Of a DNA stretch of 64,000 nt, positions 1-64,000 are shown one piece after another; positions within the stretch are counted from its first letter, which is position 1; every line of letters begins with the position of its first letter. The notes under the pieces were generated by a model. The model did not search any database. It was not told the origin of the DNA and saw only the letters and a program-made list of their open reading frames with translations. Made by a program: the position numbers and the translations under genes. This DNA is from Nioella sp. MMSF_3534 (GTDB taxonomy: Bacteria > Pseudomonadota > Alphaproteobacteria > Rhodobacterales > Rhodobacteraceae), in contig NZ_JASHJX010000007.1 in the NCBI RefSeq assembly GCF_030732985.1, positions 1 to 64,000 of the forward strand, read 5' to 3'.

Positions 1-63
1 CGCTGCCCAAGGGTCTTCCTATCGGCAATCGCCCTCGCAGCGACCGTCATCTATTGGCTATGA
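1..63 (+). CDS. C-terminal end of a membrane protein cut by the window edge
   Basis: Reading from base 1 gives an open frame of 20 codons ending in TGA at 61-63. The residues are strongly hydrophobic (FLSAIALAATVIYWL at the end), which fits the last transmembrane segment of a protein starting left of the window. The frame is short, so this could be chance. It is convergent with, and overlaps by 17 bases, the small minus-strand membrane gene. No function can be given. Confidence 0.35.
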   Translation, partial: RCPRVFLSAIALAATVIYWL

Positions 64-313
64 GTCCTGAGCCTAGTTTTGCGGCATTCTCATCATGTGC
101 GCGTTCAGTCTGATGTGTGATCGTCATTAGTACGCCCGCTGTGGCCAAGGTGGCAGCAGTGAGTGTAACAAGAGCGGAGAAAAGGTATATGGCGTTTCTC
201 GAGAATGCATCAGATACTTCAAGATCCACTGCCCATGAAAGAAGGAGCGCCGCTGCCGATCCGATTGCCAAGCCTAGCGGAAAATTACGTAACCAACGGA
301 AAAAGCCTAACAT
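47..313 (-). CDS. small membrane protein coupled to rimO
   Basis: An 88-aa protein with two predicted membrane helices, roughly residues 11-28 (PLGLAIGSAAALLLSWAV) and 41-63 (AIYLFSALVTLTAATLATAGVLM), and a short polar C-terminus. The ATG at 313 overlaps the rimO stop as TAATG, an arrangement typical of translational coupling. A GTG further upstream at 334 is possible but lies inside rimO. Its base composition is less GC-rich than its neighbours. I do not recognise the family; it may be a small accessory membrane protein or simply a late addition to the rimO transcript. Confidence 0.6.
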   Translation of the reverse strand: MLGFFRWLRNFPLGLAIGSAAALLLSWAVDLEVSDAFSRNAIYLFSALVTLTAATLATAGVLMTITHQTERAHDENAAKLGSGLIANR

Positions 314-1674
314 TAAAGAAAAATCCTTCCCCACAAATCATACTCACTTGTCTCATCCACCTCGACCTCGACGATATCCCCCGGGTTCAACCCCTCGAAC
401 CCTTCATCAATAAACAGGTTCCCGTCGATCTCGGGCGCGTCCGCCTTGGTCCGGCAGGTGGCGCCTTCTTCGTCCACCTCGTCGACGATGACCTCCAGCC
501 TTGTGCCCACCTTGGCGGCCAGTTTGGCCTCGGAAATCGCCTGTGATTTCTCCATGAAGCGGTGGAAGCGGTCTTCCTTGACCTCTTCGGGCACGTGGTC
601 GGGCAGGTCGTTGGACCGGGCGCCTGCGACGTTTTCGTAGCGGAAGCAGCCGACGCGATCCAGTTGCGCCTCGTCCAGCCAATCGAGAAGCGTCTGGAAT
701 TCCTCCTCCGTCTCGCCGGGATAGCCCACGATGAAAGTGGATCGCAGGGTGATGTCGGGGCAGTCCGACCGCCAGGCGGCGATTTCATCCAAAGTGCGCG
801 CGGCGGCGGCGGGGCGGGCCATGCGCCTCAAGGTCTCGGGGTGGGCGTGCTGAAAGGGGATGTCGAGATAGGGCAGGATCAGCCCCTCGGCCATCGCCGG
901 GATCAGGTCGCGCACATGGGGGTAGGGGTAGACGTAATGCATGCGGACCCAGGCGCCGAGCGAGCCCAGATCGCGGGCGAGCGGCAGGATCGGGAACTTG
1001 TCGTCGCGGTCCTTCCAGTCGGTGCCATAGGCGGAGGTGTCCTGGCTGATCACCAGCAGTTCCCTGACGCCCGCATCGACCAGCTTTTCCGCCTCTCGCA
1101 TCACCGCCTTGTGCGGCCGACTGGCCAGACGGCCCCGCATGTCGGGGATGATGCAGAACTTGCATTTGTGGTTACAGCCCTCGGAGATCTTGAGGTAGCT
1201 GTAATGGCGCGGGGTGAGCGACACGCCGCGCGCGGGCAGCAGGTCGATGAACGGGTCGGGGTCGGGCGGCACGGCCTTGTGGACGGCATCGAGCACCTGT
1301 TCGTATTGATGCGGGCCGGTGACGGCCAGAACCGTGGGATGGGTGCCGGTGATGGTCGCAGGGTCAGCCCCCATGCAGCCGGTGACGATGACCTTGCCGT
1401 TTTGTTGCAGCGCCTCGCCGATGGCCTCGAGGCTCTCCATCTTGGCGGAGTCCAGAAACCCGCAGGTGTTGACGATGACCGCCTCCGCGCCCGCGTAATC
1501 GGGGCTGATCGCGTAGCCCTCGGCGCGCAGGCGTGTCAGGATGCGTTCGCTGTCCACCAGCGCCTTGGGACAGCCGAGGCTAACCATGCCGATGGTGGGC
1601 TGGCCGGGTCTGGCGTCATTCGGCACCGTGGCGCGGGCGAGGTCGGGGCGGAGATCGGGCGGGTTCTGGGTCAT
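313..1674 (-). CDS. rimO: ribosomal protein S12 methylthiotransferase RimO
   Basis: RimO is a radical-SAM enzyme that adds a methylthio group to an aspartate of ribosomal protein S12. The 453-aa product shows the N-terminal UPF0004 domain starting [16 protein letters not shown], the radical-SAM 4Fe-4S motif CNHKCKFC, and a C-terminal TRAM-type domain. The length is normal for RimO. The frame stays open upstream to 2217, but that extension overlaps the opposite-strand DUF4389 gene and is rich in low-complexity residues. The ATG at 1674 ([12 protein letters not shown]) is therefore preferred. The stop overlaps the start of the downstream small membrane gene. Confidence 0.95.
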
Positions 1675-1785
1675 GGGCGGGCAGATACATCGGTGTTGGC
1701 GATGAGGGAAGGGAAATCCGGACTTGCGTAATAGCTCGACAGTGCCGATGTGATAGGCTTGGGCGAGCGACAGATGGGGACCGAG

Positions 1786-2088
1786 ATGACCGACGACGAC
1801 GACGACAGATATCAGGGCCGCATTCATGGCGAGCAGTTCGAGGCCGAAGAGGATTCGATCGGGATGCGGCTGGTCTACATGATCCTCATCGCGATCATGA
1901 TCTCTCTGGCGCAGACCATTCTGGGGATCGCCACGATCATCCAGTTCGTGATCCTGCTGATCAACAAGCAGCCCAATGAGAGGCTGGCCGATTTCGGCAC
2001 CGATCTGGGGGTCTGGGTAGCGAAGGCCGCGCGGTATCAGACCGCCGCCAGCAATGTAAAGCCCTGGCCCTGGACCGAGCTGGACTAA
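1786..2088 (+). CDS. DUF4389 domain membrane protein
   Basis: A 100-aa protein with an acidic N-terminus (MTDDDDD), a long hydrophobic segment (about residues 27-57, [20 protein letters not shown] onward) and a conserved cytoplasmic tail with [20 protein letters not shown] and a WPWTELD end. This matches the DUF4389 family, whose function is unknown. ATG 1786 has GGGGA at 1776-1780 as a ribosome binding site. An ATG at 1774 is the alternative. The stop overlaps the stop of the convergent XRE-type regulator. Confidence 0.85.
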
Positions 2089-2987
2089 GGCGCGGGCGGG
2101 AACATATCGGCATAGAGCGCGGCAAGGCGTGGGCTGCGGCGGGTGAAGATCGAGCGGGCGATGGCCTCGCCCGGCAGGGTCCAGACGCCATATTCCGGGC
2201 TGACGAAATAGTCGCATAGCCGCGTCATGCCCAGATCACGGCAGAGCTGCTCACCCCCCTTGGTGCAGCTGATCGTGCCGAGCCCGTGCAGGAAGACCTC
2301 TCTGGCCGCCAGATTTTCTAGAAACTGCACGAAAGAGCTGAGCAGGAGCGTCGCGGCGGCTTCATGTCCGGGCAGGACGATCAGCACCGGGCAGTAGCCG
2401 AAATAGGTCCCGGGCAGCAGCGGCCGGTGGAAGCGGTCTATGGTCAGGTCCGTTTCGATGATGCGCCCGGACCGGAACAGTGCCTCATCCTCGGGGGTCA
2501 GAAAGAAGACGGCCCATTTGCCGACCAGTTGATCCTCCTTCAGCACCAGACCCCAGTGATCCGGAAAGGCCTCGTAGACCGGCACGAGCGTGTCGTCGCA
2601 AACCGACAGTTCAGGGGGGAGCGGGCCGAATGCACGCTTTGCCAGATCTGTCCCGGCGCGACCGATTGCGGCCCAGTCCCCACCAAACAGCGTTTCGGAG
2701 AGCGCCGCGTCCAGCAAGCGGTATCCCCCTGCTGTCCCACCCTGCTGGCGGGCCTGCCAGTCTGCGCGGCAGGCAAGGATTTCGGACCGGGTCCAGCCCA
2801 GGTTTTCAGCCAGGCGGTGTTCCAGATCGCCCCGGATGAAGGACAGCGAGCGTTCGTATTTGCCGACGGCCTCGACACTGACGCCGAGCCGGTCGGCCAG
2901 CTGTTCCTGTGTCAGCCGTCCATGTGTGCCGCTTGTCAGGCGCCAGTCGCGCAGCTTTCGGGCAAAGAGAGAGGGCGTGTTCTGCAT
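2085..2987 (-). CDS. XRE-type helix-turn-helix regulator with a large C-terminal domain
   Basis: The first 75 residues form an XRE/HTH_3 DNA-binding domain ([21 protein letters not shown] is the helix-turn-helix). Residues from about 110 to 300 form a second domain with a conserved-looking core ([38 protein letters not shown]). I do not recognise this part with certainty; its pattern recalls acetyltransferase-like or ligand-binding folds. The gene stands alone. A 10-bp inverted repeat spans its start codon and may be its own operator. Confidence 0.75.
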
Positions 2988-3020
2988 GCTGGCCGGGCCG
3001 GTTGAGGTCTGGCCAGCATG
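2985..3020. promoter_or_regulatory. 10-bp inverted repeat over the XRE-gene start; candidate autoregulatory operator
   Basis: CATGCTGGCC at 2985-2994 and GGCCAGCATG at 3011-3020 are perfect inverted copies 16 nt apart. The first arm contains the start codon of the minus-strand regulator. As DNA it would suit a dimeric HTH protein; as RNA it would fold the start codon into a stem. The rest of the 345-base gap (3021-3332) shows no further gene or convincing element apart from the ribosome binding site of the next gene. Confidence 0.45.
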
Positions 3021-3332
3021 GGCGGTGCGGCGCGGATTGCCAAGCCGCTTACGGGTGACTTACGGGTTCTGCCGGGTCTGATCCGTGGCGGGGCAGGGGG
3101 GACCGGGATCAAGGTGAAACCCGACCCCACAGCCAGAAGCCGCCCCATGACCCACCGTATCGCGGCCTTTCCCGGAACCACCCATCTGCTGTTTCCCGGC
3201 CTGTCTGCCCCGCAGCCACCGCCGCGCGGGCCGCGCGCAAATCCTTGCCTGCGCGGGACTTTTCCAACTTTGCGCTATCCCGGTTCCGCGCATCGCGCTA
3301 CCTTTTCCCCAAAGTGGCAAGGAGTGGCGGGC

Positions 3333-5303
3333 ATGCGGTGGATCTTTCGGCTTCTCGGGTTGGTCGTGGTGCTGGTGGTGGTGGCGATTGGCACGCTGTT
3401 CCTGATCCCGACGGATCGGATCGGGGCCATTGTCAGCGACCAGTTCGAGCGCGCCACCGGGCGGACGCTGGCCATATCCGGGGATATCCGGCCCTCGATC
3501 TACCCGACCCTTGGCGTGCGGGTCGACGGGATCGAGGTGGGCAATCCCGCCTGGGTCGAGGACGGGCCGATGCTGCGGGCGGACCGGCTGAATATCGGGG
3601 TCGATCTGTGGGCGCTGCTGTCGGGCAATATCCGCGTGCAGCGGTTCGAGGTGGTGCGCCCCGATATCATCCTGGTGTCGCGTGCCGATGGGGCGGTGAG
3701 CTGGGATTTTTCCGACGGCGAGGGGGTGAGCGAACCTGCGGATGACAGCGCCGAAGGCGGCGGCGGTCTGGGGGCGTTCAGCCTTGATCTGGCAGAGATC
3801 ACCGCCGGGTCGCTCATGTTCCGCGACGAAGCGGCGGGCACGGATGTGCAGGCCAGTGACCTGAGCCTGACCCTGCGCCTGCCCTCTGCCGATGGTGTGG
3901 CGCGGCTGGAGGGCAGCGGCGCGATGAATGGCGCGACGGTCTCGGTCGAGGCGGTGATCGACGGGATCGGCCCGCTGCTGGAGGGCGAGTTGCGCCCGGT
4001 GACGCTGGCGTTGAATTGGGCGGGGGGCGAGGCCGGGTTCGACGGGCGCGTGGGGCTTTCCCCGCTCGGTGTGGAGGGGGCCGTCGCGCTGGACGCCACC
4101 GATCTGGGTCCGCTGATGGCGCTGGCAGGGCAGGCGCCGCCGGAGCTGCCGCGCGGATTGGGGCGGGACCGGCTGGCGGTGGAGGGTGCGTTTACGCTGG
4201 CCTCGGAAGGCACAGTGCATCTGCGCGACGCCAGATTCTCCTTTGATGACAACGTGCTGGCGGGCAGTATCGACGTGATCCCCGGCGATGACCGCCCGAT
4301 GATCCGCGCGGTGCTGACCGGCGGGGCGCTGGACCTGTCCGGCCTGACCGAAGGCGAGGGGGGCGGCGAGGCCACCGCGTCGGCCGAGCGGGGATGGTCG
4401 CGGGACCCGATCGACGTCAGCGGCCTGCACGCGGCGGATGCAGAGGCGGCGCTGGTGCTGGCGGGGCTCGATCTGGGGATCATGCAGCTTGGGGCGGTGG
4501 ATTTGCGTGCCACGCTGACCGCCGGTCGGCTGGTCTTCGACCTGCGCGAGGTGGCGGCCTATGGCGGCGGCATTTCAGGTCAATACGTGATCAACGGGCG
4601 CGGCGGCCTGTCCATGGGCGGCAGTTTGCAGATTGCGGATGTGCGGTTGAACCCGCTGCTGACAGATTTCGCGAATTGGGACAGGCTGGAAGGCACCGGA
4701 AACGCCGATCTGACCTTCCTGATGGTGGGTAACGATCTGCATGCTCTGATGAACTCGCTGGAAGGGTCCGGGTCCATCGCCTTTGGCGAAGGCGCAATCC
4801 TGGGGCTGGATATCGGCGGCATGATCCGCAATTTCGACACCTCGTATCGGGGCGAGGGACAGCGCACGGTCTATGAAAGCATTACCGCCAGTTTCAGCAT
4901 GGATGGGGGCGTGGTGACGAATGACGATCTGCTGATGACCGCGCCCTTCGGCGAGCTGACAGGGGCAGGGACGGTCAGCCTTGGGGAACAGGTGCTGGAT
5001 TACACGGTGGTTCCGCGCGTGCTCTATGGGGAAGGCTCGGATGGGGGGGTGCGGGTTCCGCTGCGGATCTCGGGCTATTGGGCGGATCCGAATTTCAGCC
5101 TCGATCTGGAAGCGCTGGCACGTCAGGAGCTGGAAGAGGAAATTGACGCGCTGGAAGAGCGCGCAACGGAGGCGGCGGCGGATGCGCTCGGGATCGAAGT
5201 GGAAGAGGGGCAATCGGTCGAGGAGGCAGCGCAGGACGCGCTGGAAGACCGGCTGCGGGACGAGGCTGCCCGGCAGTTGGAACGCCTGTTCGGAGGAAAC
5301 TGA
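3333..5303 (+). CDS. AsmA family protein
   Basis: A 656-aa protein with an N-terminal membrane anchor (residues 1-25, FRLLGLVVVLVVVAIGTLFL) followed by the AsmA signature region (RTLAISGDIRPSIYPTLGVR) and a long periplasmic beta-rich body. The C-terminal AsmA_2-type part includes GTGNADLTFLMVGNDLHALM. The tail is a charged, probably helical stretch rich in Glu and Arg. AsmA-like proteins are linked to outer-membrane biogenesis and lipid transport. AAGGAG at 3319-3324 supports the ATG at 3333; the frame opens earlier but without such a site. The next gene follows after 3 bases, so the two are probably co-transcribed. Confidence 0.88.
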   Translation: MRWIFRLLGLVVVLVVVAIGTLFLIPTDRIGAIVSDQFERATGRTLAISGDIRPSIYPTLGVRVDGIEVGNPAWVEDGPMLRADRLNIGVDLWALLSGNIRVQRFEVVRPDIILVSRADGAVSWDFSDGEGVSEPADDSAEGGGGLGAFSLDLAEITAGSLMFRDEAAGTDVQASDLSLTLRLPSADGVARLEGSGAMNGATVSVEAVIDGIGPLLEGELRPVTLALNWAGGEAGFDGRVGLSPLGVEGAVALDATDLGPLMALAGQAPPELPRGLGRDRLAVEGAFTLASEGTVHLRDARFSFDDNVLAGSIDVIPGDDRPMIRAVLTGGALDLSGLTEGEGGGEATASAERGWSRDPIDVSGLHAADAEAALVLAGLDLGIMQLGAVDLRATLTAGRLVFDLREVAAYGGGISGQYVINGRGGLSMGGSLQIADVRLNPLLTDFANWDRLEGTGNADLTFLMVGNDLHALMNSLEGSGSIAFGEGAILGLDIGGMIRNFDTSYRGEGQRTVYESITASFSMDGGVVTNDDLLMTAPFGELTGAGTVSLGEQVLDYTVVPRVLYGEGSDGGVRVPLRISGYWADPNFSLDLEALARQELEEEIDALEERATEAAADALGIEVEEGQSVEEAAQDALEDRLRDEAARQLERLFGGN

Positions 5304-5306
5304 GCC

Positions 5307-5783
5307 ATGCGGTGGATGCTGATCGCGCTGGCCCTTGTGCTGACCGCCTGCGGCGGCGGGGATGATCCCGTAACCCGACGCGGGGAACCGCCGCTCTACC
5401 CCAACGAAACGCCGGAGCTGCGGCGGTTGATCAACCACTATGCCGATCACTACGACGTGCCGGCGGCGCTGATCCATCGCCTGATCGACCGGGAAAGCGA
5501 CTATCGCCCGCATCTGCGCGCAGGGCCCTATTACGGGCTGCTGCAGATGCTGCCACAAACGGCGCGCACCATGGGCCATCGGGGACCCGCGTCCGAGTTG
5601 CTGGACCCGGACCAGAACCTCAGATGGGGGGTGAAATACCTGCGCGGGGCCTATCTGCTGTCGGGCGGGGATTTCGACGGCGCGATCCGGCGCTACGCGA
5701 GTGGATATTACTACGAAGCGCGGGACCGCTGCATGTTGGTCGAGACCGGGCTGGCGGAGCGGGAGATGCGCGGCTGCCGGTAA
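5307..5783 (+). CDS. lytic transglycosylase-like lipoprotein
   Basis: A 158-aa exported protein with a lipoprotein signal (MRWMLIALALVLTAC; lipobox LTAC, modified Cys15) and an SLT-type fold. Glu63 in LIDRESDY is the likely catalytic acid, followed by GLLQMLPQTARTMG and a helix with LRWGVKYLRGAYLLSGGD. It would cleave peptidoglycan from the periplasmic face. It is a short, single-domain member. It starts 3 bases after the AsmA-like gene and ends at a cluster of palindromes. Confidence 0.88.
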   Translation: MRWMLIALALVLTACGGGDDPVTRRGEPPLYPNETPELRRLINHYADHYDVPAALIHRLIDRESDYRPHLRAGPYYGLLQMLPQTARTMGHRGPASELLDPDQNLRWGVKYLRGAYLLSGGDFDGAIRRYASGYYYEARDRCMLVETGLAEREMRGCR

Positions 5784-5790
5784 GCCGCAA

Positions 5791-5890
5791 GAAGATTTTT
5801 CCAGAAAAATCTTCCCACTCTGGACAAGAAGAGTTTTCTTGAAAACTCTTCCTGGTATTCGAGTCCGAAAATTCTTCGGGAAGAATTTTC
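5791..5890. repeat. cluster A: three 24-nt palindromes between convergent genes
   Basis: Three perfect palindromes with 11-nt arms and a 2-nt centre lie at 5791-5814 (arm GAAGATTTTTC), 5828-5851 (arm GAAGAGTTTTC) and 5867-5890 (arm GAAAATTCTTC). They fill the gap between the convergent transglycosylase gene and gcrA, so they may act as a bidirectional terminator. The same three arms recur at 11434-11533, which suggests a dispersed family of intergenic repeats. Confidence 0.85.
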
Positions 5891-5900
5891 AGCGTCGCGA

Positions 5901-6485
5901 TTAACGGCGACGGTCGCGCCGGCTGCTCATCGGTTGGAAGGCCACACCCACATGCGCCTCGCAATAGGGTTTTCCCTGCTGCACGGGCAGGCCACAGAAA
6001 TAGAAATCATCCGTCGCCGGATCCCCGATCGGCCATTTGCAGGTGCGTTCGGTCAGCTCCATCAGGCTGATGCGCTTGGCGTGGGTTTCCACCTCGCGCA
6101 CCTTGGCCAGAGCCTCGGGGCTGATCTCATTGGCCGAAGGCTGCGGCGGCAGGGGTTGACCGGCCGGAACGATGGGTTTGCGCAGCGGCGTCACATTGCT
6201 GGGACGCGCGGCAGGTTCGGGGGCGGGTTCTGCCTTTTCGGCCTTGGCAGGTTCGGGTTTGGGCGCCGGTTCCGCGGCTTTGGGCGCGGGCTTCGGCGCG
6301 GCCTCTTTCACCGGGGCGGCAGGCTTGCTGCTGCCCGAGGTGCGGTTGGACAGGCCAAGGCGATGAACCTTGCCGATCACGGCATTCCGGGTCACGCCGC
6401 CAAGTTCCTTGGCGATCTGCGAGGCCGATTGCCCCTCGCCCCACATTTTCTTGAGAAGTTCGACCCGCTCGTCGGTCCAGGACAT
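5901..6485 (-). CDS. gcrA: GcrA family cell cycle regulator
   Basis: GcrA is an alphaproteobacterial transcription regulator that binds sigma-70 RNA polymerase and responds to adenine methylation at GANTC sites. The N-terminal 45 residues are the diagnostic DNA-binding domain (MSWTDERVELLKKMWGEGQS, then TRNAVIGKVHRLGLSNR). A long Pro/Ala/Lys/Glu-rich linker spans about residues 48-115. The C-terminal domain keeps the conserved Cys-containing core (CKWPIGDP, FCGLPVQQGKPYCEAH). A strong AGGAGGGA site precedes the ATG. The 194-aa length is normal. Confidence 0.95.
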   Translation of the reverse strand: MSWTDERVELLKKMWGEGQSASQIAKELGGVTRNAVIGKVHRLGLSNRTSGSSKPAAPVKEAAPKPAPKAAEPAPKPEPAKAEKAEPAPEPAARPSNVTPLRKPIVPAGQPLPPQPSANEISPEALAKVREVETHAKRISLMELTERTCKWPIGDPATDDFYFCGLPVQQGKPYCEAHVGVAFQPMSSRRDRRR

Positions 6486-6568
6486 CTGCGTCCCTCCTGA
6501 TCCTAAGCCCCAAGTGCAGCGTTTAGTTATATGTGCCCGCGCGCCGGAAGGGAAGGCCCCGGCGCGGG

Positions 6569-7465
6569 TTATTCTTGCGTGACGGGCCGTGGTTTTGCAC
6601 GCCGCGCTTCGCGCCAGGCCAAGAGGGCCGCGCCCGCGATGATGATGCCCGCGCCGGTGATGCTGACGGCATCCGGCCGAACCCCGAAGATCAGCAGGTC
6701 ATAGACCGCTGCCACCACCAGGGTGAGGTAGGAAAAGGGCGTGATGAAGCTGGCATCGGCCCGGGCGACCGCATTCACGAAACAGGCCTGTGCACAGGCC
6801 ATCGTGCCCCCGACGCCGGCAAGCGCCGCCCATTGGGCGGGTGTGGGCATCTGCCAGACGAAGACCACCGCGAGGCTGGCCACCGTCAACCCGAGCGCAT
6901 TGTTGATGAACAGAATGGAAAGCGGGCCTTCCCGTCCTGAAAGCTTCTTGATGAAGATTAGCTCCAGTCCCAAGGCCATGGCAGCCCCGAGCGCCAGCAG
7001 CGCGGCGGGCTGAAAGCTGTCCGGGGTGGGGCGCAGCAGGATCAGCGCGCCCAGAAGGGCAATGGCGGCGGCGGACCAGCGGATGCGGCCCACGGTTTCG
7101 CCCAAAAGCGGGATCGCCAGCATCATGCCGAAGACCGGGTTGAGAAAGCTGATCGCGGTGGCATCGGCCATGGGAATGAAGGCCACGGCGGCGAACATCA
7201 GCGATACGCCGACCCACCCGCACAGCGTCCTGCCAATATGGATGCGCAGGTTGGTGAGCCTTAGCGTCGGGCGCATCACAGCAACTGTGCTGCCGATCAG
7301 AATGAATGCGAACAGAAACCGCCCGTGGCTGACCTGAAGCGGATGCAGCGGGGGGCCGAGCGTATCCGTTCCCAGAAGCTTCGCCATCAGCATCGACCCC
7401 GCGATGAAGAGCGTGGCGGTCAGCATGAAGGCGACGGCGAGCGGTGGATTGTGGGACGGGGTCAT
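6569..7465 (-). CDS. EamA/DMT family transporter
   Basis: A 298-aa integral membrane protein with about ten helices arranged as two EamA repeats, the layout of drug/metabolite transporters of the inner membrane. The second repeat starts near residue 150 and includes FLNPVFGMMLAIPLLGE at the end of the first and PFSYLTLVVAAVYDLLIFG in the second. The ATG at 7465 (MTPSHNPPLAV) is chosen over an upstream start at 7501 that would run into the cytochrome gene. Substrate unknown. It may be co-transcribed with the cytochrome c' gene 32 bases upstream. Confidence 0.85.
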   Translation of the reverse strand: MTPSHNPPLAVAFMLTATLFIAGSMLMAKLLGTDTLGPPLHPLQVSHGRFLFAFILIGSTVAVMRPTLRLTNLRIHIGRTLCGWVGVSLMFAAVAFIPMADATAISFLNPVFGMMLAIPLLGETVGRIRWSAAAIALLGALILLRPTPDSFQPAALLALGAAMALGLELIFIKKLSGREGPLSILFINNALGLTVASLAVVFVWQMPTPAQWAALAGVGGTMACAQACFVNAVARADASFITPFSYLTLVVAAVYDLLIFGVRPDAVSITGAGIIIAGAALLAWREARRAKPRPVTQE

Positions 7466-7497
7466 GGCGCTGTCGGTGCGCCCGCCCGCGTCAAATG

Positions 7498-7950
7498 TCA
7501 ATCGCGATTGATGCGGTAATCCTCGTGGCAGCCGCTGCAGGAGGCGCCGACCCGGCGCAGCGCGGCCACCAGCGTCGCCCGGTCCTCGACCGTTCCGGCC
7601 AGTTCCGCCGCCAGAAGTTCAAGTTCCATGGCGCGATTGCTGAAATTGCCGAAGTTCTCCCAGATGCCGGCCCGCGCCTCGGATTGCGGGTCGGTTTCCG
7701 GGGCCTCGAAGAGGTCGACGATGCGATTGGCCTGGCTGGAGATCCGGTCGAGAGCGGCATTGGCAGCCTCGGCATCGAACGCGGTTTCCCCCCGCGCCAT
7801 GGTGCCGATCACTTCCATCTGCCGGGCCATGGCCGTCATGTTGTCCATCCGCGCCTGGACAGCGGGGTTCTGTACGTTTTGATGGGCAAGCGCAGCGGTG
7901 GCCATGGTAATCAGGCCAATGAGGGCGCTTGCGCGGGTCAATCTGGGCAT
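7498..7950 (-). CDS. cytochrome c' family protein
   Basis: A 150-aa exported heme protein. Residues 1-22 are a signal peptide (ending ATAALAHQ). The body is helical, and the single heme site CSGCH (Cys138, Cys141, His142) sits near the C-terminus, which is the hallmark of cytochrome c'. Members are four-helix periplasmic proteins that bind nitric oxide or carry electrons. It lies 38 bases from the upstream alpha/beta hydrolase gene and may share its transcript. Confidence 0.88.
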   Translation of the reverse strand: MPRLTRASALIGLITMATAALAHQNVQNPAVQARMDNMTAMARQMEVIGTMARGETAFDAEAANAALDRISSQANRIVDLFEAPETDPQSEARAGIWENFGNFSNRAMELELLAAELAGTVEDRATLVAALRRVGASCSGCHEDYRINRD

Positions 7951-7988
7951 GGGATATCGGTCTTTCTGTCAGGGGTGGTGGGACCTTG

Positions 7989-9020
7989 CTATTTGGACTC
8001 CGACTGTACCGGGGCGGGTACGACGGCCGGAGCGGGAGCCGAGGCTGCTTCGGCGGCTTCGCTGCCCGTCATGAACTGGGTCAGCAGCGGGACAAGCTCT
8101 TCATGCAATGGCGCGTTCGGGTCGGCATAGGTGGCGAGGCTTGCCTGTGTGAAGGCCTCGTTGCTTGGGGCCTCGCTTCGGGGAATGGCGCGCTTCAGCA
8201 CATGGGTCATGCCGCTGAGAACATGCGCCTCGGCATCGGGGCGCGCGGCGACGAGGGGGGCTGCCTCGGAGGGCGGGGCCTGCACATCGCCATCGCCATG
8301 CAGGATCAGCACGGGCACGGTGGTCGCGGCCAGAAGGTCACCGGGATTGGCGGCGATCAGGTCACGCATGTAGCGCGCGGTTTGCGGCGCGAAGATGCTG
8401 TGAAGGCCCGGATGCAGGCCGGACAGATCGGGGGTGCCACCGGCCGCAAACTCTTGCAGTGCGATGTCGAACGCTTCTGCGGAAGGCGCGATCAGGGGCT
8501 GAGAGGCAACCTGTTCTCGGAAGAGGTCGCCGACATTGCGACCCGGCGCGGCAAGCAGCGCGATGCCGCAGACATCCTCTCGTTCCGCCAGCATCGTGGC
8601 AATGATCGCGCCTTCGGAATGGCCCAGCAACCAGACGCAGTCTTCGCCGGACTGGCGGAGAAGTTCCGCGATCCAGACCGTTGCATCCTCTGCATATTCA
8701 GAGAGCGTCACATCGTTTGGGTCACCCTGGCTTGCGCCGATGCCGCGTTTGTCGAAGCGCAGGGTCGTGATGCCCTCAGCGGCGAGATCCACGGCCAACA
8801 TCTGGTAGCTGGCCGCGAACAGCCCCAATGGATTGTTGCCATTGCGGTCCGTCGGACCCGATCCGGGCAGGATCAGCGCGGCGGCACGGGATGGGGTTTG
8901 TGGGGTTTCGATCGTTCCTGTCAGTTGCCCCGCGGGGCCTTGAACCGTCACGTCGAGAGGGGTCGCGGTGGCTTGGCTGGCAATCGCGAAAAGGAAGAGG
9001 GTAACGATCAACTGCTTCAT
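7989..9020 (-). CDS. exported alpha/beta hydrolase
   Basis: A 343-aa protein with a signal peptide (MKQLIVTLFLFAIASQATA) and an alpha/beta-hydrolase fold. GSGPTDRNGNNP matches the oxyanion region of the family, GHSEGAI is the nucleophile elbow with the catalytic Ser, and GDGDVQAPP and GMTHVL fit the Asp and His regions. It resembles periplasmic esterases of the YqiA/bem46 type, but the substrate is unknown. ATG 9020 gives a clean signal peptide; the frame opens further to 9077. The C-terminus ends in an Ala/Pro/Val-rich tail. Confidence 0.82.
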   Translation of the reverse strand: MKQLIVTLFLFAIASQATATPLDVTVQGPAGQLTGTIETPQTPSRAAALILPGSGPTDRNGNNPLGLFAASYQMLAVDLAAEGITTLRFDKRGIGASQGDPNDVTLSEYAEDATVWIAELLRQSGEDCVWLLGHSEGAIIATMLAEREDVCGIALLAAPGRNVGDLFREQVASQPLIAPSAEAFDIALQEFAAGGTPDLSGLHPGLHSIFAPQTARYMRDLIAANPGDLLAATTVPVLILHGDGDVQAPPSEAAPLVAARPDAEAHVLSGMTHVLKRAIPRSEAPSNEAFTQASLATYADPNAPLHEELVPLLTQFMTGSEAAEAASAPAPAVVPAPVQSESK

Positions 9021-9094
9021 GGAAATAACGCCTGACTGATGAAATTCACCTGCAGCATCGTTTCCGAACTGGGGCATTGCAACCCAAAAGGGCG

Positions 9095-9119
9095 GAACCG
9101 GGAGGTTTCCCCCCGGTTC
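9095..9119 (-). terminator. probable terminator after argF
   Basis: GAACCGGG (9095-9102) and CCCGGTTC (9112-9119) form an 8-bp stem with a 9-nt loop just beyond the argF stop. On the minus strand it is followed a few bases later by CTTTT. The T-run is short, so efficiency is uncertain. Confidence 0.5.
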
Positions 9120-9126
9120 GGGGGCC

Positions 9127-10053
9127 TCAGACGCCGAGGCACCAGCGCATGATTGCCTTCTGCGCGTGCAGACGGTTTTCGGCCTCGTCGAAGATCACCG
9201 AATGCGGGCCGTCCATGACGGCGCTCGTGGCCTCGTCGTCGCGATGCGCGGGCAGGCAGTGCATGAACAGGCTGTCAGGCTTGGCATGGGCCATCAGCGC
9301 CTCGTTCACCTGATAGCCGCGCAGCTGGTTGTGCCGCCGTTCGCGGGCCGATTGCGGATCGTGCATCGACACCCAGGTATCGGTGACGACAAGATCGGCC
9401 CCTTCGACGGCCTTTTGCGGGTTGCGCTCGATGGTGACATTGGCGCCGCGCGCGCGGGCCTCGTCGATGAAGACCTGTTCAGGGTCGAGCGGCGGCGGGC
9501 CGGAAAAGGTCAGGTCAAAGCCGAACTGCCCCGCCGCATGGGCGAAGCTGGCGAAGACATTGTTGCCATCGCCGCACCACACGACCTTCTTGCCCTTGAT
9601 CGGACCGCGATGCTCCTCGAAGGTCATGATGTCGGTCATGATCTGGCAGGGGTGGCTGCGATTGGTGAGGCCGTTGATGACGGGAACGGTGGCATATTCC
9701 GCCATTTCCTGAAGCGTTGCTTCCTCGAAGGTGCGGATCATGATCAGGTCGACATAGCGGCTGAGCACACGGGCGGTGTCGGCGATGGTCTCACCATGGC
9801 CAAGCTGCATGTCGCTGCCCGACAGCACCATGGTCTGCCCGCCCATCTGGCGCACGCCCACGTCGAAGGACACGCGGGTGCGGGTCGAGGGCTTCTCGAA
9901 GATCAGCGCGACCATGTGGCCGGCCAGCGGTTGCTCGTCATCCGGCGTGCCCTTGGGGCGGCCATTGCGGGCGTCCTTCATCACGCGGGCGTGGTCGATC
10001 ATCTGCCGAAGGTCGGCGGGATCGGTGATGTTGATATCCAGAAAGTGTTTCAT
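9127..10053 (-). CDS. argF: ornithine carbamoyltransferase
   Basis: Catalyses ornithine plus carbamoyl phosphate to citrulline in arginine synthesis (cytoplasm). The 308-aa product has the carbamoyl-phosphate motif STRTR, the HPCQ motif, and the ornithine-binding HCLPAHR motif near the C-terminus. Length and motifs are complete. It lies downstream of argD in the same direction, separated by about 120 bases, so the two probably form an operon. A hairpin follows the stop. Confidence 0.97.
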
Positions 10054-10174
10054 GTCAGTGCCTTGTGTTGGGCCGCAGTACGGACGGCCCCGAGGAATGG
10101 GAAAGGGGGCGGGCTGTCCCTATCCTCGTCGGTGGCCGAAATAGGCCGGTTCGAAAAAGCCGCGCCCGGACATG

Positions 10175-11353
10175 CTATTGACCTTCCAGCGCCGTGGCAG
10201 CGGCGTCAAGCCGGGTCAGCGCCTCTCCGATCTCGTCTTCGGTCAGTGTCAGCGACGGCAGCAGGCGCACCACGTTGTCCCCGCCCGGGACAGTCAGCAC
10301 CAGTTGATCATAACCTGCATTAACCACGTCCATATTGGGCACCTTGCACATGAGCCCGAGCATGAAGCCCTCGCCGCGCACACCCGCGAAGATATCGGGG
10401 TGGCTTGCCACCAGCCCCTCCAGCTTCTGCCGCAAGAGCCCCGCGCGGCGGTTCACATCGTCAAGGAAGCCATCGCGCGTGATCTCGTCCACCACGGCAC
10501 AGCCCACGGCACAGCCAAGCGGGTTGCCGCCATAGGTCGAGCCATGCGTGCCCGGGGTCATGCCGCAGGCGGCCTCTTCGGTTGCCAGCAACGCGCCGAG
10601 CGGGAAGCCCCCGCCGATGCCCTTCGCGACCATCATGATGTCGGGCGTGATCCCCGCCCATTCATGGGCGAAGAGCTTGCCTGTCCGGCCCATGCCGCAC
10701 TGGATTTCGTCGAGGATCAGCAGAAGCCCGTGTTCGTCGCAGAGGTCGCGCAGGCCCTTGAGGCAGGCGTCGGGCAGCGGGCGGATGCCGCCCTCGCCCT
10801 GCACGGGCTCGATCATGATCGCGCCCACCTCGGGCCGCGCCGCGGCCTCGCGCAGCGCGTCATGATCGCCGAAGGGCAGGGTGATGAAGCCGGGCAGAAG
10901 CGGGCCGAAGCCCTTGGTCAGCTTCTCGGATCCGGCGGCTGAGATCATGGCGATCGACCGGCCGTGGAACGAGCCGTCGAAGGTGATGATCGTCGTCCGT
11001 TCCGGCTGGCCCTTCTCGTGCCAGTACTTGCGCGCCATCTTGACGGCCAGTTCACCTGCCTCGGTGCCCGAGTTGCAGAAGAACATCGTGTCGGCGAAGG
11101 TATGTTCCACCAGCCGCTCGGCCAGCGCCTCCTGCTGGGGCACGTTATAAAGGTTAGATGTGTGCCAGAGCGCGTTCGCCTGGTCGGTCAGCGCCTTGAC
11201 CAGCGCCGGATGCGCATGGCCAAGCGCGGTCACCGCGATGCCGCCGCCGAGATCCAGAAAACGTCGGCCATCCGCTTCCACGAGCCAGGCCCCTTCGCCC
11301 TTGACGAAGGAGAGAGGTGCACGGGAATAGCTGGGTAGAACCGGCGTGATCAT
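10175..11353 (-). CDS. argD: acetylornithine aminotransferase
   Basis: A class-III PLP aminotransferase (392 aa) that makes N-acetylornithine in arginine synthesis. Visible features are the N-terminal GRRFLDLGGGIAVTALGHAHP, the cofactor-binding NSGTEAGELAVKMAR, the LILDEIQCGMGRTG region and the Schiff-base lysine in MVAKGIGGGFPLGA. ATG 11353 has a good AAGGAGAT site; an upstream start at 11389 lacks one. It is followed by argF. The promoter region is shared with palindrome cluster B. Confidence 0.95.
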   Translation of the reverse strand: MITPVLPSYSRAPLSFVKGEGAWLVEADGRRFLDLGGGIAVTALGHAHPALVKALTDQANALWHTSNLYNVPQQEALAERLVEHTFADTMFFCNSGTEAGELAVKMARKYWHEKGQPERTTIITFDGSFHGRSIAMISAAGSEKLTKGFGPLLPGFITLPFGDHDALREAAARPEVGAIMIEPVQGEGGIRPLPDACLKGLRDLCDEHGLLLILDEIQCGMGRTGKLFAHEWAGITPDIMMVAKGIGGGFPLGALLATEEAACGMTPGTHGSTYGGNPLGCAVGCAVVDEITRDGFLDDVNRRAGLLRQKLEGLVASHPDIFAGVRGEGFMLGLMCKVPNMDVVNAGYDQLVLTVPGGDNVVRLLPSLTLTEDEIGEALTRLDAAATALEGQ

Positions 11354-11433
11354 GGCGATCTCCTTGGGGTGAGTTGAAGAAACGGCCATGCCTCAAAGCC
11401 CATGCGAAGTCAACGAAATCAGGGGCTGAGACG

Positions 11434-11533
11434 GAAGAGTTTTCCGGAAAACTCTTCTTTGCGCCGGGAAAAATCTTCCGGAAGATTTTTCGGCGACTGA
11501 CGCACTTGCGAAAATTCTTCTGGAAGAATTTTC
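11434..11533. repeat. cluster B: three 24-nt palindromes upstream of argD
   Basis: The three palindromes of cluster A occur again here, at 11434-11457 (arm GAAGAGTTTTC), 11468-11491 (arm GAAAAATCTTC, the reverse orientation of the cluster A copy) and 11510-11533 (arm GAAAATTCTTC). Arms are perfect 11-mers and only the 2-nt centres differ. They lie just beyond the stop of the thioesterase gene and upstream of argD, so transcription termination between the two minus-strand genes is a plausible role. Confidence 0.85.
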
Positions 11534-11539
11534 TGGTGC

Positions 11540-12028
11540 TCACGCCATCGCCATGATGATGCAGGTGGTGGAGCCTGTTGCGTAGAGTTTCCCGTCCTCA
11601 GTTCCGCGAATGGTGCCCTCGGCCACACCGGTCGACCGGCCCGAATGGGACACAATCCCCTCAGCGATGATTTCGGTGCCAAGCGGGATGGGCCGTGTGA
11701 TATTCACCTTGTATTCCAGCGTTGTGTAGACTGACCCTTTCGGCACTTTCGTCATCACCGCGCAGGCCATGCAACTGTCCAGCAGCGTCCCGTACCAGCC
11801 GCCATGCACCGTACCCATGGGGTTGCAGTGGTCAAAAAGCGGCGCGCCGCGAAAGATCACCCGTCCATCCTCGACGGTATCGACGTGATAGTTCAGGGTT
11901 CTCGCAATGGGTGGATTGGGCAGGAGGCCGTCGCGGATCGCTTCCATGAACGCGAGGCCTGACATGGAAAGGAGCGTGTCGCGATCCGCGATTTCTGCGG
12001 GTGTGGAGGCGAAGAACGGGTTGGGCAT
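11540..12028 (-). CDS. PaaI-like hotdog-fold thioesterase
   Basis: A 162-aa single-domain protein. The motif HCNPMGTVHGGWYGTLLDS is the typical active-site helix of PaaI/YdiI thioesterases, which hydrolyse acyl-CoA or aromatic acyl-CoA thioesters. Later segments YTTLEYKVNITRPIP and EGIVSHSGRSTGVAEGTI complete the fold. ATG 12028 gives the normal length; the frame opens further to 12367 only by reading over the metF end. The native substrate cannot be inferred. Confidence 0.85.
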   Translation of the reverse strand: MPNPFFASTPAEIADRDTLLSMSGLAFMEAIRDGLLPNPPIARTLNYHVDTVEDGRVIFRGAPLFDHCNPMGTVHGGWYGTLLDSCMACAVMTKVPKGSVYTTLEYKVNITRPIPLGTEIIAEGIVSHSGRSTGVAEGTIRGTEDGKLYATGSTTCIIMAMA

Positions 12029-12159
12029 AGGGCGATCCGGGCAATCTGGGTGTCCAGACCAGCATGCCCAACTGGCCTGCGCCGCTGCAATCCTGCTCTG
12101 ACTGCGGCGGCGCGAGGTGACGCAACGTTTCAGCTGGTCCAGCGGAAGACCGGGGGGTG

Positions 12160-13032
12160 TTACGCCACCTCTGCCAGGGTGACGCGCGGTGTGACGCCGA
12201 GCGCGGCGCAGACATCGCGGGTCAGGTCGGGGCTGTTGAGCGTGTAGAAATGCAGGTCTTTCACGCCCTCTTCCAGCAATTCGGTACAGAGCTCGGCGCA
12301 AAGCGCGGTGGACAGCAGCTGTTCCCGTCCGTCGCGGATGGCGGCGGCGTAGGCTTCGTCCAGCCATGTCGGAATGACCGCCCCACAGCGGCTGGCAAAG
12401 CCGCGAACGCGGGTCCAGTTGTTCACGGGCAGGATGCCGGGGATGATCTGCGCGGTGATCCCCGCCGCGGCACAGGCATCGCGGAACCGCAGGAAGCTGC
12501 CGGTCTCGAAGAAGAACTGTGTGATCGCCGTGGTCGCGCCTGCATCCACCTTGCGCTTGAGATAGTCGACGCAGGCCTGCAGATCGGCGGCTTCGGGATG
12601 CGGCTCGGGGTAGGCCCCTACGGCGATGTCGAACTTGCCGGTTTTGGCCAGTGCCTCGACCAGTTCGACCGAGGACGCGAAGCCATCGGGATGGGGCCGG
12701 AAACCCGACGCACCCTTGGGGGGATCGCCCCGCAAGGCAACGATGCGCGTCACGCCCGCCTGCGCGTAGCTGTCGGCAATGGCCAGCGTGTCTTCCCGGG
12801 TGGCGTCGACGCAGGTCAGATGCGCGGCGACATTGACGCCGTAATTGCCATGGATCGTCTTCACCGCGTCATGGGTCAGGTCGCGGGTGGTTCCGCCCGC
12901 GCCATAGGTGACGGACACGAATTCGGGGGCCAATGGCGCGAGGGTGCCGAGCGTGTCCCACAGGCGGAACGAGGCCTCCAGCGATTGCGGGGGGAAGAAC
13001 TCGAAGGAAACGTTTGGGGTCGGCAGGGTCAT
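12160..13032 (-). CDS. metF: 5,10-methylenetetrahydrofolate reductase
   Basis: Reduces methylene-THF to methyl-THF for methionine synthesis (FAD enzyme, cytoplasm). The 290-aa protein begins with the family signature SFEFFPPQS, followed by FVSVTYGAGGTTRD, ALRGDPPKG and the ITQFFFETGSF region. An upstream ATG at 13044 is possible, but the GAGGA site suits 13032 better. It faces a MetR-like regulator across a 96-base gap, the classic met arrangement. Confidence 0.95.
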   Translation of the reverse strand: MTLPTPNVSFEFFPPQSLEASFRLWDTLGTLAPLAPEFVSVTYGAGGTTRDLTHDAVKTIHGNYGVNVAAHLTCVDATREDTLAIADSYAQAGVTRIVALRGDPPKGASGFRPHPDGFASSVELVEALAKTGKFDIAVGAYPEPHPEAADLQACVDYLKRKVDAGATTAITQFFFETGSFLRFRDACAAAGITAQIIPGILPVNNWTRVRGFASRCGAVIPTWLDEAYAAAIRDGREQLLSTALCAELCTELLEEGVKDLHFYTLNSPDLTRDVCAALGVTPRVTLAEVA

Positions 13033-13085
13033 TTTGGGATACATCCTCGATGCTGTTGCACAAGGATGTGACATGGATAGAATGC

Positions 13086-13098
13086 TGAGGCAAACTCA
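13086..13098. promoter_or_regulatory. candidate MetR box in the metF-metR gap
   Basis: TGAGGCAAACTCA is a perfect inverted repeat (TGAG-N5-CTCA) midway between the divergent metF and LysR-type genes. It resembles the enterobacterial MetR consensus TGAA-N5-TTCA with one symmetric change in each half. Confidence 0.5.
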
Positions 13099-13128
13099 TA
13101 ACATTCATCATCAACATGAGTCCGGCTA

Positions 13129-14037
13129 ATGCATATCGAGTTCCGCCACCTGCGCACCATCAAGGCCATCCATGACGAGGGGGGGCTGGCCAAGGCGGCT
13201 GACCGGCTGCACATCACGCAAAGCGCGCTCAGCCACCAGATCAAGGGGCTGGAGGATCAGGCTGGGATGGAGCTGTTTGTCAGGCGATCCAAGCCGATGA
13301 AACTGTCGCCGGCCGGGCTGCGCCTGCTGCGGCTGGCCGAGCAGATATTGCCGCAGGTGGCTGCGATGGAGGAAGAATTCCGTGCCATGCAGCAGGGTAA
13401 GGTCGGGCGTCTTCATATCGCCATCGAATGCCATGCCTGCTTCGAGTGGCTGTTGCCGGTTCTGGAACAGTTCCGCGTCGCCTGGCCGGATGTGGATGTC
13501 GATATTCGCCCCGGTCTGCAATTCGAGGCGCTGCCTGCCCTGATGCGGGAAGAGGTCGATCTGGTGATCTCCTCCGACCCCGAGGATCTGCCCGGTGTCG
13601 ATTTCTCGCCGCTGTTCGACTACGAGCCGGTCTTTGTTGCCTCGTCCGAACACCCGCTGGCGGCCAAGCCCTTCATCATGCCCGAAGATTTTCAGGATGA
13701 GCTGCTGATCACCTACCCGATGGAACGCAGCCGGCTGGATGTGTTCAGCCAGTTCCTGAAACCCGCAGGGGTGGAGCCGCGCGCGGTGCGGCAGGTGGAA
13801 TTGTCTGCCGTGATCCTGCTGCTTGTGGCTTCCAACCGCGGGGTCACGGTACTGCCTGACTGGGTGGTGCGCGAACAGCGGAGCAATTCCAGCTATGTTA
13901 CGCGGCCGCTGACCGAAACCGGCCTGACCCGGCGCATGTACGGGGCGACGCGGGTCGAGGATACGACGAAACCCTTCATGTCCCATGTGCTGAAACTGGC
14001 CCGGACAGAGCCGGTAAAGCTGCAAAGACGCGGCTGA
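13129..14037 (+). CDS. metR: LysR-type regulator, MetR-like
   Basis: A 302-aa LysR-type regulator. The N-terminal winged helix-turn-helix reads LRTIKAIHDEGGLAKAADRL then TQSALSHQIKGLEDQ, and residues from about 90 form the co-inducer domain (GRLHIAIECHACFEWLLP). The CHACFEW stretch and the divergent position next to metF support assignment to MetR, the homocysteine-responsive activator of methionine genes. It probably binds the TGAG-N5-CTCA repeat in the intergenic gap and regulates both metF and itself. Confidence 0.85.
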   Translation: MHIEFRHLRTIKAIHDEGGLAKAADRLHITQSALSHQIKGLEDQAGMELFVRRSKPMKLSPAGLRLLRLAEQILPQVAAMEEEFRAMQQGKVGRLHIAIECHACFEWLLPVLEQFRVAWPDVDVDIRPGLQFEALPALMREEVDLVISSDPEDLPGVDFSPLFDYEPVFVASSEHPLAAKPFIMPEDFQDELLITYPMERSRLDVFSQFLKPAGVEPRAVRQVELSAVILLLVASNRGVTVLPDWVVREQRSNSSYVTRPLTETGLTRRMYGATRVEDTTKPFMSHVLKLARTEPVKLQRRG

Positions 14038-14252
14038 ACCGGCCCGAATGAGGCGCGGATGTGGCTGGTTCTTGTCAGCTTTCCGCAAATTGTTCTCATC
14101 TCGCCAACAATCGCCGTCTTCTTAGCCGGAAATGGCCCGGGCAAGCCCCGAAAACCGACCCAATCGGACCTTAGCACGATCACAGAACAATAATGTGAAA
14201 GCAGTGCAATGCAGGCCGGAAACCGGGTTTTCCCAAGGGATTTTCTCCTTGT

Positions 14253-14318
14253 GACCGACAGGCGCGCGACCAATTGGATGGTCGTGTCGGTCGGGACGTC
14301 CTGCGTTGCAGGAGGTCC
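14253..14318 (+). promoter_or_regulatory. structured 5' leader hiding the ribosome binding site of the RTX gene
   Basis: Two adjacent hairpins precede the start codon. The first pairs 14253-14260 (GACCGACA) with 14285-14292, and 14267-14272 (CGACCA) with 14279-14284. The second pairs 14294-14304 (GGACGTCCTGC) with 14308-14318 (GCAGGAGGTCC), with one mismatch and a 3-nt loop. Its right arm contains the whole Shine-Dalgarno AGGAGG (14310-14315), 8 nt before ATG 14324. A weaker 5-bp hairpin lies at 14234-14251. The rest of the 284-base gap (14038-14252) shows only a 6-bp inverted repeat (14089-14094/14106-14111). Confidence 0.6.
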
Positions 14319-14323
14319 GAGTA

Positions 14324-17300
14324 ATGCCTGACGCACTTGAACTGAACGTCACCACCACGACCGACGCCACGACGATTGCCCAGACCATTTTCGGGGACGG
14401 CATTCAGGTGGTGTCCGCCACGCTGACCGGCGCAGCGACCCAGGCCGGGACCTATTCGGGCGGCGACGCGGTCTCTGGTGGGGTGGTGCCGAGCGACAGC
14501 GGGGTGATCCTGTCGACCGGCAATGCCACCGATTTCACGACGGGGGGGACCGGGACAAACACCAATACCAGTGCCGGGACATCCACCGGCCATGGCGGGG
14601 CGGGGGACGCGGACCTCGATGCGATCTCGACCACCTCGACCTTCGACGCGGTGGTTTTCGAATCCACCTTCATTCCCGATGACGACTACATCACGATGCA
14701 GTTCGTCTTCTCGTCCGAGGAATATCTGGAATATGTGAACTCCGGTGTGAACGATACGCTCGGGGTCTGGGTCAATGGCAGTTTCGTGCCGCTGACCAGC
14801 TCGGGCGATACGGTGTCCATCGACACGGTGAACGACACATCGAATTCAAACCTCTATGTCGACAACCCGGCGGCGACTGACACCTACAATACCGAGATGG
14901 ACGGGTTCACCATCACCCTGTCTTTCAAGGCGCCGGTTAATCCGGGCGAGGAAAACACCATCAGGATCGGCCTCGCCGATGGCGGCGACAGCGCCTATGA
15001 CACCAACGTCCTGATCGCGGCGGACAGTATCCAGACCGTTGCCCTGGCCTTCGAGGATCATGTCACGCTAGAGGCCAACACCACCGCCGTGATCGACGTT
15101 CTCGAAAACGACCGCGACTCCTCCGGCGACGGGCTGTCCATCACCGAGATCAACGGGCAGGCCGTGGTTCCGGGCGACTCCGTGACCCTGAACACCGGCG
15201 AAGTCGTAACGCTGAACAGCGACTACACGTTCTCCGTCGAAACGGACGCGGATCTGGGGGAGACCGTCTTCACCTACACGGTCGAGAACGGCGACGGCGT
15301 CAGCGATGTCGGGTATGTCATTATTCAGACCGTGGCCGATGCCCCGCTTGACGGCATTGTCGAGGGAAGTGGCACGGACGATGTCATTGACGCGACCTTC
15401 ACCGGCGATCCCGAAGGCGACATGATCGACGCGAATGACGCGATCGGCGTGAACGGGACCACCGGAAACGACGACTATGTCCTCGCGCATGCTGGCGACG
15501 ATTCCGTTGTGACCGGAGCAGGCGATGACATCGTCGAGGGGGGCGACGGCAATGACACGATCTTTGGCGGCAACGGGCAGGCCAATGATGACGCCACTGC
15601 ACCTTTCGATGGCGATGACAGCCTCGTCGGGGGGGCCGGGGATGACTTTCTCTACGGTGAAGCGGGCAGCGATACGCTGATCGGCGGCACTGGCAATGAC
15701 AACCTGTCGGGCAGCATCGGTAATGACAGCCTTTCAGGCGGGGACGGCAACGACAGTTTCGATGGCGGCGCGGGCGACGACACGATCGACGGTGGCGCCG
15801 GGGCCGACTACATTTTCGCCGACAATGCGCTGAACCAGGGCGATGACAGCGTCGATGGCGGCGCGGGCAATGACACGGTGATCACGCTGGACGGGGCTGA
15901 CACCGTCGATGGCGGCACCGGCGATGACGTGATCATGACCGGCGGCGATGCTGACCTCATCCAGCTTTCCAATGGCTTCGGCAATGACACGATCACCGGC
16001 GGCGAGACGTTTACGGCGGGCGGTGCGGATGACGATACGCTGGATATGTCTGCGGTTACGTCGGGTGTTGAGCTGGACCTGACGTCGAACGACCCCGAAG
16101 CGGGCAGCGTCTTCGAGGTGGGAAGTGCCGGGGGCGACACCGATTTCACCGAGATCGAGAACATCATCCTCAGCGCCGGGCGCGACACGGTGCATCTGGC
16201 CGATGGCGGCGGTCAGGACGCGGTTGGCGGCTTCGACATTTCCGATTCCGGCGATGGCACGGCGGTCGATCAGCTCGATGTCAGCAAGCTGACCTCGGAC
16301 GGCGGCACCACGCCGGTGACCACCACCGATGTGACCGTGACAAGCGATCCCTATGGCAATGCGGTGCTGACCTTCCCGGGTGGCGAGAGCATCACCCTGG
16401 AAGGCGTCAACCCGCTGAACCTGTCCACGGTTGACGATCTTGTCGCCATCGGCATCCCCGACGGGCGCGATTACATCGTCGAGGGCACCAGCGGTTCGGA
16501 TACGATCGACGCGGGCTATAACGGTGACCCGGAGGGCGATCTGGTCGATGCGAACGATGCGTTGAACGGGTCCAATGACGATGTGATCGAAGCGGGGGCC
16601 GGGAATGACTCCGTCGTGGCTGGCGCGGGCGATGACTCGGTTCAGGGCGATGCGGGCAACGACACCATCGAGGGCGGCGCTGGCGCCGACACGCTGCGCG
16701 GTGGCACTGGCGACGACTCGATTGAGGGTGGTGACGGGGACGACGACCTCTATGGCGACGAAAACTCCGACACGATCATCGGCGGTGCAGGCAACGACAC
16801 AGTCGATGGCGGGACAGGCGCGGACAGCATCGACGGCGGGGCGGACGACGACTCGATCAGCGGCGGCGACGGCGATGACACGATCATCGGCGGTGCGGGC
16901 GATGACTGGCTGCGCGGCAGCGTCGGCAATGACGAGATGTGGGGCGGCACCGGGGACGATTACATCTGGGCCGGTTTCAACGACGACACGATCCGCATCG
17001 AGAACGATTTCGGCAATGATACGATCGAGGCCGAGGGCATCAACGAGGTCACCGGCGACGTTCTGGACCTCAGCCTTGTCACCGACGACCTGACCATCGA
17101 CCTGACCGGGTCCAACCCCGAAGCAGGCACGTTCAGCGACGGCATTTCGACCGCGCAGTTCAACGAGATCGAGAACATCATCCTTGGTGGCGGGCGCGAT
17201 ACCATAACCCTGGCCGATTTCGGCGGCGCGGATATCGTCCAGGCCTTTGACATGACCGACAGCGGCGACGGCTCGACCAATGACCAGCTCGACGTGTCGG

Positions 17301-20092
17301 GTCTGACCTCCGACTGGGGCACGACGCCGATCCATGCGGGCGATGTCACGGTCAGCGATGATGGCAACGGAAATGCGCTGCTGAGCTTTCCGGGCGGGGA
17401 GTCGATCACTCTGGTGGGCGTGGCCCCGAGCCAACTGGCGACCGAGGCCGACCTTGTGTCCATCGGCATTCCGCCCGCGCCCGACTTCATCGTGGAAGGC
17501 AGCTCGAGCGATGACACGATCGACGCGGGCTACACGGGCGACCCCGAGGGCGACAGGGTCGATGCAAACGATCATTCGGACGGCTCGAACGATGACAGCA
17601 TCGAAGCAGGCGGCGGCAATGACAGCGTCGTCGCGGGGGCGGGCGACGATACGGTCTGGGGCGGCAATGACGCGGGCGCGGATACCATTCTGGGCGGCGC
17701 GGGCAATGACCTGATCAACGGTCAGGGCGGCGATGACAGCATCGACGGCGGTGCCGATGACGACAGCATTGCGGCGGGCGCGGGCGATGACAGCGTCACC
17801 GGTGGCAGCGGCAATGACTCGATCAATGGCGGCACCGGCAACGACACGCTGGATGGCGGAACCGGCGCTGATCTTATCAGCGGTGCGGGCGGCAGCGACA
17901 GCATTCTTGGCGGCGACGATGCCGACACGGTCATGGTCTTCGACGGCTACGGCGCCGATACGATTGCGGGTGGCGAAGGCGGTGTCGATGCCGACATTCT
18001 GGATGCGTCCTGGATTGGCGCTGACCTGACGCTGGACCTGTCGGCCAATGGCGCGGCGGATAATGAAAGCGGCACGTTGACCTCGACCACAGCGGGCGAC
18101 GTGGCGAATTTCACTGAGATCGAGAGCGTTGTCCTGGGCTCCGGCGATGACAGCGTGACGGGCTCTTCCGGCGATGACAGCGTCGCCACTGGCGCGGGGG
18201 CCGACACGGTCGCGGGCGGTCAGGGCGATGACAACATCGCTCTTGGCGCCAATGATGGTGCTCAGGATGTGGTGGTTCTGTCGGATGGCGACGGGTCCGA
18301 CATCGTTCAGGAATTCGAAGCCCCGATCGACAATGGCAATGGCACCTACACCGGGCAGGATCAGCTGGATGTCAGCGGCCTGACCTCGGATGGCGGCACC
18401 ACGCCGGTCACCACCAATGACGTGACGGTCACGGATGATGGTTTCGGCAACGCGGTTCTGAGCTTCCCGGGCGGCGAAAGCATTACGCTTGTGGGTGTGG
18501 CTCCGAGCGAGGTGGACGGTGCGGCCGAACTGGTTGCCATCGGCATCCCGGACGGGCGCGATTTCATCGTCGAGGGCAGCTCGGGCAACGACACCATCGA
18601 CGTCGGCTATACCGGTGATCCGGAAGGCGACATGATCGACGCGCTGGATCATTCCGACGGGTCGAACGATGACAGCGTGCTGGCCGGTGCGGGCGATGAC
18701 TCGGTCGTGGCGGGGCTTGGCGATGACACGGTGTTCGGTCAGGACGGCGCGGATACGATCCTTGGCGGGGCTGGCAATGACAGCCTCGATGGCGACGACG
18801 TGTTCGCGACCGGTGGGGCCGACAGCATTGATGGCGGTGCCGGGAATGACACGATCATCGGTGACAGTTTCGATGACACGCTGATCGGCGGGGCCGGGGA
18901 TGACAGCATCTTCGCGGGGGCCGATGACGACCTTGTCTATGCAGGCACCGGTGACGACCAGGTCTTCGGCGAAGGCGGGGATGACACCGTCATTGTGGAA
19001 GACGGGTTCGGCAATGACAATCTGATCGCCGGTGAAACCAGCGAGACCGATGGCGACACGCTCGACCTGAGCAATCTGACCGTCGATACCACCATCGACC
19101 TGACCAGTGTGAACCCGGAAAAGGTGACCATCACCGATGGCACTGACACGATCAACGCGGAGGAGTTCGAGACTCTGATCCTCGGCGGTGGCGAGGATAC
19201 GCTGCAGCTTGGCGATGGTGGCGGCAGCGATGTTGTGTCCGGCTTCGACATGGGCGACCGCGGCGACGGGCACACCTTCGACCAGCTTGATGTGACGGGC
19301 CTGACCACCGACGGCACCACGCCCGTGACCGCCTGGGATGTCGTTGTCACCGACACCAACGGCAACGGCACCGGCGATGCAATCCTGACCTTCCCGGGCG
19401 GCGAAAGCATCACGCTGGAGGGCGTGGCCCCGAACCAGGTCGACACGATCCCGGAACTGTTCGCCATTGGCATTCCCTGCTTCACCCCCGGTGCGATGAT
19501 CATCACCGCCGACGGGGAACGCGCGGTGGAGGATATCCGCCCCGGCGACATGGTGCTGACCGCCGACAACGGCTTTCAGCCGGTCCGGTGGGTGGGCAGT
19601 CGTACCCTGACCGGCGAGGAGCTGGAGGCAAAGCCGGAACTCAAGCCCGTGGTGATCCGCAAGGGTGCGTTCGGCAATGACCGCAAGATGCTGGTGTCAC
19701 CGCAGCACGGGTTTGTCATGAAGACCGATACCGGCGAACGGCTGATCCGCGCCAAGCACGCGGCGGAGCTCTATGGCGGGCAGATCGCGCGGATCGACCG
19801 CAAATGCGAGCAGGTGACCTATGTGCACATCATGTTCGACCGGCACGAGATCGTGTTCGCCGAAGGCGCCCGGACCGAGGCCTTCTATCCCGGCCCGCAG
19901 GCGCTGAAATCCATCGACCGAGAGGCGATGGCCGAACTGCTGACCCTGTTCCCGGAACTGGCGCATGTTGCCTTTGGCGAGGAAGGTGCCGCAGGTCGCT
20001 ATGGCCCGCCAGCCCGCGATTACCTGCTGGGACGCGATATCCGTGCCATGAAGAAAGGCGCAGGGGGCATGCAGCCGACCCGCGCGGCCTGA
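14324..20092 (+). CDS. giant RTX calcium-binding protein with C-terminal Hint domain
   Basis: A 1922-aa acidic protein without an N-terminal signal peptide, as expected for type I secretion. Residues about 15-235 resemble the choice-of-anchor-L type domain (SGVILSTGN, FVFSSEEYLEYVNSGVND). About 245-340 is a cadherin/VCBS-like domain with VLENDRD. Residues 345-1715 hold four long modules, each packed with RTX nonapeptides (GGxGxDxxx) and closing with a DQLDVSxLTSDxGTTPV and FPGGESITL segment. Residues 1719-1880 are a Hint_2 domain starting CFTPGAMIITADGERAVEDI, a Hedgehog/intein-type self-processing fold with Cys1719. AGGAGG decides the ATG. No secretion genes are nearby. A surface or released adhesin/enzyme scaffold is likely; the exact role is unknown. 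Confidence 0.88.
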   Translation: MPDALELNVTTTTDATTIAQTIFGDGIQVVSATLTGAATQAGTYSGGDAVSGGVVPSDSGVILSTGNATDFTTGGTGTNTNTSAGTSTGHGGAGDADLDAISTTSTFDAVVFESTFIPDDDYITMQFVFSSEEYLEYVNSGVNDTLGVWVNGSFVPLTSSGDTVSIDTVNDTSNSNLYVDNPAATDTYNTEMDGFTITLSFKAPVNPGEENTIRIGLADGGDSAYDTNVLIAADSIQTVALAFEDHVTLEANTTAVIDVLENDRDSSGDGLSITEINGQAVVPGDSVTLNTGEVVTLNSDYTFSVETDADLGETVFTYTVENGDGVSDVGYVIIQTVADAPLDGIVEGSGTDDVIDATFTGDPEGDMIDANDAIGVNGTTGNDDYVLAHAGDDSVVTGAGDDIVEGGDGNDTIFGGNGQANDDATAPFDGDDSLVGGAGDDFLYGEAGSDTLIGGTGNDNLSGSIGNDSLSGGDGNDSFDGGAGDDTIDGGAGADYIFADNALNQGDDSVDGGAGNDTVITLDGADTVDGGTGDDVIMTGGDADLIQLSNGFGNDTITGGETFTAGGADDDTLDMSAVTSGVELDLTSNDPEAGSVFEVGSAGGDTDFTEIENIILSAGRDTVHLADGGGQDAVGGFDISDSGDGTAVDQLDVSKLTSDGGTTPVTTTDVTVTSDPYGNAVLTFPGGESITLEGVNPLNLSTVDDLVAIGIPDGRDYIVEGTSGSDTIDAGYNGDPEGDLVDANDALNGSNDDVIEAGAGNDSVVAGAGDDSVQGDAGNDTIEGGAGADTLRGGTGDDSIEGGDGDDDLYGDENSDTIIGGAGNDTVDGGTGADSIDGGADDDSISGGDGDDTIIGGAGDDWLRGSVGNDEMWGGTGDDYIWAGFNDDTIRIENDFGNDTIEAEGINEVTGDVLDLSLVTDDLTIDLTGSNPEAGTFSDGISTAQFNEIENIILGGGRDTITLADFGGADIVQAFDMTDSGDGSTNDQLDVSGLTSDWGTTPIHAGDVTVSDDGNGNALLSFPGGESITLVGVAPSQLATEADLVSIGIPPAPDFIVEGSSSDDTIDAGYTGDPEGDRVDANDHSDGSNDDSIEAGGGNDSVVAGAGDDTVWGGNDAGADTILGGAGNDLINGQGGDDSIDGGADDDSIAAGAGDDSVTGGSGNDSINGGTGNDTLDGGTGADLISGAGGSDSILGGDDADTVMVFDGYGADTIAGGEGGVDADILDASWIGADLTLDLSANGAADNESGTLTSTTAGDVANFTEIESVVLGSGDDSVTGSSGDDSVATGAGADTVAGGQGDDNIALGANDGAQDVVVLSDGDGSDIVQEFEAPIDNGNGTYTGQDQLDVSGLTSDGGTTPVTTNDVTVTDDGFGNAVLSFPGGESITLVGVAPSEVDGAAELVAIGIPDGRDFIVEGSSGNDTIDVGYTGDPEGDMIDALDHSDGSNDDSVLAGAGDDSVVAGLGDDTVFGQDGADTILGGAGNDSLDGDDVFATGGADSIDGGAGNDTIIGDSFDDTLIGGAGDDSIFAGADDDLVYAGTGDDQVFGEGGDDTVIVEDGFGNDNLIAGETSETDGDTLDLSNLTVDTTIDLTSVNPEKVTITDGTDTINAEEFETLILGGGEDTLQLGDGGGSDVVSGFDMGDRGDGHTFDQLDVTGLTTDGTTPVTAWDVVVTDTNGNGTGDAILTFPGGESITLEGVAPNQVDTIPELFAIGIPCFTPGAMIITADGERAVEDIRPGDMVLTADNGFQPVRWVGSRTLTGEELEAKPELKPVVIRKGAFGNDRKMLVSPQHGFVMKTDTGERLIRAKHAAELYGGQIARIDRKCEQVTYVHIMFDRHEIVFAEGARTEAFYPGPQALKSIDREAMAELLTLFPELAHVAFGEEGAAGRYGPPARDYLLGRDIRAMKKGAGGMQPTRAA
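15356..19477 (+). repeat. four tandem ~1-kb modules inside the RTX gene
   Basis: Modules start at residues 345, 718, 1056 and 1415 (bases 15356, 16475, 17489, 18566), each with a variant of IVEGSSGxDTIDxGYTGDPEGD. They then contain RTX repeats and end with the DQLDVSGLTSD...FPGGESITL...IGIP cassette. Spacing is about 1119, 1014 and 1077 bases, and the last copy is shorter. The copies have diverged in sequence and in number of nonapeptides. Confidence 0.8.
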
Positions 20093-20106
20093 TCCTGACA
20101 AACCAC

Positions 20107-20125
20107 GCCCCGGCCCGTCCGGGGC
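20107..20125 (+). terminator. GC hairpin after the RTX gene
   Basis: GCCCCGG (20107-20113) and CCGGGGC (20119-20125) form a perfect 7-bp stem with a 5-nt loop, 15 bases after the stop. No T-run follows, so it may be a weak or factor-dependent terminator. Confidence 0.4.
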
Positions 20126-20222
20126 GGGCTTGTCCAGGCGGTGCTGAAAAACTGCGCTTCTCAACTTTCCTTTGCTGCGGACTACGGGTATACGCCGCTT
20201 TCGTCTAGCCGAGGAACACGCC

Positions 20223-21023
20223 ATGCAGGGCAGCGCAAATCTCAACATCATGATCAAGGCCGCCCGCAAGGCAGGCCGCAGCCTTGTGAAGGATTTCCGC
20301 GAGGTCGAGAACCTTCAGGTCGGGTCCAAGGGGCCGGGTGACTTCGTGTCCAAGGCCGATATGGCCGCCGAAGAGATCCTGCGCACAGAGCTGATGGAAG
20401 CGCGCCCCAACTATGGGTGGCTGGGTGAGGAAACCGGCGAAACCCCCGGCACCGACCCAACCCGCCGCTGGATCGTCGATCCGCTGGACGGCACCACCAA
20501 CTTCCTGCACGGGATGCCCCATTGGGCGGTGTCCATTGCGCTGGAACACAAGGGCGAGATCGTGGCGGGCGTGGTCTATGACGCGGCGAAGGACGAGATG
20601 TTCTATGCCGAAAAAGGCGCGGGGGCCTGGTTGAACGATTCGCAGCGCCTGCGCGTGTCCGGTCGTCACCGGATGATCGACTGCGTCTTTGCGACCGGTG
20701 TGCCCTTTGGCGGGCGCAAATACCTGCCCGCAACGCTTCAGGATCTGGCGCGGCTGATGCCCGCCTGTGCCGGTGTGCGCCGGTGGGGCTCTGCCGCGCT
20801 CGACCTCGCCTATGTGGCGGCGGGCCGTTACGATGGCTACTGGGAACGGGGTCTGCATGCCTGGGACGTGGCTGCGGGCCTGTTGATCGCCAAAGAGGCG
20901 GGCGCCATCGTTCAGCCGATTCGCGACGGGCAGAACCTCGTGGAAGATGGTCAGGTTCTGGCGGCAGCCGAGCCGATCTTCGACCAGTTCGCCAAGATTA
21001 TCCGCGATCGGTCGGAAAACTGA
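20223..21023 (+). CDS. suhB: inositol monophosphatase family protein
   Basis: A 266-aa Mg-dependent phosphatase of the inositol monophosphatase/SuhB family. Metal-binding motifs are GEETGE (about residues 70-75), WIVDPLDGTTNFLHG, and WDVAAGLLIAKEAG in the C-terminal part. Substrates in the family include myo-inositol-1-phosphate, and SuhB also acts with NusA in rRNA antitermination. The ATG at 20223 gives the normal N-terminus; an earlier in-frame start at 20172 has no support. Confidence 0.92.
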   Translation: MQGSANLNIMIKAARKAGRSLVKDFREVENLQVGSKGPGDFVSKADMAAEEILRTELMEARPNYGWLGEETGETPGTDPTRRWIVDPLDGTTNFLHGMPHWAVSIALEHKGEIVAGVVYDAAKDEMFYAEKGAGAWLNDSQRLRVSGRHRMIDCVFATGVPFGGRKYLPATLQDLARLMPACAGVRRWGSAALDLAYVAAGRYDGYWERGLHAWDVAAGLLIAKEAGAIVQPIRDGQNLVEDGQVLAAAEPIFDQFAKIIRDRSEN

Positions 21024-21067
21024 CACGCGTCGCGGTTTGATCCGTCAAATTTTTGCCTTGGCCGTAA

Positions 21068-21103
21068 GGCATCCTCTTCCCCGGATGATTCCAAGAGGAT
21101 GCC
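21068..21103 (+). promoter_or_regulatory. hairpin hiding the ribosome binding site of the pilin-like gene
   Basis: GGCATCCTCTT (21068-21078) and AAGAGGATGCC (21093-21103) are perfect 11-nt inverted copies with a 14-nt loop. The right arm holds the Shine-Dalgarno AGAGGA and ends directly at ATG 21104, so a folded mRNA would block initiation. The same repeat could instead be an operator. Confidence 0.55.
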
Positions 21104-21364
21104 ATGACCTGCGTTGCACAGTTCTGGAATGATGAAAGCGGTTCGGCCACGGTCGAATGGGTGGTCATGACGGCCGCCTCTGTCGCCATGGGTTTGGCGG
21201 TCATGTCCTATGTCAGCGAAGGCGTTGAAAACCTGTCGAACGACGTGCGCTCGGCGCTCAGTGGTTTCGAGATCATGACGAGTTTCGACCAGTGGGACGA
21301 TTTCCGCGCGCAACAGGCGGCAGCGGCAGCGGCTGTCGCGTCAGAGGACGCAGAGAGCCAGTAG
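21104..21364 (+). CDS. small Flp/Tad-type pilin-like protein
   Basis: An 86-aa protein: a short polar start (MTCVAQFWNDESGSATVEW), one hydrophobic helix (about residues 21-38, VVMTAASVAMGLAVMSYV) with the preceding Glu typical of type IV/Flp-like prepilins, and an acidic, Ala-rich tail. The SGSATVEWV stretch is characteristic of Tad-type pilin or TadE-like small proteins. No tad assembly genes are in the window. Its ribosome binding site lies in a perfect hairpin. Confidence 0.6.
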   Translation: MTCVAQFWNDESGSATVEWVVMTAASVAMGLAVMSYVSEGVENLSNDVRSALSGFEIMTSFDQWDDFRAQQAAAAAAVASEDAESQ

Positions 21365-21413
21365 CGGGCCGTCGACAATCACGACTCCCACCCATCTTGT
21401 CCGGACAGAAAAC

Positions 21414-21453
21414 GGATGGCCCTGCCGCTCTCACGGTTGCAGCAGGACCATCC
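21414..21453 (-). terminator. strong hairpin ending the minus-strand small-RNA transcript
   Basis: The 15-nt arms 21414-21428 and 21439-21453 pair along their full length, with two G-U wobbles on the minus-strand RNA and a 10-nt loop. On the minus strand a GTTTTC follows. It would end the transcript carrying the 34-aa ORF and the CCUCCUCCC hairpin. On the plus strand it may also stop the pilin transcript. Confidence 0.55.
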
Positions 21454-21488
21454 GAAATGAAAATGTTTTGGTGCTGAAAAATCTGGGT

Positions 21489-21542
21489 GTCAGGCCCGGC
21501 ACAGGGAGGGAAAGAGGAGGGAGGAGGACAGCCGGGCCTGAC
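21489..21542 (-). ncRNA. hairpin RNA with CCUCCUCCC loop (CcsR/cuckoo-like)
   Basis: A perfect 12-bp stem (21489-21500 with 21531-21542; GTCAGGCCCGGC and its complement) encloses a 30-nt loop. On the minus strand this loop is almost pure pyrimidine and contains CCUCCUCCC (complement of 21519-21527). Hairpin loops with this anti-Shine-Dalgarno-like motif define the conserved CCUCCUCCC-motif stress-induced RNAs of Rhodobacter and related rhizobial small RNAs. The RNA lies 23 bases downstream of a 34-aa ORF and is followed by ATTTTT, so it may be processed from the same transcript. Assignment rests on motif and context only. Confidence 0.55.
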
Positions 21543-21565
21543 GAAACTTGGTGGGGCTCAGCAGA

Positions 21566-21670
21566 TCAGCCGAGCGGGAAAGGAGCCTTGGGAAGAGTGA
21601 CCGGCTTGGCCTGGCGGGTGCGGGCGTCGCGGGCGAGAAGGGCGGCGGCGGAGCGGGAGGAGAATGTCAT
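21566..21670 (-). CDS. 34-aa basic peptide ORF upstream of the CCUCCUCCC RNA
   Basis: The ORF reads MTFSSRSAAALLARDARTRQ and continues with a Pro/Lys-rich end (KPVTLPKAPFPLG). It starts 32 bases downstream of a promoter/operator and ends just before the CCUCCUCCC hairpin. In Rhodobacter sphaeroides the comparable small RNAs are co-transcribed with a small DUF1127 protein gene. This peptide is shorter and I do not see the DUF1127 motif. The ribosome binding site is weak. The ORF could be a leader or chance; the position is its main support. Confidence 0.35.
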   Translation of the reverse strand: MTFSSRSAAALLARDARTRQAKPVTLPKAPFPLG

Positions 21671-21702
21671 TGGTTTGAGTTCCGTTGTCTTCGTTTCTGT
21701 TA

Positions 21703-21736
21703 GTGTATTAATTACACATTAATCCGGGGTGCGCAA
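21703..21736 (-). promoter_or_regulatory. promoter with overlapping GTGTA-N5-TACAC operator
   Basis: Read on the minus strand: TTGCGC (-35, complement of 21731-21736), a 16-nt spacer, then TAATTA (-10, 21709-21714). A 15-bp inverted repeat GTGTA-N5-TACAC (21703-21717) covers the -10 box. An overlapping TTAA-N7-TTAA (21708-21722) matches the CtrA half-site pattern. The same layout occurs before the 109-aa secreted protein gene at 22235-22268. Confidence 0.5.
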
Positions 21737-21813
21737 GGCAAAAGTGTGCACTCGACACAAAAAAAATTTCAACTGAGTCAGACCAGGGCAGAACCGGCCC
21801 CGAAAAATGAAAA

Positions 21814-21844
21814 GGGCCTGCCAACCGAACCGGCTGACAGGCCC
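21814..21844 (-). terminator. terminator of the 109-aa secreted protein gene
   Basis: GGGCCTG (21814-21820) and CAGGCCC (21838-21844) form the stem. On the minus strand the hairpin is followed by CTTTTCATTTTTC, a good T-rich tract. It lies 20 bases after the stop of the minus-strand gene. Confidence 0.75.
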
Positions 21845-21864
21845 CGATCTGCTGCGACGTGGGA

Positions 21865-22194
21865 TCAGTTGCGCAGGGTTTCCATGAAGGAGTTATGACG
21901 CTGGTCCAGAATGGCCGAGTTGGCTGCACCGGTGGCCAGCATCTGGTTGCCCCAGCTGTGGATGTCTTCCATCCGCTGCGCATGGGCGGCGTAGGGGTCA
22001 TAGCTGTTATAGCCGCCATAGACCGGGGCCTGCATCTGCATCGCATAGGCGTCCAGCATGGCGCAGGCCTCGTAGTAGCCGGCGCTGCAATAGGCGCTCA
22101 GTTCATACATGTCGACATACTGGGCCTCGGCCTGAGACGCACCGGAAATGGCAGAAGCGAGAGCAGCGGCGGAGAGGAGAGAAAAGATACGCAT
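21865..22194 (-). CDS. small secreted protein of unknown function
   Basis: A 109-aa protein with a signal peptide (MRIFSLLSAAALASAISG, likely cleavage after SQAEA). The mature part is rich in Tyr, Met and Ala (YVDMYELSAYCSAGYYEACA and YNSYDPYAAHAQRMEDIH) and has two Cys about 8 residues apart that may form a disulfide. I do not recognise the family. It is a single-gene unit with a clear sigma-70-like promoter, an operator-like palindrome over its -10 box, and its own terminator. Confidence 0.65.
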   Translation of the reverse strand: MRIFSLLSAAALASAISGASQAEAQYVDMYELSAYCSAGYYEACAMLDAYAMQMQAPVYGGYNSYDPYAAHAQRMEDIHSWGNQMLATGAANSAILDQRHNSFMETLRN

Positions 22195-22234
22195 GGGTCA
22201 AATTCCTGGGTTTGAGTGCGGTTTGGTTCAATAC

Positions 22235-22268
22235 GTGTAAAATATACACAAACATAAGCCGGAGTCAA
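22235..22268 (-). promoter_or_regulatory. promoter with GTGTA-N5-TACAC operator
   Basis: On the minus strand: TTGACT (-35, complement of 22263-22268), a 16-nt spacer and TATATT (-10, complement of 22241-22246). The 15-bp inverted repeat GTGTA-AAATA-TACAC (22235-22249) overlaps the -10 box. Position and spacing copy the element at 21703-21736, so one repressor may control both transcripts. Confidence 0.6.
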
Positions 22269-22312
22269 TCCATCACCGCATTGACCATGCGTCATCCATG
22301 GCTTTCTCAAGA

Positions 22313-23002
22313 TCAGCGTTCTGGCAGAACCTGTTGGGCAATCCCGGCAATAGCCAGATAGATCGAGCTGCCCATCAACCCCCAAAGTGCCCAGCTTTCC
22401 GGGTGGAAATCGACCCAGGCGGCCCAACCGGCAAAGCCGGTCCAGGCAATGGCCATGGGCAAGGACAAGGCCCGCCAGCGTTCCGTGCGCACCGGGTGGA
22501 TGAACTTGAGGTTCAGGAACATCCCCACGGCAAAGAGGATGACCAGCCCGAGGATTATGTAGAAATTCGGGCTGAGCGCGAACAGAACCAATACCACCAT
22601 GTTCCAGCAGCCCGGAAAGCCCGCAAAGGAATTGTCCTTGGTCTTCATTCGGGTATCGGCGAAGTAGACGACGCTGGCAAAGGTGATCACGATGATCGCC
22701 AGCCATCCCGTCCAGCCCGGCAGCAGCCCGGATTTGAACAGCGCATAGGCGGGGATGAAGACATAGGTCAGGTAGTCGATGATCAGGTCCATCAGGACCC
22801 CGTCGAACTCTGGCGCATTGGTCTTGACCTGGTAGCGGCGCGCCAATGGCCCGTCGATCCCATCGACGATCAGGGCCACAACCAGCCACAGGAACATGAG
22901 CGACCACTTTTCCTCGACCGCCGCCAGCATCGCCAGCATGGCGAATACCGCGCCGGTGGCGGTGAACAGGTGAACCGAGAGGGCTTTCATACGCAATGTC
23001 AT
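22313..23002 (-). CDS. pcs: phosphatidylcholine synthase
   Basis: A 229-aa inner-membrane CDP-alcohol phosphatidyltransferase that condenses CDP-diacylglycerol with choline in one step. The catalytic region DGIDGPLARRY followed by FDGVLMDLIIDYLTYVFIP has the spacing typical of bacterial Pcs, and several helices follow. FTATGAVFAMLAMLA is the usual first helix. ATG 23002 is chosen; ATG 22990 and a TTG at 23020 are alternatives. It stands alone in the minus direction. Confidence 0.88.
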   Translation of the reverse strand: MTLRMKALSVHLFTATGAVFAMLAMLAAVEEKWSLMFLWLVVALIVDGIDGPLARRYQVKTNAPEFDGVLMDLIIDYLTYVFIPAYALFKSGLLPGWTGWLAIIVITFASVVYFADTRMKTKDNSFAGFPGCWNMVVLVLFALSPNFYIILGLVILFAVGMFLNLKFIHPVRTERWRALSLPMAIAWTGFAGWAAWVDFHPESWALWGLMGSSIYLAIAGIAQQVLPER

Positions 23003-23142
23003 CGGACTGACATGAACCAAAGCAACGCGATAGGCAACCGGGGGTGTGCCGGGAAAGGGCGGGCGGCACTACCGTTAGGACAGAATTTCGGACTTGCCGC
23101 ATCCCGTGATACCCTTGCCGTCCAATCGGAACGGAGGTCCCC

Positions 23143-23871
23143 ATGCCCGCATTGATTCGCGCCTTTGCGCTCTTTGTCCCGCTGCTGCTGGCGATCACGG
23201 GGATCGCGCATGGCCAACAGGCCACGCTGATCATCCACAACAACACCGATGCCACGCTGTCCGTTTTCACGCAGAATGCCCATAGCTCCTCGATCCAGAG
23301 CCAACCCGTCGTCGTGCCTCCTTTGTCACGCGGACAGGCAACCGTCCCCATGGGACAGAGCGTCATCCTCGCTGAGGCCATCCACATGACCGGGACGCCG
23401 GATGCGAACTGGAGCTACAATTTCCACCATTCCGGCGCGCATGAGCTGGAGATCTTCGCCTCGAATTTCGGAATGTCGGTGATGTTCGATCGGCCAGGCT
23501 CGGTCGCACCCACGCCATCAGGGGGCACAATGCCGATCATCGCGGCAGGCAGCTACGATTGCTGGGGCGGTGTCAATCTCAGTCAGGCGGGATCCTGGAT
23601 GGCAATGGAGGGCACCTATCAGGATACCTACGAGGACGAACACGGCAGGCTCACTCTCACCTATGACCCTGCTCTGGGGCAGGGGGCTTCGGGATGGGCT
23701 GGCACATGGTGGGAGCCCGGCGTTGGCCGACACGGCACGCTGTCGAATTTCGAGCTGTCGGAGCAAGGGTTCAGCGCCGACTGGGCCGTTGACCCGCAGC
23801 GCGTGGGGGCGCGAAGCAACGGCAATGCGCTGCCGGTGGCAAGCGGTGATATGACCTGCACGCTGAACTGA
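23143..23871 (+). CDS. exported protein of unknown function
   Basis: A 242-aa protein with a signal peptide (FALFVPLLLAITGIAHG, cleavage near residue 24). Residues about 27-115 form one domain (ATLIIHNNTDATLSVF, GQSVILAEAIHMTG, then a hydrophobic IFASNFGMSVMF). A spacer PTPSGG leads to a second part, 127-242, with several Trp/Gly residues (YDCWGGVNLSQAGSWMAMEG, SGWAGTWWEPGVG). The second part looks like a beta-sandwich or lipocalin-like layout. An AACGGAGG site precedes the ATG. I do not recognise either domain. Convergent with xerC. Confidence 0.7.
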   Translation: MPALIRAFALFVPLLLAITGIAHGQQATLIIHNNTDATLSVFTQNAHSSSIQSQPVVVPPLSRGQATVPMGQSVILAEAIHMTGTPDANWSYNFHHSGAHELEIFASNFGMSVMFDRPGSVAPTPSGGTMPIIAAGSYDCWGGVNLSQAGSWMAMEGTYQDTYEDEHGRLTLTYDPALGQGASGWAGTWWEPGVGRHGTLSNFELSEQGFSADWAVDPQRVGARSNGNALPVASGDMTCTLN

Positions 23872-23893
23872 TGAAGGACCGCAAAGGGCAGCG

Positions 23894-24817
23894 CTACGCC
23901 TTGGGATGGGCGTTGCGGTAGACCTCCATCAGCCGCGCGGTATCGACCGCCGTATAGGCCTGGGTGGTGGACAGGGAGGCATGGCCGAGCAGCTCCTGTA
24001 TCGCGCGCAGATCGCCGCCGGCGTCCAGCAGATGCGTCGCAAAGCTGTGGCGCATGGCGTGGGGGGTCGCGGTGGCGGGCAGGCCCAGTTGCATGCGCGC
24101 GGCCTCGACCACCTTGGCCACCTGCCGAGGGCCAAGCGCGCCGCCACGCACCGCCCGAAACAGCGGGCCATCGGCGGGCAGGTCATGCGGGCAAAGCGCG
24201 GCGTATCGGTCCACGGCGCGGCGGGCGGCGGGCAGGACCGGCACTTCACGGTCCTTATTGCCCTTCCCCCGAATGCGCAGCGTGTCGGACAGGGGCAGGA
24301 CAGAGGCCGTCAGGCCAAGCGCCTCCGATATCCGCAATCCGCAGCCATAAAGCAGCGTCACCACCGCCACGTCCCGCGCGGCAATCCAGTCGCGGGCGTC
24401 CTGTGCGCCGACCCGGTCCATCAGGTCCTGAGCGGCGGGTTCCGACAGTGGGCGGGGCAGTTTGCGCTGGAACTTGGGCGCGCGGGTGGACAGGACCGCC
24501 GTGGCGTCGAACCCCTCCCGCTCGGCCCACCATCGGTAAAACCCCTTCACCGCCGACAGTTTGCGCGCCAATGATCGCGCCCCAAGCCCCGATCCCCGTT
24601 CCGCCGCCATCCAGGCCCGCATATCCCGTGGCCCAAGGGCGCGCAGGGGGCCAAGCCCAAGCTGTGCCCCATGGTGCCCGGTCTGGAACGCCAGAAAGTC
24701 CCGCAGGTCCGCCCCGTAGGCTGTCACCGTGGCAGGCGAGCCGCCCCGCAGGCTGCCCACATCCGCAAGCCACGCGTCCATCAGGTCGCGTGCGGCGGGG
24801 CTGAGGGCGGTGCTCAT
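23894..24817 (-). CDS. xerC: tyrosine recombinase XerC
   Basis: A 307-aa site-specific recombinase that, with XerD, resolves chromosome dimers at dif. The N-terminal SAM-like core-binding domain covers residues 1-95 (TVTAYGADLRDFLAFQ). The catalytic domain has Arg in GCGLRISEALG, Lys in RGKGNKDREVP, HAMRHSFATHLL, the LGHASLSTTQAYT His/Trp-position region and the nucleophile Tyr. It starts 5 bases after the DUF484 gene; the pairing is common in proteobacteria. Confidence 0.93.
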   Translation of the reverse strand: MSTALSPAARDLMDAWLADVGSLRGGSPATVTAYGADLRDFLAFQTGHHGAQLGLGPLRALGPRDMRAWMAAERGSGLGARSLARKLSAVKGFYRWWAEREGFDATAVLSTRAPKFQRKLPRPLSEPAAQDLMDRVGAQDARDWIAARDVAVVTLLYGCGLRISEALGLTASVLPLSDTLRIRGKGNKDREVPVLPAARRAVDRYAALCPHDLPADGPLFRAVRGGALGPRQVAKVVEAARMQLGLPATATPHAMRHSFATHLLDAGGDLRAIQELLGHASLSTTQAYTAVDTARLMEVYRNAHPKA

Positions 24818-24822
24818 CGCGC

Positions 24823-25536
24823 CTACCCCAGGAACCGTTTCATGCTGCGTTCAAAGACGCCGGTGAAGAAATTCAGCAGGTCCGTGCCCTGGCTGGGGCG
24901 GAATTGGTGCGGATCTTCCGACCCCATGACCAGCATGGCGGGCAGGCGCCCAAGCCCGAGGTCGAGGCGCAAAATGGCCTCGGACGCAATCCAGTCGGCG
25001 GCCTCGCCGTAGATGCTGGCTGCTCCAGCCCCGATCTGGCGCAAGGTCACCGCCCGTTGCGGCATGTTGCGCCCGGCGGTCAGGTAATCGTCGACAAAGC
25101 CGGGTGCCACCACGGTCAGCACATCTTCCAGCTTCTGCACCTTGGGGGCGCTGGTTTCCGTCGCCTCGGGGCTCTCCAACACCAGCCGGATGCGGTCCAC
25201 CCGCAGGATCGCGGCTACATCAGTACCAAGGACCTTCAGGAAATCCTCAAACTCCGCCTGATCCAGCAGTTTCAGGATCGCGCGGTGAATCTGGTTGGTC
25301 CCGGCGAGGTTTTCATAGGCCGCTGCGATCACGCTGCGATGCGTGTCCTCCAGCCGGTCCAGCCGGTTTTCCAGTCGTTCCATGGCGATGCCGCGCATAT
25401 CGACGATATTGCCGCCCATCTGGCGGTCATTCGCGGTAATCAGCGCCCGCATCACGTCGCGGTCATCCAGAATAAGATCCGGGTCCTGCAATACCCGTTC
25501 GCGCCAGTCTTCCAACGCGTCTGCCCTTTCGCCCAT
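24823..25536 (-). CDS. DUF484 family protein
   Basis: A 237-aa protein of the DUF484 family, a GAF-like fold of unknown function that is often encoded next to xerC. The N-terminus has WRERVLQDPDLILDDRDVM, followed by a helical ERLENRLDRLEDTHRSVI stretch and a GAF-like C-terminal half (DVAAILRVDRIRLVLES, then LPAMLVMGSEDPHQF). It is the first gene of a two-gene operon with xerC. Confidence 0.88.
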   Translation of the reverse strand: MGERADALEDWRERVLQDPDLILDDRDVMRALITANDRQMGGNIVDMRGIAMERLENRLDRLEDTHRSVIAAAYENLAGTNQIHRAILKLLDQAEFEDFLKVLGTDVAAILRVDRIRLVLESPEATETSAPKVQKLEDVLTVVAPGFVDDYLTAGRNMPQRAVTLRQIGAGAASIYGEAADWIASEAILRLDLGLGRLPAMLVMGSEDPHQFRPSQGTDLLNFFTGVFERSMKRFLG

Positions 25537-25588
25537 AAGTGGTCTGCCCCTTGGTGTTTTTATGGTTGGGGCAGACCTTACACCATGT

Positions 25589-26242
25589 TTACAGGATTTT
25601 CTGCCCTGTTTTTGCCCAGTCCTTCATAAAGGCGTCGAGCCCCTTGTCGGTCAGCACATGGTTGGCCATCGCCTTGATCACATTCGGCGGCGCGGTGGCC
25701 ACGTCAGCGCCGATCAGGGCCGCGTCCTTCATGTGATTGGCGGACCGGATCGAAGCGGCCAGGATCTGCGTCTCGAACCCGTAATTGTCATAGATCGTGC
25801 GGATATCGCCGATCAGGTCCATCCCGTCGAGGTTGATGTCATCCAGACGCCCGATGAAGGGGGAGATGTAGGTTGCGCCTGCCTTGGCGGCCAGCAGCGC
25901 CTGATTGGCCGAGAAGCACAGCGTCACGTTGGTCTGGAACCCGTCATTGGTCAGGATGTTGCAGGCCTTCAGACCGTCCCAGGTCAGCGGCAGCTTGATG
26001 CAGATATTCTCTGCAATCTCGGCCAGCTTGCGGCCCTCGGCGATCATGGCGTCGGCTTCCAGCGCCACGACCTCGGCGGAGACGGGGCCATCGACCATGG
26101 CGCAGATTTCGCGGGTCACTTCGATGATGTCGCGGCCCGATTTCAGGATCAGCGACGGGTTGGTGGTGACACCGTCGACCATCCCGATATCATTCAGTTC
26201 GGCGATGGCGTCCACTTCGGCGGAGTCGACAAAGAATTTCAT
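25589..26242 (-). CDS. fsa: transaldolase / fructose-6-phosphate aldolase family
   Basis: A 217-aa class I aldolase. It starts with [13 protein letters not shown] and GVTTNPSLI, and the Schiff-base Lys83 is in [42 protein letters not shown] completes the barrel. The length fits the short transaldolase (TalC/Fsa) subfamily, which works in the pentose phosphate pathway or cleaves fructose-6-phosphate; sequence alone does not separate the two reactions. Divergent from priA across about 90 bases. Confidence 0.92.
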
Positions 26243-26331
26243 TGGTCTATCCCTCAGGGGTTGATGGCGGGCTCGGGCGTGTCTTACCCCAGCTTAGACG
26301 CGGCGGAAAGCCCAACTATGATTGCGGTAAC

Positions 26332-28539
26332 ATGAGTGACATGCAGGCAGAGCAGGAATTCTTCGAGGAAGGCAGCCTTGTTGGCGTGCTGACCGCCGAA
26401 CCGCTGGACCGCGTGCTGGATTACAAGGCGCCCGAGGGCGGCTGCTGGATAGGGGCCTTCGTGCAGGTGCCGCTTGGCCCGCGCAAGGTGCTCGGCGTGG
26501 TCTGGGGGCCGGGGCGGGGCGATTGGGATCCGGCCAAGATCCGCTCTGTCCTGAAGGTGCTGGACGTAGCCCCGATGCGATCTGAGATGCGGGAGTTTCT
26601 TGCGCGCGTGGGGTCCTACACCCTGACGCCGCTGTCGCAGATGCTGCGGCTGGCGACCCGCGCGCCGGGGCTGGCTGATCCGCCCTCGATGCGCAAGCTC
26701 TACCGGATGGGCTATGGCGAGCCCGACCGCATGACCGACGCCCGCACCCGCGTGATCGCGGTGCTGGAGGAATATGGCGGGGTCAGCTTCACGCTTGGTG
26801 AGCTGTCGGAAATGGCGGGCGTGACCTCCTCTGTCGTCAAGGGGCTGGTGAAACAGGGCGTGGTGGAGGAATTCGACACGCCCCGCGACGCCCCCTACCT
26901 GCCGCTCGATCCGGAACGTGACGGCAAGGAGCTGACCGAAGCACAGGCGGCGGCCGCCGCGCAAATCTGCGAGGGCATCCGCGCCGGGCGCTACGGCACA
27001 ACGCTGCTGAAGGGCGTCACCGGATCGGGCAAGACGGAGGTGTATCTGGAGGCCGTGGCGGAATGCCTGCGGCAGGGGCGGCAGGCCTTGGTGCTTCTGC
27101 CCGAGATTGCCCTGACTTCCGAGTTCCTGACCCGCGTGAAAGCACGCTTCGGCGCGGAGCCCGCCGAATGGCATTCCGGTGTCACCATGACTGAACGCCG
27201 CCGCTGCTGGCGCATGGTGGGGCAGGGGGCGGCGCAGTTGATCGTGGGCGCGCGGTCCGCGCTCTACCTGCCGTTCCGCGACCTCGGCCTGATCGTCGTC
27301 GATGAGGAACATGACACCTCCTACAAGCAGGAGGACGGGGCGCTTTACAACGCACGGGATATGTCGGTGCTGCGCGCCTCGCTGAATGACGCTCAGGTGG
27401 TTCTGGCCTCGGCCACGCCGTCGCTGGAAAGCTGGTGGAACGCGGAGTCGGGAAAATACACTCGGATCGACCTGACCGACCGGTTTGGACCCGCCGTGAT
27501 GCCCGACATGCGCGCGATTGATATGCGGGGCGAGGATCTGCCGGGCAACAGGTGGATTTCACCGACCCTGCAAGCTGCGGTTCGGGCGCGACTACAGGCG
27601 GGCGAACAGGCGCTTCTGTTCCTCAACCGCCGCGGCTACGCGCCGGTCACGATATGCCGGGCTTGCGGGGAACAGGTGGGCTGCGATCACTGCGACGCGC
27701 GGATGGTGGAACACCGGTTCCTCAAACGGCTCATGTGCCACCAATGCGGCGAGACGAAGCCGATGCCAGAGGCCTGCCCGTCCTGCGGGGTCGAGGGCAA
27801 GATGGCCGCCGTCGGACCGGGGGTGGAGCGGTTGGCGGAAGAGGCGGCGGCGCTGTTCCCGGAGGCCAAACAGGCGGTTCTGTCCTCGGACCTCTTCGGA
27901 TCCGCCCGCGCGCTGAAGGCCCGGATTGCCGAGATCGCGGAGGGCGAGACCGACATCATCATCGGCACGCAGCTGGTGGCCAAGGGGCACAATTTCCCGC
28001 GCCTGACCTTGGTGGGTGTGATCGACGCGGATCTGGGTCTGCAAGGCTCTGACCTGCGCGCGGCGGAGCGGACGTTTCAGCTGATGCGGCAGGTGGCAGG
28101 TCGGGCCGGTCGCGCGGAGAAGCCGGGAACAGCTCTGTTGCAGAGCTTTCAGCCCGATCACCCGGTGATCCGCGCGATCCTGTCAGGGGATGAGGAAGGC
28201 TTCTGGCGGGCCGAGGCCGACGAACGCCGGGCAACCGGGATGCCCCCTTTCGGGCGGCTGGCCGGGATCGTGATCTCCGCGCCCGAGGCGGCGGCGGCTT
28301 TCGACCTCGGCACCCATCTGGCGCGGTCGGATGCCCCCATCCGGGCGATTGACGGGATCGTATTCGGCCCCGCCCCGGCACCGATTGCGCGGATCAGGGG
28401 GCGGCACCGGGTGCGCTTGCTGGTGAAGGCGCCCAAGGGCGCACCGATCCAGAACGCGCTGCGGCAGTGGTTGGGGGGGCTGAAACTGACCAACAATCTG
28501 CGGGTGGCTGTCGATATCGACCCGCAGAGCTTTTACTGA
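26332..28539 (+). CDS. priA: primosomal protein N' (replication restart helicase PriA)
   Basis: A 735-aa superfamily-2 helicase that reloads the replisome at stalled forks. It shows the N-terminal DNA-binding part (RVLDYKAPEGG, FVQVPLGPRKVLGVVW), Walker A GVTGSGKTEVYLE, the DEEH box, and paired zinc-binding cysteines (CRACGEQVGCDHC and CHQCGE with CPSCG). GTQLVAKGHNFPRLTLVGV and QVAGRAGRAEKPG are helicase motifs V-VI. ATG 26332 (MSDMQAEQEFFEEG) gives the normal length. ATG 26341 is also possible. Confidence 0.95.
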   Translation: MSDMQAEQEFFEEGSLVGVLTAEPLDRVLDYKAPEGGCWIGAFVQVPLGPRKVLGVVWGPGRGDWDPAKIRSVLKVLDVAPMRSEMREFLARVGSYTLTPLSQMLRLATRAPGLADPPSMRKLYRMGYGEPDRMTDARTRVIAVLEEYGGVSFTLGELSEMAGVTSSVVKGLVKQGVVEEFDTPRDAPYLPLDPERDGKELTEAQAAAAAQICEGIRAGRYGTTLLKGVTGSGKTEVYLEAVAECLRQGRQALVLLPEIALTSEFLTRVKARFGAEPAEWHSGVTMTERRRCWRMVGQGAAQLIVGARSALYLPFRDLGLIVVDEEHDTSYKQEDGALYNARDMSVLRASLNDAQVVLASATPSLESWWNAESGKYTRIDLTDRFGPAVMPDMRAIDMRGEDLPGNRWISPTLQAAVRARLQAGEQALLFLNRRGYAPVTICRACGEQVGCDHCDARMVEHRFLKRLMCHQCGETKPMPEACPSCGVEGKMAAVGPGVERLAEEAAALFPEAKQAVLSSDLFGSARALKARIAEIAEGETDIIIGTQLVAKGHNFPRLTLVGVIDADLGLQGSDLRAAERTFQLMRQVAGRAGRAEKPGTALLQSFQPDHPVIRAILSGDEEGFWRAEADERRATGMPPFGRLAGIVISAPEAAAAFDLGTHLARSDAPIRAIDGIVFGPAPAPIARIRGRHRVRLLVKAPKGAPIQNALRQWLGGLKLTNNLRVAVDIDPQSFY

Positions 28540-28542
28540 AAA

Positions 28543-28568
28543 GGGCGTCGGTTTCGACACCGACGCCC
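28543..28568. terminator. bidirectional terminator between priA and the peptide ABC operon
   Basis: GGGCGTCGGT (28543-28552) and ACCGACGCCC (28559-28568) form a perfect 10-bp stem with a 6-nt loop between convergent genes. On the minus strand TTTT follows, so it mainly serves the ABC operon; on the plus strand it starts 3 bases after the priA stop. Confidence 0.75.
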
Positions 28569-28602
28569 CAAGGACATTCAGGCAGAGACGAAGTCGCTTG
28601 TT

Positions 28603-29520
28603 TCAGCGGCCACGAATTCTGGGGTCCAGCGCGTCGCGCAGCCCGTCACCGATATAGTTCACGCTGAGAACGGTCAGCGAGATGGCAAGGCCCGGCCAGA
28701 TCACCCGTTCGGGGTTGCGCTGCAGCCAGTCGGTGCCATCGAACAGCAGCCGCCCCCAGGTCGGGAAGTCCGACGGGAAACCAAGCCCGAGGAAGCTAAG
28801 CGCGCTTTCCGTGATGATCGCGTTGGCAATGCCGAGCGTGGCCGACACCATGATCGGCGACAGCACATTGGGCAGCACATGCCGGGTGATCATTCGGTAG
28901 GGCGGTGTGCCGATGGACCGGGCGGCCAAAACGAATTCCCGCTCTTTCAGTGCTAGCACATCGCCGCGCACGATCCGCGCCGTCTGCATCCAGCTGGTGA
29001 TGCCGATGACGAAGACGATCAGGATGAAGATACCCTTTTCGGGGCCGAACTGTGCGCGCAGCGTGTCGCGGAACAGCATGATGATGACCAAGAGCAGCGG
29101 CAGCAGCGGCAGGGCGAGGAACAGGTCGGTCAGGCGCATCAGGATACCGTCGAGCCGTTTGAAATAGCCCGCCAGAACCCCCACCAGCGTGCCCACGACC
29201 AGCGCCAGCAGCATTGCTGTCAGCCCCACCAGCAGCGACGTCTGGCCGCCGACCATGATCCGGGACAGCGTATCGCGGCCCAACTGGTCAGTGCCCATGG
29301 GGTGGGCCCAGGACGGGCCCTGGCTGCGGGCGCGGATGTCGATATATTGCGCGTCCAGCGTCCAGAAGATCGGGCCCAGAAAGACGAAGATCAGCACGAA
29401 GATGAAGAAGGCCGCGCCGATCAGGGCACCCTTGTGGGTCTTGAACTGGTCCCACACATCCCACCACTGGTTGCGCGGCTTCTGGTAGGTTTCCGCTTCG
29501 AGCGTGGTCAGATCAGTCAT
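28603..29520 (-). CDS. dppC: peptide-type ABC transporter permease (DppC-like)
   Basis: A 305-aa inner-membrane permease, last gene of the ABC operon. It has the N-terminal cytoplasmic extension and first helix (GALIGAAFFIFVLIFVFLG) typical of OppC/DppC and the HPMGTDQLGRDTLSRI motif. The EAA loop around ARSIGTPPYRMITRHVLPNV contacts the ATPases. The ATG at 29520 overlaps the stop of the upstream permease by 8 bases, indicating translational coupling. Substrate class (peptide, opine or other) is not shown by the permease. Confidence 0.9.
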   Translation of the reverse strand: MTDLTTLEAETYQKPRNQWWDVWDQFKTHKGALIGAAFFIFVLIFVFLGPIFWTLDAQYIDIRARSQGPSWAHPMGTDQLGRDTLSRIMVGGQTSLLVGLTAMLLALVVGTLVGVLAGYFKRLDGILMRLTDLFLALPLLPLLLVIIMLFRDTLRAQFGPEKGIFILIVFVIGITSWMQTARIVRGDVLALKEREFVLAARSIGTPPYRMITRHVLPNVLSPIMVSATLGIANAIITESALSFLGLGFPSDFPTWGRLLFDGTDWLQRNPERVIWPGLAISLTVLSVNYIGDGLRDALDPRIRGR

Positions 29521-30523
29521 AGCGGATCCTCGGGTCAAGAATGCCGTAAAGCACATCGGCAATCAGGTTGAAGAGCACGATAAGCACCGCGAAGATGAAG
29601 GTCAGGGTCTGGACAGTCGGGATGTCGCCGCCCTGGATGGCACCGATCAGCAGGTGACCAAGACCGTTCACCTTGAACACCTGCTCGGTGATGATGGCGC
29701 CGCCAAAGACCTGCGGCACGCCAAGCGCAATGACGGTCACCACCGGGATCATCGAGTTGCGCAGCACATGGACCATGACCACGACGCTTTCCGTGAGGCC
29801 CTTGGCGCGGGCGGTGCGCACGTAATCCTGGTTGAGGTTGTCGAGCATCGAGGCCCGCATGAAACGGCTGATCTGGCTGGTGATCTGAAGGGCAAGCACC
29901 ATGACAGGAAGGATCATCTGCTTGAGTTGCACGACGAAGCTGTCCCAGTCCACCACCACATGGGTCGTGTCATAGACCGACGGGAACCAGCCAAGCTGCA
30001 CCGCGAAGATCACGATCACCAGAACGCCCGAGAAGAAGGGCGGGACCGAGAAGCCGACCATGGTGATGAAGGTACCGGCCTGGTCGAAGATCGAATACTG
30101 ACGATAGGCCGAGTAGATGCCAATGGGCAGCGCGATCAGGATGCCGACCACGTATGCGGTGCCGACAACCCACAGGGTCTGGGGCATGCGCTGTGCGATG
30201 ATATCGACAACGGGGCTGCGGGTCTGCCACGAGATCACGCGGGTACGGTCGCCATCGCCGATGGTGAGGCCCGTCCATTGCTCGATCAGGTTCAGCGGCT
30301 CGTTCACGAAGAACTGTTGCAGCCACAGGGCAAACCGTATGTGGATGGGTTCATCCAGGCCAAGCGAGGCCCGGATCTCGGCCCGCACCTCTGGCGGGAT
30401 GGTCAGGGGCAGGCTGGCCGTGGGATCGGACGGGGCCAGATCGAGGATCAGGAAGATGATCAGGCTTATGAACAGAAGCGTCGGGATTGCCATGAACAAG
30501 CGACGGATCGTGAAAGTCAGCAT
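29513..30523 (-). CDS. dppB: peptide-type ABC transporter permease (DppB-like)
   Basis: A 336-aa permease with the first helix LFMAIPTLLFISLIIFLIL and later helices around residues 100-330. The EAA loop is seen in VRTARAKGLTESVVVMVHVL and the C-terminal helix in VQTLTFIFAVLIVLFNLIAD. It pairs with the DppC-like protein to form the membrane channel. It begins 92 bases after the binding-protein gene, with a strong hairpin in the gap, and overlaps the next gene by 8 bases. Confidence 0.92.
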   Translation of the reverse strand: MLTFTIRRLFMAIPTLLFISLIIFLILDLAPSDPTASLPLTIPPEVRAEIRASLGLDEPIHIRFALWLQQFFVNEPLNLIEQWTGLTIGDGDRTRVISWQTRSPVVDIIAQRMPQTLWVVGTAYVVGILIALPIGIYSAYRQYSIFDQAGTFITMVGFSVPPFFSGVLVIVIFAVQLGWFPSVYDTTHVVVDWDSFVVQLKQMILPVMVLALQITSQISRFMRASMLDNLNQDYVRTARAKGLTESVVVMVHVLRNSMIPVVTVIALGVPQVFGGAIITEQVFKVNGLGHLLIGAIQGGDIPTVQTLTFIFAVLIVLFNLIADVLYGILDPRIRYD

Positions 30524-30572
30524 GGGCGGGCGCCTCGGTTCAGAAGTCTGTACTGCGTGGGGTCTGTGAGGG

Positions 30573-30596
30573 GCCGCACCCCCGAGGGGATGCGGC
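30573..30596 (-). promoter_or_regulatory. intercistronic hairpin between binding-protein and permease genes
   Basis: GCCGCA-CCCC pairs with GGGG-TGCGGC across 30573-30596 with a short loop and one bulged base. No T-run follows. Such hairpins after binding-protein genes protect the upstream mRNA end or reduce downstream expression, giving more binding protein than permease. Confidence 0.55.
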
Positions 30597-30615
30597 TGCG
30601 GTGTTCAGATCGAGA

Positions 30616-32325
30616 TCACTCGTCGATGCGATACCATTCTGCGATGTTCCACAGTTCGGAGTCCCAGTCGGACATGCGCACACCGCCGAGCGAGTTCGCA
30701 TGGGCCGACACGCCACCGCGGTGGATCAGCGGGATGATCGAGTAGGACTGCATCAGCATGTCGTTCATCTCGCGCGCCAGGCGGCCACGCTCTTCGAGCG
30801 GTGCGGTCTGGCTCATCTCGGTGACGAGGGCGTCATACTCTTCCGAGCAGAAGCGCTGGATGTTCGAACCCTGCCACTGGGTATCCGGGCCCGGGATCTC
30901 GTTACAACGCCAGTTGGCCATGTAGGCTTCGGGGTCCACACCGGCGAAGTTGTTGGTGTACATCTCCACGTCTGCATAGAACTTCTGGAAGGTGTCGGGC
31001 GACGCCGGATCACCGCCGAAGAACACGGACGCGTCGATGTTGCGAAGCTCGGCGTCGATGCCGATCTCGGCCCACCACTGCTTGATCAGCGCCTGCGTGT
31101 CCTGGCGGACGGCGTTGGTCGAGGTCTGGTAGAGAACGCGCAGCGGAGTGCCTTCGTATTCGCGCACGCCGTCGCCATCGGAGTCGACGATGCCCGCTTC
31201 ATCGAGCAGCGCGTTGGCGCCGGCGATGTCCTGGGTCAGACAGCCGTCATTGGCGGTGGAGGCATAGAGCGCCGGTGCGGGCAGCACGTTACAGGTGGGC
31301 TGGCCGCCTGCACCATAGCCGATTTCAACCAGCAGCGCGCGGTCGATGGCCATGGACATGGCCTGACCGATCACCGGGTTGGTTAGGAACGGGTGCGGGC
31401 CGCCTTCCGCGGTCGAACGCGCGTCGCCAAGGGCCGGATCGGGGTTGAACTGGTTGAGGTGCAGACGCTCAACCGAGGTGCCGAACGCGGTCACGACGGT
31501 GCCGATGCCGTTGGCTTCCATCTCGGCCAGAAGGGTCGGGTCGATCTGGAGGTTCCAGGCGTAGTCGAATTCACCGGTTTCCAGAACCGAGCGGGCCGCA
31601 GAGGCAGCGTCGCCGCCACCTTTGAACACCACGCGGGCGAAGGCCGGCTGGTCGGGGTTACGGTAGTGCTCGTTGGCCACGAAGGTGATCACGTCGTTCG
31701 GGCGGAATTCTTCCACGACGAACGGGCCGGTGCCGATCGGGCCAAAGTTGGCCTCGGTGCACTCGGGCGCGGCTGCGCCAAGGCAGTCAGCGAACTGAGC
31801 GGCCTGGATGATCGGGCTCTCGGAGCCGACGAAGGCGGTGTAGGGGAAGGGCTTGGGTGCCGCGAAGTTCACGCGAACGGTGCGGTCGTCGAGGGCTTCA
31901 ACGCTTTCCACGCCGTCAAAGTAGCTGGCCTGGGCACAGCCGCCTTCCGGGTGGGTACAGTATTCCCAGGTGAACACCGCGTCATTCGCGGTCACGGGCG
32001 TACCGTCGGACCACAGCAGGCCTTCGCGCAGGGTCCAGGTGATCGAGGTCAGATCCTCGGCCACGCCACCGTTTTCAACGGTCGGAATGTCTTCGGCCAT
32101 GAACGGCACAAGGTTGCCGTCGCTGTCGAAGCGCGCCATCGATTCCAGCACCAGCGAGGCGGATTCCACCTCTTTCGTGCCGCCCGAGAGATACGGGTTC
32201 AGCGTCGAGGGCGCCTGCCAGTAGATGATGTTGAGCTGGCCATCTGAGCCACGCTCGGCCATCGCGGCCACGGGGGCGAGGGCGAAAGCCGCCGCAGCCC
32301 CTAGCATGAGATGTCTTAACTTCAT
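30616..32325 (-). CDS. peptide-type ABC transporter substrate-binding protein
   Basis: A 569-aa periplasmic binding protein of the SBP_bac_5 (DppA/OppA) family with a signal peptide (LGAAAAFALAPVAAMA). Family features include WQAPSTLNPYLSGGTKEVES, ITWTLREGLLWSDGTPVTANDAVFTWEY, GTGPFVVEEFRPNDVITFVAN and MSMAIDRALLVEIGYG. It is longer than DppA. AGGAGAG precedes ATG 32325. It sits between the ATPase pair and the permease pair in the operon. Ligand unknown: an oligopeptide, modified amino acid or opine is possible. Confidence 0.92.
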   Translation of the reverse strand: MKLRHLMLGAAAAFALAPVAAMAERGSDGQLNIIYWQAPSTLNPYLSGGTKEVESASLVLESMARFDSDGNLVPFMAEDIPTVENGGVAEDLTSITWTLREGLLWSDGTPVTANDAVFTWEYCTHPEGGCAQASYFDGVESVEALDDRTVRVNFAAPKPFPYTAFVGSESPIIQAAQFADCLGAAAPECTEANFGPIGTGPFVVEEFRPNDVITFVANEHYRNPDQPAFARVVFKGGGDAASAARSVLETGEFDYAWNLQIDPTLLAEMEANGIGTVVTAFGTSVERLHLNQFNPDPALGDARSTAEGGPHPFLTNPVIGQAMSMAIDRALLVEIGYGAGGQPTCNVLPAPALYASTANDGCLTQDIAGANALLDEAGIVDSDGDGVREYEGTPLRVLYQTSTNAVRQDTQALIKQWWAEIGIDAELRNIDASVFFGGDPASPDTFQKFYADVEMYTNNFAGVDPEAYMANWRCNEIPGPDTQWQGSNIQRFCSEEYDALVTEMSQTAPLEERGRLAREMNDMLMQSYSIIPLIHRGGVSAHANSLGGVRMSDWDSELWNIAEWYRIDE

Positions 32326-32393
32326 GTTGTCTCTCTCCTTGTTGGTCTCTTGAGCTCTTGTGACCTCATGGGTGCCGCCGTTCTTCGGCGGTC

Positions 32394-33386
32394 TCATTGA
32401 TTATACAGGTGGCAGGCAACGAAGCGGCCCGGTTCGATCTCGCGGAACTCGGGGTCCAGTTGCTTGCAGATATCCATGACCTTCGGGCAGCGGGTGCAGA
32501 AGTTGCAGCCCTGCGGCGGGTTCGACGGGCTTGGCACGTCGCCTTGCAAAATGACGCGGTTGGCGGAGTCATGCGCCGCCGGGTCGGGTTCGGGGACCGC
32601 CGAGAGAAGCGCAACCGTGTAAGGGTGCTTGGGATCGTCATAGAGCCCTTCACGCGGCGCCAGTTCTACCACCTTGCCCAGATACATCACCGCCACCCGA
32701 TCCGCGATATGGCGGACCATGGACAGATCGTGACTGATGAAGAGGTAGGTCAGGCCAAGCTCGGATTGCAGGTCTTCCAGCAGGTTCACGACCTGCGCCT
32801 GAATCGACACGTCGAGCGCCGCAATCGGTTCGTCACAGACGATGAATTTCGGGTTCAGCGCCAGGGCGCGGGCGATCCCGATGCGCTGACGCTGGCCACC
32901 GGAAAACTCATGCGGATACCGGTTGGCGAAATCACGGTTCAGGCCCACGGCATCCATCAGTTCATAGATGCGGTCCAGCCGTTCGGCCTTGGATTTCTTG
33001 GTATGCTCGCGCAGCGGCTCGCCGATGATATCGGCCACTGACATGCGCGGGTTAAGGCTGGCCTGAGGATCCTGAAAGACCATCTGCATGACCGGGCGCA
33101 TCTTGCGCAGCCCGCTTTGCGAGGTGGTCGAGATATCGGTGCCATCAACCTCGATCGTTCCTGCGGTCGGATCGTAAAGCCGCAGCACCGCGCGCCCGCA
33201 GGTGGATTTGCCACAGCCGGACTCCCCCACGAGGCCAAGCGTTTCGCCCTCATAGATGTCAAAGCTGACGTCATCGACCGCCTTCACGTCGCCCGTGTGG
33301 CGACGCAACAGGCCGGTATGGATGGGGAAATACATCTTCAGCCCGTTGACCGAGACGAGTTTCTTGCGCTGAGCCGTATCAAACAT
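32394..33386 (-). CDS. dppF: peptide-type ABC transporter ATPase (DppF-like)
   Basis: A 330-aa ATPase. Walker A is GESGCGKST, the signature is [15 protein letters not shown], Walker B is [11 protein letters not shown], and the H-loop is FISHDLSMV. The C-terminal oligopeptide-transporter extension carries a Cys-rich motif (CNFCTRCP with nearby Cys) that binds an Fe-S cluster in relatives. The ATG at 33386 overlaps the stop of the first ATPase by 8 bases. Confidence 0.93.
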
Positions 33387-34386
33387 CGCGGGCGCCTCCG
33401 GTCTCGGGGTCCCAGAAACAGGCCACGTCATGGACGGGGCCAACAGGGTAGCGCGAAGGGTTCTCCCGCGCGCAGCGGTCAAACGCCTTGTCGCAGCGGT
33501 CGCGGAAGGGGCAAGCCGTGGGGTGGGCGCGCAGGATCGGGGGCTGGCCTTCGATCACCTCAAGCCGTTCGGCCCGTTCGCCGCGCACATGCGGCACGGT
33601 TTCCAGCAGGGCGCGGGTATAGGGATGCTTGGGGTTGGCGAACAATTCGCGCACCGGGGCATGTTCCACCACCTGCCCGCCATACATGACCAGAACCCGG
33701 TCGGCGATGCCGGCGATGACGCCGAGGTCATGGGTAATCCAGACCACCGCCATACCCAGCTTGTCGCGCAGGTCTTTCATCAGTTCGAGGATCTGCGCCT
33801 GGATGGTCACATCAAGCGCCGTGGTCGGCTCGTCCGCGATCAGCACCTTGGGGTCGCAGGCCAGCGCGATGGCAATCATCACCCGTTGACGCATGCCGCC
33901 GGAAAACTGGTGCGGGTAATCCTTGAGCCGCCGTTCCGCATCGGGGATGCCGACCAGTTCCAGCAGTTCCTTGGCCCGCACGCGCGCCTTGGCCTTGGAC
34001 ATGCCCATATGCTTGCGCAGCGGCTCCATCAGCTGGAAGCCGACGTTGAACACCGGATTCAGCGAGGTCATCGGGTCCTGAAAGACAAACCCGATCCGCG
34101 CGCCGCGCACGGCCCGCAATTCGTCATCGGTGGCGGTCAGCAGGTTCTGACCTTCGAAATAGACACCTTCGCCGCTGACCACCGCAGGCGGTGCCGGCAC
34201 AAGGCCGATCAGGGACATCATGGTCACGGATTTTCCAGAACCGCTTTCCCCGACAACACCCAGAAGCTCCCCCGCCTTCAGGTGGAAGCTCACGTTGTTG
34301 ACCGCGTGGACTTCGCCGCGTCGGGTTTTGAATACGGTCTTGAGGTCCTTGACATCAAGGACGGAGGGCTGTGCCCCATCAAGCAT
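33379..34386 (-). CDS. dppD: peptide-type ABC transporter ATPase (DppD-like)
   Basis: A 335-aa ATPase and first gene of the operon. Walker A is [10 protein letters not shown], the signature is [15 protein letters not shown], Walker B is [12 protein letters not shown] and the H-loop is WITHDLGVI. The C-terminus carries the oligopeptide extension [14 protein letters not shown]. The promoter must lie in the 222-base gap to the divergent ArgE-like gene. That gap has an AGGTT-TT-AACCT repeat at 34482-34493 but no clear consensus promoter. Confidence 0.93.
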
Positions 34387-34608
34387 CACCAGACGCTCCT
34401 CACCGGTTGGACATCGCCCCGCCTCTGCCGGGCGGGTGCGTTCATTCCCGTCACGGTATCAGGAAACTGGTCCCCCGCAATAGGTTTTAACCTGACCTTG
34501 CGTCCGATTTTGACCATTCGGGCAAAATTTGAGCATTTGTCGGGGGTGGGCTTGACGGGCTGGCGGGGTAAGAAGAGGCTCAGGCGCGAAGCACAAAGGA
34601 CCCTGCCC

Positions 34609-35772
34609 ATGCCCGCCGAGATGACCTCCCGCGATCTTCTGGAAAAGCTTGTTTCATTTCCGACAGTTAGCCGTGACAGCAACCTTGAGCTGATAGAATG
34701 GGCAGAGACGTTTCTGACCGATCTCGGGGCCCGCTGTTTCCGCGATTACAACGAGGATGGGACCAAGGCGAGCCTCTATGCGCATATCGGTCCCGACATT
34801 GAGGGCGGCGTCATTCTGTCGGGCCACACCGACGTTGTGCCGGTGGATGGGCAGAACTGGTCGACCGATCCGTTCACCGTTGTCGAGAAGGACGGCAAGC
34901 TTTTCGGGCGCGGCTGTTGCGACATGAAAGGCTTCGATGCGCTGGCGATGGCGGCGATGGCGAAGGCGGCGAAGCTACCGCTCAGGAAACCCTTGCAAAT
35001 ATGCCTTTCCCGCGATGAAGAGATTGGCTGCACAGGTGCGCCGCCGATGATCGCGCACATGCAGGGCACCCTGCCGAAAGCACAATTGGCGATCATCGGG
35101 GAACCCACGATGATGCAGGCCGTGACCGGCCATAAGGGGGGAATCGGTTACGACACCCATCTGCGCGGGTTCGAGGTTCATTCTTCCATGATCGACGATG
35201 GCGTCTCCGCGATCATGGAGGGCGCAAAGCTCATTGATTGGGCCAACAAGATGAATGACGAGAATCGCGCGAAGGTGCCCCAGGGCGCCGACGCGCTGTT
35301 CGATCCGCCCTTCACCACGTTGCATGTGGGCATGATCGAGGGCGGCACCGCCCATAACATCACCGCCAAGGATTGCCGCTTCGTCATGTCCTTCCGCTGC
35401 GTGCCGGGCGAGTCGATGGACGATTGGGGCGCGCGCTACGAGGCAGAGGTGCGGCGGCTGGAAGCGCAGATGCAGAAGGTGCATCCCTCCTGCTTCATCC
35501 AGATTGATCGCCGGTGGGACGTGCCGGGGCTGAAGCCCGAGGAAAATGGCGCGGCGGAGGAGCTTGTCCGCCGCCTGACCGGCGACAACGCCACCCATGT
35601 GGTCAGCTACGGCACCGAGGCCGGGCAGTTCCAGCACGGCGGCTATTCCGCCGTTGTCTGCGGCCCCGGCGACATCGCGCAGGCGCACCAGCCCGACGAG
35701 TTCCTGACCGTGGAACAGTTCGAGGCCGGGGAACGCTTCATGGACCGGCTGCTGGAGACGCTCTGCCAATGA
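34609..35772 (+). CDS. argE: M20 deacetylase, acetylornithine deacetylase (ArgE)-like
   Basis: A 387-aa zinc peptidase/deacylase. Metal ligands are seen in LSGHTDVVPVDGQNW, GRGCCDMKGF, and a Glu pair in CLSRDEEIGCTGA; the dimerisation domain includes HKGGIGYDTHLRGFEVHSS. It fits the ArgE/DapE branch that removes N-acetyl from ornithine. Its position facing a peptide ABC operon and preceding an oxidase suggests it may instead act on an imported N-acyl amino acid. AAAGGA at 34595-34600 supports the ATG. Its stop overlaps the next start as ATGA. Confidence 0.85.
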   Translation: MPAEMTSRDLLEKLVSFPTVSRDSNLELIEWAETFLTDLGARCFRDYNEDGTKASLYAHIGPDIEGGVILSGHTDVVPVDGQNWSTDPFTVVEKDGKLFGRGCCDMKGFDALAMAAMAKAAKLPLRKPLQICLSRDEEIGCTGAPPMIAHMQGTLPKAQLAIIGEPTMMQAVTGHKGGIGYDTHLRGFEVHSSMIDDGVSAIMEGAKLIDWANKMNDENRAKVPQGADALFDPPFTTLHVGMIEGGTAHNITAKDCRFVMSFRCVPGESMDDWGARYEAEVRRLEAQMQKVHPSCFIQIDRRWDVPGLKPEENGAAEELVRRLTGDNATHVVSYGTEAGQFQHGGYSAVVCGPGDIAQAHQPDEFLTVEQFEAGERFMDRLLETLCQ

Positions 35773-37115
35773 CGCCCTTCCCGCTTGGCCTGCACCGGCC
35801 CGTGGAACATGCCGGCCCGCTGCCGGAGGCGGCGGATGTTGTCATCATCGGCGGTGGCGTCATCGGGGTGATGACGGCCTATTACCTTGCCGAAAAGGGC
35901 CTGCGCCCCGTGGTCCTCGAAAAGGGATGGGTGGCGGCGGAACAGAGCAGCCGAAACTGGGGCTGGGTCCGTCAGCAGGGGCGCGACCCCGCCGAACTGC
36001 CGATCATGATGGAGGCGAACCGGCTGTGGATGCAGCTTGCCGCTGAGGTGGGCGAGGATCTGGGGCTTCGCCAATGCGGGCTGACCTATCTGGCCAAGAG
36101 TGAGGCCGAGATGGCGGGCTTTCAGGGATGGCTGGATGCAGTTGCTGGTTCGGGCGTGGACAGCCGCTTGCTAAGCGCGCGAGAGACCGCCGACCTGCTT
36201 CCCGGCGGCAGGACAAACTGGGCGGGCGCGCTGCACACGGCCAGCGACATGAAGGCCGAACCGTGGATCGCGGTGCCGGTACTGGCGCGCGCCGCCGTGC
36301 GCAAGGGCGCGGTGATCGTGGAAAACTGCGCCGCGCGGCTGGTCGACGTGGAAGGCGGCAGGGTCGCGGGTGTCATCACCGAACTGGGCCGCATTCGCGC
36401 GCCCGAGGTGGTGGTCGCGGGCGGGGCGTGGTCATCGCTGCTTCTGCGCCAGCATGGCATCCGCATCCCGCAACTGTCGGTCAAGGCGACGGTCGTGGCC
36501 ACCAAGGCGCTGCCCGAGGTGCACGGCGGCGGCGCGACCGGGCAAAGCCTTGCCTTCCGCAGGCGCGACGACGGCGGCTACACGCTGGCCAATGGTGGCT
36601 TTCACGAGATTTTCGTGGGTTGGGATGCGTTTCGCCATCTGCCGAAATACCTGCCACAATTGCGCCGCGACCCGTGGGGGCGGGTTTATCACCCAATGTC
36701 GCCGCGCGGCTATCCCGATGGCTGGACCACCCCGCGCGTCTGGCGCGGCGTGGACGAAACCCCGTTCGAACGCATGCGCGTTTTGAACCCGGCCCCGCAT
36801 CGCAAGACGGTCGCCCGCCTGTTGCGTGGCTTCGAACAGGAATTTCCCGCGCTTGGCCGGGTCGAGGGCGCGCTGGCTTGGGCGGGCATGATCGACACCA
36901 TGCCCGATATCGTGCCGGTGGTGGACCGCGCCGACAGCCTGCCGGGCCTGTCGATCTGCACCGGCATGTGCGGTCATGGCTTCGGGATCGGGCCGGGCTT
37001 CGGGCGGGTCATGGCCTCTCTGATCACGGGCGAGGAGGTGGGCCACGACCTGTCCCGCTTCCGCCTGGATCGCTTCTCCGATGGCTCCCGGATCGAACTC
37101 GGCCCGGACATCTGA
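35769..37115 (+). CDS. FAD-dependent oxidoreductase of the D-amino acid/sarcosine oxidase type
   Basis: A 448-aa DAO-family flavoprotein. The N-terminal dinucleotide fold reads VVIIGGGVIGVMTAYYLAEKG, followed by SRNWGWVRQQGRD, a typical covalent or active-site region in sarcosine oxidase relatives, and a C-terminal FAD motif MCGHGFGIGPGFGRVMA. It would oxidise the C-N bond of an amino acid or N-methyl amino acid. The start overlaps the ArgE-like stop (ATGA), so a deacylase then oxidase route is plausible. A hairpin terminator follows. Confidence 0.85.
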   Translation: MTPFPLGLHRPVEHAGPLPEAADVVIIGGGVIGVMTAYYLAEKGLRPVVLEKGWVAAEQSSRNWGWVRQQGRDPAELPIMMEANRLWMQLAAEVGEDLGLRQCGLTYLAKSEAEMAGFQGWLDAVAGSGVDSRLLSARETADLLPGGRTNWAGALHTASDMKAEPWIAVPVLARAAVRKGAVIVENCAARLVDVEGGRVAGVITELGRIRAPEVVVAGGAWSSLLLRQHGIRIPQLSVKATVVATKALPEVHGGGATGQSLAFRRRDDGGYTLANGGFHEIFVGWDAFRHLPKYLPQLRRDPWGRVYHPMSPRGYPDGWTTPRVWRGVDETPFERMRVLNPAPHRKTVARLLRGFEQEFPALGRVEGALAWAGMIDTMPDIVPVVDRADSLPGLSICTGMCGHGFGIGPGFGRVMASLITGEEVGHDLSRFRLDRFSDGSRIELGPDI

Positions 37116-37169
37116 CGCGACGTGCCGTCAGATTGGCGGGAGGTCCCCCTTGTAGGGATTTGAACAATC

Positions 37170-37188
37170 GGTCAGGTTTCGCCTGACC
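37170..37188 (+). terminator. hairpin after the FAD oxidoreductase gene
   Basis: GGTCAGG (37170-37176) and CCTGACC (37182-37188) form a perfect 7-bp stem with a TTTCG loop, followed by a weak T-containing tract. It lies between the oxidase gene and the first M20 paralogue and may reduce read-through. Confidence 0.5.
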
Positions 37189-37217
37189 CCTTCATTGCTT
37201 TGGTAAGGAATCTGCGA

Positions 37218-38387
37218 ATGCCCGTGAAGAATCGTCTTGCCGAATTGCTGCCGGAGATCACCGAATGGCGGCGCGACCTGCATGAGAACCCCGAGATTCT
37301 CTATGACCTGCCGCGCACCACGGCACTGGTCGAGGAGAAGCTGCGCGCCTTCGGCTGTGACGAGGTCGTGCCGGGCGTGGGCCGGTCGGGCGTCATTGGC
37401 GTGATCAAGGGCAAGTCCGACAGCAAGGGCCGGGTGATCGGGCTGCGCGCCGACATGGATGCGCTGCCGATGGATGAGAAGACCGGGCTGCCCTATGCCT
37501 CCAAAACCGCTGGCAAGATGCACGCCTGCGGCCATGACGGGCATACGGCGATGCTGCTTGGGGCCGCGAAATACCTCGCTGAGACCCGCAATTTCGATGG
37601 TACCGTGGTGCTGATCTTCCAGCCCGCCGAGGAAGGCGGGGCCGGCGGCAAGGCCATGGTCGACGATGGCATGATGGAACGGTGGGGCATTCAGGAGGTT
37701 TACGGGATGCACAACGAACCGGGCCTGCCCGTGGGCGAGTTCGGCGTTAGCCCCGGCCCGATCATGGCGGCCGCCGACGAGATCGAGATCGTGATGCGCG
37801 GACGTGGCGGCCATGCTGCTCAGCCCCACAACGTGATCGACCCGGTGCCAGCCGCCTGCGCCACCGTCATGGCGCTGCAGACCGTGGCCAGCCGCAACGT
37901 GGACCCGATCAAATCCGTCGTGGTCTCGATCTGCGTCATGACCACCGAAAGCGCGGCAACCAACGTGATCGACGATTCCGTTCGGCTGGCTGGCACGGTC
38001 CGCACGCTCGACGAAGAGGTGCGCGACATGGCCGAGGTGCGGATCATCGAGATCGTGAACGCCACCGCCGCCGCCTATGGCTGCACCGCCGAAATCCACT
38101 ACCAGCGCGGCTATCCGGTGACCGTGAACCACGAGGAAAACGCCGAGATCGCCGCCGAGGTGGCCCGTGCTGTGGCGGGCGAAACCCGCGTGCGCTATGG
38201 CCGTCCGCCGCGCATGGGAGCTGAGGATTTCAGCTACATGCTGCGCGCGCGCCCCGGGGCCTTCATCAACGTGGGCAATGGCGACAGCGCCAAGGTCCAC
38301 CACCCCGAATACAATTTCAACGATGAGGCGATCCCCTACGGATGCAGCTTCTTCGCAGAACTCGTCGAACGACGAATGCCCGCCTGA
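37218..38387 (+). CDS. M20 amidohydrolase, paralogue 1 of 3
   Basis: A 389-aa amidohydrolase of the M20D (hippurate hydrolase/IAA-amino acid hydrolase) type. The metal site includes HACGHDGHTAMLLGAA and QPAEEGGAGG; the HNEPGLP region and GRGGHAAQPHN belong to the dimerisation domain; MGAEDFSYML holds the last ligand. Such enzymes cleave N-acyl or N-aroyl amino acids. TAAGGAA at 37204-37210 supports ATG 37218. It is the first of three adjacent, closely related genes, all starting MPVKN. Confidence 0.9.
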   Translation: MPVKNRLAELLPEITEWRRDLHENPEILYDLPRTTALVEEKLRAFGCDEVVPGVGRSGVIGVIKGKSDSKGRVIGLRADMDALPMDEKTGLPYASKTAGKMHACGHDGHTAMLLGAAKYLAETRNFDGTVVLIFQPAEEGGAGGKAMVDDGMMERWGIQEVYGMHNEPGLPVGEFGVSPGPIMAAADEIEIVMRGRGGHAAQPHNVIDPVPAACATVMALQTVASRNVDPIKSVVVSICVMTTESAATNVIDDSVRLAGTVRTLDEEVRDMAEVRIIEIVNATAAAYGCTAEIHYQRGYPVTVNHEENAEIAAEVARAVAGETRVRYGRPPRMGAEDFSYMLRARPGAFINVGNGDSAKVHHPEYNFNDEAIPYGCSFFAELVERRMPA

Positions 38388-38401
38388 AAGGACCCCGCGC
38401 C

Positions 38402-39568
38402 ATGCCCGTGAAGAACAGCCTCGCCGAGATGCAGCCCGAAATCGCGGGCTGGCGCCGTCACCTGCACCAGCACCCCGAACTGATGTACGAGGTGCATGAA
38501 ACGGCGGCCTTCGTCGTGGACCGCCTGAAAGAGATGGGCGTGACCGACATCACGCCGGGCATTGGCAAGACGGGGGTCGTGGCCGTCATCAAGGGAAAGA
38601 CCGACATCAGGGGCCGGGTGATCGGGTTGCGCGCCGATATGGACGCGCTGCCGATTCATGAGGCATCGGGGGTGGACTATGCCTCGACCGTTCCGGGCAA
38701 GATGCATGCCTGCGGTCATGACGGGCACACGTCGATCCTGCTTGGAACCGCGAAATATCTGGCTGAGACTCGGAATTTCGACGGCACCGTTGTGCTGATC
38801 TTCCAGCCCGCCGAGGAAGGCGGCGCGGGCGGCAAGGCCATGTGCGAGGATGGCCTGATGGATCGTTGGGGCATCCAGGAGGTCTATGGCCTGCACAACA
38901 TGCCCGGCCTGCCCACGGGTGAATTCGCGATCCGGCCCGGCGCGCTGCTGGCGTCCTCGGATGAATTCGAGATCAAGGTGACGGGCAAGGGCGGCCACGC
39001 CGCCGCGCCCCATCACGCCATCGACACGACGCTGGTCGCCTCGCAGATCGTGGTCAGCCTTCATTCCATCGTGTCACGCAACGTCGATCCGATCAAGCGC
39101 GTGGTGCTGACCGTGGGTACGTTCGAGACCGACAGCACCGCGTCCAACGTCATTGCGCACACGGCAACGCTGAATGGCACCGTGCGGACGCTCGACCCCG
39201 AATATCGGGCGATGGCGGAGGAGCGTGTGCGGCAGGTGGCCGAATCCACCGCTGCCGCCTTTGGTGCAACGGCAGAGGTGATCTGGACGCCGGGCTACCC
39301 GGCCACCATCAACCACGAGGAGGAAACCCGCCACGCCGCCGAGGCCGCCGCCGCCGTCGCGGGCCGGGTCATCGACGATGTCGATCCGATCATGCCCTCG
39401 GAAGATTTCGCCTACATGCTGGAAGAACGCCCCGGCGCCTATATTTTCCTTGGCAATGGCGACACGGCCATGTGCCACCACCCCGCCTATGTTTTCGACG
39501 ATGACGCGATCCCTGCCGGGTGCAGCTTCTTCGCCGAGCTCGTCGAACGCCGCATGCCGGCGCAATAG
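38402..39568 (+). CDS. M20 amidohydrolase, paralogue 2 of 3
   Basis: A 388-aa paralogue of its two neighbours. Conserved stretches are HACGHDGHTSILLGTA, QPAEEGGAGGKAM, HNMPGLPTGEFAIRPG and MPSEDFAYMLEERPG. It has more differences from copies 1 and 3 than they have from each other in the N-terminal half (LAEMQPEIAGWRRHLHQHPE), hinting at different substrate choice. Start ATG 38402, 14 bases after the previous stop, with a GAAAGGA site. Confidence 0.9.
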   Translation: MPVKNSLAEMQPEIAGWRRHLHQHPELMYEVHETAAFVVDRLKEMGVTDITPGIGKTGVVAVIKGKTDIRGRVIGLRADMDALPIHEASGVDYASTVPGKMHACGHDGHTSILLGTAKYLAETRNFDGTVVLIFQPAEEGGAGGKAMCEDGLMDRWGIQEVYGLHNMPGLPTGEFAIRPGALLASSDEFEIKVTGKGGHAAAPHHAIDTTLVASQIVVSLHSIVSRNVDPIKRVVLTVGTFETDSTASNVIAHTATLNGTVRTLDPEYRAMAEERVRQVAESTAAAFGATAEVIWTPGYPATINHEEETRHAAEAAAAVAGRVIDDVDPIMPSEDFAYMLEERPGAYIFLGNGDTAMCHHPAYVFDDDAIPAGCSFFAELVERRMPAQ

Positions 39569-39589
39569 ACCCGAACCAGGAGAGAGAGA

Positions 39590-40753
39590 ATGCCCGTCAA
39601 GAACCGCTTTGCGGAACTGCTGCCCGAAATCACCGAATGGCGGCGCGATATCCATGAACATCCCGAAATCCTGTTCGAAACCCACCGGACCTCTGCCCTT
39701 GTGGCCGAGAAGTTGAAGGACTTCGGCTGCGATGAGATCGTGACCGGCATCGGGCGCACTGGTGTTGTCGGTGTCATCAAGGGGAAATCTGACACGAGCG
39801 GCAAGGTGATCGGCCTGCGCGCCGATATGGATGCGCTGCCGATGAACGAGGAAACCGGGTTGCCCTATGCCTCCAAAACGCCCGATGCGATGCATGCCTG
39901 CGGCCATGACGGGCACACCGCCATGCTGCTTGGGGCGGCGAAATACCTGTCCGAGACGCGCAATTTCGACGGGACGGTCGTTGTCATCTTCCAGCCCGCC
40001 GAAGAAGGCGGCGGTGGCGGCAAGGAGATGTGCGACGATGGCATGATGGACCGGTGGGGCATTCAGGAGGTCTACGGGATGCACAACTGGCCCGGCCAGC
40101 CCGTCGGCAAGTTCGCCATCCGCTCCGGCGCGTTTTTTGCGGCCACGGACCTGTTCGAAATCACCGTGACGGGTCGCGGCGGTCATGGTGCGAAACCGCA
40201 GGAAACCATCGACCCGACAGTGACGGCGGCCCAGGTGGTGACGATGCTGCAGACCATCGCCAGCCGCAACGCGGACCCGGTGGAAAACATCGTGGTGTCC
40301 GTGACGTCTATCGAAAGCTCCTCCAAGGCGTTCAACGTGATTCCGCAAAGCGTGCATCTGAAAGGCACCGTGCGCACCATGTCGCCCGAGATGCGTGACC
40401 TTGCCGAAACCCGTCTGACCGCGATTGCCGAGCAGGTGAGCGCAGCCATGGGGGGCAGCGCAGACGTGCGCTATCAGCGCAACTATCCGGTGATGGTGAA
40501 CCACCCCGAGCAGACCGAATTCGCCGCCGAGGTCGCCCGCGCCGTGTCCGGTGATTGTGACGAGGCGCCGCTGGTCATGGGGGGCGAAGACTTTGCCTTC
40601 ATGCTGGAAGAACGTCCCGGTGCCTATATCCTCGTTGGCAATGGCGATACGGCGGCGGTGCATCACCCGGAATACAACTTCACGGATGAAGCCATTCCCG
40701 CCGGGTGCAGCTGGTGGGCCGAGATCGTGGAACGCCGGATGCCGGCGGCCTGA
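39590..40753 (+). CDS. M20 amidohydrolase, paralogue 3 of 3
   Basis: A 387-aa copy with the same fold and motifs (HACGHDGHTAMLLGAA, QPAEEGGGGGKEM, MGGEDFAFMLEERPG). The N-terminal LAELLPEITEW-type segment matches copy 1. All metal-binding residues are kept in the three copies, so none looks broken. A strong AGGAGAGAG site precedes the ATG. The methyltransferase gene follows after 5 bases. Confidence 0.9.
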   Translation: MPVKNRFAELLPEITEWRRDIHEHPEILFETHRTSALVAEKLKDFGCDEIVTGIGRTGVVGVIKGKSDTSGKVIGLRADMDALPMNEETGLPYASKTPDAMHACGHDGHTAMLLGAAKYLSETRNFDGTVVVIFQPAEEGGGGGKEMCDDGMMDRWGIQEVYGMHNWPGQPVGKFAIRSGAFFAATDLFEITVTGRGGHGAKPQETIDPTVTAAQVVTMLQTIASRNADPVENIVVSVTSIESSSKAFNVIPQSVHLKGTVRTMSPEMRDLAETRLTAIAEQVSAAMGGSADVRYQRNYPVMVNHPEQTEFAAEVARAVSGDCDEAPLVMGGEDFAFMLEERPGAYILVGNGDTAAVHHPEYNFTDEAIPAGCSWWAEIVERRMPAA

Positions 40754-40758
40754 CGCGC

Positions 40759-41355
40759 ATGTGGGAAGATCGCTATCGCACGTCAGGGGAGTATCTGTTC
40801 GGTATCGCCCCGGCAGGATTCCTGACCGACAACCCCGGCTGGATAAAGCCGGGGCAGCGCGCGCTTTGCGTCGCTGACGGCGAGGGGCGCAATTCCGTGC
40901 ATCTTGCCGAACGGGGGTTGGAGGTCTCGGCCTTCGACATGGCCCCGACAGCGGTGGAACGGGGCCGGGCCCTGGCGGCTGCAAAGGGCGTGGTGGTGGA
41001 TTACCACGTCTCGGACTGGGCCGGGTGGGACTGGTCGCGGACCTATGACCTTGTGGTCGCGATCTTCATCCAGTTCGCCGATCCTGCCGCGCGGGTGGGC
41101 CAGTTTGCGGATCTGCGCCGTGCCGTGGCCCAGGGGGGCGTTCTGATGCTGCATGGATACACGCCCGAACAGGTCGACCACGGCACCGGCGGGCCGGGCA
41201 ACCGGGCGCATATGTACACGTCCGATCTGTTGCGAGAGGCGTTCGGGGATTGGCAGGTGGAGCGGCTCGCCGCCTATGAACGCGATGTTCAGGAGGGCCG
41301 GGGCCATTCCGGGCGCTCGGCGCTGATTGACCTGATCGCGCGCAAGCCCGCCTGA
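40759..41355 (+). CDS. class I SAM-dependent methyltransferase
   Basis: A 198-aa protein starting MWEDRYRTSGEYLFGIAPAG. Motif I is VADGEGRNSVHLAERG, the acidic loop is VSAFDMAPTAVERGRA, and YDLVVAIFIQFADPAARVG fits motif IV. This is the TehB/thiopurine-methyltransferase-like subgroup. Substrate unknown. It starts 5 bases after the third M20 gene, suggesting co-transcription, and ends next to the convergent moaA stop. Confidence 0.85.
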   Translation: MWEDRYRTSGEYLFGIAPAGFLTDNPGWIKPGQRALCVADGEGRNSVHLAERGLEVSAFDMAPTAVERGRALAAAKGVVVDYHVSDWAGWDWSRTYDLVVAIFIQFADPAARVGQFADLRRAVAQGGVLMLHGYTPEQVDHGTGGPGNRAHMYTSDLLREAFGDWQVERLAAYERDVQEGRGHSGRSALIDLIARKPA

Positions 41356-42366
41356 TCAGCCGCCCGTGTGGCTCATGTGACGGGTCATCTGGCCGTCTAC
41401 GGTCTGCCGGGAATAGTCGAAATCATGGCCTTTGGGCTTTTGCGCAATGGCGGCGCGAATGGCCTCTTCCAGCACCGCATTATCAGGCGATGCCCTGAGC
41501 GGCGCGCGCAGATCGGCCATGTCTTCCTGCCCGAGGCACATGTACAGCTCGCCGGTGCAGGTCAGCCGCACGCGGTTGCAGCTTTCACAGAAATTATGGG
41601 TCAGCGGCGTGATGAAGCCGATCTTTTGGCCGGTTTCCTCGACCTTCACATAGCGCGCCGGACCGCCCGAGCGTTCGGCCAGATCGGTCAGCGTGTAGCG
41701 TTCCGCCAACCGCGCGCGCAGGTCCTTGAGGCTCCAATACTGGTCGAGCCGGTCTTCGTTGCCCAGGTCACCCATTGGCATGACCTCGATCCAGGTCAGG
41801 TCCATGTCACGGCTGGCGCACCAATCCTGAATGGTGAACAGCTCCTCTTCGTTGAAGCCCTTCAGCGCCACCGCGTTGATCTTGACCCGCAGACCCGCCT
41901 TCTGCGCCGCGTCGATGCCGTTCAGCACCTGCGGCAGGCGGCCCCACCGGGTAATGTCGGCAAATTTCTTCTCGTCCAGCGTGTCGAGTGAGATATTCAC
42001 CCGTCGCACCCCTGCGGCATAGAGCTGATCCGCAAAGCGCGCCAGCTGGCTGCCATTGGTGGTCAGCGTCAGTTCGCGCAGCGCGCCGCTGTCCAGGTGG
42101 CGGGTCATGGACTCGAAGAACGTCATGATCCCCTTGCGCACCAGGGGTTCGCCCCCTGTGATCCGCAGTTTCTTCACCCCAAGCCGGATGAAGGTCGAAC
42201 ACATGCGGTCCAGTTCCTCCAGCGTCAGAAGCTCCTTCTTTGGCAGGAAGGTCATGTTTTCGGACATGCAATAGACGCAGCGGAAATCGCAGCGGTCGGT
42301 GACCGAAACGCGCAGGTAGTCGATGGCGCGGGCGAACGGGTCTATCAGGGGGGCGGGCGTTTCCAT
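41356..42366 (-). CDS. moaA: GTP 3',8-cyclase
   Basis: The first enzyme of molybdenum cofactor synthesis, a radical-SAM protein. The N-terminal cluster motif is CDFRCVYC and the second, GTP-binding cluster motif is [30 protein letters not shown] is the SAM-binding region and the C-terminus ends in GG as required for activation. The 336-aa product is complete. The cofactor made here would be needed by the molybdenum hydroxylase at 59-62 kb, though all other molybdoenzymes also need it. Confidence 0.96.
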
Positions 42367-42440
42367 ATTGAGAAGGTAGTTTGCACAGGCAGGCGCGGCA
42401 AGCGTTGATGCATGCGATTTTTGCGCCTAGGCTTCGCATC

Positions 42441-42899
42441 ATGACACAGATGCTCCGCGCCCTTCTGGCCCTTGCCCTCGTCGCCTCGCTTGCCGGGTGC
42501 GGTGGTGGGTTTCGCCCCCTGTCTTTCCTGAACCGTGACCGCGAGGCCAGCGCCGTGCCGCCCCCTTCGGTGGCCAGCGAAACGGAGGAGGAAGAGACGG
42601 AAGAAGGAAGCGAGGAGCCGGAAGAGGAGACCGCCGAGGCCCCAGCCTCCGGCGTACTTGGCACAACCGTGGCCTCTCTGGGCGACCCGACGGCGCCGGG
42701 GCTGTGGCTGGAAACGCCGTTGGTAAGCGCGGAAACGGAGGGCCGGTTGGAGGCCGAGAACGGCAATTCCGTCGAGGTCACCCTGCGCCCGAGCGGCGGC
42801 GCGCCCGGATCTGGCAGCCGCATTTCGCTGATGGCGATGCAGGCCCTTGGGCTTGGCTTGACGGACCTGCCGACGCTGACGGTCATTGCTGGCGGATAA
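42441..42899 (+). CDS. small lipoprotein of unknown function
   Basis: A 152-aa lipoprotein: signal RALLALALVASLAGC (lipobox LAGC, Cys20), an acidic low-complexity linker rich in Glu (about residues 41-66), then a conserved-looking C-terminal domain (GVLGTTVASLGDPTAPGLWLE through LTDLPTLTVI). Proteins of this type are widespread in this bacterial group; names sometimes given to them do not reflect a known activity. ATG 42441 is preferred because it gives the lipoprotein signal. The acyl-CoA synthetase gene starts 1 base after its stop. Confidence 0.75.
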   Translation: MTQMLRALLALALVASLAGCGGGFRPLSFLNRDREASAVPPPSVASETEEEETEEGSEEPEEETAEAPASGVLGTTVASLGDPTAPGLWLETPLVSAETEGRLEAENGNSVEVTLRPSGGAPGSGSRISLMAMQALGLGLTDLPTLTVIAGG

Positions 42900-42900
42900 C

Positions 42901-44514
42901 ATGGACCGGCGGCTGTTCCGGGCCGAGGCCCGGTGGGAAGATCTGCGCGCGGGCTTTCACTGGGACATCCCCAAGCGGGTGAATATCGCGCGGCTCTGCT
43001 GTGACGATTGGGCCGCGATCCGTCCGGATCAGGTCGCAATCATCCATATCGGACAGGATGGCCACCGGCAGGAATGGACCTACGGCCAACTCAAGCGCGC
43101 CTCTGACGGGCTGGCCGTGGCTCTGGCGGCAAAGGGCGTGGGCCGGGGTGATCGGGTGGCGGTTCTGCTGGCGCAGCATCCCTTTGTTTTGCTGACCCAT
43201 ATGGCGGTGATGAAGCTGGGGGCCGTGGTGCTGCCGCTGTTCACGCTATTCGGCGAAGATGCGCTGCGCTACCGCCTGTCGGACAGCGGCGCGCGGGCGG
43301 TGGTGACGGACCCGGCCAATCTGGACCGGGTGATGGCGTTGCAGCCCGATCTGCCGGGGCTGGAGGTGGTGATCTCGACAGGGACCGCGCCTGCGCCGGT
43401 TCTGTCTCTGCCCGATCTGATCGAGACGCCCGCGCGCGGCTTTGTGCCTGCCGATACCCTGGCCGAAGATCCGGCGATGATGATCTACACCTCGGGCACC
43501 ACCGGCGACCCCAAGGGTGTGCTGCACGCGCATCGGTTCTTATATGGTCATCTGCCCTGCATGGAGTTGAGCCAGGGTCTGTTCCCGCGTGCCGGTGATG
43601 TGGGCTGGACGCCCGCGGACTGGGCCTGGATCGGCGGCTTGATGGATATGGCAATACCTTGTCTTTACTACGGAATTCCCCTGGTCAGCCACCGCTTTGC
43701 GAAGTTCGAACCTGAGGCGGCCTACCGGCTTTTGGCGGCGGAGAAGGTGACGAATGCTTTCATCCCACCGACCGCTTTGCGGCTGATGAAGCAGGCGCCG
43801 GTGGGTCAGGGGCTGTGCCTGCGGGCGGTCAGTTCCGGCGGCGAGCCCTTGGGGGCGGATATGCTGGAATGGGGCGAGGCGCGGCTTGGGGCGGAGATCA
43901 ACGAGCTTTACGGGCAGACCGAGGCCAACCTGATCGTGGCGGCGCGGTCCGCGATGATGACCCGCGTGCCGGGGGCCATGGGGCTGCCGGTGCCGGGGCA
44001 TGAGGTACGTTTGCTGGGGGCTGACGACCGCGAGACAGGCGCGGGTGAGGTGGGCGAGGTCTGCCTTAGAATGCCCGACCCGGTCGCCTTCCTGCGCTAT
44101 TGGAACAAGCCGGAAGCCACGGAAAAGAAAGTGAAAAACGGCTGGCTGCGGACCGGAGACCTGGCCACGCGCGGGGCGGATGGGCAGATCACTTTCCACG
44201 CCCGTGACGATGACGTGATCACATCTGCGGGCTACAGAATCGGGCCGAGCGAGATCGAGGCGGCGCTGGTGCGGCATCCGGATGTGCTGATGGCCGCCGT
44301 GGTGGGGGAGCCTGATCCGATCCGCACCGAGATCGTGGTGGCGCATGTTGTCTTGCGGGACGGTGCGGATTGGGAGGGGATGGAAGACGCCCTGAAAACG
44401 CTGGTGAGAGAGCGTGTCTCGGCCCATCTGGTGCCGCGCAAGGTGGTACGGGCCGAGAGCCTGCCAATGACCGCCACGGGCAAGATCATGCGCCGCGCGC
44501 TGCGCGTTCAGTGA
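42901..44514 (+). CDS. AMP-binding acyl-CoA synthetase
   Basis: A 537-aa member of the ANL superfamily. Motifs: MIYTSGTTGDPKGVLHAH (P-loop), ELYGQTEANLIV (A5), WLRTGDLATRG (A7), DDVITSAGYRIGPSEIE hinge, and a C-terminal Lys in MTATGKIMRRAL. The overall layout, with an N-terminal FHWDIPKRVNIARLC segment, resembles medium-chain or acetyl/propionyl-type synthetases. Exact acyl group unknown. It follows the lipoprotein gene almost directly and is followed by a repeat-rich hairpin region. Confidence 0.88.
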   Translation: MDRRLFRAEARWEDLRAGFHWDIPKRVNIARLCCDDWAAIRPDQVAIIHIGQDGHRQEWTYGQLKRASDGLAVALAAKGVGRGDRVAVLLAQHPFVLLTHMAVMKLGAVVLPLFTLFGEDALRYRLSDSGARAVVTDPANLDRVMALQPDLPGLEVVISTGTAPAPVLSLPDLIETPARGFVPADTLAEDPAMMIYTSGTTGDPKGVLHAHRFLYGHLPCMELSQGLFPRAGDVGWTPADWAWIGGLMDMAIPCLYYGIPLVSHRFAKFEPEAAYRLLAAEKVTNAFIPPTALRLMKQAPVGQGLCLRAVSSGGEPLGADMLEWGEARLGAEINELYGQTEANLIVAARSAMMTRVPGAMGLPVPGHEVRLLGADDRETGAGEVGEVCLRMPDPVAFLRYWNKPEATEKKVKNGWLRTGDLATRGADGQITFHARDDDVITSAGYRIGPSEIEAALVRHPDVLMAAVVGEPDPIRTEIVVAHVVLRDGADWEGMEDALKTLVRERVSAHLVPRKVVRAESLPMTATGKIMRRALRVQ

Positions 44515-44522
44515 GGCGAAAA

Positions 44523-44572
44523 ACAGGGGGGTGCCGTGCGTACACCCCCTGTACACCCCCCGTACACCCCCT
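44523..44572 (+). repeat. three tandem 11-bp units with an upstream inverted arm
   Basis: GTACACCCCC plus T or C repeats exactly three times at 44540-44550, 44551-44561 and 44562-44572. ACAGGGGG at 44523-44530 can pair with the CCCCCTGT in the repeat array (for example 44545-44552), giving a terminator-like hairpin after the acyl-CoA synthetase gene. A second hairpin (10-nt arms) lies at 44627-44657. Confidence 0.7.
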
Positions 44573-44684
44573 GTGCATACGGAATGGGAGAATGGCGCAG
44601 GGGTATATGTTTGGCAATAGGGTTGACGAAAGGCGGTGACTCGGACGCCGTCTTTCGGGTGATGTGTGGCAGAAGGGGGCCGTG

Positions 44685-44918
44685 ATGCCGACGGTACAAG
44701 GTCTGCAGTCGGGCGGTACGCATGATGGGGTGGACCGAGTCGGCATCCGGGACCAGTCGTGCCGCGTCTGCACTAGCTGGGACCCGACGGAGGCGAGTGA
44801 TCTTCAGGTGTTGAAGGCTGTGCTCGACAATGATGGTGATGGCAAGCTGACCTCTGCGGACAGCACTGGGTCTCAATCTCGGGTGGCGTTGGTGAAACAG
44901 GAAAGGCGATTCAAATGA
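44685..44918 (+). pseudogene. remnant of a large EF-hand/calcium-binding repeat protein
   Basis: A 77-aa ORF with WDPTEASDLQVLKAVLDNDG followed by DGKLTSADS, an EF-hand-like loop (DNDGDGKLTSAD). This pattern is typical of internal segments of giant secreted calcium-binding proteins, in which a GW-DPTEA-type lead and the loop are followed by further domains missing here. It looks like a fragment. It has AAGGGGG before ATG 44685, and its stop overlaps the start of the next gene as ATGA, so it may still be translated. Confidence 0.5.
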
Positions 44919-45592
44919 TTGTTAAACCGCATTTAATAAAAGTGTACGCCATCCTTTTAATGGTCGCAATTGGTGTCGGTCTCTATATTCATTCTCTTAG
45001 AAGTGATTTCAATCAGTTCATTGCAATGCTTGAAAGAGTTATGCCCGGATACAACCTATCCTCTGAAGTTATTGGGCGAGAATTGATCGTAGCAAGTACA
45101 TTTGCGGTCGAGCATGTGTCAGGTTCAGAATATCGAGACCCCATAAATTCTAGGGCCACTTCTTTCGTTTCACAGTATGACGGATCGGGTCTTCCGCCGT
45201 TAACATTGCTCTTTGTGACGCGCGAGTCCGGCTTGGAGTATTGGGAGATTGAGTTTCAAGGCTGTTCTCCAGGGGAGTGTGACATTGATTTTGATCGTGA
45301 GCAATTCGAACAAATTGATGAGTTCACTTGGGCTTCGTTCACGAGACCTCCGGGAAGGTATGTGGAAACGGAGTTGATCTTGGAAGAGGAAATTAATGGA
45401 ACACAGTATCGCGCATTCATCAACCTCCTGTTGTTGGAGGGTGGTGAGGTGATCGATTATAGCGTTGTTGTATCATTTGAGGCAAGAAACCTTGTTGAAT
45501 CGTTTATTGCCAGGATTGCAGATGGGAATGGGCGACCCATTGTTCATTCACATATTGTGACAAGAAACCTTGCACTTGAGTTCGCTGGGTAG
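44915..45592 (+). CDS. membrane-anchored protein of unknown function, low GC
   Basis: A 225-aa protein with one N-terminal membrane helix (VYAILLMVAIGVGLYIHSL) and an extracytoplasmic domain rich in acidic residues. Two Cys occur close together (GCSPGECDID). The base composition is visibly AT-richer than the flanks and codons such as ATT, AAT and TTA are common, which points to recent acquisition. Its ATG overlaps the stop of the upstream fragment. The family is not recognised. A partner or immunity role to a lost large secreted protein is one possibility. Confidence 0.65.
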   Translation: MIVKPHLIKVYAILLMVAIGVGLYIHSLRSDFNQFIAMLERVMPGYNLSSEVIGRELIVASTFAVEHVSGSEYRDPINSRATSFVSQYDGSGLPPLTLLFVTRESGLEYWEIEFQGCSPGECDIDFDREQFEQIDEFTWASFTRPPGRYVETELILEEEINGTQYRAFINLLLLEGGEVIDYSVVVSFEARNLVESFIARIADGNGRPIVHSHIVTRNLALEFAG

Positions 45593-45771
45593 ACGTCAGA
45601 CTTTCATTCCTGAGAAAGCATTGCGCGCCGTACCGAACAGGCTTGTGCTGCATCGAATGGCGGTCTTGGTGGTGCAGCAAGCGTCCGGTGGGCGTCTGCT
45701 GCGGCTAGATCCGTCCGGATGCCTCCGGCTGAGGTAGTTGGTGCCAAGATGAAAGGGGTGGATGTAGGGCC

Positions 45772-47055
45772 CTAGTGCACCATCTTTTTGATCCGCCGGG
45801 TCATGAGCCAGACGGCTGCGATCACCGGCAGGACGAGGGCGGCGGTGACCAACGGTTTCTCGATGCCGAAGCCATAGCCAATGGGGGCGAGCAGGTAGCT
45901 GAGCAGGCTGACCGCGTAGTAGCTGATCGCCACGACCGAGAGCCCCTCGACCGTTTCCTGCAGGCGCAGTTGCAGGGCGGCGCGGCGGTCCATGCTTTCC
46001 AGCAGGTCCTGGTTCTGGGCCGATCGACCCACCTCGACCTTGGTGCGCAGAAGCTCGCCGGCGCGGAAGGCGCGGTCGGTCATGGAGCGGAGGCGCGTTT
46101 CGGTGCTTTTCACCGTGCGCATGGCGGGATCGAAGCGGCGCAGCATGAATTCGGCGAAGGTCTGGCGGCCCGCGAACCGTTCCTCGCGCAGGATCTCGAT
46201 GCGCTGCTGCACGATGGCCTCATAGGCGCCGGTGGCGCCGAAGCGGAAGGAGGCGCGGGACATGAGGTTTTCCAGCTCGGTGGCATAGGTCAGAAGCTGG
46301 TCGAGCTGCTGATCCGGCGCGGTGCTGTCGCCGGTCATGTCGCGCAGAAGCGCCGAGAGACCGGTGTCGATCTGGGCCATGCGGGCGTTAAGCTCGCCCG
46401 CCTTGGGAAAGCCCAGCATCGCCATCGCCTTGTAGGTCTCGATCTCGCACAGGCGCTGGACGATGCGGCCGATCCGTGCCGGGCCGGCCTCGGGCCGGGG
46501 AAAGATCGCGAAACGCATATGGCCCGCCGGGTCGATGCGGAAATCGCTGGCCAGCACCGCGTTGCCGTCGAGCACCCGGTTGGCGGCGAGGCTTTCGGGT
46601 TCGAACCAGTCCTTGAGGCAGGTGGAGATGGCGTCATCATCCGCGATGCCTTCGGAAATGCGGAAATGCGCAGAGGTGATGCGCGGGCCGGGGGCGGTGG
46701 CCATCCAGTCCTGAGGAAAGAGATCCCAGATCGCGGAATCGAAGGGGCGGTCGCTTAGCCCCTCGCCATGAACAAGGTAGGTCACGAATTCCGTATGCTG
46801 TTCCCACTTGAGGTGATAGCGCCCGAGCTTGCCGGAAAAATGCGTGGCGCCGGGCTTGGGGTGCTGCGCGTCGTAGCGGTCGAGCAGGGCGATCAGGTGG
46901 GCGCGGTCGGCATCACGGTCGCGGGCGGCGGCGTTCTTGACCGGTTTCAGGGCGATGATCGCGGCCTGGCTGCCGTGCCGAATCGAGGGGAAGGGGCGGG
47001 CGTGCAGCTCATTCGCCAGGTCATAGCGCTGAGGGTGATCGGGGAAGCTTGGCAT
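45772..47055 (-). CDS. DUF3422 family membrane protein
   Basis: A 427-aa protein of the DUF3422 family (function unknown). The N-terminus reads MPSFPDHPQRYDLANELHAR and is followed by the conserved HFSGKLGRYHLKWEQHTEF and WDLFPQDWM. Two helices near the C-terminus (VVAISYYAVSLLSYLLAPIG and VTAALVLPVIAAVWLM) anchor it in the membrane, and a basic tail follows. AAAGGA precedes ATG 47055; the frame extends upstream without support. The 179-base gap beyond its end (45593-45771) shows nothing notable. Confidence 0.88.
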   Translation of the reverse strand: MPSFPDHPQRYDLANELHARPFPSIRHGSQAAIIALKPVKNAAARDRDADRAHLIALLDRYDAQHPKPGATHFSGKLGRYHLKWEQHTEFVTYLVHGEGLSDRPFDSAIWDLFPQDWMATAPGPRITSAHFRISEGIADDDAISTCLKDWFEPESLAANRVLDGNAVLASDFRIDPAGHMRFAIFPRPEAGPARIGRIVQRLCEIETYKAMAMLGFPKAGELNARMAQIDTGLSALLRDMTGDSTAPDQQLDQLLTYATELENLMSRASFRFGATGAYEAIVQQRIEILREERFAGRQTFAEFMLRRFDPAMRTVKSTETRLRSMTDRAFRAGELLRTKVEVGRSAQNQDLLESMDRRAALQLRLQETVEGLSVVAISYYAVSLLSYLLAPIGYGFGIEKPLVTAALVLPVIAAVWLMTRRIKKMVH

Positions 47056-47149
47056 CGGTGGTCCTTTGACGCGGTTGCCTAGCGATAGCCTGTTCGCTGT
47101 GGTTTTCAACAATATTAAATTAATGAAATGAAGGGGTTGGACGTGTGCA

Positions 47150-47161
47150 ACGGTATACCGT
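47150..47161. promoter_or_regulatory. 12-bp perfect palindrome in the DUF3422-pntA gap
   Basis: ACGGTATACCGT is its own complement. It lies in the 300-base gap (47056-47355) between divergent genes, next to an AT-rich stretch (47110-47130) that could hold promoter elements. The rest of the gap has no gene I can support. Confidence 0.4.
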
Positions 47162-47355
47162 GCGATCTAAGCCCCGCTGGGCGATGGACTTTTCCCGGCC
47201 GGAGGGTGACGCAGGGTCAGATGGTCGCGGGCGATTGGGGGGCTGCCTTGTCGTAAATGAGCCCTGCGGCGTCCATTCCGTTGTAGCCGGGGGCTGCGCA
47301 CTGTAAAAGCGCCTGCAACGCCCGGACAACGGGATCAAAGGGAAAGGGGATCAGT

Positions 47356-48930
47356 GTGAAGATAGGCGCTCCCAAGGAGATTGAAGCCGGGGAAAATCGC
47401 GTTGCGATGACACCGGACAGTGCCGTGCAGCTGCAGAAATTGGGCTATGACTGCCTGATCGAGGCTGGCGCGGGTGAAAAGGCGGGATTTGCGGATGCCG
47501 ATTACGAGGCGGCCGGTGTCAGCGTTGTGAAGACCGCGGCGGCGCTTTGGAAAGACGCCGACATCATCGCCAAGGTCCGCATTCCCAACGAGACTGAACT
47601 CAAGCGGCTGACTGCCGACAAGACCTTGATTTCCTTCTTCAACCCGGCAGGGAATGAAGAGGGAATGGAACTGGCCAAGGCCAAGGGCGCCAATGTGATC
47701 GCCATGGAAATGGTGCCCCGGATCAGCCGCGCGCAGAAGATGGACGCGCTGTCCTCGATGGCCAATATCGCGGGCTATCGCGCGGTGATCGAGGCGGGCA
47801 ACAACTATGGCCGCTTCTTCACCGGGCAGATCACGGCGGCGGGCAAGGTGCCGCCTGCGAAGGTTCTGGTTGTGGGCGCGGGCGTGGCGGGGCTGGCCGC
47901 GATCGGCACCTCGACCAGCCTTGGCGCGATCACCTATGCGTTCGACGTGCGCCCCGAAGTGGCCGAGCAGGTCGAATCGATGGGGGCCGAGTTCGTCTAT
48001 CTCGATTTCGAGGAAGAGGCGCAGGATGGCGCGGCGACGGGGGGCTATGCGAGCGTCCAATCCGAAGAGTTCCGCAATGCGCAGCTGGCCAAGTTCCGCG
48101 AACTGGCGCCCGAGGTCGATATCGTCATCACCACGGCGCTGATTCCCAACCGCCCCGCGCCGAAGCTGTGGACGGAAGACATGGTTGCGGCGATGAAGCC
48201 GGGATCGGTCATTGTCGACCTTGCTGCCGAGCGGGGCGGCAACGTGGAAGGCACGGTGATGGATGAGAAGGTGGTGACCGAGAACGGCGTCACCATCATC
48301 GGCTATACCGATTTCCCGAGCCGGATGGCCAGTCAGGCCTCGACGCTTTACGCCACGAATATCCGTCACATGATGACCGACCTGACGCCCGAGAAGGACG
48401 GGCAGGTCGTGCACAACATGGAAGATGACGTGATCCGCGGCGCGACCGTGACCTATCAGGGCGAGATCACCTTCCCGCCGCCGCCGCCGAAGGTTCAGGC
48501 GATCGCGGCGCAGCCAAAGAAGGACGCGCCGAAGGAGCTGACCCCGGAAGAACGCCGGGCGCAGGAAGTGGCGGCCTTCAAGGCGCAGACCCGGCAACAG
48601 GTGACGCTGCTGGCCGTGGGCGGCGGGCTGATCCTGCTGGCGGGGCTTTATGCGCCAGCCAGCTTCATGCAGCATTTCATCGTCTTCGTGCTGAGCGTCT
48701 TCGTCGGCTTCCAGGTGATCTGGGGCGTGGCGCATTCGCTGCACACGCCGCTGATGGCGGTGACGAACGCGATTTCGTCGATCATCATTCTGGGCGCCCT
48801 GATGCAGATCGGGTCGGGCAGCTGGCTGGTCATCCTGCTGGCGGGGCTCAGCGTGTTCATGGCCGGGATCAACATCTTCGGTGGCTTCCTCGTGACACGG
48901 CGCATGCTCGCCATGTTCCAGAAATCGTGA
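47356..48930 (+). CDS. pntA: NAD(P) transhydrogenase subunit alpha
   Basis: The alpha subunit of proton-translocating transhydrogenase (524 aa). The NAD-binding domain covers residues 1-380 ([56 protein letters not shown]). A Pro/Lys linker follows, and four helices occupy about 418-515 ([20 protein letters not shown] onward). It is thus the single-chain form, not the split PntAA/PntAB type. The start is GTG 47356 with an AGGGGA site. pntB follows after 13 bases. Confidence 0.95.
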
Positions 48931-48943
48931 AGGGGTAGGGATT

Positions 48944-50377
48944 ATGGAATTCGGATTCACGACGGCGGCCTATGTGGTCGCGGCGGTTCTCTTCATCCTT
49001 TCGCTGGGCGGCCTGTCCGGGCAGGAAAGCGCCAAGCGCGCGGTGTGGTACGGCATTGCCGGCATGGCGCTGGCGGTCTTTGCGACCCTTATCGGTCCCG
49101 GATCGGGCCTTTGGCTGCTGTCGATCCTGCTGATCGCGGGCGGCGGGATCATCGGCTGGTACGTGGCCAAGAAGGTCGAGATGACCGAGATGCCGCAGCT
49201 TGTTGCCGCGATGCATTCGCTGGTGGGCCTTGCGGCGGTGTTCGTGGGCTTCAACGCCCATTTCGAGCTGGTCCGCGTGCTGGGCATGGAGCCGGAGGCG
49301 CGCGAGGCGCTGACCGGTTTTGCCGAACTGCTGGCGCATAAGTCGGTGGTCGAGCAGAACATCCTGCGGGTCGAGCTGTTCCTGGGCATCTTCATCGGGG
49401 CGGTGACCTTCACCGGGTCGGTGGTGGCCTATGGCAAGCTGGCGGGCAAGCTGACCTCGGCGGCGACCAAGCTGCCCGGCGGTCACGCGCTGAACGCGGG
49501 CGCGGCGGCTTTGTCGGTCATCTGCCTGATCTGGTACTTCAACTCGGGCGGCTTCTTCCCGCTGTTCATCATGACGCTGGCGGCGCTCTTCATCGGCTAT
49601 CACCTGATCATGGGCATCGGCGGCGCCGACATGCCGGTGGTGGTGTCGATGCTGAACAGCTATTCGGGCTGGGCCGCGGCGGCGATCGGCTTCTCGCTCG
49701 GCAATGATCTGCTGATCGTGGTGGGGGCGCTGGTCGGCTCCTCCGGTGCGATCCTGTCTTACATCATGTGCAAGGCGATGAACCGGTCCTTCATCAGCGT
49801 GATCCTGGGCGGCTTCGGCGGCACCGCGGGCCCCGCGATGGAAATCGAGGGCGAGCAGGTGGCGATTGACGCCGATGGCGTGGCGACGGCCCTCAACGAG
49901 GCCGACAGCGTGATCATCGTGCCGGGCTACGGCATGGCGGTGGCGCAGGCGCAATCGGCGGTGGCCGACCTGACGCGCAAGCTGCGCGCTGCGGGCAAGG
50001 AGGTGCGCTTTGCCATCCACCCGGTGGCGGGCCGTCTGCCGGGGCACATGAACGTGCTGCTGGCCGAGGCCAAGGTGCCCTATGATATCGTGATGGAGAT
50101 GGACGAGATCAACGAGGACTTCCCCTCGACCGACGTGGTGATCGTGATCGGCTCGAACGACATCGTGAACCCGGCGGCGCAGGAAGACCCCAACAGCCCC
50201 ATCGCCGGGATGCCGGTGCTGGAGGTCTGGAAAGCCAAGCAGGTCTTCGTGTCCAAGCGCGGGCAGGGCACCGGCTATTCCGGCATCGAGAACCCGCTGT
50301 TCTACAAGGAGAACACGCGCATGTTCTACGGCGACGCCAAGGCCAGCATCGACTCGCTTCTGCCGAAGATCAGCTGA
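48944..50377 (+). CDS. pntB: NAD(P) transhydrogenase subunit beta
   Basis: The beta subunit (477 aa). Eight or nine helices in residues 1-270 form the proton channel with PntA, and the C-terminal NADP(H) domain has [30 protein letters not shown] and [12 protein letters not shown]. The complex uses the proton gradient to make NADPH from NADH. A textbook terminator follows the stop. Confidence 0.96.
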
Positions 50378-50402
50378 CGCCCGTCGAACCTGAAATTGGA
50401 AA

Positions 50403-50430
50403 GCCCCGAGGTCCGGCCTCGGGGCTTTTT
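50403..50430 (+). terminator. rho-independent terminator of pntAB
   Basis: GCCCCGAGG (50403-50411) and CCTCGGGGC (50417-50425) form a perfect 9-bp stem with a 5-nt loop followed by TTTTT. It lies 26 bases after the pntB stop. Confidence 0.93.
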
Positions 50431-50522
50431 CGTTGGTTGGGCGGCGCGCCCGGTGAGCAAGCGTTCCGATCACGGGAGAATTCCATTCTCGTCACTTTTC
50501 CCCGCTGCCCATGAGAGCCGCA

Positions 50523-50537
50523 GTTCCAATCTGGACA
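50523..50537. promoter_or_regulatory. candidate operator upstream of the inositol dehydrogenase-like gene
   Basis: GTTCCA-AT-CTGGACA contains the inverted core TCCA-N3-TGGA. It recurs with 13 of 15 matches at 52497-52511, before the ABC transporter genes. A GAGAAT-TCC-ATTCTC inverted repeat (50476-50490) and a TTGACC that could be a -35 box lie nearby. Confidence 0.45.
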
Positions 50538-50606
50538 AACCCTGCATTGTTGACCGGCGGCTTTTCCGAGAGGCTGTTCTTAAAACGGATGTAAGGGAGG
50601 GGCGCG

Positions 50607-51611
50607 ATGCTTCGCTTCGGAATAATCGGCACCGGTCGGATCGGCGACATGCATGCGCGCCTTGTGGCGTTGCAGCCCGATGCACGGGTGACGTGGTGTT
50701 ATGACCTGTTCGAGGACAGCGCCGCACGCACCGCCGCCGCCGTGGGGGCGCGGGCGACGACCGATCTGGATGCGCTGCTTGGGGCAGATGATGTCGACGC
50801 GGTGCTGATCGCCTCGCCCACCAATACGCATGTTGAAATGATCCTGCGTTCCGCCGAGGCGGGCAAGCCGATCCTTTGTGAGAAGCCCATTGATGTCGAT
50901 ATCGAGAAGGTCGAGGAGTGCCGAGAGAAGCTGGCCGCTTTCGACGTTCCGCTGCAACTTGGTTTCAACCGGCGGTTCGATCCCAGCCATGCGGGCGTGC
51001 AAAAGGCCGTCGCTGCGGGTGAGATCGGGGCGCTGGAACTGCTTGTCATCACAAGCAGGGACCCGGGGCCTCCTCCCCCCCGGGCGATCTTGGAGGCCTG
51101 TGGTGGCCTGTTCCGCGATACCACGATCCACGACATGGATATGGCGCGGTTCGTTCTGGGCGAGGAGCCGGTCGAGGTTTTCGCGATGGCCGCAAACCGC
51201 GTCGATCCGATCTTCGCGGAACTGGGCGACGTGGATACGGCGATGATCGTGATGCGCACGGCCTCGGGCGCGCTGTGCCATATCAACAACTCGCGCCGCA
51301 CCAATTATGGCTATGACCAGCGGGTGGAGGCCTTCGGGGCCGAGGGCATGGTGCGGTCCAACAACCACCGTCCGACCGAGGTGTCGCGCCACGGGGCGGG
51401 CGGGACGGCGACGAAGGATGAGCTGCTGTATTTCTTCATCGAACGCTACCGCGCCGCCTACGAGGCCGAGATCCGCGATTTCATCGACCAGGTGACGGCG
51501 GGCAAACCGCCTAACGTGACATTCGAGGACGGGCGGCGCGCGCTGCTGCTGTCCGAGGCGGCGCTGAAATCCTACCAGACCAACAAGCCGGTGGAGGTGA
51601 CTTACGCATGA
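50607..51611 (+). CDS. iolG: inositol 2-dehydrogenase-like oxidoreductase
   Basis: A 334-aa Gfo/Idh/MocA-family NAD enzyme. The Rossmann fold begins FGIIGTGRIGDMHARL. The CEKPID motif with the catalytic-site Lys, GFNRRFDPSHAGVQKAV, and HDMDMARFVLGEEPVEVFAM are hallmarks of myo-inositol dehydrogenases. It would oxidise myo-inositol or a related polyol. It is first in a two-gene operon and its stop overlaps the SDR start as ATGA. A related sugar substrate cannot be excluded. Confidence 0.85.
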   Translation: MLRFGIIGTGRIGDMHARLVALQPDARVTWCYDLFEDSAARTAAAVGARATTDLDALLGADDVDAVLIASPTNTHVEMILRSAEAGKPILCEKPIDVDIEKVEECREKLAAFDVPLQLGFNRRFDPSHAGVQKAVAAGEIGALELLVITSRDPGPPPPRAILEACGGLFRDTTIHDMDMARFVLGEEPVEVFAMAANRVDPIFAELGDVDTAMIVMRTASGALCHINNSRRTNYGYDQRVEAFGAEGMVRSNNHRPTEVSRHGAGGTATKDELLYFFIERYRAAYEAEIRDFIDQVTAGKPPNVTFEDGRRALLLSEAALKSYQTNKPVEVTYA

Positions 51612-52483
51612 CCGACTATCAAAGCCCCTATGGCAGTGCCGCCTATCACGCGGCGTCCGAGAATGATGTTCCGCTGGACCGGCAATTCGCGGGCAAGGTG
51701 GCGGTGGTGACCGGGTCCACGCAGGGGCTTGGTCTGACGGCGGTCAAGCTGATGCTGCGGCGGGGGCTGAAAGGCGCCCTGATCATGGGCCGGAAAGAGG
51801 CCGAGGGGCAGGCCGCGGCGGATGCGCTGTCCACGCCGGAACAAAGGGTGGTCTATCACCGTGCCGACCTGACCGATCTGGACGATTGCCAATCGATCCA
51901 CGACCGCGCGATTGCCGAATTTGGAACCTACGACATTCTGGTCAATTCCGCCGGGATCACCGACCGGGGCGGCATTCTGGATGGGGATGCGGCACTGTGG
52001 GAACGCACCTTCGCGATCAACGCCCGCGCGCCGTTCTTCCTGATGCAGAACGCCGCCAATCACTGGCGCGAGGCCGGAAAGCCCGGCGCCATCGTCAACG
52101 TGGCCACCATCACCGCCCATGGCGGGGTTCCGATGCTGACGGTCTATGCCGCGTCCAAGGCGGCGCTTGTGGCCACCACCAAGAACGCGGCCTTTTCGCT
52201 GATGCGCGACGGGATCCGGGTGAATGCGCTGGCCATCGGCTGGATGGACACCCCCGCCGAGGACATCACGCAGAAGACATTTCACGACATGCCCGATGGC
52301 TGGCAGGCCGAGGCGGGCAGCCAGTTGCCTGCGGGCAGGCTGCTGAACATGAACGAGGTCGCGCGCTGGATCGCACATCTGGCCAGTGACGAGTCGGGGA
52401 TCATGACGGGATCCGTTCTCGATTTCGATCAGGGGGTTATCGGCTGCTACGAGGCGACGCCGATCCCCGCGAAACCGGGCTGA
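51608..52483 (+). CDS. short-chain dehydrogenase/reductase
   Basis: A 291-aa SDR. TGSTQGLGLT is the cofactor motif, NSAGITDRG the structural motif, and YAASKAALV holds the catalytic Tyr and Lys. The N-terminus is about 30 residues longer than in classic SDRs. Coupled by a 4-base overlap to the inositol dehydrogenase-like gene, so it probably performs a second oxidation or reduction on the same polyol route. Confidence 0.88.
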   Translation: MTDYQSPYGSAAYHAASENDVPLDRQFAGKVAVVTGSTQGLGLTAVKLMLRRGLKGALIMGRKEAEGQAAADALSTPEQRVVYHRADLTDLDDCQSIHDRAIAEFGTYDILVNSAGITDRGGILDGDAALWERTFAINARAPFFLMQNAANHWREAGKPGAIVNVATITAHGGVPMLTVYAASKAALVATTKNAAFSLMRDGIRVNALAIGWMDTPAEDITQKTFHDMPDGWQAEAGSQLPAGRLLNMNEVARWIAHLASDESGIMTGSVLDFDQGVIGCYEATPIPAKPG

Positions 52484-52496
52484 CCGGGGCTGTCCG

Positions 52497-52511
52497 GTTC
52501 CAGACTGGACA
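52497..52511. promoter_or_regulatory. second copy of the GTTCCA-N2-CTGGACA motif
   Basis: GTTCCA-GA-CTGGACA lies 127 bases before the binding-protein start. It is enclosed by CTGTCC (52490-52495) and GGACAG (52507-52512), and CCGGTTCCAG (52494-52503) has a perfect inverted copy CTGGAACCGG at 52568-52577. The repeats mark the gap as a probable control region for the transporter. Confidence 0.5.
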
Positions 52512-52637
52512 GAACTCGACACGACCGGGGCGGGCTGCGGGCCTAGACTGAGCACACGAATACCGAACTGGAACCGGCCCCGTGCGGCCGGAACCCGCAA
52601 GGCCCCGATGGGCCACCGACATCAAGGGAGGACGACA

Positions 52638-53726
52638 ATGACCAGACTGACGAAAATCCTGACCAATAGCAGCGCTGCCGTGGCGCTGACCGTGGCCGGC
52701 TTCACCGCCGCACCCGCGCTGGCCGATGGCGAGCAAGTGTTCTTCATGCTGCCCAATTCCACCACCATCCGCTTCGAACGCCGCGACGCGCCTCTGTTCG
52801 TGGCGGCGATGGAGGAACGGATGCCGGGGGCCATGGTCACCGTGCAGAACGGAGAGGGCGACCCGGTGCGCCAGCAGCGGCTGGTGGAAGACGCCATCGC
52901 GCAGGGGGCTGACCTGATCGTCTATACCTCGTCCGATGCGAACTTGTCCGCCGGGGCGCTTCGTGCCGCGGAAGAGGCCGGGGTTCCCGTTTTGCTGTAT
53001 GAACATGACGCGATCGGCGGTCTGGCCGAGGCGCATGTTCTGTTCAACGCCCGTGCCGTGGGCCAGGCCCAGGGCCAGCGCGCGGCGGAGCTGATCGAAG
53101 CGATGCCCGAGGGGACGATCCGCATCGCCCGCGTCAAGGGCAACCAGGGCGAATACGGCACAACCCAGTATGAGCTGGGCCAGAACGAGTATCTCGATCC
53201 GCTGATTGCATCGGGCCGCGTGGAGATCGTCTGCGAGGATTTCACCCCCAACTGGGACCCGGTGCAGGCGCAGGCCTTTGCGGAGGACTGCCTGACCCGG
53301 ACCGGTGGCGAGGTCGACATGTTTCTTGGCATGAATGACGGCACCACCGGCGGCTCGGTCGCGGCGCTGATCAGCCAGGGCTACGCGCCGGGCGAAATCG
53401 TCGTGACCGGCGGGCAGGACGCCACCATCGAGGCGCTTCAGTTCATCGCGCAGGGCTGGCAGGACAACACCGTGTTCAAGGACCTGCGGGTGATGGCCGA
53501 GGCCGCTGCCGACATGGCGGTGGCGATCCTCAATGGTGAGGAGCTGCCGGAACAGTGGATGAACGGCGAGGTAGACAATGACTATATGATGGTCCCCGCT
53601 GCCTTCCTGCCGGTGAACAACGTCACGCTCGACAACATCTCGGACGTGGTCGAAGCCGGTATCTACACCTGGGAGGAAGTCTGCCAGGGCGCGGAAGACT
53701 CTCAATTGTGTCAGGATAACCTCTGA
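52638..53726 (+). CDS. sugar-type ABC transporter substrate-binding protein
   Basis: A 362-aa periplasmic binding protein with a signal peptide (ending TAAPALA). The fold is that of the ribose/xylose binding family (VFFMLPNSTTIRFERRDAPL, LVEDAIAQGADLIVYTSSDA, VVTGGQDATIEALQFI). A good GGGAGGA site precedes the ATG. The conserved FERRD segment resembles xylose- or inositol-type binders. Its cluster with the inositol dehydrogenase-like gene suggests a polyol ligand. Confidence 0.88.
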   Translation: MTRLTKILTNSSAAVALTVAGFTAAPALADGEQVFFMLPNSTTIRFERRDAPLFVAAMEERMPGAMVTVQNGEGDPVRQQRLVEDAIAQGADLIVYTSSDANLSAGALRAAEEAGVPVLLYEHDAIGGLAEAHVLFNARAVGQAQGQRAAELIEAMPEGTIRIARVKGNQGEYGTTQYELGQNEYLDPLIASGRVEIVCEDFTPNWDPVQAQAFAEDCLTRTGGEVDMFLGMNDGTTGGSVAALISQGYAPGEIVVTGGQDATIEALQFIAQGWQDNTVFKDLRVMAEAAADMAVAILNGEELPEQWMNGEVDNDYMMVPAAFLPVNNVTLDNISDVVEAGIYTWEEVCQGAEDSQLCQDNL

Positions 53727-53728
53727 CA

Positions 53729-53767
53729 GCGGAGGTTTCTCCCGGTCGTCGGCGGTGAAACCTCCGC
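53729..53767 (+). promoter_or_regulatory. intercistronic hairpin between binding-protein and ATPase genes
   Basis: GCGGAGGTTTC (53729-53739) and GAAACCTCCGC (53757-53767) are perfect 11-nt inverted copies with a 17-nt loop. It sits just after the binding-protein stop. It probably stabilises that mRNA end and lowers ATPase/permease levels. Confidence 0.6.
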
Positions 53768-53796
53768 CGGCGACCTCGCGATACGGAAAGGCAGAC

Positions 53797-54561
53797 ATGA
53801 CACAGCCCATCCTCAGCCTGCGTGGCATCACCAAGCATTTCGGCGGCGTCAAGGCGCTGACCGACGTGTCGCTCGATCTGGAGCCCGGCAAGGTCGTGGC
53901 GCTTGTGGGCGATAACGGTGCCGGAAAATCGACGCTGGTCAAGGTGATGTCCGGTGTGCACCGGCCCGATAGCGGCACCTATCAGTTCGAGGGGCGGGAG
54001 GTGGCCGTGTCCAACCCGGCCGAGGTGGCCGATATGGGGGTGCAGACGGTCTATCAGGACCTCGCGTTATGCGACAATCTCGATGCGGTTCAGAACCTCT
54101 TTCTGGGGCGGGAACTGACAGGGCCGTGGTACACGGGCTACCGCGTCAGCCGCGCGGCGGCGGAGAGGCGGGCAAAGGAGGTGCTGAAGCGGCTCCGGCT
54201 CGACTCCATCTCGCTGACCCGCAACGTGGGCGCCATGTCGGGCGGGCAACGCCAGAACATCGCCATCGCCCGGTCGATCCTGTGGGAACCCAAGGTGGTG
54301 CTGCTGGATGAACCGACGGCGGCGCTGAGCCATTCAGCGGCGGAACAGGTGGGCGATCTGGTGCGCGAACTGGCCTCGCACGGGTTGGCCGTGCTGGTGA
54401 TCAGCCACGACATCCATCACTTCGTTCTGGACAACACCGACCGGATCGAGGTGCTGCGGCTGGGGCGCAATGCCGCCAGCTTCAATTCCAGGGACGTGAC
54501 CGGCGAGCAGGTCGTCAACGCGATGGTGGGCGGCAATGAAGCCGTCAACATGGCAGGCTGA
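53797..54561 (+). CDS. sugar-type ABC transporter ATPase
   Basis: A 254-aa single-domain ATPase. Walker A GDNGAGKST, Q-loop TVYQDLALCDNL, signature MSGGQRQNIAIARS, Walker B KVVLLDEPTAAL and H-loop VISHDIHHF are all intact. Ribose-type ATPases usually have two fused domains; this one has only the first, as in the FrcA/XylG-like short form of alphaproteobacteria. The permease follows after 15 bases. Confidence 0.92.
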   Translation: MTQPILSLRGITKHFGGVKALTDVSLDLEPGKVVALVGDNGAGKSTLVKVMSGVHRPDSGTYQFEGREVAVSNPAEVADMGVQTVYQDLALCDNLDAVQNLFLGRELTGPWYTGYRVSRAAAERRAKEVLKRLRLDSISLTRNVGAMSGGQRQNIAIARSILWEPKVVLLDEPTAALSHSAAEQVGDLVRELASHGLAVLVISHDIHHFVLDNTDRIEVLRLGRNAASFNSRDVTGEQVVNAMVGGNEAVNMAG

Positions 54562-54576
54562 GGCGAGGACAGACGA

Positions 54577-55779
54577 ATGACCGATATATCCATCCCCCCC
54601 ACGCCCACGGCGACGCCGACACGGTCGCTGACGGAGCGTCTGGGCAATGAGCTTAGCTTCGTGCCGGTGGCCGTTGGCCTGATCGCGCTGTTCCTTTTCT
54701 TCGCAACGCAGTCGGATGTGTTCCTGACCAGCCGCAACCTGTCGAACCTTCTGGTGCAATCGACCGTGACCGGGATCATTGCGCTTGGCCTCGTCTTCGT
54801 GCTGCTAACCGGTGAGATTGACCTGTCTGTCGCCGCAACCTCGGGCGTGGCGTCCGTCTTCATGGCCAAGCTGGTGATGGATTTCGGCCTGCCGGTGCCG
54901 CTTGCGATCCTTGCGGGCGTTGCGCTGGGCGGGCTTGTCGGCGCGGCCTCGGCAAGGTGGGTGACGCTGATCGGGGTGCCGTCCTTCGTGGTGACGCTTG
55001 GCGTGGGGCTGGTGCTGAACGGCATCCAGTTGCTGCTGCTGCCCCGCACGGGCCGCTATAACCTGATGAATTCCGGTGTCGATCAGCTTGCCGCGACCCA
55101 TGTGACCGGCCCAATGGCCTGGGGGCTGGTGCTGTGCGCCATCGCGCTGTTCGCCCTGGTCATGGGATCGACATGGCGGTCGCGCCAGCGGGCGGGGCTG
55201 TCTGCATCCTTCAACGCGGGCGTTCTGCTGCCGGTGGTCATCGTGGCGCTGTTTCTTGTCGGGGTTCTGGTCTTTCTGGAAAACCAGCGGGGGTTGCCGA
55301 TGCCGGTCATCCTGTTCCTCGCGCTGCTTGGGGTCATGTCCTACATCACATCGGAAACGCGCTTTGGCACCTATCTTTATGCCATCGGCAACAATGCCGA
55401 GGCCGCGCGGCGGGCGGGCATCAAGGTAGACCGCATCAAGATCACGGCGTTCGCCATCGCGGGCGGCATGGCGGCTTTCGGCGGCATCCTGTCGGCCTCC
55501 CGCTCGCTTGGCGTGTCGGTATCGTCGGGCGGCGGCGTCGGCGGCGGGGCGCTGCTGCTGGAAAGCATCGCGGCGGCGGTCATTGGCGGGGTGAGCCTGT
55601 TCGGCGGGCGCGGCATGGTTGTCGGCGCCCTGTTCGGGGCGCTGATCATCGCAACCGTGTCGAACGGGCTGAACCTGATGGGCGTGGCCAATGAGGCGCG
55701 GCTGATCGTGACCGGCCTGCTGCTGGTCGTCGCGGTGTCGATCGACCGCGGGATCGAAAGGCTGGCGCGGCCGGGCTGA
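54577..55779 (+). CDS. sugar-type ABC transporter permease
   Basis: A 400-aa permease of the BPD_transp_2 (RbsC/XylH) type with about ten helices. LLVQSTVTGIIALGLVFVLL and GEIDLSVAATSGVASVF are the family signature, and the C-terminus has YAIGNNAEAARRAGIKVDRI followed by GALFGALIIATVSNGLNLMG. It completes the three-gene importer. Confidence 0.93.
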   Translation: MTDISIPPTPTATPTRSLTERLGNELSFVPVAVGLIALFLFFATQSDVFLTSRNLSNLLVQSTVTGIIALGLVFVLLTGEIDLSVAATSGVASVFMAKLVMDFGLPVPLAILAGVALGGLVGAASARWVTLIGVPSFVVTLGVGLVLNGIQLLLLPRTGRYNLMNSGVDQLAATHVTGPMAWGLVLCAIALFALVMGSTWRSRQRAGLSASFNAGVLLPVVIVALFLVGVLVFLENQRGLPMPVILFLALLGVMSYITSETRFGTYLYAIGNNAEAARRAGIKVDRIKITAFAIAGGMAAFGGILSASRSLGVSVSSGGGVGGGALLLESIAAAVIGGVSLFGGRGMVVGALFGALIIATVSNGLNLMGVANEARLIVTGLLLVVAVSIDRGIERLARPG

Positions 55780-55802
55780 GGCGGACCGAAAGCGGGCGGC
55801 GC

Positions 55803-56234
55803 TCAGCCCTCGTAGAAGCTGCGCAGCAATTGCAGCCCGTTGGACAGTTCGCCGTCGCTGGCCCGTTGCCAGAAGGCATCGCTGCCGAGATCGGCGAAAC
55901 CTTCGACGCCTGTCAGGTCATCGGCGTCGACATTCTTGAAGCCCATGGACCAGTTGGAAAACATCCTGTCGTCAATCGGCCCCTCGTCGATCACCACAAC
56001 CGTATGGTGCCTTGTATCGTTGGAAATCCGGCGCCAGACATCGTCAATGGCCGCGTCCGGCCCTTCCAGAACCTGAATGAAATTTCCGCGGCGGAAATCC
56101 TCGTTGAAGCGATAGACGAGGCATCCCGTGACGCCGTCCTGTTCATTCCGCGCGCGGCTGTGGCGCAGCAATTCGCCAAGATCTTCCTGAGAGAAGGGCC
56201 GCTCGGCCTGACTGACATAGGCTATGAATTTCAT
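55803..56234 (-). CDS. BLUF-domain blue-light sensor protein
   Basis: A 143-aa short BLUF protein that binds FAD and senses blue light. Key residues are in place: Tyr6 (IAYVSQA), Asn30 (SRARNEQDGVTG), Gln54 (FIQVLEG), and the C-terminal Trp95/Met97 of WSMGF. A short extra loop precedes Gln54 (NEDFRRGN). No output domain is attached; after residue 100 there is only a helical cap. It would work by protein contact. It ends next to the convergent ABC permease gene. Confidence 0.9.
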   Translation of the reverse strand: MKFIAYVSQAERPFSQEDLGELLRHSRARNEQDGVTGCLVYRFNEDFRRGNFIQVLEGPDAAIDDVWRRISNDTRHHTVVVIDEGPIDDRMFSNWSMGFKNVDADDLTGVEGFADLGSDAFWQRASDGELSNGLQLLRSFYEG

Positions 56235-56362
56235 CTTGAGGTCATCCTCTCTTGTCTGCCCCGACCGATGGGTTCGCCCCGAAGCTTACGTGTTACGGGC
56301 ATTTGGTTGCCCATTGGCGAAAGTCCAGAGCAGCTGTCAACAAAACGGAGTTCTGGATCGTG

Positions 56363-56622
56363 AATTTGATATTGTGAAATTAGCGGCCTGTGATCTGCGA
56401 TCTATGTCACGGCCAGCCCAGTGGCAACGCCCCCGATTCGCCTCTTTGAGAGGGGAAGGCTGCGTATGGTCTTCGCAATTGCAGCAATGGCGGAGAGCTG
56501 GGGGGGAAATCTCTAGCCCATTGATATTTGGTATTTTTTTCATCCTGGGTGATCTGTCGGCGTCCTTGCGTGGTCGAATTAAGTTTCACGATATCAAATT
56601 ATAGCCAATATAATCAAATTAT
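56363..56622. repeat. 17-bp inverted repeat and 10-bp direct repeats before the IclR gene
   Basis: AATTTGATATTGTGAAA (56363-56379) has an inverted copy with one mismatch, TTTCACGATATCAAATT (56584-56600), 204 bases away. ATCAAATTAT occurs directly twice, at 56593-56602 and 56613-56622, exactly 20 bp apart. These could be operator sites for the IclR protein acting by looping, or the ends of a small 238-bp element. The 442-base gap (56235-56676) holds no gene I can support and is richer in A and T than its surroundings. Confidence 0.6.
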
Positions 56623-56676
56623 CTTGCCCTGAGGGGCCCATTTCGAAACCCTGATGCCAGAGGAGATCGCCAGATC

Positions 56677-57516
56677 ATGAACGAACAGCTTCACACCCAG
56701 GACCGGTCGGCAAATGACCTGCGAGGCGTGCTGCGCAGCCCGCAAAAACCGGTTCGGACGATCCAGTCCGTTGATCGGGCCCTGACGCTTCTGGAACTGG
56801 CAGCCGGTGAAATCGACGGCATCACCTTGTCGGAATTGTCGGATCGGATCGGCCTGAACGCCTCGACCTGCCATCACCTTGTCATGACGCTCGTGGCGCG
56901 GGGGTATCTGACCCATATCAGCCGCAGCCGTGGATATGCGCTTGGCCCGCGGGTTCGGGAGCTTCTGGAGATGATGGAGCATGACTCCGACCCGGCGGTT
57001 CTGCTGCGCGAAGACCTGCGGCGCTTGGGCGAACAGCTCGGCCTCGGCGTGCAGCTTGCCGTGCTCAGCGAAACGTCGCTGCTGACCAAGCTCAGCTTTC
57101 CCGCCGCGGCCTCGACCCTGCAAGAGCCAAACGAGGTCGAAAAGATGACCGCGCTGCACGCAACCGCGACGGGCAAGGCCATTCTTGCCTGGATCCCCGA
57201 TACGGAGCTTGTGCGGATCATCTCGACCAATGGGCTGAAATCCTACACGCCCAACACGATCAACAGCCTGTCCGGTCTCGTGGAAGAGCTGCGCAGCGTG
57301 CGCCGCTTCAAATACGCCATCGACAACGAGGAACTGCGCGAGGGCGTCGTCTGCATCGGGTCGGCCATCCGCGAAGGGGGCGGCGCGGTCGTGGCGTCCA
57401 TCTCGACGACGCTGCCCGCCAGCGAGGCGACCGAGGAGCGCAAGGCCCAACTGACCCGCCAGATGATCGAGGCGGCCAACATATTCTCGAACAAGCTGCG
57501 AAACGCGCAACGTTAG
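56677..57516 (+). CDS. IclR family transcription regulator
   Basis: A 279-aa regulator. The N-terminal winged HTH covers residues about 27-85 (SVDRALTLLELAAGEIDGIT, SELSDRIGLNASTCHHLVMT). The effector domain follows (LSETSLLTKLSFPAAAS, MTALHATATGKAILAWIP, EELREGVVCIGSAIREGGG). It is the first gene of the catabolic operon and likely controls it, perhaps from the repeats just upstream. GAGGAGA precedes the ATG. Confidence 0.92.
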   Translation: MNEQLHTQDRSANDLRGVLRSPQKPVRTIQSVDRALTLLELAAGEIDGITLSELSDRIGLNASTCHHLVMTLVARGYLTHISRSRGYALGPRVRELLEMMEHDSDPAVLLREDLRRLGEQLGLGVQLAVLSETSLLTKLSFPAAASTLQEPNEVEKMTALHATATGKAILAWIPDTELVRIISTNGLKSYTPNTINSLSGLVEELRSVRRFKYAIDNEELREGVVCIGSAIREGGGAVVASISTTLPASEATEERKAQLTRQMIEAANIFSNKLRNAQR

Positions 57517-57548
57517 CAGCCCCGTTAGCAACCTTAGGAGGACAGGAC

Positions 57549-58712
57549 ATGACGCTTCCCGCCAATGTGAAAACCAGCCCGGATTACCCGGTGCCCGAGA
57601 CGATGAAAGCCTGGGTTCTGGGCGATCCCGGCGAACTGACGCTTTCGGACAAGCCGGTTCCCGTGCCGGGCAAGGCGGAGGTTCTGGTCCGTATCGACGC
57701 GGTCGCAATCTGTGCGACCGACCTTGAGATCATCCATCACGGCCCGCCCGCCCAGATCCATGGCGGCGATCCGTTCAACAAGAACTTCACGCCGGGCCAT
57801 GAATACATGGGCACCGTCGTGGCGCTTGGCCCCGGTGTCGATGAATACGAGATCGGTGAACGTGTGACGGTGGAAATCCACGCCGGTTGTGGCCAGTGCA
57901 AGCGCTGCCGTCAGGGTATGTACACGTCCTGCCACAACTACGGGAAGAACTACGGCGACGTGGACAAGGGCCACCGCGCCAATGGCTTCACCACCGATGG
58001 CGGCTTTGCCGAATACGCGGTGAACAACATCAATACGCTTGTCCATGTCGATGACTCCATGTCCGACGAAGAAGCGACGCTGGTCGTGACGGCTGGCACG
58101 GCGATGTACGGCCTGACCGAACTGGGCGGCCTTGTTGCGGGTGAAAGCGTGGTCGTGACCGGCCCCGGCCCGATCGGTCTGATGGGCGCGGCCGTGGCCA
58201 AGGCCCTTGGCGCGCAGCCGGTGATCCTGACCGGCACCCGCGACAACCGTCTGGAGATTGGCAAGCAGCTTGGCGCCGATCACGTGATCAACGTTCGCAA
58301 CGAGGATGTGGTCGAAAAGGTCCGCGAACTGACCGGCGGCAAGGGCGTCGATTACGTTGTGGAATGCGCCGGTGCGCCCAATGGCCTGAACGAGGCCGCG
58401 CAGATGGTGAACCGGGGCGGCAAGATCTGTCTCGCGGCCTTCCCGCATAACAGCCCCGAGGTCGATGTCGCCTATCTGGTGCGCAACAACATCTACCTCT
58501 ACGGCATCCGTGGCGAGGGCAAGACCGCCACGCACCGGGCCGAGGCCTTCATGCGGCAGAAGCGCTTCGACGCCACGCTGATCCACACCCACACCTTTGA
58601 AATGACCGATCTCGAAGAGGCCCTGCGCTACGCCAAGGACCGGGTCGAGGACGCCATCAAGGTGGTGGTCAAGAACAAGCACGCCGAAGCCGGCAAGGTC
58701 GCGGCGGAATAA
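57549..58712 (+). CDS. zinc-dependent medium-chain alcohol dehydrogenase
   Basis: A 387-aa MDR enzyme. The catalytic zinc site includes Cys in AICATDLEIIHH and GHEYMGTVVALG; the structural zinc loop is CGQCKRCRQGMYTSC; the NAD domain has GPGPIGLMGAAVAKALGA. It resembles sorbitol/threonine-type dehydrogenases. It starts 32 bases after iclR. Together with the molybdenum hydroxylase it suggests stepwise oxidation of an alcohol or cyclic alcohol. Confidence 0.9.
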   Translation: MTLPANVKTSPDYPVPETMKAWVLGDPGELTLSDKPVPVPGKAEVLVRIDAVAICATDLEIIHHGPPAQIHGGDPFNKNFTPGHEYMGTVVALGPGVDEYEIGERVTVEIHAGCGQCKRCRQGMYTSCHNYGKNYGDVDKGHRANGFTTDGGFAEYAVNNINTLVHVDDSMSDEEATLVVTAGTAMYGLTELGGLVAGESVVVTGPGPIGLMGAAVAKALGAQPVILTGTRDNRLEIGKQLGADHVINVRNEDVVEKVRELTGGKGVDYVVECAGAPNGLNEAAQMVNRGGKICLAAFPHNSPEVDVAYLVRNNIYLYGIRGEGKTATHRAEAFMRQKRFDATLIHTHTFEMTDLEEALRYAKDRVEDAIKVVVKNKHAEAGKVAAE

Positions 58713-58735
58713 GGTTGCACGAGGGAGACGAGCCA

Positions 58736-59656
58736 ATGCTGATCTGTGAGAGCTACCACGTTCCGAAAACCCTTGAAGAGGCCCTGCGCCTCTGGGCTGA
58801 GGCACCGGATGGCAGCCGGCTCGTCTCCGGTGCCACCGACATCCTGCCCTGGGCCCGCGAGGGCCGGGCAGGGGATGTCGAGATCCCCGCGCTGATCGAC
58901 GTCACGAAGATCCCTGAACTGAAGGGGTATTCCTGTGACAAGGGGCGCATTCGTCTGGGGGCCGCAACCGTCTATCAGGATTTCCTGACCGACCGCACCC
59001 TGATGACCAACCTTCCCTGTATGCCCTATTGCGCGATCTGGTTTGCCGACGACCAGATCCGTGAACAGGCAACCGTCGTCGGCAATCTGGTGAATGCATC
59101 ACCGGTTGCCGACGGCACCCCCCCGGTCGTGGCCCTGAATGGCGAGATCGAACTGACGCGGCTGGAGGATGGCGCCGTCCGGCGGCGGTCCGTTCCCGTC
59201 GCGGATTTCATCGAAGGCCCGGGCCGGACCCTCATTCAACCCGGCGAGATTGCCACCGCCGTCACCGTGGACAGCGCCTATGGCTATGGCGGCTCGTTCC
59301 AGAAGGTGGGGCAGCGCCGGTCGCTGGTGATCTCGGTCGCCTGTTGCGCCGCTCTGGTGCGCGCCGACAGCACCGGCACCGTGTTCGAGGATGTCCGGCT
59401 GGCGCTCGGCGGGGTCGGACCACGGCCCATCCGCCTGCGCGACGCCGAACGGCGCCTGAAAGGCGAGCGCATCACGCAAGAGCTGATCCAGCGGGTGGCG
59501 GAAAGCGCCGCCGACTCCGTCGGGTCACGCAGCCGCAAGGAATACCGCCGCGACGTGGTGGTGAATTTCGTGCGCGCCGGGCTGGAAGAGGCGCTCGCCA
59601 ACCAGCCGGAAATCGGCGCCAAGTTCAAGAATTTCGGGGAGACCGAGAATGCCTAA
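58736..59656 (+). CDS. FAD subunit of a molybdenum hydroxylase
   Basis: A 306-aa subunit of the CoxM/XdhA-FAD type. GATDILPWAREGRAGD binds FAD, and VGNLVNASPVADGTPPVVALNG is the second FAD motif. The C-terminal CO-dehydrogenase flavoprotein domain has VRLALGGVGPRPIRLRDAE. ATG 58736 has a GAGGGAGA site. It overlaps the next gene by 8 bases. Confidence 0.92.
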   Translation: MLICESYHVPKTLEEALRLWAEAPDGSRLVSGATDILPWAREGRAGDVEIPALIDVTKIPELKGYSCDKGRIRLGAATVYQDFLTDRTLMTNLPCMPYCAIWFADDQIREQATVVGNLVNASPVADGTPPVVALNGEIELTRLEDGAVRRRSVPVADFIEGPGRTLIQPGEIATAVTVDSAYGYGGSFQKVGQRRSLVISVACCAALVRADSTGTVFEDVRLALGGVGPRPIRLRDAERRLKGERITQELIQRVAESAADSVGSRSRKEYRRDVVVNFVRAGLEEALANQPEIGAKFKNFGETENA

Positions 59657-61538
59657 GATCGACCTGACCATGGATGTGAACGGCCGCAAGGTCGTGAAAC
59701 AGTCCGAGCCGCATAAACGCCTGCTGGATTTCCTGCGCGAGGATCTGAACCTCACCGGCACCAAGGAAGGCTGCGGCGCGGGCGAATGCGGCACCTGTTC
59801 CGTCTTCGTCGACGGCAAGCTGGTGAAATCCTGCCTGATGCCTGCCGCCAAGGCCGATGGCGCGAAGATCGAAACCATCGAAGGGCTGGCGCGGCCCGGC
59901 TCTCTCACCCCGGTGCAGCAGGCCTTTCACAAGACCGGGGCCAGCCAGTGCGGCTATTGCATCCCCGGCATGGTGATGGCCGCCACCTCGGCCTTGCGCG
60001 AAAACCCCGATGCGGGGATCGAGGAGATCAAGGAACGCCTTGGCGGCAATATCTGCCGCTGCACCGGCTACACCAAGATCTTCGAGGCGGTCGAGATCGC
60101 CCGCGACGTGATTGCGGGCCGATTGCCGGAAACCGCGCTGGACGAGGATGCGACGGGCGAGTCCTTCATCGGGGCCAATGTGCGCCGTCTGGATGCGCCG
60201 TCGAAAGTGTCGGGGCGTCTGAAATATGCCGCCGACATGAAGATGGTCGACATGCTGCAAATGCAGGTGCTGCGCGCGCCGATGCCTCATGCGCGGATCG
60301 TCTCCATCGACACCAGCGAAGCCGAGGCGATGGAGGGCGTGGCCTGCGTGATCACCTCTGCCGATGTGCCCGGCACGGACGGGTTCGGCGTCTTCGTTCA
60401 TGACCAGCCGGTGATGGCACGCGGCAAGGTGCGCCATTTCGGTGAGGCGGTGGCTGCCGTGGCTGCCGAAGACCTGATCACCGCGCGCCGTGCGCTGGCC
60501 AAGATCAAGGTGGAATACGAGGAACTGCCGGGCGTCTACGCGCCCGAGGATGCCCTTGTCGACGGTGCGCCGGTCATCCACGATTACGCGCAGGACAATG
60601 TCATCAAGCATATCCCGATCCGCAAGGGCGACATCGCCAAGGGCTTTGCCGAGGCCGACCTGATCCTGGAGGACGAGTTCCGCACCCAACAGGTCGAACA
60701 TGCCTATCTGGAGCCGGAAGCGGGCATCGCCTATGTGGATCACGATGACGTGGTGACGGTGCTCTCGCCCTCGCAGAATATCACCCATCACCGCCACATG
60801 CTGGCCGAAATCCTTGCCCTGCCGATCAATAAGGTGCGCTTCATCATGAGCCCCGTGGGCGGCGGCTTCGGCGGCAAGGAGGACATGATCTACCAGGGCA
60901 TGCTGGCGCTTGCCGCGATGAAGACGCATCGCCCGGTGCAACTGAACTTCACCCGAGAAGAAAGCCTTGTGGCGAGCGCCAAGCGGCACCCGTCTCGGGT
61001 CAGGTACAAGATGGGCCTCAAGTGGTCCGGCGAGATCACCGCGATCGAGTTCGACATGCTCAGCGATGGCGGCGCCTACGGGATGTCGAGTGAAGGCGTG
61101 ATGCGCAAGGCGGCGATCCTGTCCTGCGGGCCCTACGAGGTGCATAACCTCAAGGTCGATACCAAGGTGGTCTACACCAACAACACCCCCTCGGGCGCGT
61201 TCCGCACCTTCGGCGGCATGCAGGCGCAATTCGCAACCGAGAGCATGATGGACATGGCCGCCGAAGCGCTGGACATGGACCCGTTCGAACTGCGCCGCAT
61301 CAACATGATGCGGATCGGCTCGCGCACGCATACGCAGCAGGAACTGACCACCGCCTCGCTCGACAGGGTTCTGGACGCGGCGGAGGAAGCCTCGCGTTGG
61401 GAAGCGGGCGCACCCAAGGTGCGCGGCCCGCGTCGCAATGACCTCGGCGGGCCGGATACGCGCAAGCCCTGCACGCTTGGCGCCCGGATCGGAGAACCGA
61501 CGGACACCCAAACGAAAGACGAAAGGGTTGCATCATGA
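59649..61538 (+). CDS. fused 2Fe-2S domain and N-terminal half of the molybdopterin subunit
   Basis: A 629-aa fusion. Residues 1-160 are a CoxS-type iron-sulfur domain with both clusters: Cys42, 47, 50, 62 (plant type) and Cys101, 104, 136, 138. Residues about 170-600 match the first part of the large subunit: the a/b hammerhead (KVSGRLKYAADM) and MoCoBD_1 with SPVGGGFGGKEDMIYQG and SGAFRTFGGMQAQ. The product ends near residue 629, where normal large subunits continue for about 350 residues. That remainder is encoded by the next gene, overlapping as ATGA. Together they would form the complete catalytic chain. Confidence 0.9.
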   Translation: MPKIDLTMDVNGRKVVKQSEPHKRLLDFLREDLNLTGTKEGCGAGECGTCSVFVDGKLVKSCLMPAAKADGAKIETIEGLARPGSLTPVQQAFHKTGASQCGYCIPGMVMAATSALRENPDAGIEEIKERLGGNICRCTGYTKIFEAVEIARDVIAGRLPETALDEDATGESFIGANVRRLDAPSKVSGRLKYAADMKMVDMLQMQVLRAPMPHARIVSIDTSEAEAMEGVACVITSADVPGTDGFGVFVHDQPVMARGKVRHFGEAVAAVAAEDLITARRALAKIKVEYEELPGVYAPEDALVDGAPVIHDYAQDNVIKHIPIRKGDIAKGFAEADLILEDEFRTQQVEHAYLEPEAGIAYVDHDDVVTVLSPSQNITHHRHMLAEILALPINKVRFIMSPVGGGFGGKEDMIYQGMLALAAMKTHRPVQLNFTREESLVASAKRHPSRVRYKMGLKWSGEITAIEFDMLSDGGAYGMSSEGVMRKAAILSCGPYEVHNLKVDTKVVYTNNTPSGAFRTFGGMQAQFATESMMDMAAEALDMDPFELRRINMMRIGSRTHTQQELTTASLDRVLDAAEEASRWEAGAPKVRGPRRNDLGGPDTRKPCTLGARIGEPTDTQTKDERVAS

Positions 61539-62587
61539 ACCGCAAGATGCGCGGACGCGGAATGGCGTCAAGCTGGTACGGCATCGCCCGGACCGCCACC
61601 ATCGACCGGGCCGGGGCCTGGGCGGAACTGGATGACGGCGGCACCGCCAAGATCGTCACCGGCGTGACCGAGATCGGCGAGGGCATCCTGACGGTGCTGG
61701 CGCAGGTCGCGGCGGAGGAACTGGGCGTGCGGCCCGAGGACGTGACCATCGGCGACAACGATACTTCGCGCTCGCCCGAGGCCGCCCATGCGGGCGCCAC
61801 GCGCCAGACCTACATGATCGGCAATTCCGTGGCTTTGGCCTCGCGCGACGCGCGCGCCAAGCTCTTTGCCGAGATCGCCGATCACTGGGATGTGCCGGTG
61901 GACAGCCTGCGCGCCTTCAACGGAGAGCTTTGGGCGCAGGACACGAACCTGCGCATGTCGATGGATGAGGCCGTGAAGACCTGCAAGGGGCGCGGCGTCG
62001 TGCCCGTGGGGTCCGCATCCTTCACCGCGCATGGCACCGGGCTCGATCCGGTCGATGGCTCCGGCAGCCCGTGGCAGGCCTATGTTTTCGGCACCCAGAT
62101 CGCCGAGGTCGAGGTCGATACATGGACCGGAGAGGTGCAGGTTCTGGGCATCTGGGCCGCGCATGACGTGGGCCGGGCGATCAACCCGCGCGGCGTCGAG
62201 GGCCAGATCGAGGGCGGCGTTGTGCAGGGCCTCGGCCAGGCGCTGATGGAGGATTATCAGACCGAGAAGGGCTACACGACGACCCACGGGTTCGCCAAGT
62301 ATATCCTGCCCACCTCGCTGGATATTCCGCAGATCAACTGCGTCATCGTCGAGGACCCCGATCCGCTGAGCCCGCTTCAGGCCAAGGGCATCGGCGAGCC
62401 GGCCCTGGTGCCGACCGCGCCCGCGATCATGAACGCGATCTACGATGCCATCGGCGTGCGCATCAAATCCCTGCCCGCAACGCCCGAAAAGATCCTCGAC
62501 GCCCTGCGCAACCATGTGCCCGGGCGGGAACAGATCGCGCAATCCGCGCGGCAGGATCGTGCCGAGGCCCACAGAAGAGGCCTTTGA
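61535..62587 (+). CDS. C-terminal half of the molybdopterin subunit
   Basis: A 350-aa protein equal to the second molybdopterin-binding domain (MoCoBD_2). The start MNRKMRGRGMASSWYGIA matches the usual domain boundary. TGVTEIGEGILTVLAQVAAEELG and GVVQGLGQALMEDYQ are conserved, and Glu288 in KGIGEPALVPTAPAIMNAIY is the expected catalytic glutamate. The ATG overlaps the preceding stop by 4 bases, so the two halves are made together. Eubacterium barkeri nicotinate dehydrogenase has a comparably divided large subunit. Confidence 0.9.
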   Translation: MNRKMRGRGMASSWYGIARTATIDRAGAWAELDDGGTAKIVTGVTEIGEGILTVLAQVAAEELGVRPEDVTIGDNDTSRSPEAAHAGATRQTYMIGNSVALASRDARAKLFAEIADHWDVPVDSLRAFNGELWAQDTNLRMSMDEAVKTCKGRGVVPVGSASFTAHGTGLDPVDGSGSPWQAYVFGTQIAEVEVDTWTGEVQVLGIWAAHDVGRAINPRGVEGQIEGGVVQGLGQALMEDYQTEKGYTTTHGFAKYILPTSLDIPQINCVIVEDPDPLSPLQAKGIGEPALVPTAPAIMNAIYDAIGVRIKSLPATPEKILDALRNHVPGREQIAQSARQDRAEAHRRGL

Positions 62588-62650
62588 CACGCGAAAGACC
62601 GCGTCTCCGGAGGAGGGGCGCAGACCATCAACCAACTGGGAGGAAAGACA

Positions 62651-63616
62651 ATGACAAAGATCAAGACATTGCGCAGAGCCACAACCGGCCTGCTGGCCGC
62701 CGCAGCGATGAGCTTCGCCGGGACCGCTCAGGCGGAGTTCCCCGACCGGCCGATCGAGATGACCATCCTGTTCGGTGGCACCGCGAACTCCATCGCGCAG
62801 CTTCTGACCGACCTGATGTCGCAGGAAATGAGCCAGCCAATCGTGCCCGTAAGCCGGACCGGCGGCGGTGGCGCGGTCGGTTATTCCTACGTGGTGAACA
62901 CGCCCGCGGATGGCTACAACATCGTCTGGAACTCCAATTCCATCAACACCGGCAATCACATGGGCCGGATCGACTTCAACTACGAGGCCTTCACACCGAT
63001 TGCGCGGGTTTCGACCGAGATCCCGGCGCTGGCGGTGAATGCGTCGACCGGTTGGGAAGATCTCTCTGACATGGTCGAAGCCGTTCAGGCCTCTGGTGAT
63101 GTGCTGCGCGTCGGCATTTCCGGGCGCGGGTCGTTCACCCACCTGACCTCGGCGGCGCTCTTCGATGCGCTCGGGATCGGCGAGCAGGTGGCCTATATCG
63201 CCTATGGCGACGGGCGTGCCCCGGTGGAACTGCTGGCGGAACGCATCGACGCCGCCATCCAGTGGCCCGGCCAGTTTGCCTCCTATGTCGAGGCGGGAGA
63301 GCTGAACGTGCTGGCCGTGACCGGCGATACCCGGGTCAACGTGCTGCCCGATGTGGCGACGGCGATGGAGCAGGGATATGACGTGAATATCTCGATGTGG
63401 CGCGGTCTGGCCGCCCCGGCGGGCACCCCCGATGACGTTGTTGCCGCCCTTCAGGCCGCGGCGGAAGCCGCCGTCATGAGCGACACCTTCCAGGAAGCAT
63501 CGGGCAATATCGGCTTTACACCGGCCTTCCTGCCCGCCGCAGAATTCGGTGCGCTGATCGCCGAGGACGATGCCTTCTATGGCGCGTTGCTGACCGAACT
63601 CGGCATGGCCCAATAA
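62651..63616 (+). CDS. tctC: TTT transporter solute-binding protein (TctC/Bug)
   Basis: A 321-aa periplasmic binding protein with a signal peptide (ending FAGTAQA). The Bug-family features are FPDRPIEMTILFGGTANSIA, VSRTGGGGAVGYSYV, TPADGYNIVWNSNS and GLAAPAGTPDDVVAAL. These proteins deliver carboxylates or other small acids to a TctB-TctA membrane pair. It is preceded by GGGAGGAAAG and is the likely importer of the operon's substrate. Confidence 0.92.
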   Translation: MTKIKTLRRATTGLLAAAAMSFAGTAQAEFPDRPIEMTILFGGTANSIAQLLTDLMSQEMSQPIVPVSRTGGGGAVGYSYVVNTPADGYNIVWNSNSINTGNHMGRIDFNYEAFTPIARVSTEIPALAVNASTGWEDLSDMVEAVQASGDVLRVGISGRGSFTHLTSAALFDALGIGEQVAYIAYGDGRAPVELLAERIDAAIQWPGQFASYVEAGELNVLAVTGDTRVNVLPDVATAMEQGYDVNISMWRGLAAPAGTPDDVVAALQAAAEAAVMSDTFQEASGNIGFTPAFLPAAEFGALIAEDDAFYGALLTELGMAQ

Positions 63617-63640
63617 GCCGGAACAGCAGGAGACGTATCA

Positions 63641-64000
63641 ATGACCAACAGTGCAAAAGACGTGGCCCTGAGCCTGAGCCTGCTGGCGCTTTCGGCGGTC
63701 TGGACCTGGCTGGTCATTGATACGATCCCGACGGGCTGGGGGCATGGCGACATCGGACCAAGAGCCTTTCCCATGGTGCTCGGGATCATTCTCGGGGGGC
63801 TTTGCATCCTGCTGCTGATCCGAACCTATCTGCTGGGTCGAACCCCGGCAGGCAAGGCAGGCACGGGCGATGTGGATGCCATAGAAGAGGCGTCCTCCGA
63901 ACGTTGGGGATCCATGATCCTCGTGGCTGTCGAAATCTCTGCCTACGGGTTTCTCTTGCAGAAACTCGGCTTCCTGATCGCCACCCCCATTCTCATCCTG
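63641..64000 (+). CDS. tctB: TTT transporter small membrane subunit (TctB), cut by the window end
   Basis: The open frame runs from ATG 63641 to the window end (120 codons, no stop). Helices are LSLSLLALSAVWTWLVIDT, VLGIILGGLCILLLIRTYLL and a third near the edge. GHGDIGPRAFPMVLG is the TctB signature. TctA is expected to follow outside the window. Confidence 0.88.
   Translation, partial: MTNSAKDVALSLSLLALSAVWTWLVIDTIPTGWGHGDIGPRAFPMVLGIILGGLCILLLIRTYLLGRTPAGKAGTGDVDAIEEASSERWGSMILVAVEISAYGFLLQKLGFLIATPILIL

Follow-up and report, generated by a model that had tools for sequence, protein, structure and literature searches.

Palindrome triplets directly after the stop codons of many unrelated genes in Nioella sp. 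MMSF_3534 point to a maintained structural signal

We found that a module of three palindromes lies after the stop codons of many unrelated genes in Nioella sp. MMSF_3534, and the evidence points to a structural signal that is maintained and does not move freely. Two copies occur in the 64,000-nucleotide stretch of DNA analysed here (the window), cluster A at 5791-5890 and cluster B at 11434-11533, each with three 24-bp palindromes composed of 11-bp arms and a 2-nt centre. With X for GAAGANTTTTC and X' for its reverse complement, a unit is either X-X' or X'-X. Cluster B is made up of a G-core X-X' unit (11434-11457, GAAGAGTTTTC-CG-GAAAACTCTTC), a T-core X'-X unit (11468-11491, GAAAAATCTTC-CG-GAAGATTTTTC) and an A-core X'-X unit (11510-11533, GAAAATTCTTC-TG-GAAGAATTTTC), and cluster A of a T-core X-X' unit (5791-5814), a G-core X-X' unit (5828-5851) and an A-core X'-X unit (5867-5890). 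The first-pass annotation had read the two clusters as the same three arm types in a different order with the T-core unit reversed, which is indeed the case. Chance as an origin is excluded, because the pattern GAARANTYTTCNNGAARANTYTTC was matched six times in the window and never in 100 dinucleotide shuffles (three or fewer mismatches) and had 37 exact matches in the whole genome (4.15 Mb in 105 contigs, GC 0.64), compared to 0 for the reversed pattern. Eight palindromes in the window had arms of at least 9 bp; six of them form clusters A and B and the remaining two are GC-rich, so that no AT-rich palindrome of this arm length occurs in the window outside the clusters. All 12 arms found by a motif search of the window sit inside the six cluster palindromes. 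An Rfam search of the window gave no match at the gathering score.

Allowing up to three mismatches, the genome held 56 matches. Palindrome scans of 21 fetched stretches around the matches listed, together with A and B, yielded at least 25 clusters, and there may be further diverged ones. Among the matches listed, the 25 clusters comprised 17 triplets, 7 doublets and 1 lone unit. Triplets were thus the rule in this genome-wide search, in line with the earlier view of the three palindromes as a set, because 17 of 25 clusters had three units and only one had a single unit; the refuting condition named in the first-pass annotation, common single units, did not hold. The notion of a constant set of three arms had to be given up, since 13 arm cores were found across 21 clusters. 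The doublets of L001 (1963-2011), L007 (7470-7514) and L009 (1991-2037) form a loop-less sub-class that always has two, nearly touching palindromes, lacks the central two bases and has a TTCGAA centre. A GC-rich hairpin stands next to the AT-rich units in L163 (1003-1097), L008 (2010-2137) and L009 (1826-2037), and in the latter two it comes after the other gene of a converging pair. Contig breaks were seen inside palindromes at L110/L111 (G297 C174/C175) and L118/L119 (G297 C123/C124), so that draft genomes probably contain more copies than are counted in them.

The arms have the form GAARANTYTTC and vary from unit to unit, yet they stay self-complementary. In a gapless alignment of 55 units (38 distinct), the TTC..GAA around the centre was invariant in all 55. 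Within the 38 distinct units, 98.6% of 418 pair cells were Watson-Crick and 69 cells carried double changes; 7 of the 11 pairs changed on both sides, unpaired cells were confined to the outermost pair, and the covariation score was reached by none of 500 shuffles. No G-U pair was found in these 38 own-genome units. A wider set of 194 units from loci of twelve genomes, which includes a few unrelated palindromes, showed only a handful of internal wobbles. Just two of these, at L115 and L161, adjoin a gene of a single sense; each is G-U in the sense strand, and they are too few to count. The central dinucleotides of the 55 units were TG (18), CA (14), CG (11) and others (12). The stems are not GC-rich, with a unit GC mostly of 0.23-0.42 in a genome of 0.64. 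Within clusters, 7 of 55 pairs had identical arms, fewer than the 12.9 that permutations predict (P 0.014; 21 of the 25 clusters, without the lone unit and the loop-less doublets), although paralogues are not independent.

The outer two units had opposite polarities in all 14 triplets that could be classified, the other 3 of the 17 having a tie at an end, and the permutation P was 0.00045 with ties counted as failures. Adjacent units followed no such rule (14/34). It appeared that folding (32 strand foldings, from 16 of the 17 triplets) gives no clear reason for this arrangement, to which common descent could contribute. Avoidance of cross-pairing was considered as the cause but is a weak one: with the third unit flipped, the gap to the minimum grew in 21 of 32 foldings as RNA and in 10 of 32 as DNA. 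By inspection, the rule is broken in at least one triplet of G104 (L155).

The clusters are tied to stop codons. In 24 of the 25 clusters listed, the cluster started no more than 15 nt from a stop codon; the count includes L005 and L021, where small genes missed by the codon-usage gene caller end 8 and 0 nt from the clusters. For comparison, the positive gaps between genes total about 8.1 kb in the window, of which an estimated 5.6% is no more than 15 nt past a stop. According to the caller, 12 clusters lie between converging, 12 between same-direction and 1 between diverging genes. The converging context thus holds for 12 of 25 clusters; of the 48 pairs of adjacent genes in the window, 7 converge. 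The exception, L020, is between divergent histone-deacetylase-like and DUF167 genes. The neighbours are ordinary genes (20 proteins were examined), such as GcrA, SufB, a class-I tRNA synthetase, Ndk and PhoH, and neither tRNA nor tmRNA adjoined the clusters in 21 own-genome loci.

Clusters A and B were both said to be at gene ends, and this was confirmed. Cluster A fills a gap of converging genes, 7 nt after an SLT-domain transglycosylase gene (5307-5783, plus strand) and 10 nt from the end of the gcrA gene (PF07750; 5901-6485, minus strand). Cluster B begins 6 nt past the stop of a thioesterase ORF (4HBT, PF03061; 11540-12367, minus strand), whose true start is probably near 12030, and lies between that stop codon and a TTGACTT stretch preceding an argD-like class-III aminotransferase ORF (10175-11389, minus strand; start at 11389 or 11353). 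Elsewhere in the window, a 1928-aa ORF at 14306-20092 contains many GGAGDD-type repeats and ends with the C-terminal stretch CFTPGAMIITADGERAVEDIRPGD, a putative Hint domain by its look, and around 44515-44580 GTACACCCCC is repeated in a long gap between converging genes, in a region of low GC (0.57 over 44-46 kb).

Comparison of the syntenic gaps with those of relatives, as had been suggested, revealed that cluster sites are common to sister species and that the A and B sites are occupied at the same place. The argD identity to the window was 98% in G297 and G296, 93% in G186 and 86% in G295 and G298. At site A, G296 and G297 have the same units, bar one outermost base in G297; G186 again has three palindromes, with different arms and GC-rich extensions; G295 and G298 have one, and Alterinioella (L022) has two GC-rich ones. 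At site B, the units are unchanged in G297 and decayed in G186, and the cluster is not present in G295 and G298. It is also missing from Alterinioella and HLUCCO18 (L023), in which the argD upstream region follows directly after the thioesterase stop and no target duplication is readable at the empty site. In G296, the site (L142, G296:C8, 1566-1662) holds three palindromes of another make, all replaced in concert, with CAA..TTG ends and three-base loops (TTT/AAA/TTT), units 1 and 2 being exact inverted copies; a search of 61 genomes found this make in no other one.

From 35 orthologue alignments we used 26, excluding 9 that were rearranged or strongly diverged. Changes were found at 10 of 1566 stem positions (0.6%), compared to 35 of 154 in the loops (23%), 91 of 430 in the spacers (21%) and 207 of 2049 in the partly coding flanks; the counts are not independent because orthologue pairs share branches. 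Four of the ten stem changes make up two compensated pairs (L003/L134 and L019/L125), and a fifth, in G297, is the half-step of one of these pairs and gives a G-U in the sense strand. The other stem changes comprise four at outermost bases and one in a unit bearing an indel. The number of units shifts from three to one at L008/L132, is two against three at L007/L135 and falls from three to two at L013/L128 via a deletion between two like units. Across species, each site retains its own arm core in these alignments.

In the family as a whole the element is patchy. A one-unit covariance model gave 117, 114, 100, 19, 6 and 6 matches in six species of the genus, counting both strands. Exact units numbered 37 in the own genome and 3 in the sister G186, and exact matches were present in 9 of 295 family genomes, most of which had none; under stricter filters, the model matched in 9 of 149 genomes. 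Of 20 stretches retrieved for six other genera, 16 contained at least two palindromes in tandem. Among the fetched stretches, G280 and G081 had mostly pairs and G104 mostly three, so the unit count looks typical of the lineage.

We suggest, tentatively and with slightly less than even confidence, that the module is inherited vertically and forms hairpins which act in both directions as a barrier at the 3' ends of transcripts, with RNA as the actor. The data show the position, the conserved arms with their strict complementarity, the free loops and spacers and the orthology of the sites; the barrier function and the role of RNA are inferred from these. The three palindromes would act as a 3'-end module locked in position. 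As perfect palindromes, the units would give hairpins with stems of about 10 bp, starting 0-15 nt past the stop codon, whichever side they are transcribed from. These could form a two-way barrier that either ends transcription or stops the 3'-to-5' exonucleases that trim Rho-ended transcripts, the latter alternative being raised because no U-tract follows: after the last unit there was a mean of 1.9 T in 8 nt and a maximum of 4 (33 ends). At site B, the module would separate transcription of the thioesterase gene from the argD upstream region. Pairing between the arms matters, because the variable core bases match across arms without exception in the aligned own-genome units, and arm pairing together with the gene-end position favours a two-way barrier acting at the RNA level. 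The missing U-tract, the near-absence of G-U pairs, the cross-unit RNA folds and the divergent L020 speak against an RNA barrier. In the 32 strand foldings, equilibrium RNA folds favoured cross-unit pairing over three local hairpins, whose mean gap to the minimum was 8.5 kcal/mol as RNA and 2.9 as DNA. In addition, threefold redundancy should relax the selection on each unit, yet the stems are almost frozen.

A rival reading is an element acting as double-stranded or cruciform DNA, for example as an insulator of gene ends that works through topology or by binding a protein, which we consider rather unlikely as a whole. It would explain the strict symmetry better than an RNA barrier, as the units are perfectly Watson-Crick without G-U, the arms are AT-rich in a GC-rich genome, the TTC..GAA core does not vary, local hairpins are near the DNA minimum and one cluster lies in a divergent gap. 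A DNA-level action with gyrase and IHF has also been proposed for the BIMEs of Escherichia coli. However, this explanation accounts less well for the position after stop codons, a strong preference that points to transcript ends, and if a dimeric protein were the only factor, nothing would make the variable core position (A, T, G or C) agree between the two arms. Converging transcription makes positive, not negative, supercoils, which is a further point against it. The perfect palindromes could instead be kept up by mutation, through template switching between arms without any selection. Template switching as a maker and keeper of hairpins is treated in parts of PMC8794818 and PMC8604942, mismatched intermediates were hardly seen, and the G296 units at site B changed in concert, two of them as exact inverted copies. 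Compensated changes would then be expected at about the loop rate, but only two pairs occurred in 1566 stem positions and the arm core is specific to each site across species, which makes this upkeep highly improbable.

The first-pass annotation had supposed a composite that moves, or is maintained, as a triplet. The maintained part of this fits better, as no recent movement was seen, and the evidence does not support a composite element that moves. A dispersed mobile palindromic element of the REP/BIME, RIME or MITE kind, now passive in tolerated places after its copies rose in one clade, would account for the patchy copy number (37 exact units against 3 in G186, any at all in 9 of 295 genomes, and 117 to 6 model matches in the genus). 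We regard it as improbable nonetheless, given that sister species share the sites, that paralogous clusters have neither spacers nor flanks in common by inspection, and that the stems change about 30-fold more slowly than the loops, which is unexpected for passive DNA. An origin by a RAYT was considered and rejected, as the genome has no intact RAYT-type gene and only a broken Y1 fragment. This is the single Y1_Tnp match (L102, 1333-1854; profile positions 24-120 of 121), degenerate, frame-damaged and without a clean start, which is a probable IS200/IS605 remnant and has no cluster palindrome beside it.

Several known systems resemble the clusters in part. RIME and similar alphaproteobacterial repeats are about 100 bp long, intergenic and composed of several palindromes, a likeness in size, make-up and location that is by description only. 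The res sites of serine resolvases also contain three dimer sites, with arms of about 12 bp, over some 100 bp, whereas the clusters are some 25 dispersed sets of perfect palindromes beside ordinary genes. A DNA uptake sequence, which would be frequent as single copies, also in genes, was rejected, as no arms in the window lie outside its six palindromes. Intrinsic and bidirectional terminators share inverted repeats right after stops, often between convergent genes, with conserved arms and free loops; the clusters differ in that they lack a U-tract, have AT-rich stems, line up three units and belong to a sequence family spread over many loci. Conserved arms and variable spacers are described for inverted repeats near terminators across genomes in part of PMC13155455, and sections of PMC6060812 report that E. 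coli inverted repeats are enriched just downstream of stop codons, where perfect repeats mostly belong to intrinsic terminators. REPs and BIMEs of enterobacteria and pseudomonads are likewise short extragenic palindromes in combinations, mostly at 3' ends, and the clusters are repeated extragenic palindromes of 20-40 bp like them. They differ in being perfect, in numbering only about 60 units, in their unconserved spacers and in the lack of an intact RAYT; no GTAG or CGTC tag, which defines one end of a REP in a passage of PMC3733652, was found in the 55 aligned units by inspection. Part of PMC12306157 deals with REPs that lie no more than 15 nt from a reading frame. We found no account of such triplets in Rhodobacteraceae in open-licence papers, and do not claim that they are absent from print.

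The clusters are best described as a lineage-specific element akin to gene-end hairpins or BIME-like elements, and a new mechanism is not proven. It is conceivable, if somewhat doubtful, that they represent an undescribed gene-end class of Rhodobacteraceae, a counted array of AT-rich perfect palindromes (three in this genus, two in some others) with opposite outer polarity that would serve as a U-tract-free two-way 3'-end barrier or as a DNA insulator; under this reading, the strict Watson-Crick symmetry implies that both strands matter. The near-frozen arms, the drifting loops and the opposite outer polarity place sharp constraints on any mechanism. The clusters offer about 25 natural replicates, in one genome, of a compact putative two-way gene-end signal without the textbook U-tract, and at least two closely related sister species carry orthologues. 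This set allows the ways in which transcripts are ended or protected in alphaproteobacteria to be tested directly.

Follow-up and report, generated by a model that had tools for sequence, protein, structure and literature searches.

A small-protein gene with a conserved RNA tail in Nioella that is distinct from the CcsR RNAs

What kind of gene is formed by a small open reading frame followed by a hairpin with CCUCCUCCC in its loop? The 64-kb stretch of Nioella sp. MMSF_3534 DNA analysed here (the window) carries such a unit on its minus strand, and an earlier note, made from the sequence alone, had taken it for a single-copy relative of the CcsR RNAs. The elements described there were readily found again: a TTGCGC -35 and a TAATTA hexamer separated by a 16-nt spacer, the 34-aa ORF, a perfect stem of 12 bp whose 30-nt pyrimidine loop contains CCTCCTCCC, and, ahead of a TTTT run, a terminator hairpin whose 16 pairs include G-U (Table 1). 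Our analysis upheld a single-copy, small-RNA-like unit that has a terminator and a conserved small ORF, but not the kinship with CcsR. Judged from comparison of relatives, the locus is a real small gene, predicted to encode a 34-residue protein and to end in an RNA tail conserved in three or more genera of marine bacteria, and it is not CcsR.

Table 1. Features of the locus and its surroundings (window positions)
Feature	Position	Strand	Remark
-35 TTGCGC	21731..21736	-	preceding C makes CTTGC
Candidate -10 TAATTA	21709..21714	-	within site 2; choice of hexamer presumptive
Operator-like site 1, palindrome GTGTCGAGTGCACAC	21744..21758	.	upstream of site 2, spacing usually 41 bp
Operator-like site 2, palindrome GTGTAATTAATACAC	21703..21717	.	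over the -10; in nine homologues
Basic small protein, 34 aa, MTFSSRSAAALLARDARTRQAKPVTLPKAPFPLG	21566..21670	-	six of six Nioella genomes and G326
Hairpin 1, 12-bp stem, 30-nt C/U loop	21489..21542	-	kept in six homologues; loop varies
CCUCCUCCC word in hairpin 1 loop	21519..21527	-	exact only in own strain, N. sediminis and N. ostreopsis
Single-stranded linker ACACCCAGAUUUUUCAGCACCAAAACAUUUUCAUUU	21455..21490	-	common to three genera; not coding
3' hairpin, CCGUGAGA loop invariant; terminator together with TTTT at 21409-21412	21413..21454	-	covariation
Palindrome of GTGT-N7-ACAC type	22235..22249	.	in front of the 109-aa secreted-protein gene
109-aa predicted secreted protein, syntenic neighbour with own palindrome	21865..22194	-	homologue in G326
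pcsA-like CDP-alcohol phosphatidyltransferase, the upstream syntenic anchor of the RNA gene	22313..23020	-	

The next gene on the downstream side converges with the locus, and we therefore rejected a role as leader peptide or attenuator for a gene downstream. Convergent with the locus is the gene of a Flp-pilin-like 86-aa protein (21104-21364, plus strand), a homologue of which also adjoins the locus in strain W635. Farther along, positions 14306-20092 (plus strand) encode a 1928-aa protein whose translation, on reading, shows numerous calcium-binding repeats of GGxGxD type and what looks like a Hint-like region at the C terminus.

The small protein and the 3' RNA module

A profile of the 34-aa peptide combined with DNA similarity placed the locus in all six Nioella genomes, the relatives compared being N. 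sediminis, N. ostreopsis, N. nitratireducens, strain W635 and the CG17 MAG. The peptide profile gave no convincing match outside Nioella in a sample of 298 genomes of the family; G326 (genus g268), which did not belong to that sample, has a homologous peptide, MPLHPTHAAALLLQDTRARGKARITLPQPPFSLDPVRHDD. Across homologues the small protein is basic and 34 to 40 aa long. Comparing the window's own peptide with that of N. ostreopsis gave a dN of 0.10 and a dS of 0.77, with 4, 2 and 15 changes at the three codon positions, and the W635 and CG17 peptides gave 0.13 and 0.75; a further pair stood at 0.29/0.65. The ratio was about 0.13-0.45 in most scorable pairs, third-position changes dominating, and was near 1 in three distant pairs, all of which involve CG17. 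By these substitution patterns the 34-40-aa peptide is coding and under purifying selection, the three CG17 pairs being less clear-cut. The 34-aa protein and five homologues had no Pfam match, and a PDB fold search with the window peptide returned chance matches only. We also looked for a relation of this peptide to DUF1127 and found none; the DUF1127 genes sit on other contigs.

Strong coding conservation is equally what an ordinary small-protein mRNA would display, with hairpins that do no more than stabilise the message from its 3' UTR and terminate transcription. This is the main rival to a coding small RNA (sRNA), and it draws further support from the terminator-like U-run in Nioella and from the variability of the first hairpin (hairpin 1). 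The relatives that lack the ORF speak against it, however: G272 and G237 retain the 3' module behind paired palindromes without it, and the loop of the 3' hairpin and the linker are more constant than termination requires. We consider a plain small-protein mRNA unlikely on this evidence, though it is the alternative to be taken most seriously.

The behaviour of the 3' module itself can be followed beyond the genus. A covariance model of the linker and terminator hairpin (R1) matched outside Nioella in g268 (G326, E 2e-14; G272, E 7e-10) and g233 (G237, E 3e-8), so that the module is clearly present in three genera; G181, at 31-32 bits, is a weak candidate from a fourth. Full-model scoring of roughly 100 further phosphatidyltransferase neighbourhoods gave no more members. 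G326 shows the full arrangement of 109-aa secreted protein, paired palindromes, peptide, CUCCCUCCC-loop hairpin and module. Both G272 and G237 carry the module just downstream of the CDP-alcohol phosphatidyltransferase gene, the one found ahead of the window locus too, and directly behind paired palindromes, with neither the peptide ORF nor the C-rich hairpin and with no room for a small protein.

The pairing of the 3' hairpin is maintained through compensatory change. Among eight sequences, 6 of 16 pairs carried changes on both sides, 94% of cells were paired, and the covariation score was 0.315 against 0.139 for shuffled alignments (0/500). Whether judged by covariation score, by cells paired or by pairs changed, 0 or 1 of 500 shuffles reached the observed value, and none of the slid versions of the pairing came near. 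The CCGUGAGA loop is invariant across homologues, and the linker core lies 11, 12 or 13 nt from the hairpin, by indels of 1-2 nt. As the reading frame is shifted by these indels and the homologues have no frame in common, a second coding frame through the module was ruled out; a 28-aa ORF across the module in G237 is without a ribosome site and looks incidental. In G272 the U-run after the hairpin is absent, and the hairpin is therefore not kept solely as a terminator. Because the module recurs in genomes that have neither the ORF nor the C-rich hairpin, the 3' RNA is probably functional in its own right.

In G237, a separate short unit, C/U-rich, driven by a palindrome and ending in its own terminator, lies between the phosphatidyltransferase gene and the module (L144, 2271-2400); it may be a split-off counterpart of the C-rich hairpin.

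The C-rich hairpin and the genuine CcsR/cuckoo locus

The 3' UTR of the window locus folds at -64.7 kcal/mol, compared with -40.9 kcal/mol for dinucleotide shuffles (z -6.1), and perfect inverted repeats of this kind (arms of at least 12 bp, loops of at most 40 nt) number two in the 64 kb as opposed to 0-1 in six shuffles. The loop word has no such distinction: CCTCCTCCC occurs twice in the window, where 0.97 is expected, and 44 times in the genome, where its reversed control occurs 49 times, which is chance frequency, with no genome-wide enrichment. The alignment of homologues shows conservation of promoter, peptide, linker and terminator hairpin; hairpin 1 keeps its stem but not its sequence. 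Conservation of stem and loop, named earlier as a check, was accordingly found in part, since each of the six homologues that have this stretch keeps a GC-rich hairpin, but not each of them the exact CCUCCUCCC word. The word is absent from three of the six (N. nitratireducens, W635 and G326), and in N. ostreopsis it stands at another place in a loop rewritten by apparent slippage. The loops of N. nitratireducens and W635 are C-rich without the word, that of W635 being nearly paired away.

The property that does survive among homologues is a C-rich loop, present wherever hairpin 1 is (6/6) and potentially able to bind Shine-Dalgarno sequences; CUCCCUCCC-like runs are common to the loops of the window's strain, N. 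sediminis and the distant G326. These observations accord with functional convergence, in which a locus unrelated to CcsR would use its loop as a Shine-Dalgarno decoy or pairing site in the manner of cuckoo RNAs or AbcR, and other alphaproteobacterial sRNAs do act through such loops by way of anti-Shine-Dalgarno words (PMC10746234, PMC3927594). Set against it are the rewriting of the loop in N. ostreopsis, its near loss to pairing in W635 and the lack of the whole hairpin in G272 and G237, which leave us doubtful that convergent loop action accounts for the locus.

A genuine CcsR/cuckoo locus is present elsewhere in the same genome, on contig C51 of G000 at about 13490-14150 (minus strand; L085), and served as a standard of comparison. 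Directly downstream of a DUF1127 gene it has nine exact CCUCCUCCC hairpins, so that nine of the 44 CCTCCTCCC words fall within 480 bp, and an array with 8-10 exact words is found in each of the six Nioella genomes. The 54 true CcsR hairpins of these genomes have loops of 11-16 nt. At a permissive threshold, below gathering scores, this locus, used as a positive control, gave five matches to Rfam CcsR1, the best at E 5e-10, and matched ar14 at 3.7e-7. In the covariance search, of the kind that the earlier note had proposed, window positions 21300-21900 gave no Rfam family match up to E=10. A sequence-only model of the true cuckoo hairpins, whose consensus had no pairs, scored the window locus at 4.0 bits (E 5.4). 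We found no GTGT-N7-ACAC site at the C51 locus.

That the window locus is nevertheless a diverged, single-hairpin CcsR member, as the presence, in three close species, of CCUCCUCCC in a perfect-stem loop after a small basic ORF might suggest, is highly improbable, and we rejected it because of the Rfam null result, the low hairpin-model score and the difference in loop and promoter from C51, to which are added a protein that is not DUF1127, the loss of the word in relatives, and one hairpin instead of the repeated short-loop hairpins of CcsR.

Palindromes at the promoter

The CTTGC of the -35 is invariant in nine homologues and is compatible with several sigma factors; its distance to the GTGT-N7-ACAC palindrome that overlies the -10 does not change. 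A second palindrome lies upstream, at a spacing of 41 bp in six of eight readable sequences and of 40 and 43 bp in the other two, which would put both on the same face of the helix; in CG17 the upstream palindrome is not visible. From one genus to another, the 41-bp spacing and the place of CTTGC hardly vary. Palindromes with an A/T core (GTGT-N-W5-N-ACAC) number 22 in the six Nioella genomes, with none for reversed controls, and six are in the window's genome. A family-wide site was ruled out by background frequencies in other genera. Most of the Nioella palindromes precede genes for small or secreted proteins (L079-L082 among them). Because of this enrichment and placement, the data suggest a putative dedicated regulator of a Nioella-specific palindrome regulon. 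A search of the accessible literature for the GTGT-N7-ACAC palindrome or for a Nioella sRNA found nothing.

Two further small ORFs were seen behind such sites. After the locus in N. ostreopsis (L107, 1951-2127) and N. nitratireducens (L108, 2406-2589) there is a third palindrome with a 42-44-aa peptide (MPLSPHLAAVIL... and MPLPPHLAAVIL...), whose N terminus resembles that of the window peptide; this third unit (MPLSPHLAAVIL) was not found in the other four Nioella genomes, the window's included. At L081 1501-1703, and at equivalent places in L111, L106 and L114, a conserved small ORF (MFCTAHHQPRPR...FASI; about 43-46 aa in three genomes) follows a palindrome of the same type and is convergent with a gene for an Fnr/Crp-type regulator.

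Proposed function and comparison with known systems

We lean, with reserve, toward an unnamed coding sRNA family, in which one stand-alone regulated transcript would provide both a small protein and an sRNA. The features by which a coding sRNA would be recognised, namely a conserved small ORF, an RNA part conserved independently of that ORF and a promoter and terminator of its own, are all present in the comparison, promoter and terminator as sequence features. A regulator binding as a dimer, and most probably repressing, would occupy the two GTGT-N7-ACAC palindromes, over the -10 and immediately upstream of the -35, and its release would allow a transcript of roughly 290 nt to be made. The 5' part, with its conserved coding pattern, would be translated into the basic 34-40-aa protein. 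The 3' part, comprising the C-rich-loop hairpin, the U/A-rich linker and the CCGUGAGA-loop terminator, would act in trans as an sRNA, directly or after processing: Shine-Dalgarno regions would be the pairing partners of the C-rich loop, and an RNA chaperone or a target would be bound through the linker and the constant CCGUGAGA loop. Weighed against the coding sRNA were its narrow distribution, the weak preservation of the C-rich loop and the CG17 dN/dS values. Alternatively, the module could be conserved simply as the 3' end of an mRNA, with no action in trans.

More tentatively, we entertain a wider possibility that encompasses the ORF-less relatives: a new family of regulated RNA genes in Rhodobacteraceae, built on one sRNA 3' module that occurs alone or fused to a small-protein gene and C-rich hairpin, with the dedicated palindrome-binding regulator also controlling further small and secreted proteins. 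If true, such a family would offer a natural series of the assembly or dismantling of a dual-function RNA. The analysis corrects a tempting misassignment to CcsR, describes a compact, previously unlisted candidate dual-function transcript whose coding and RNA parts can be separated by comparing relatives, and ties the locus to a putative palindrome regulon with many unannotated proteins of very small size.

Neither the window locus nor its peptide matched Rfam, Pfam, NCBIfam or PHROGs, and likeness to known systems is one of kind. The ar14/NfeR1 RNAs have three hairpins, each with an ultraconserved anti-Shine-Dalgarno word (Rfam RF02344; PMC10746234); the window locus likewise has such a word in a hairpin loop, but its C-rich hairpin is single and it has no Rfam match. 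The CcsR1-4/cuckoo RNAs, as described in Rfam and in citing papers, consist of several short-loop hairpins with the DUF1127 gene ccaF1 and an RpoHI/HII promoter (Rfam RF02791; PMC10253847). On that description they share with the window locus the family Rhodobacteraceae and the order of a small basic protein gene and then a CCUCCUCCC hairpin, and differ in their multiple hairpins and DUF1127 protein, the genuine copy lying elsewhere in the window's genome. The nearest experimentally known analogue, likened as a kind and not as a homologue, is Pos19 of Rhodobacter sphaeroides, a 219-nt RNA with a 150-nt sORF that is RpoE-dependent and was shown by experiment to be bound by Hfq (PMC5036791). Like the window gene as proposed, Pos19 is a short stand-alone transcript from the same bacterial family with a small translated ORF and a separate sRNA activity; the window gene differs in its paired-palindrome promoter and in having a conserved 3' module, which some relatives carry in the absence of the ORF.
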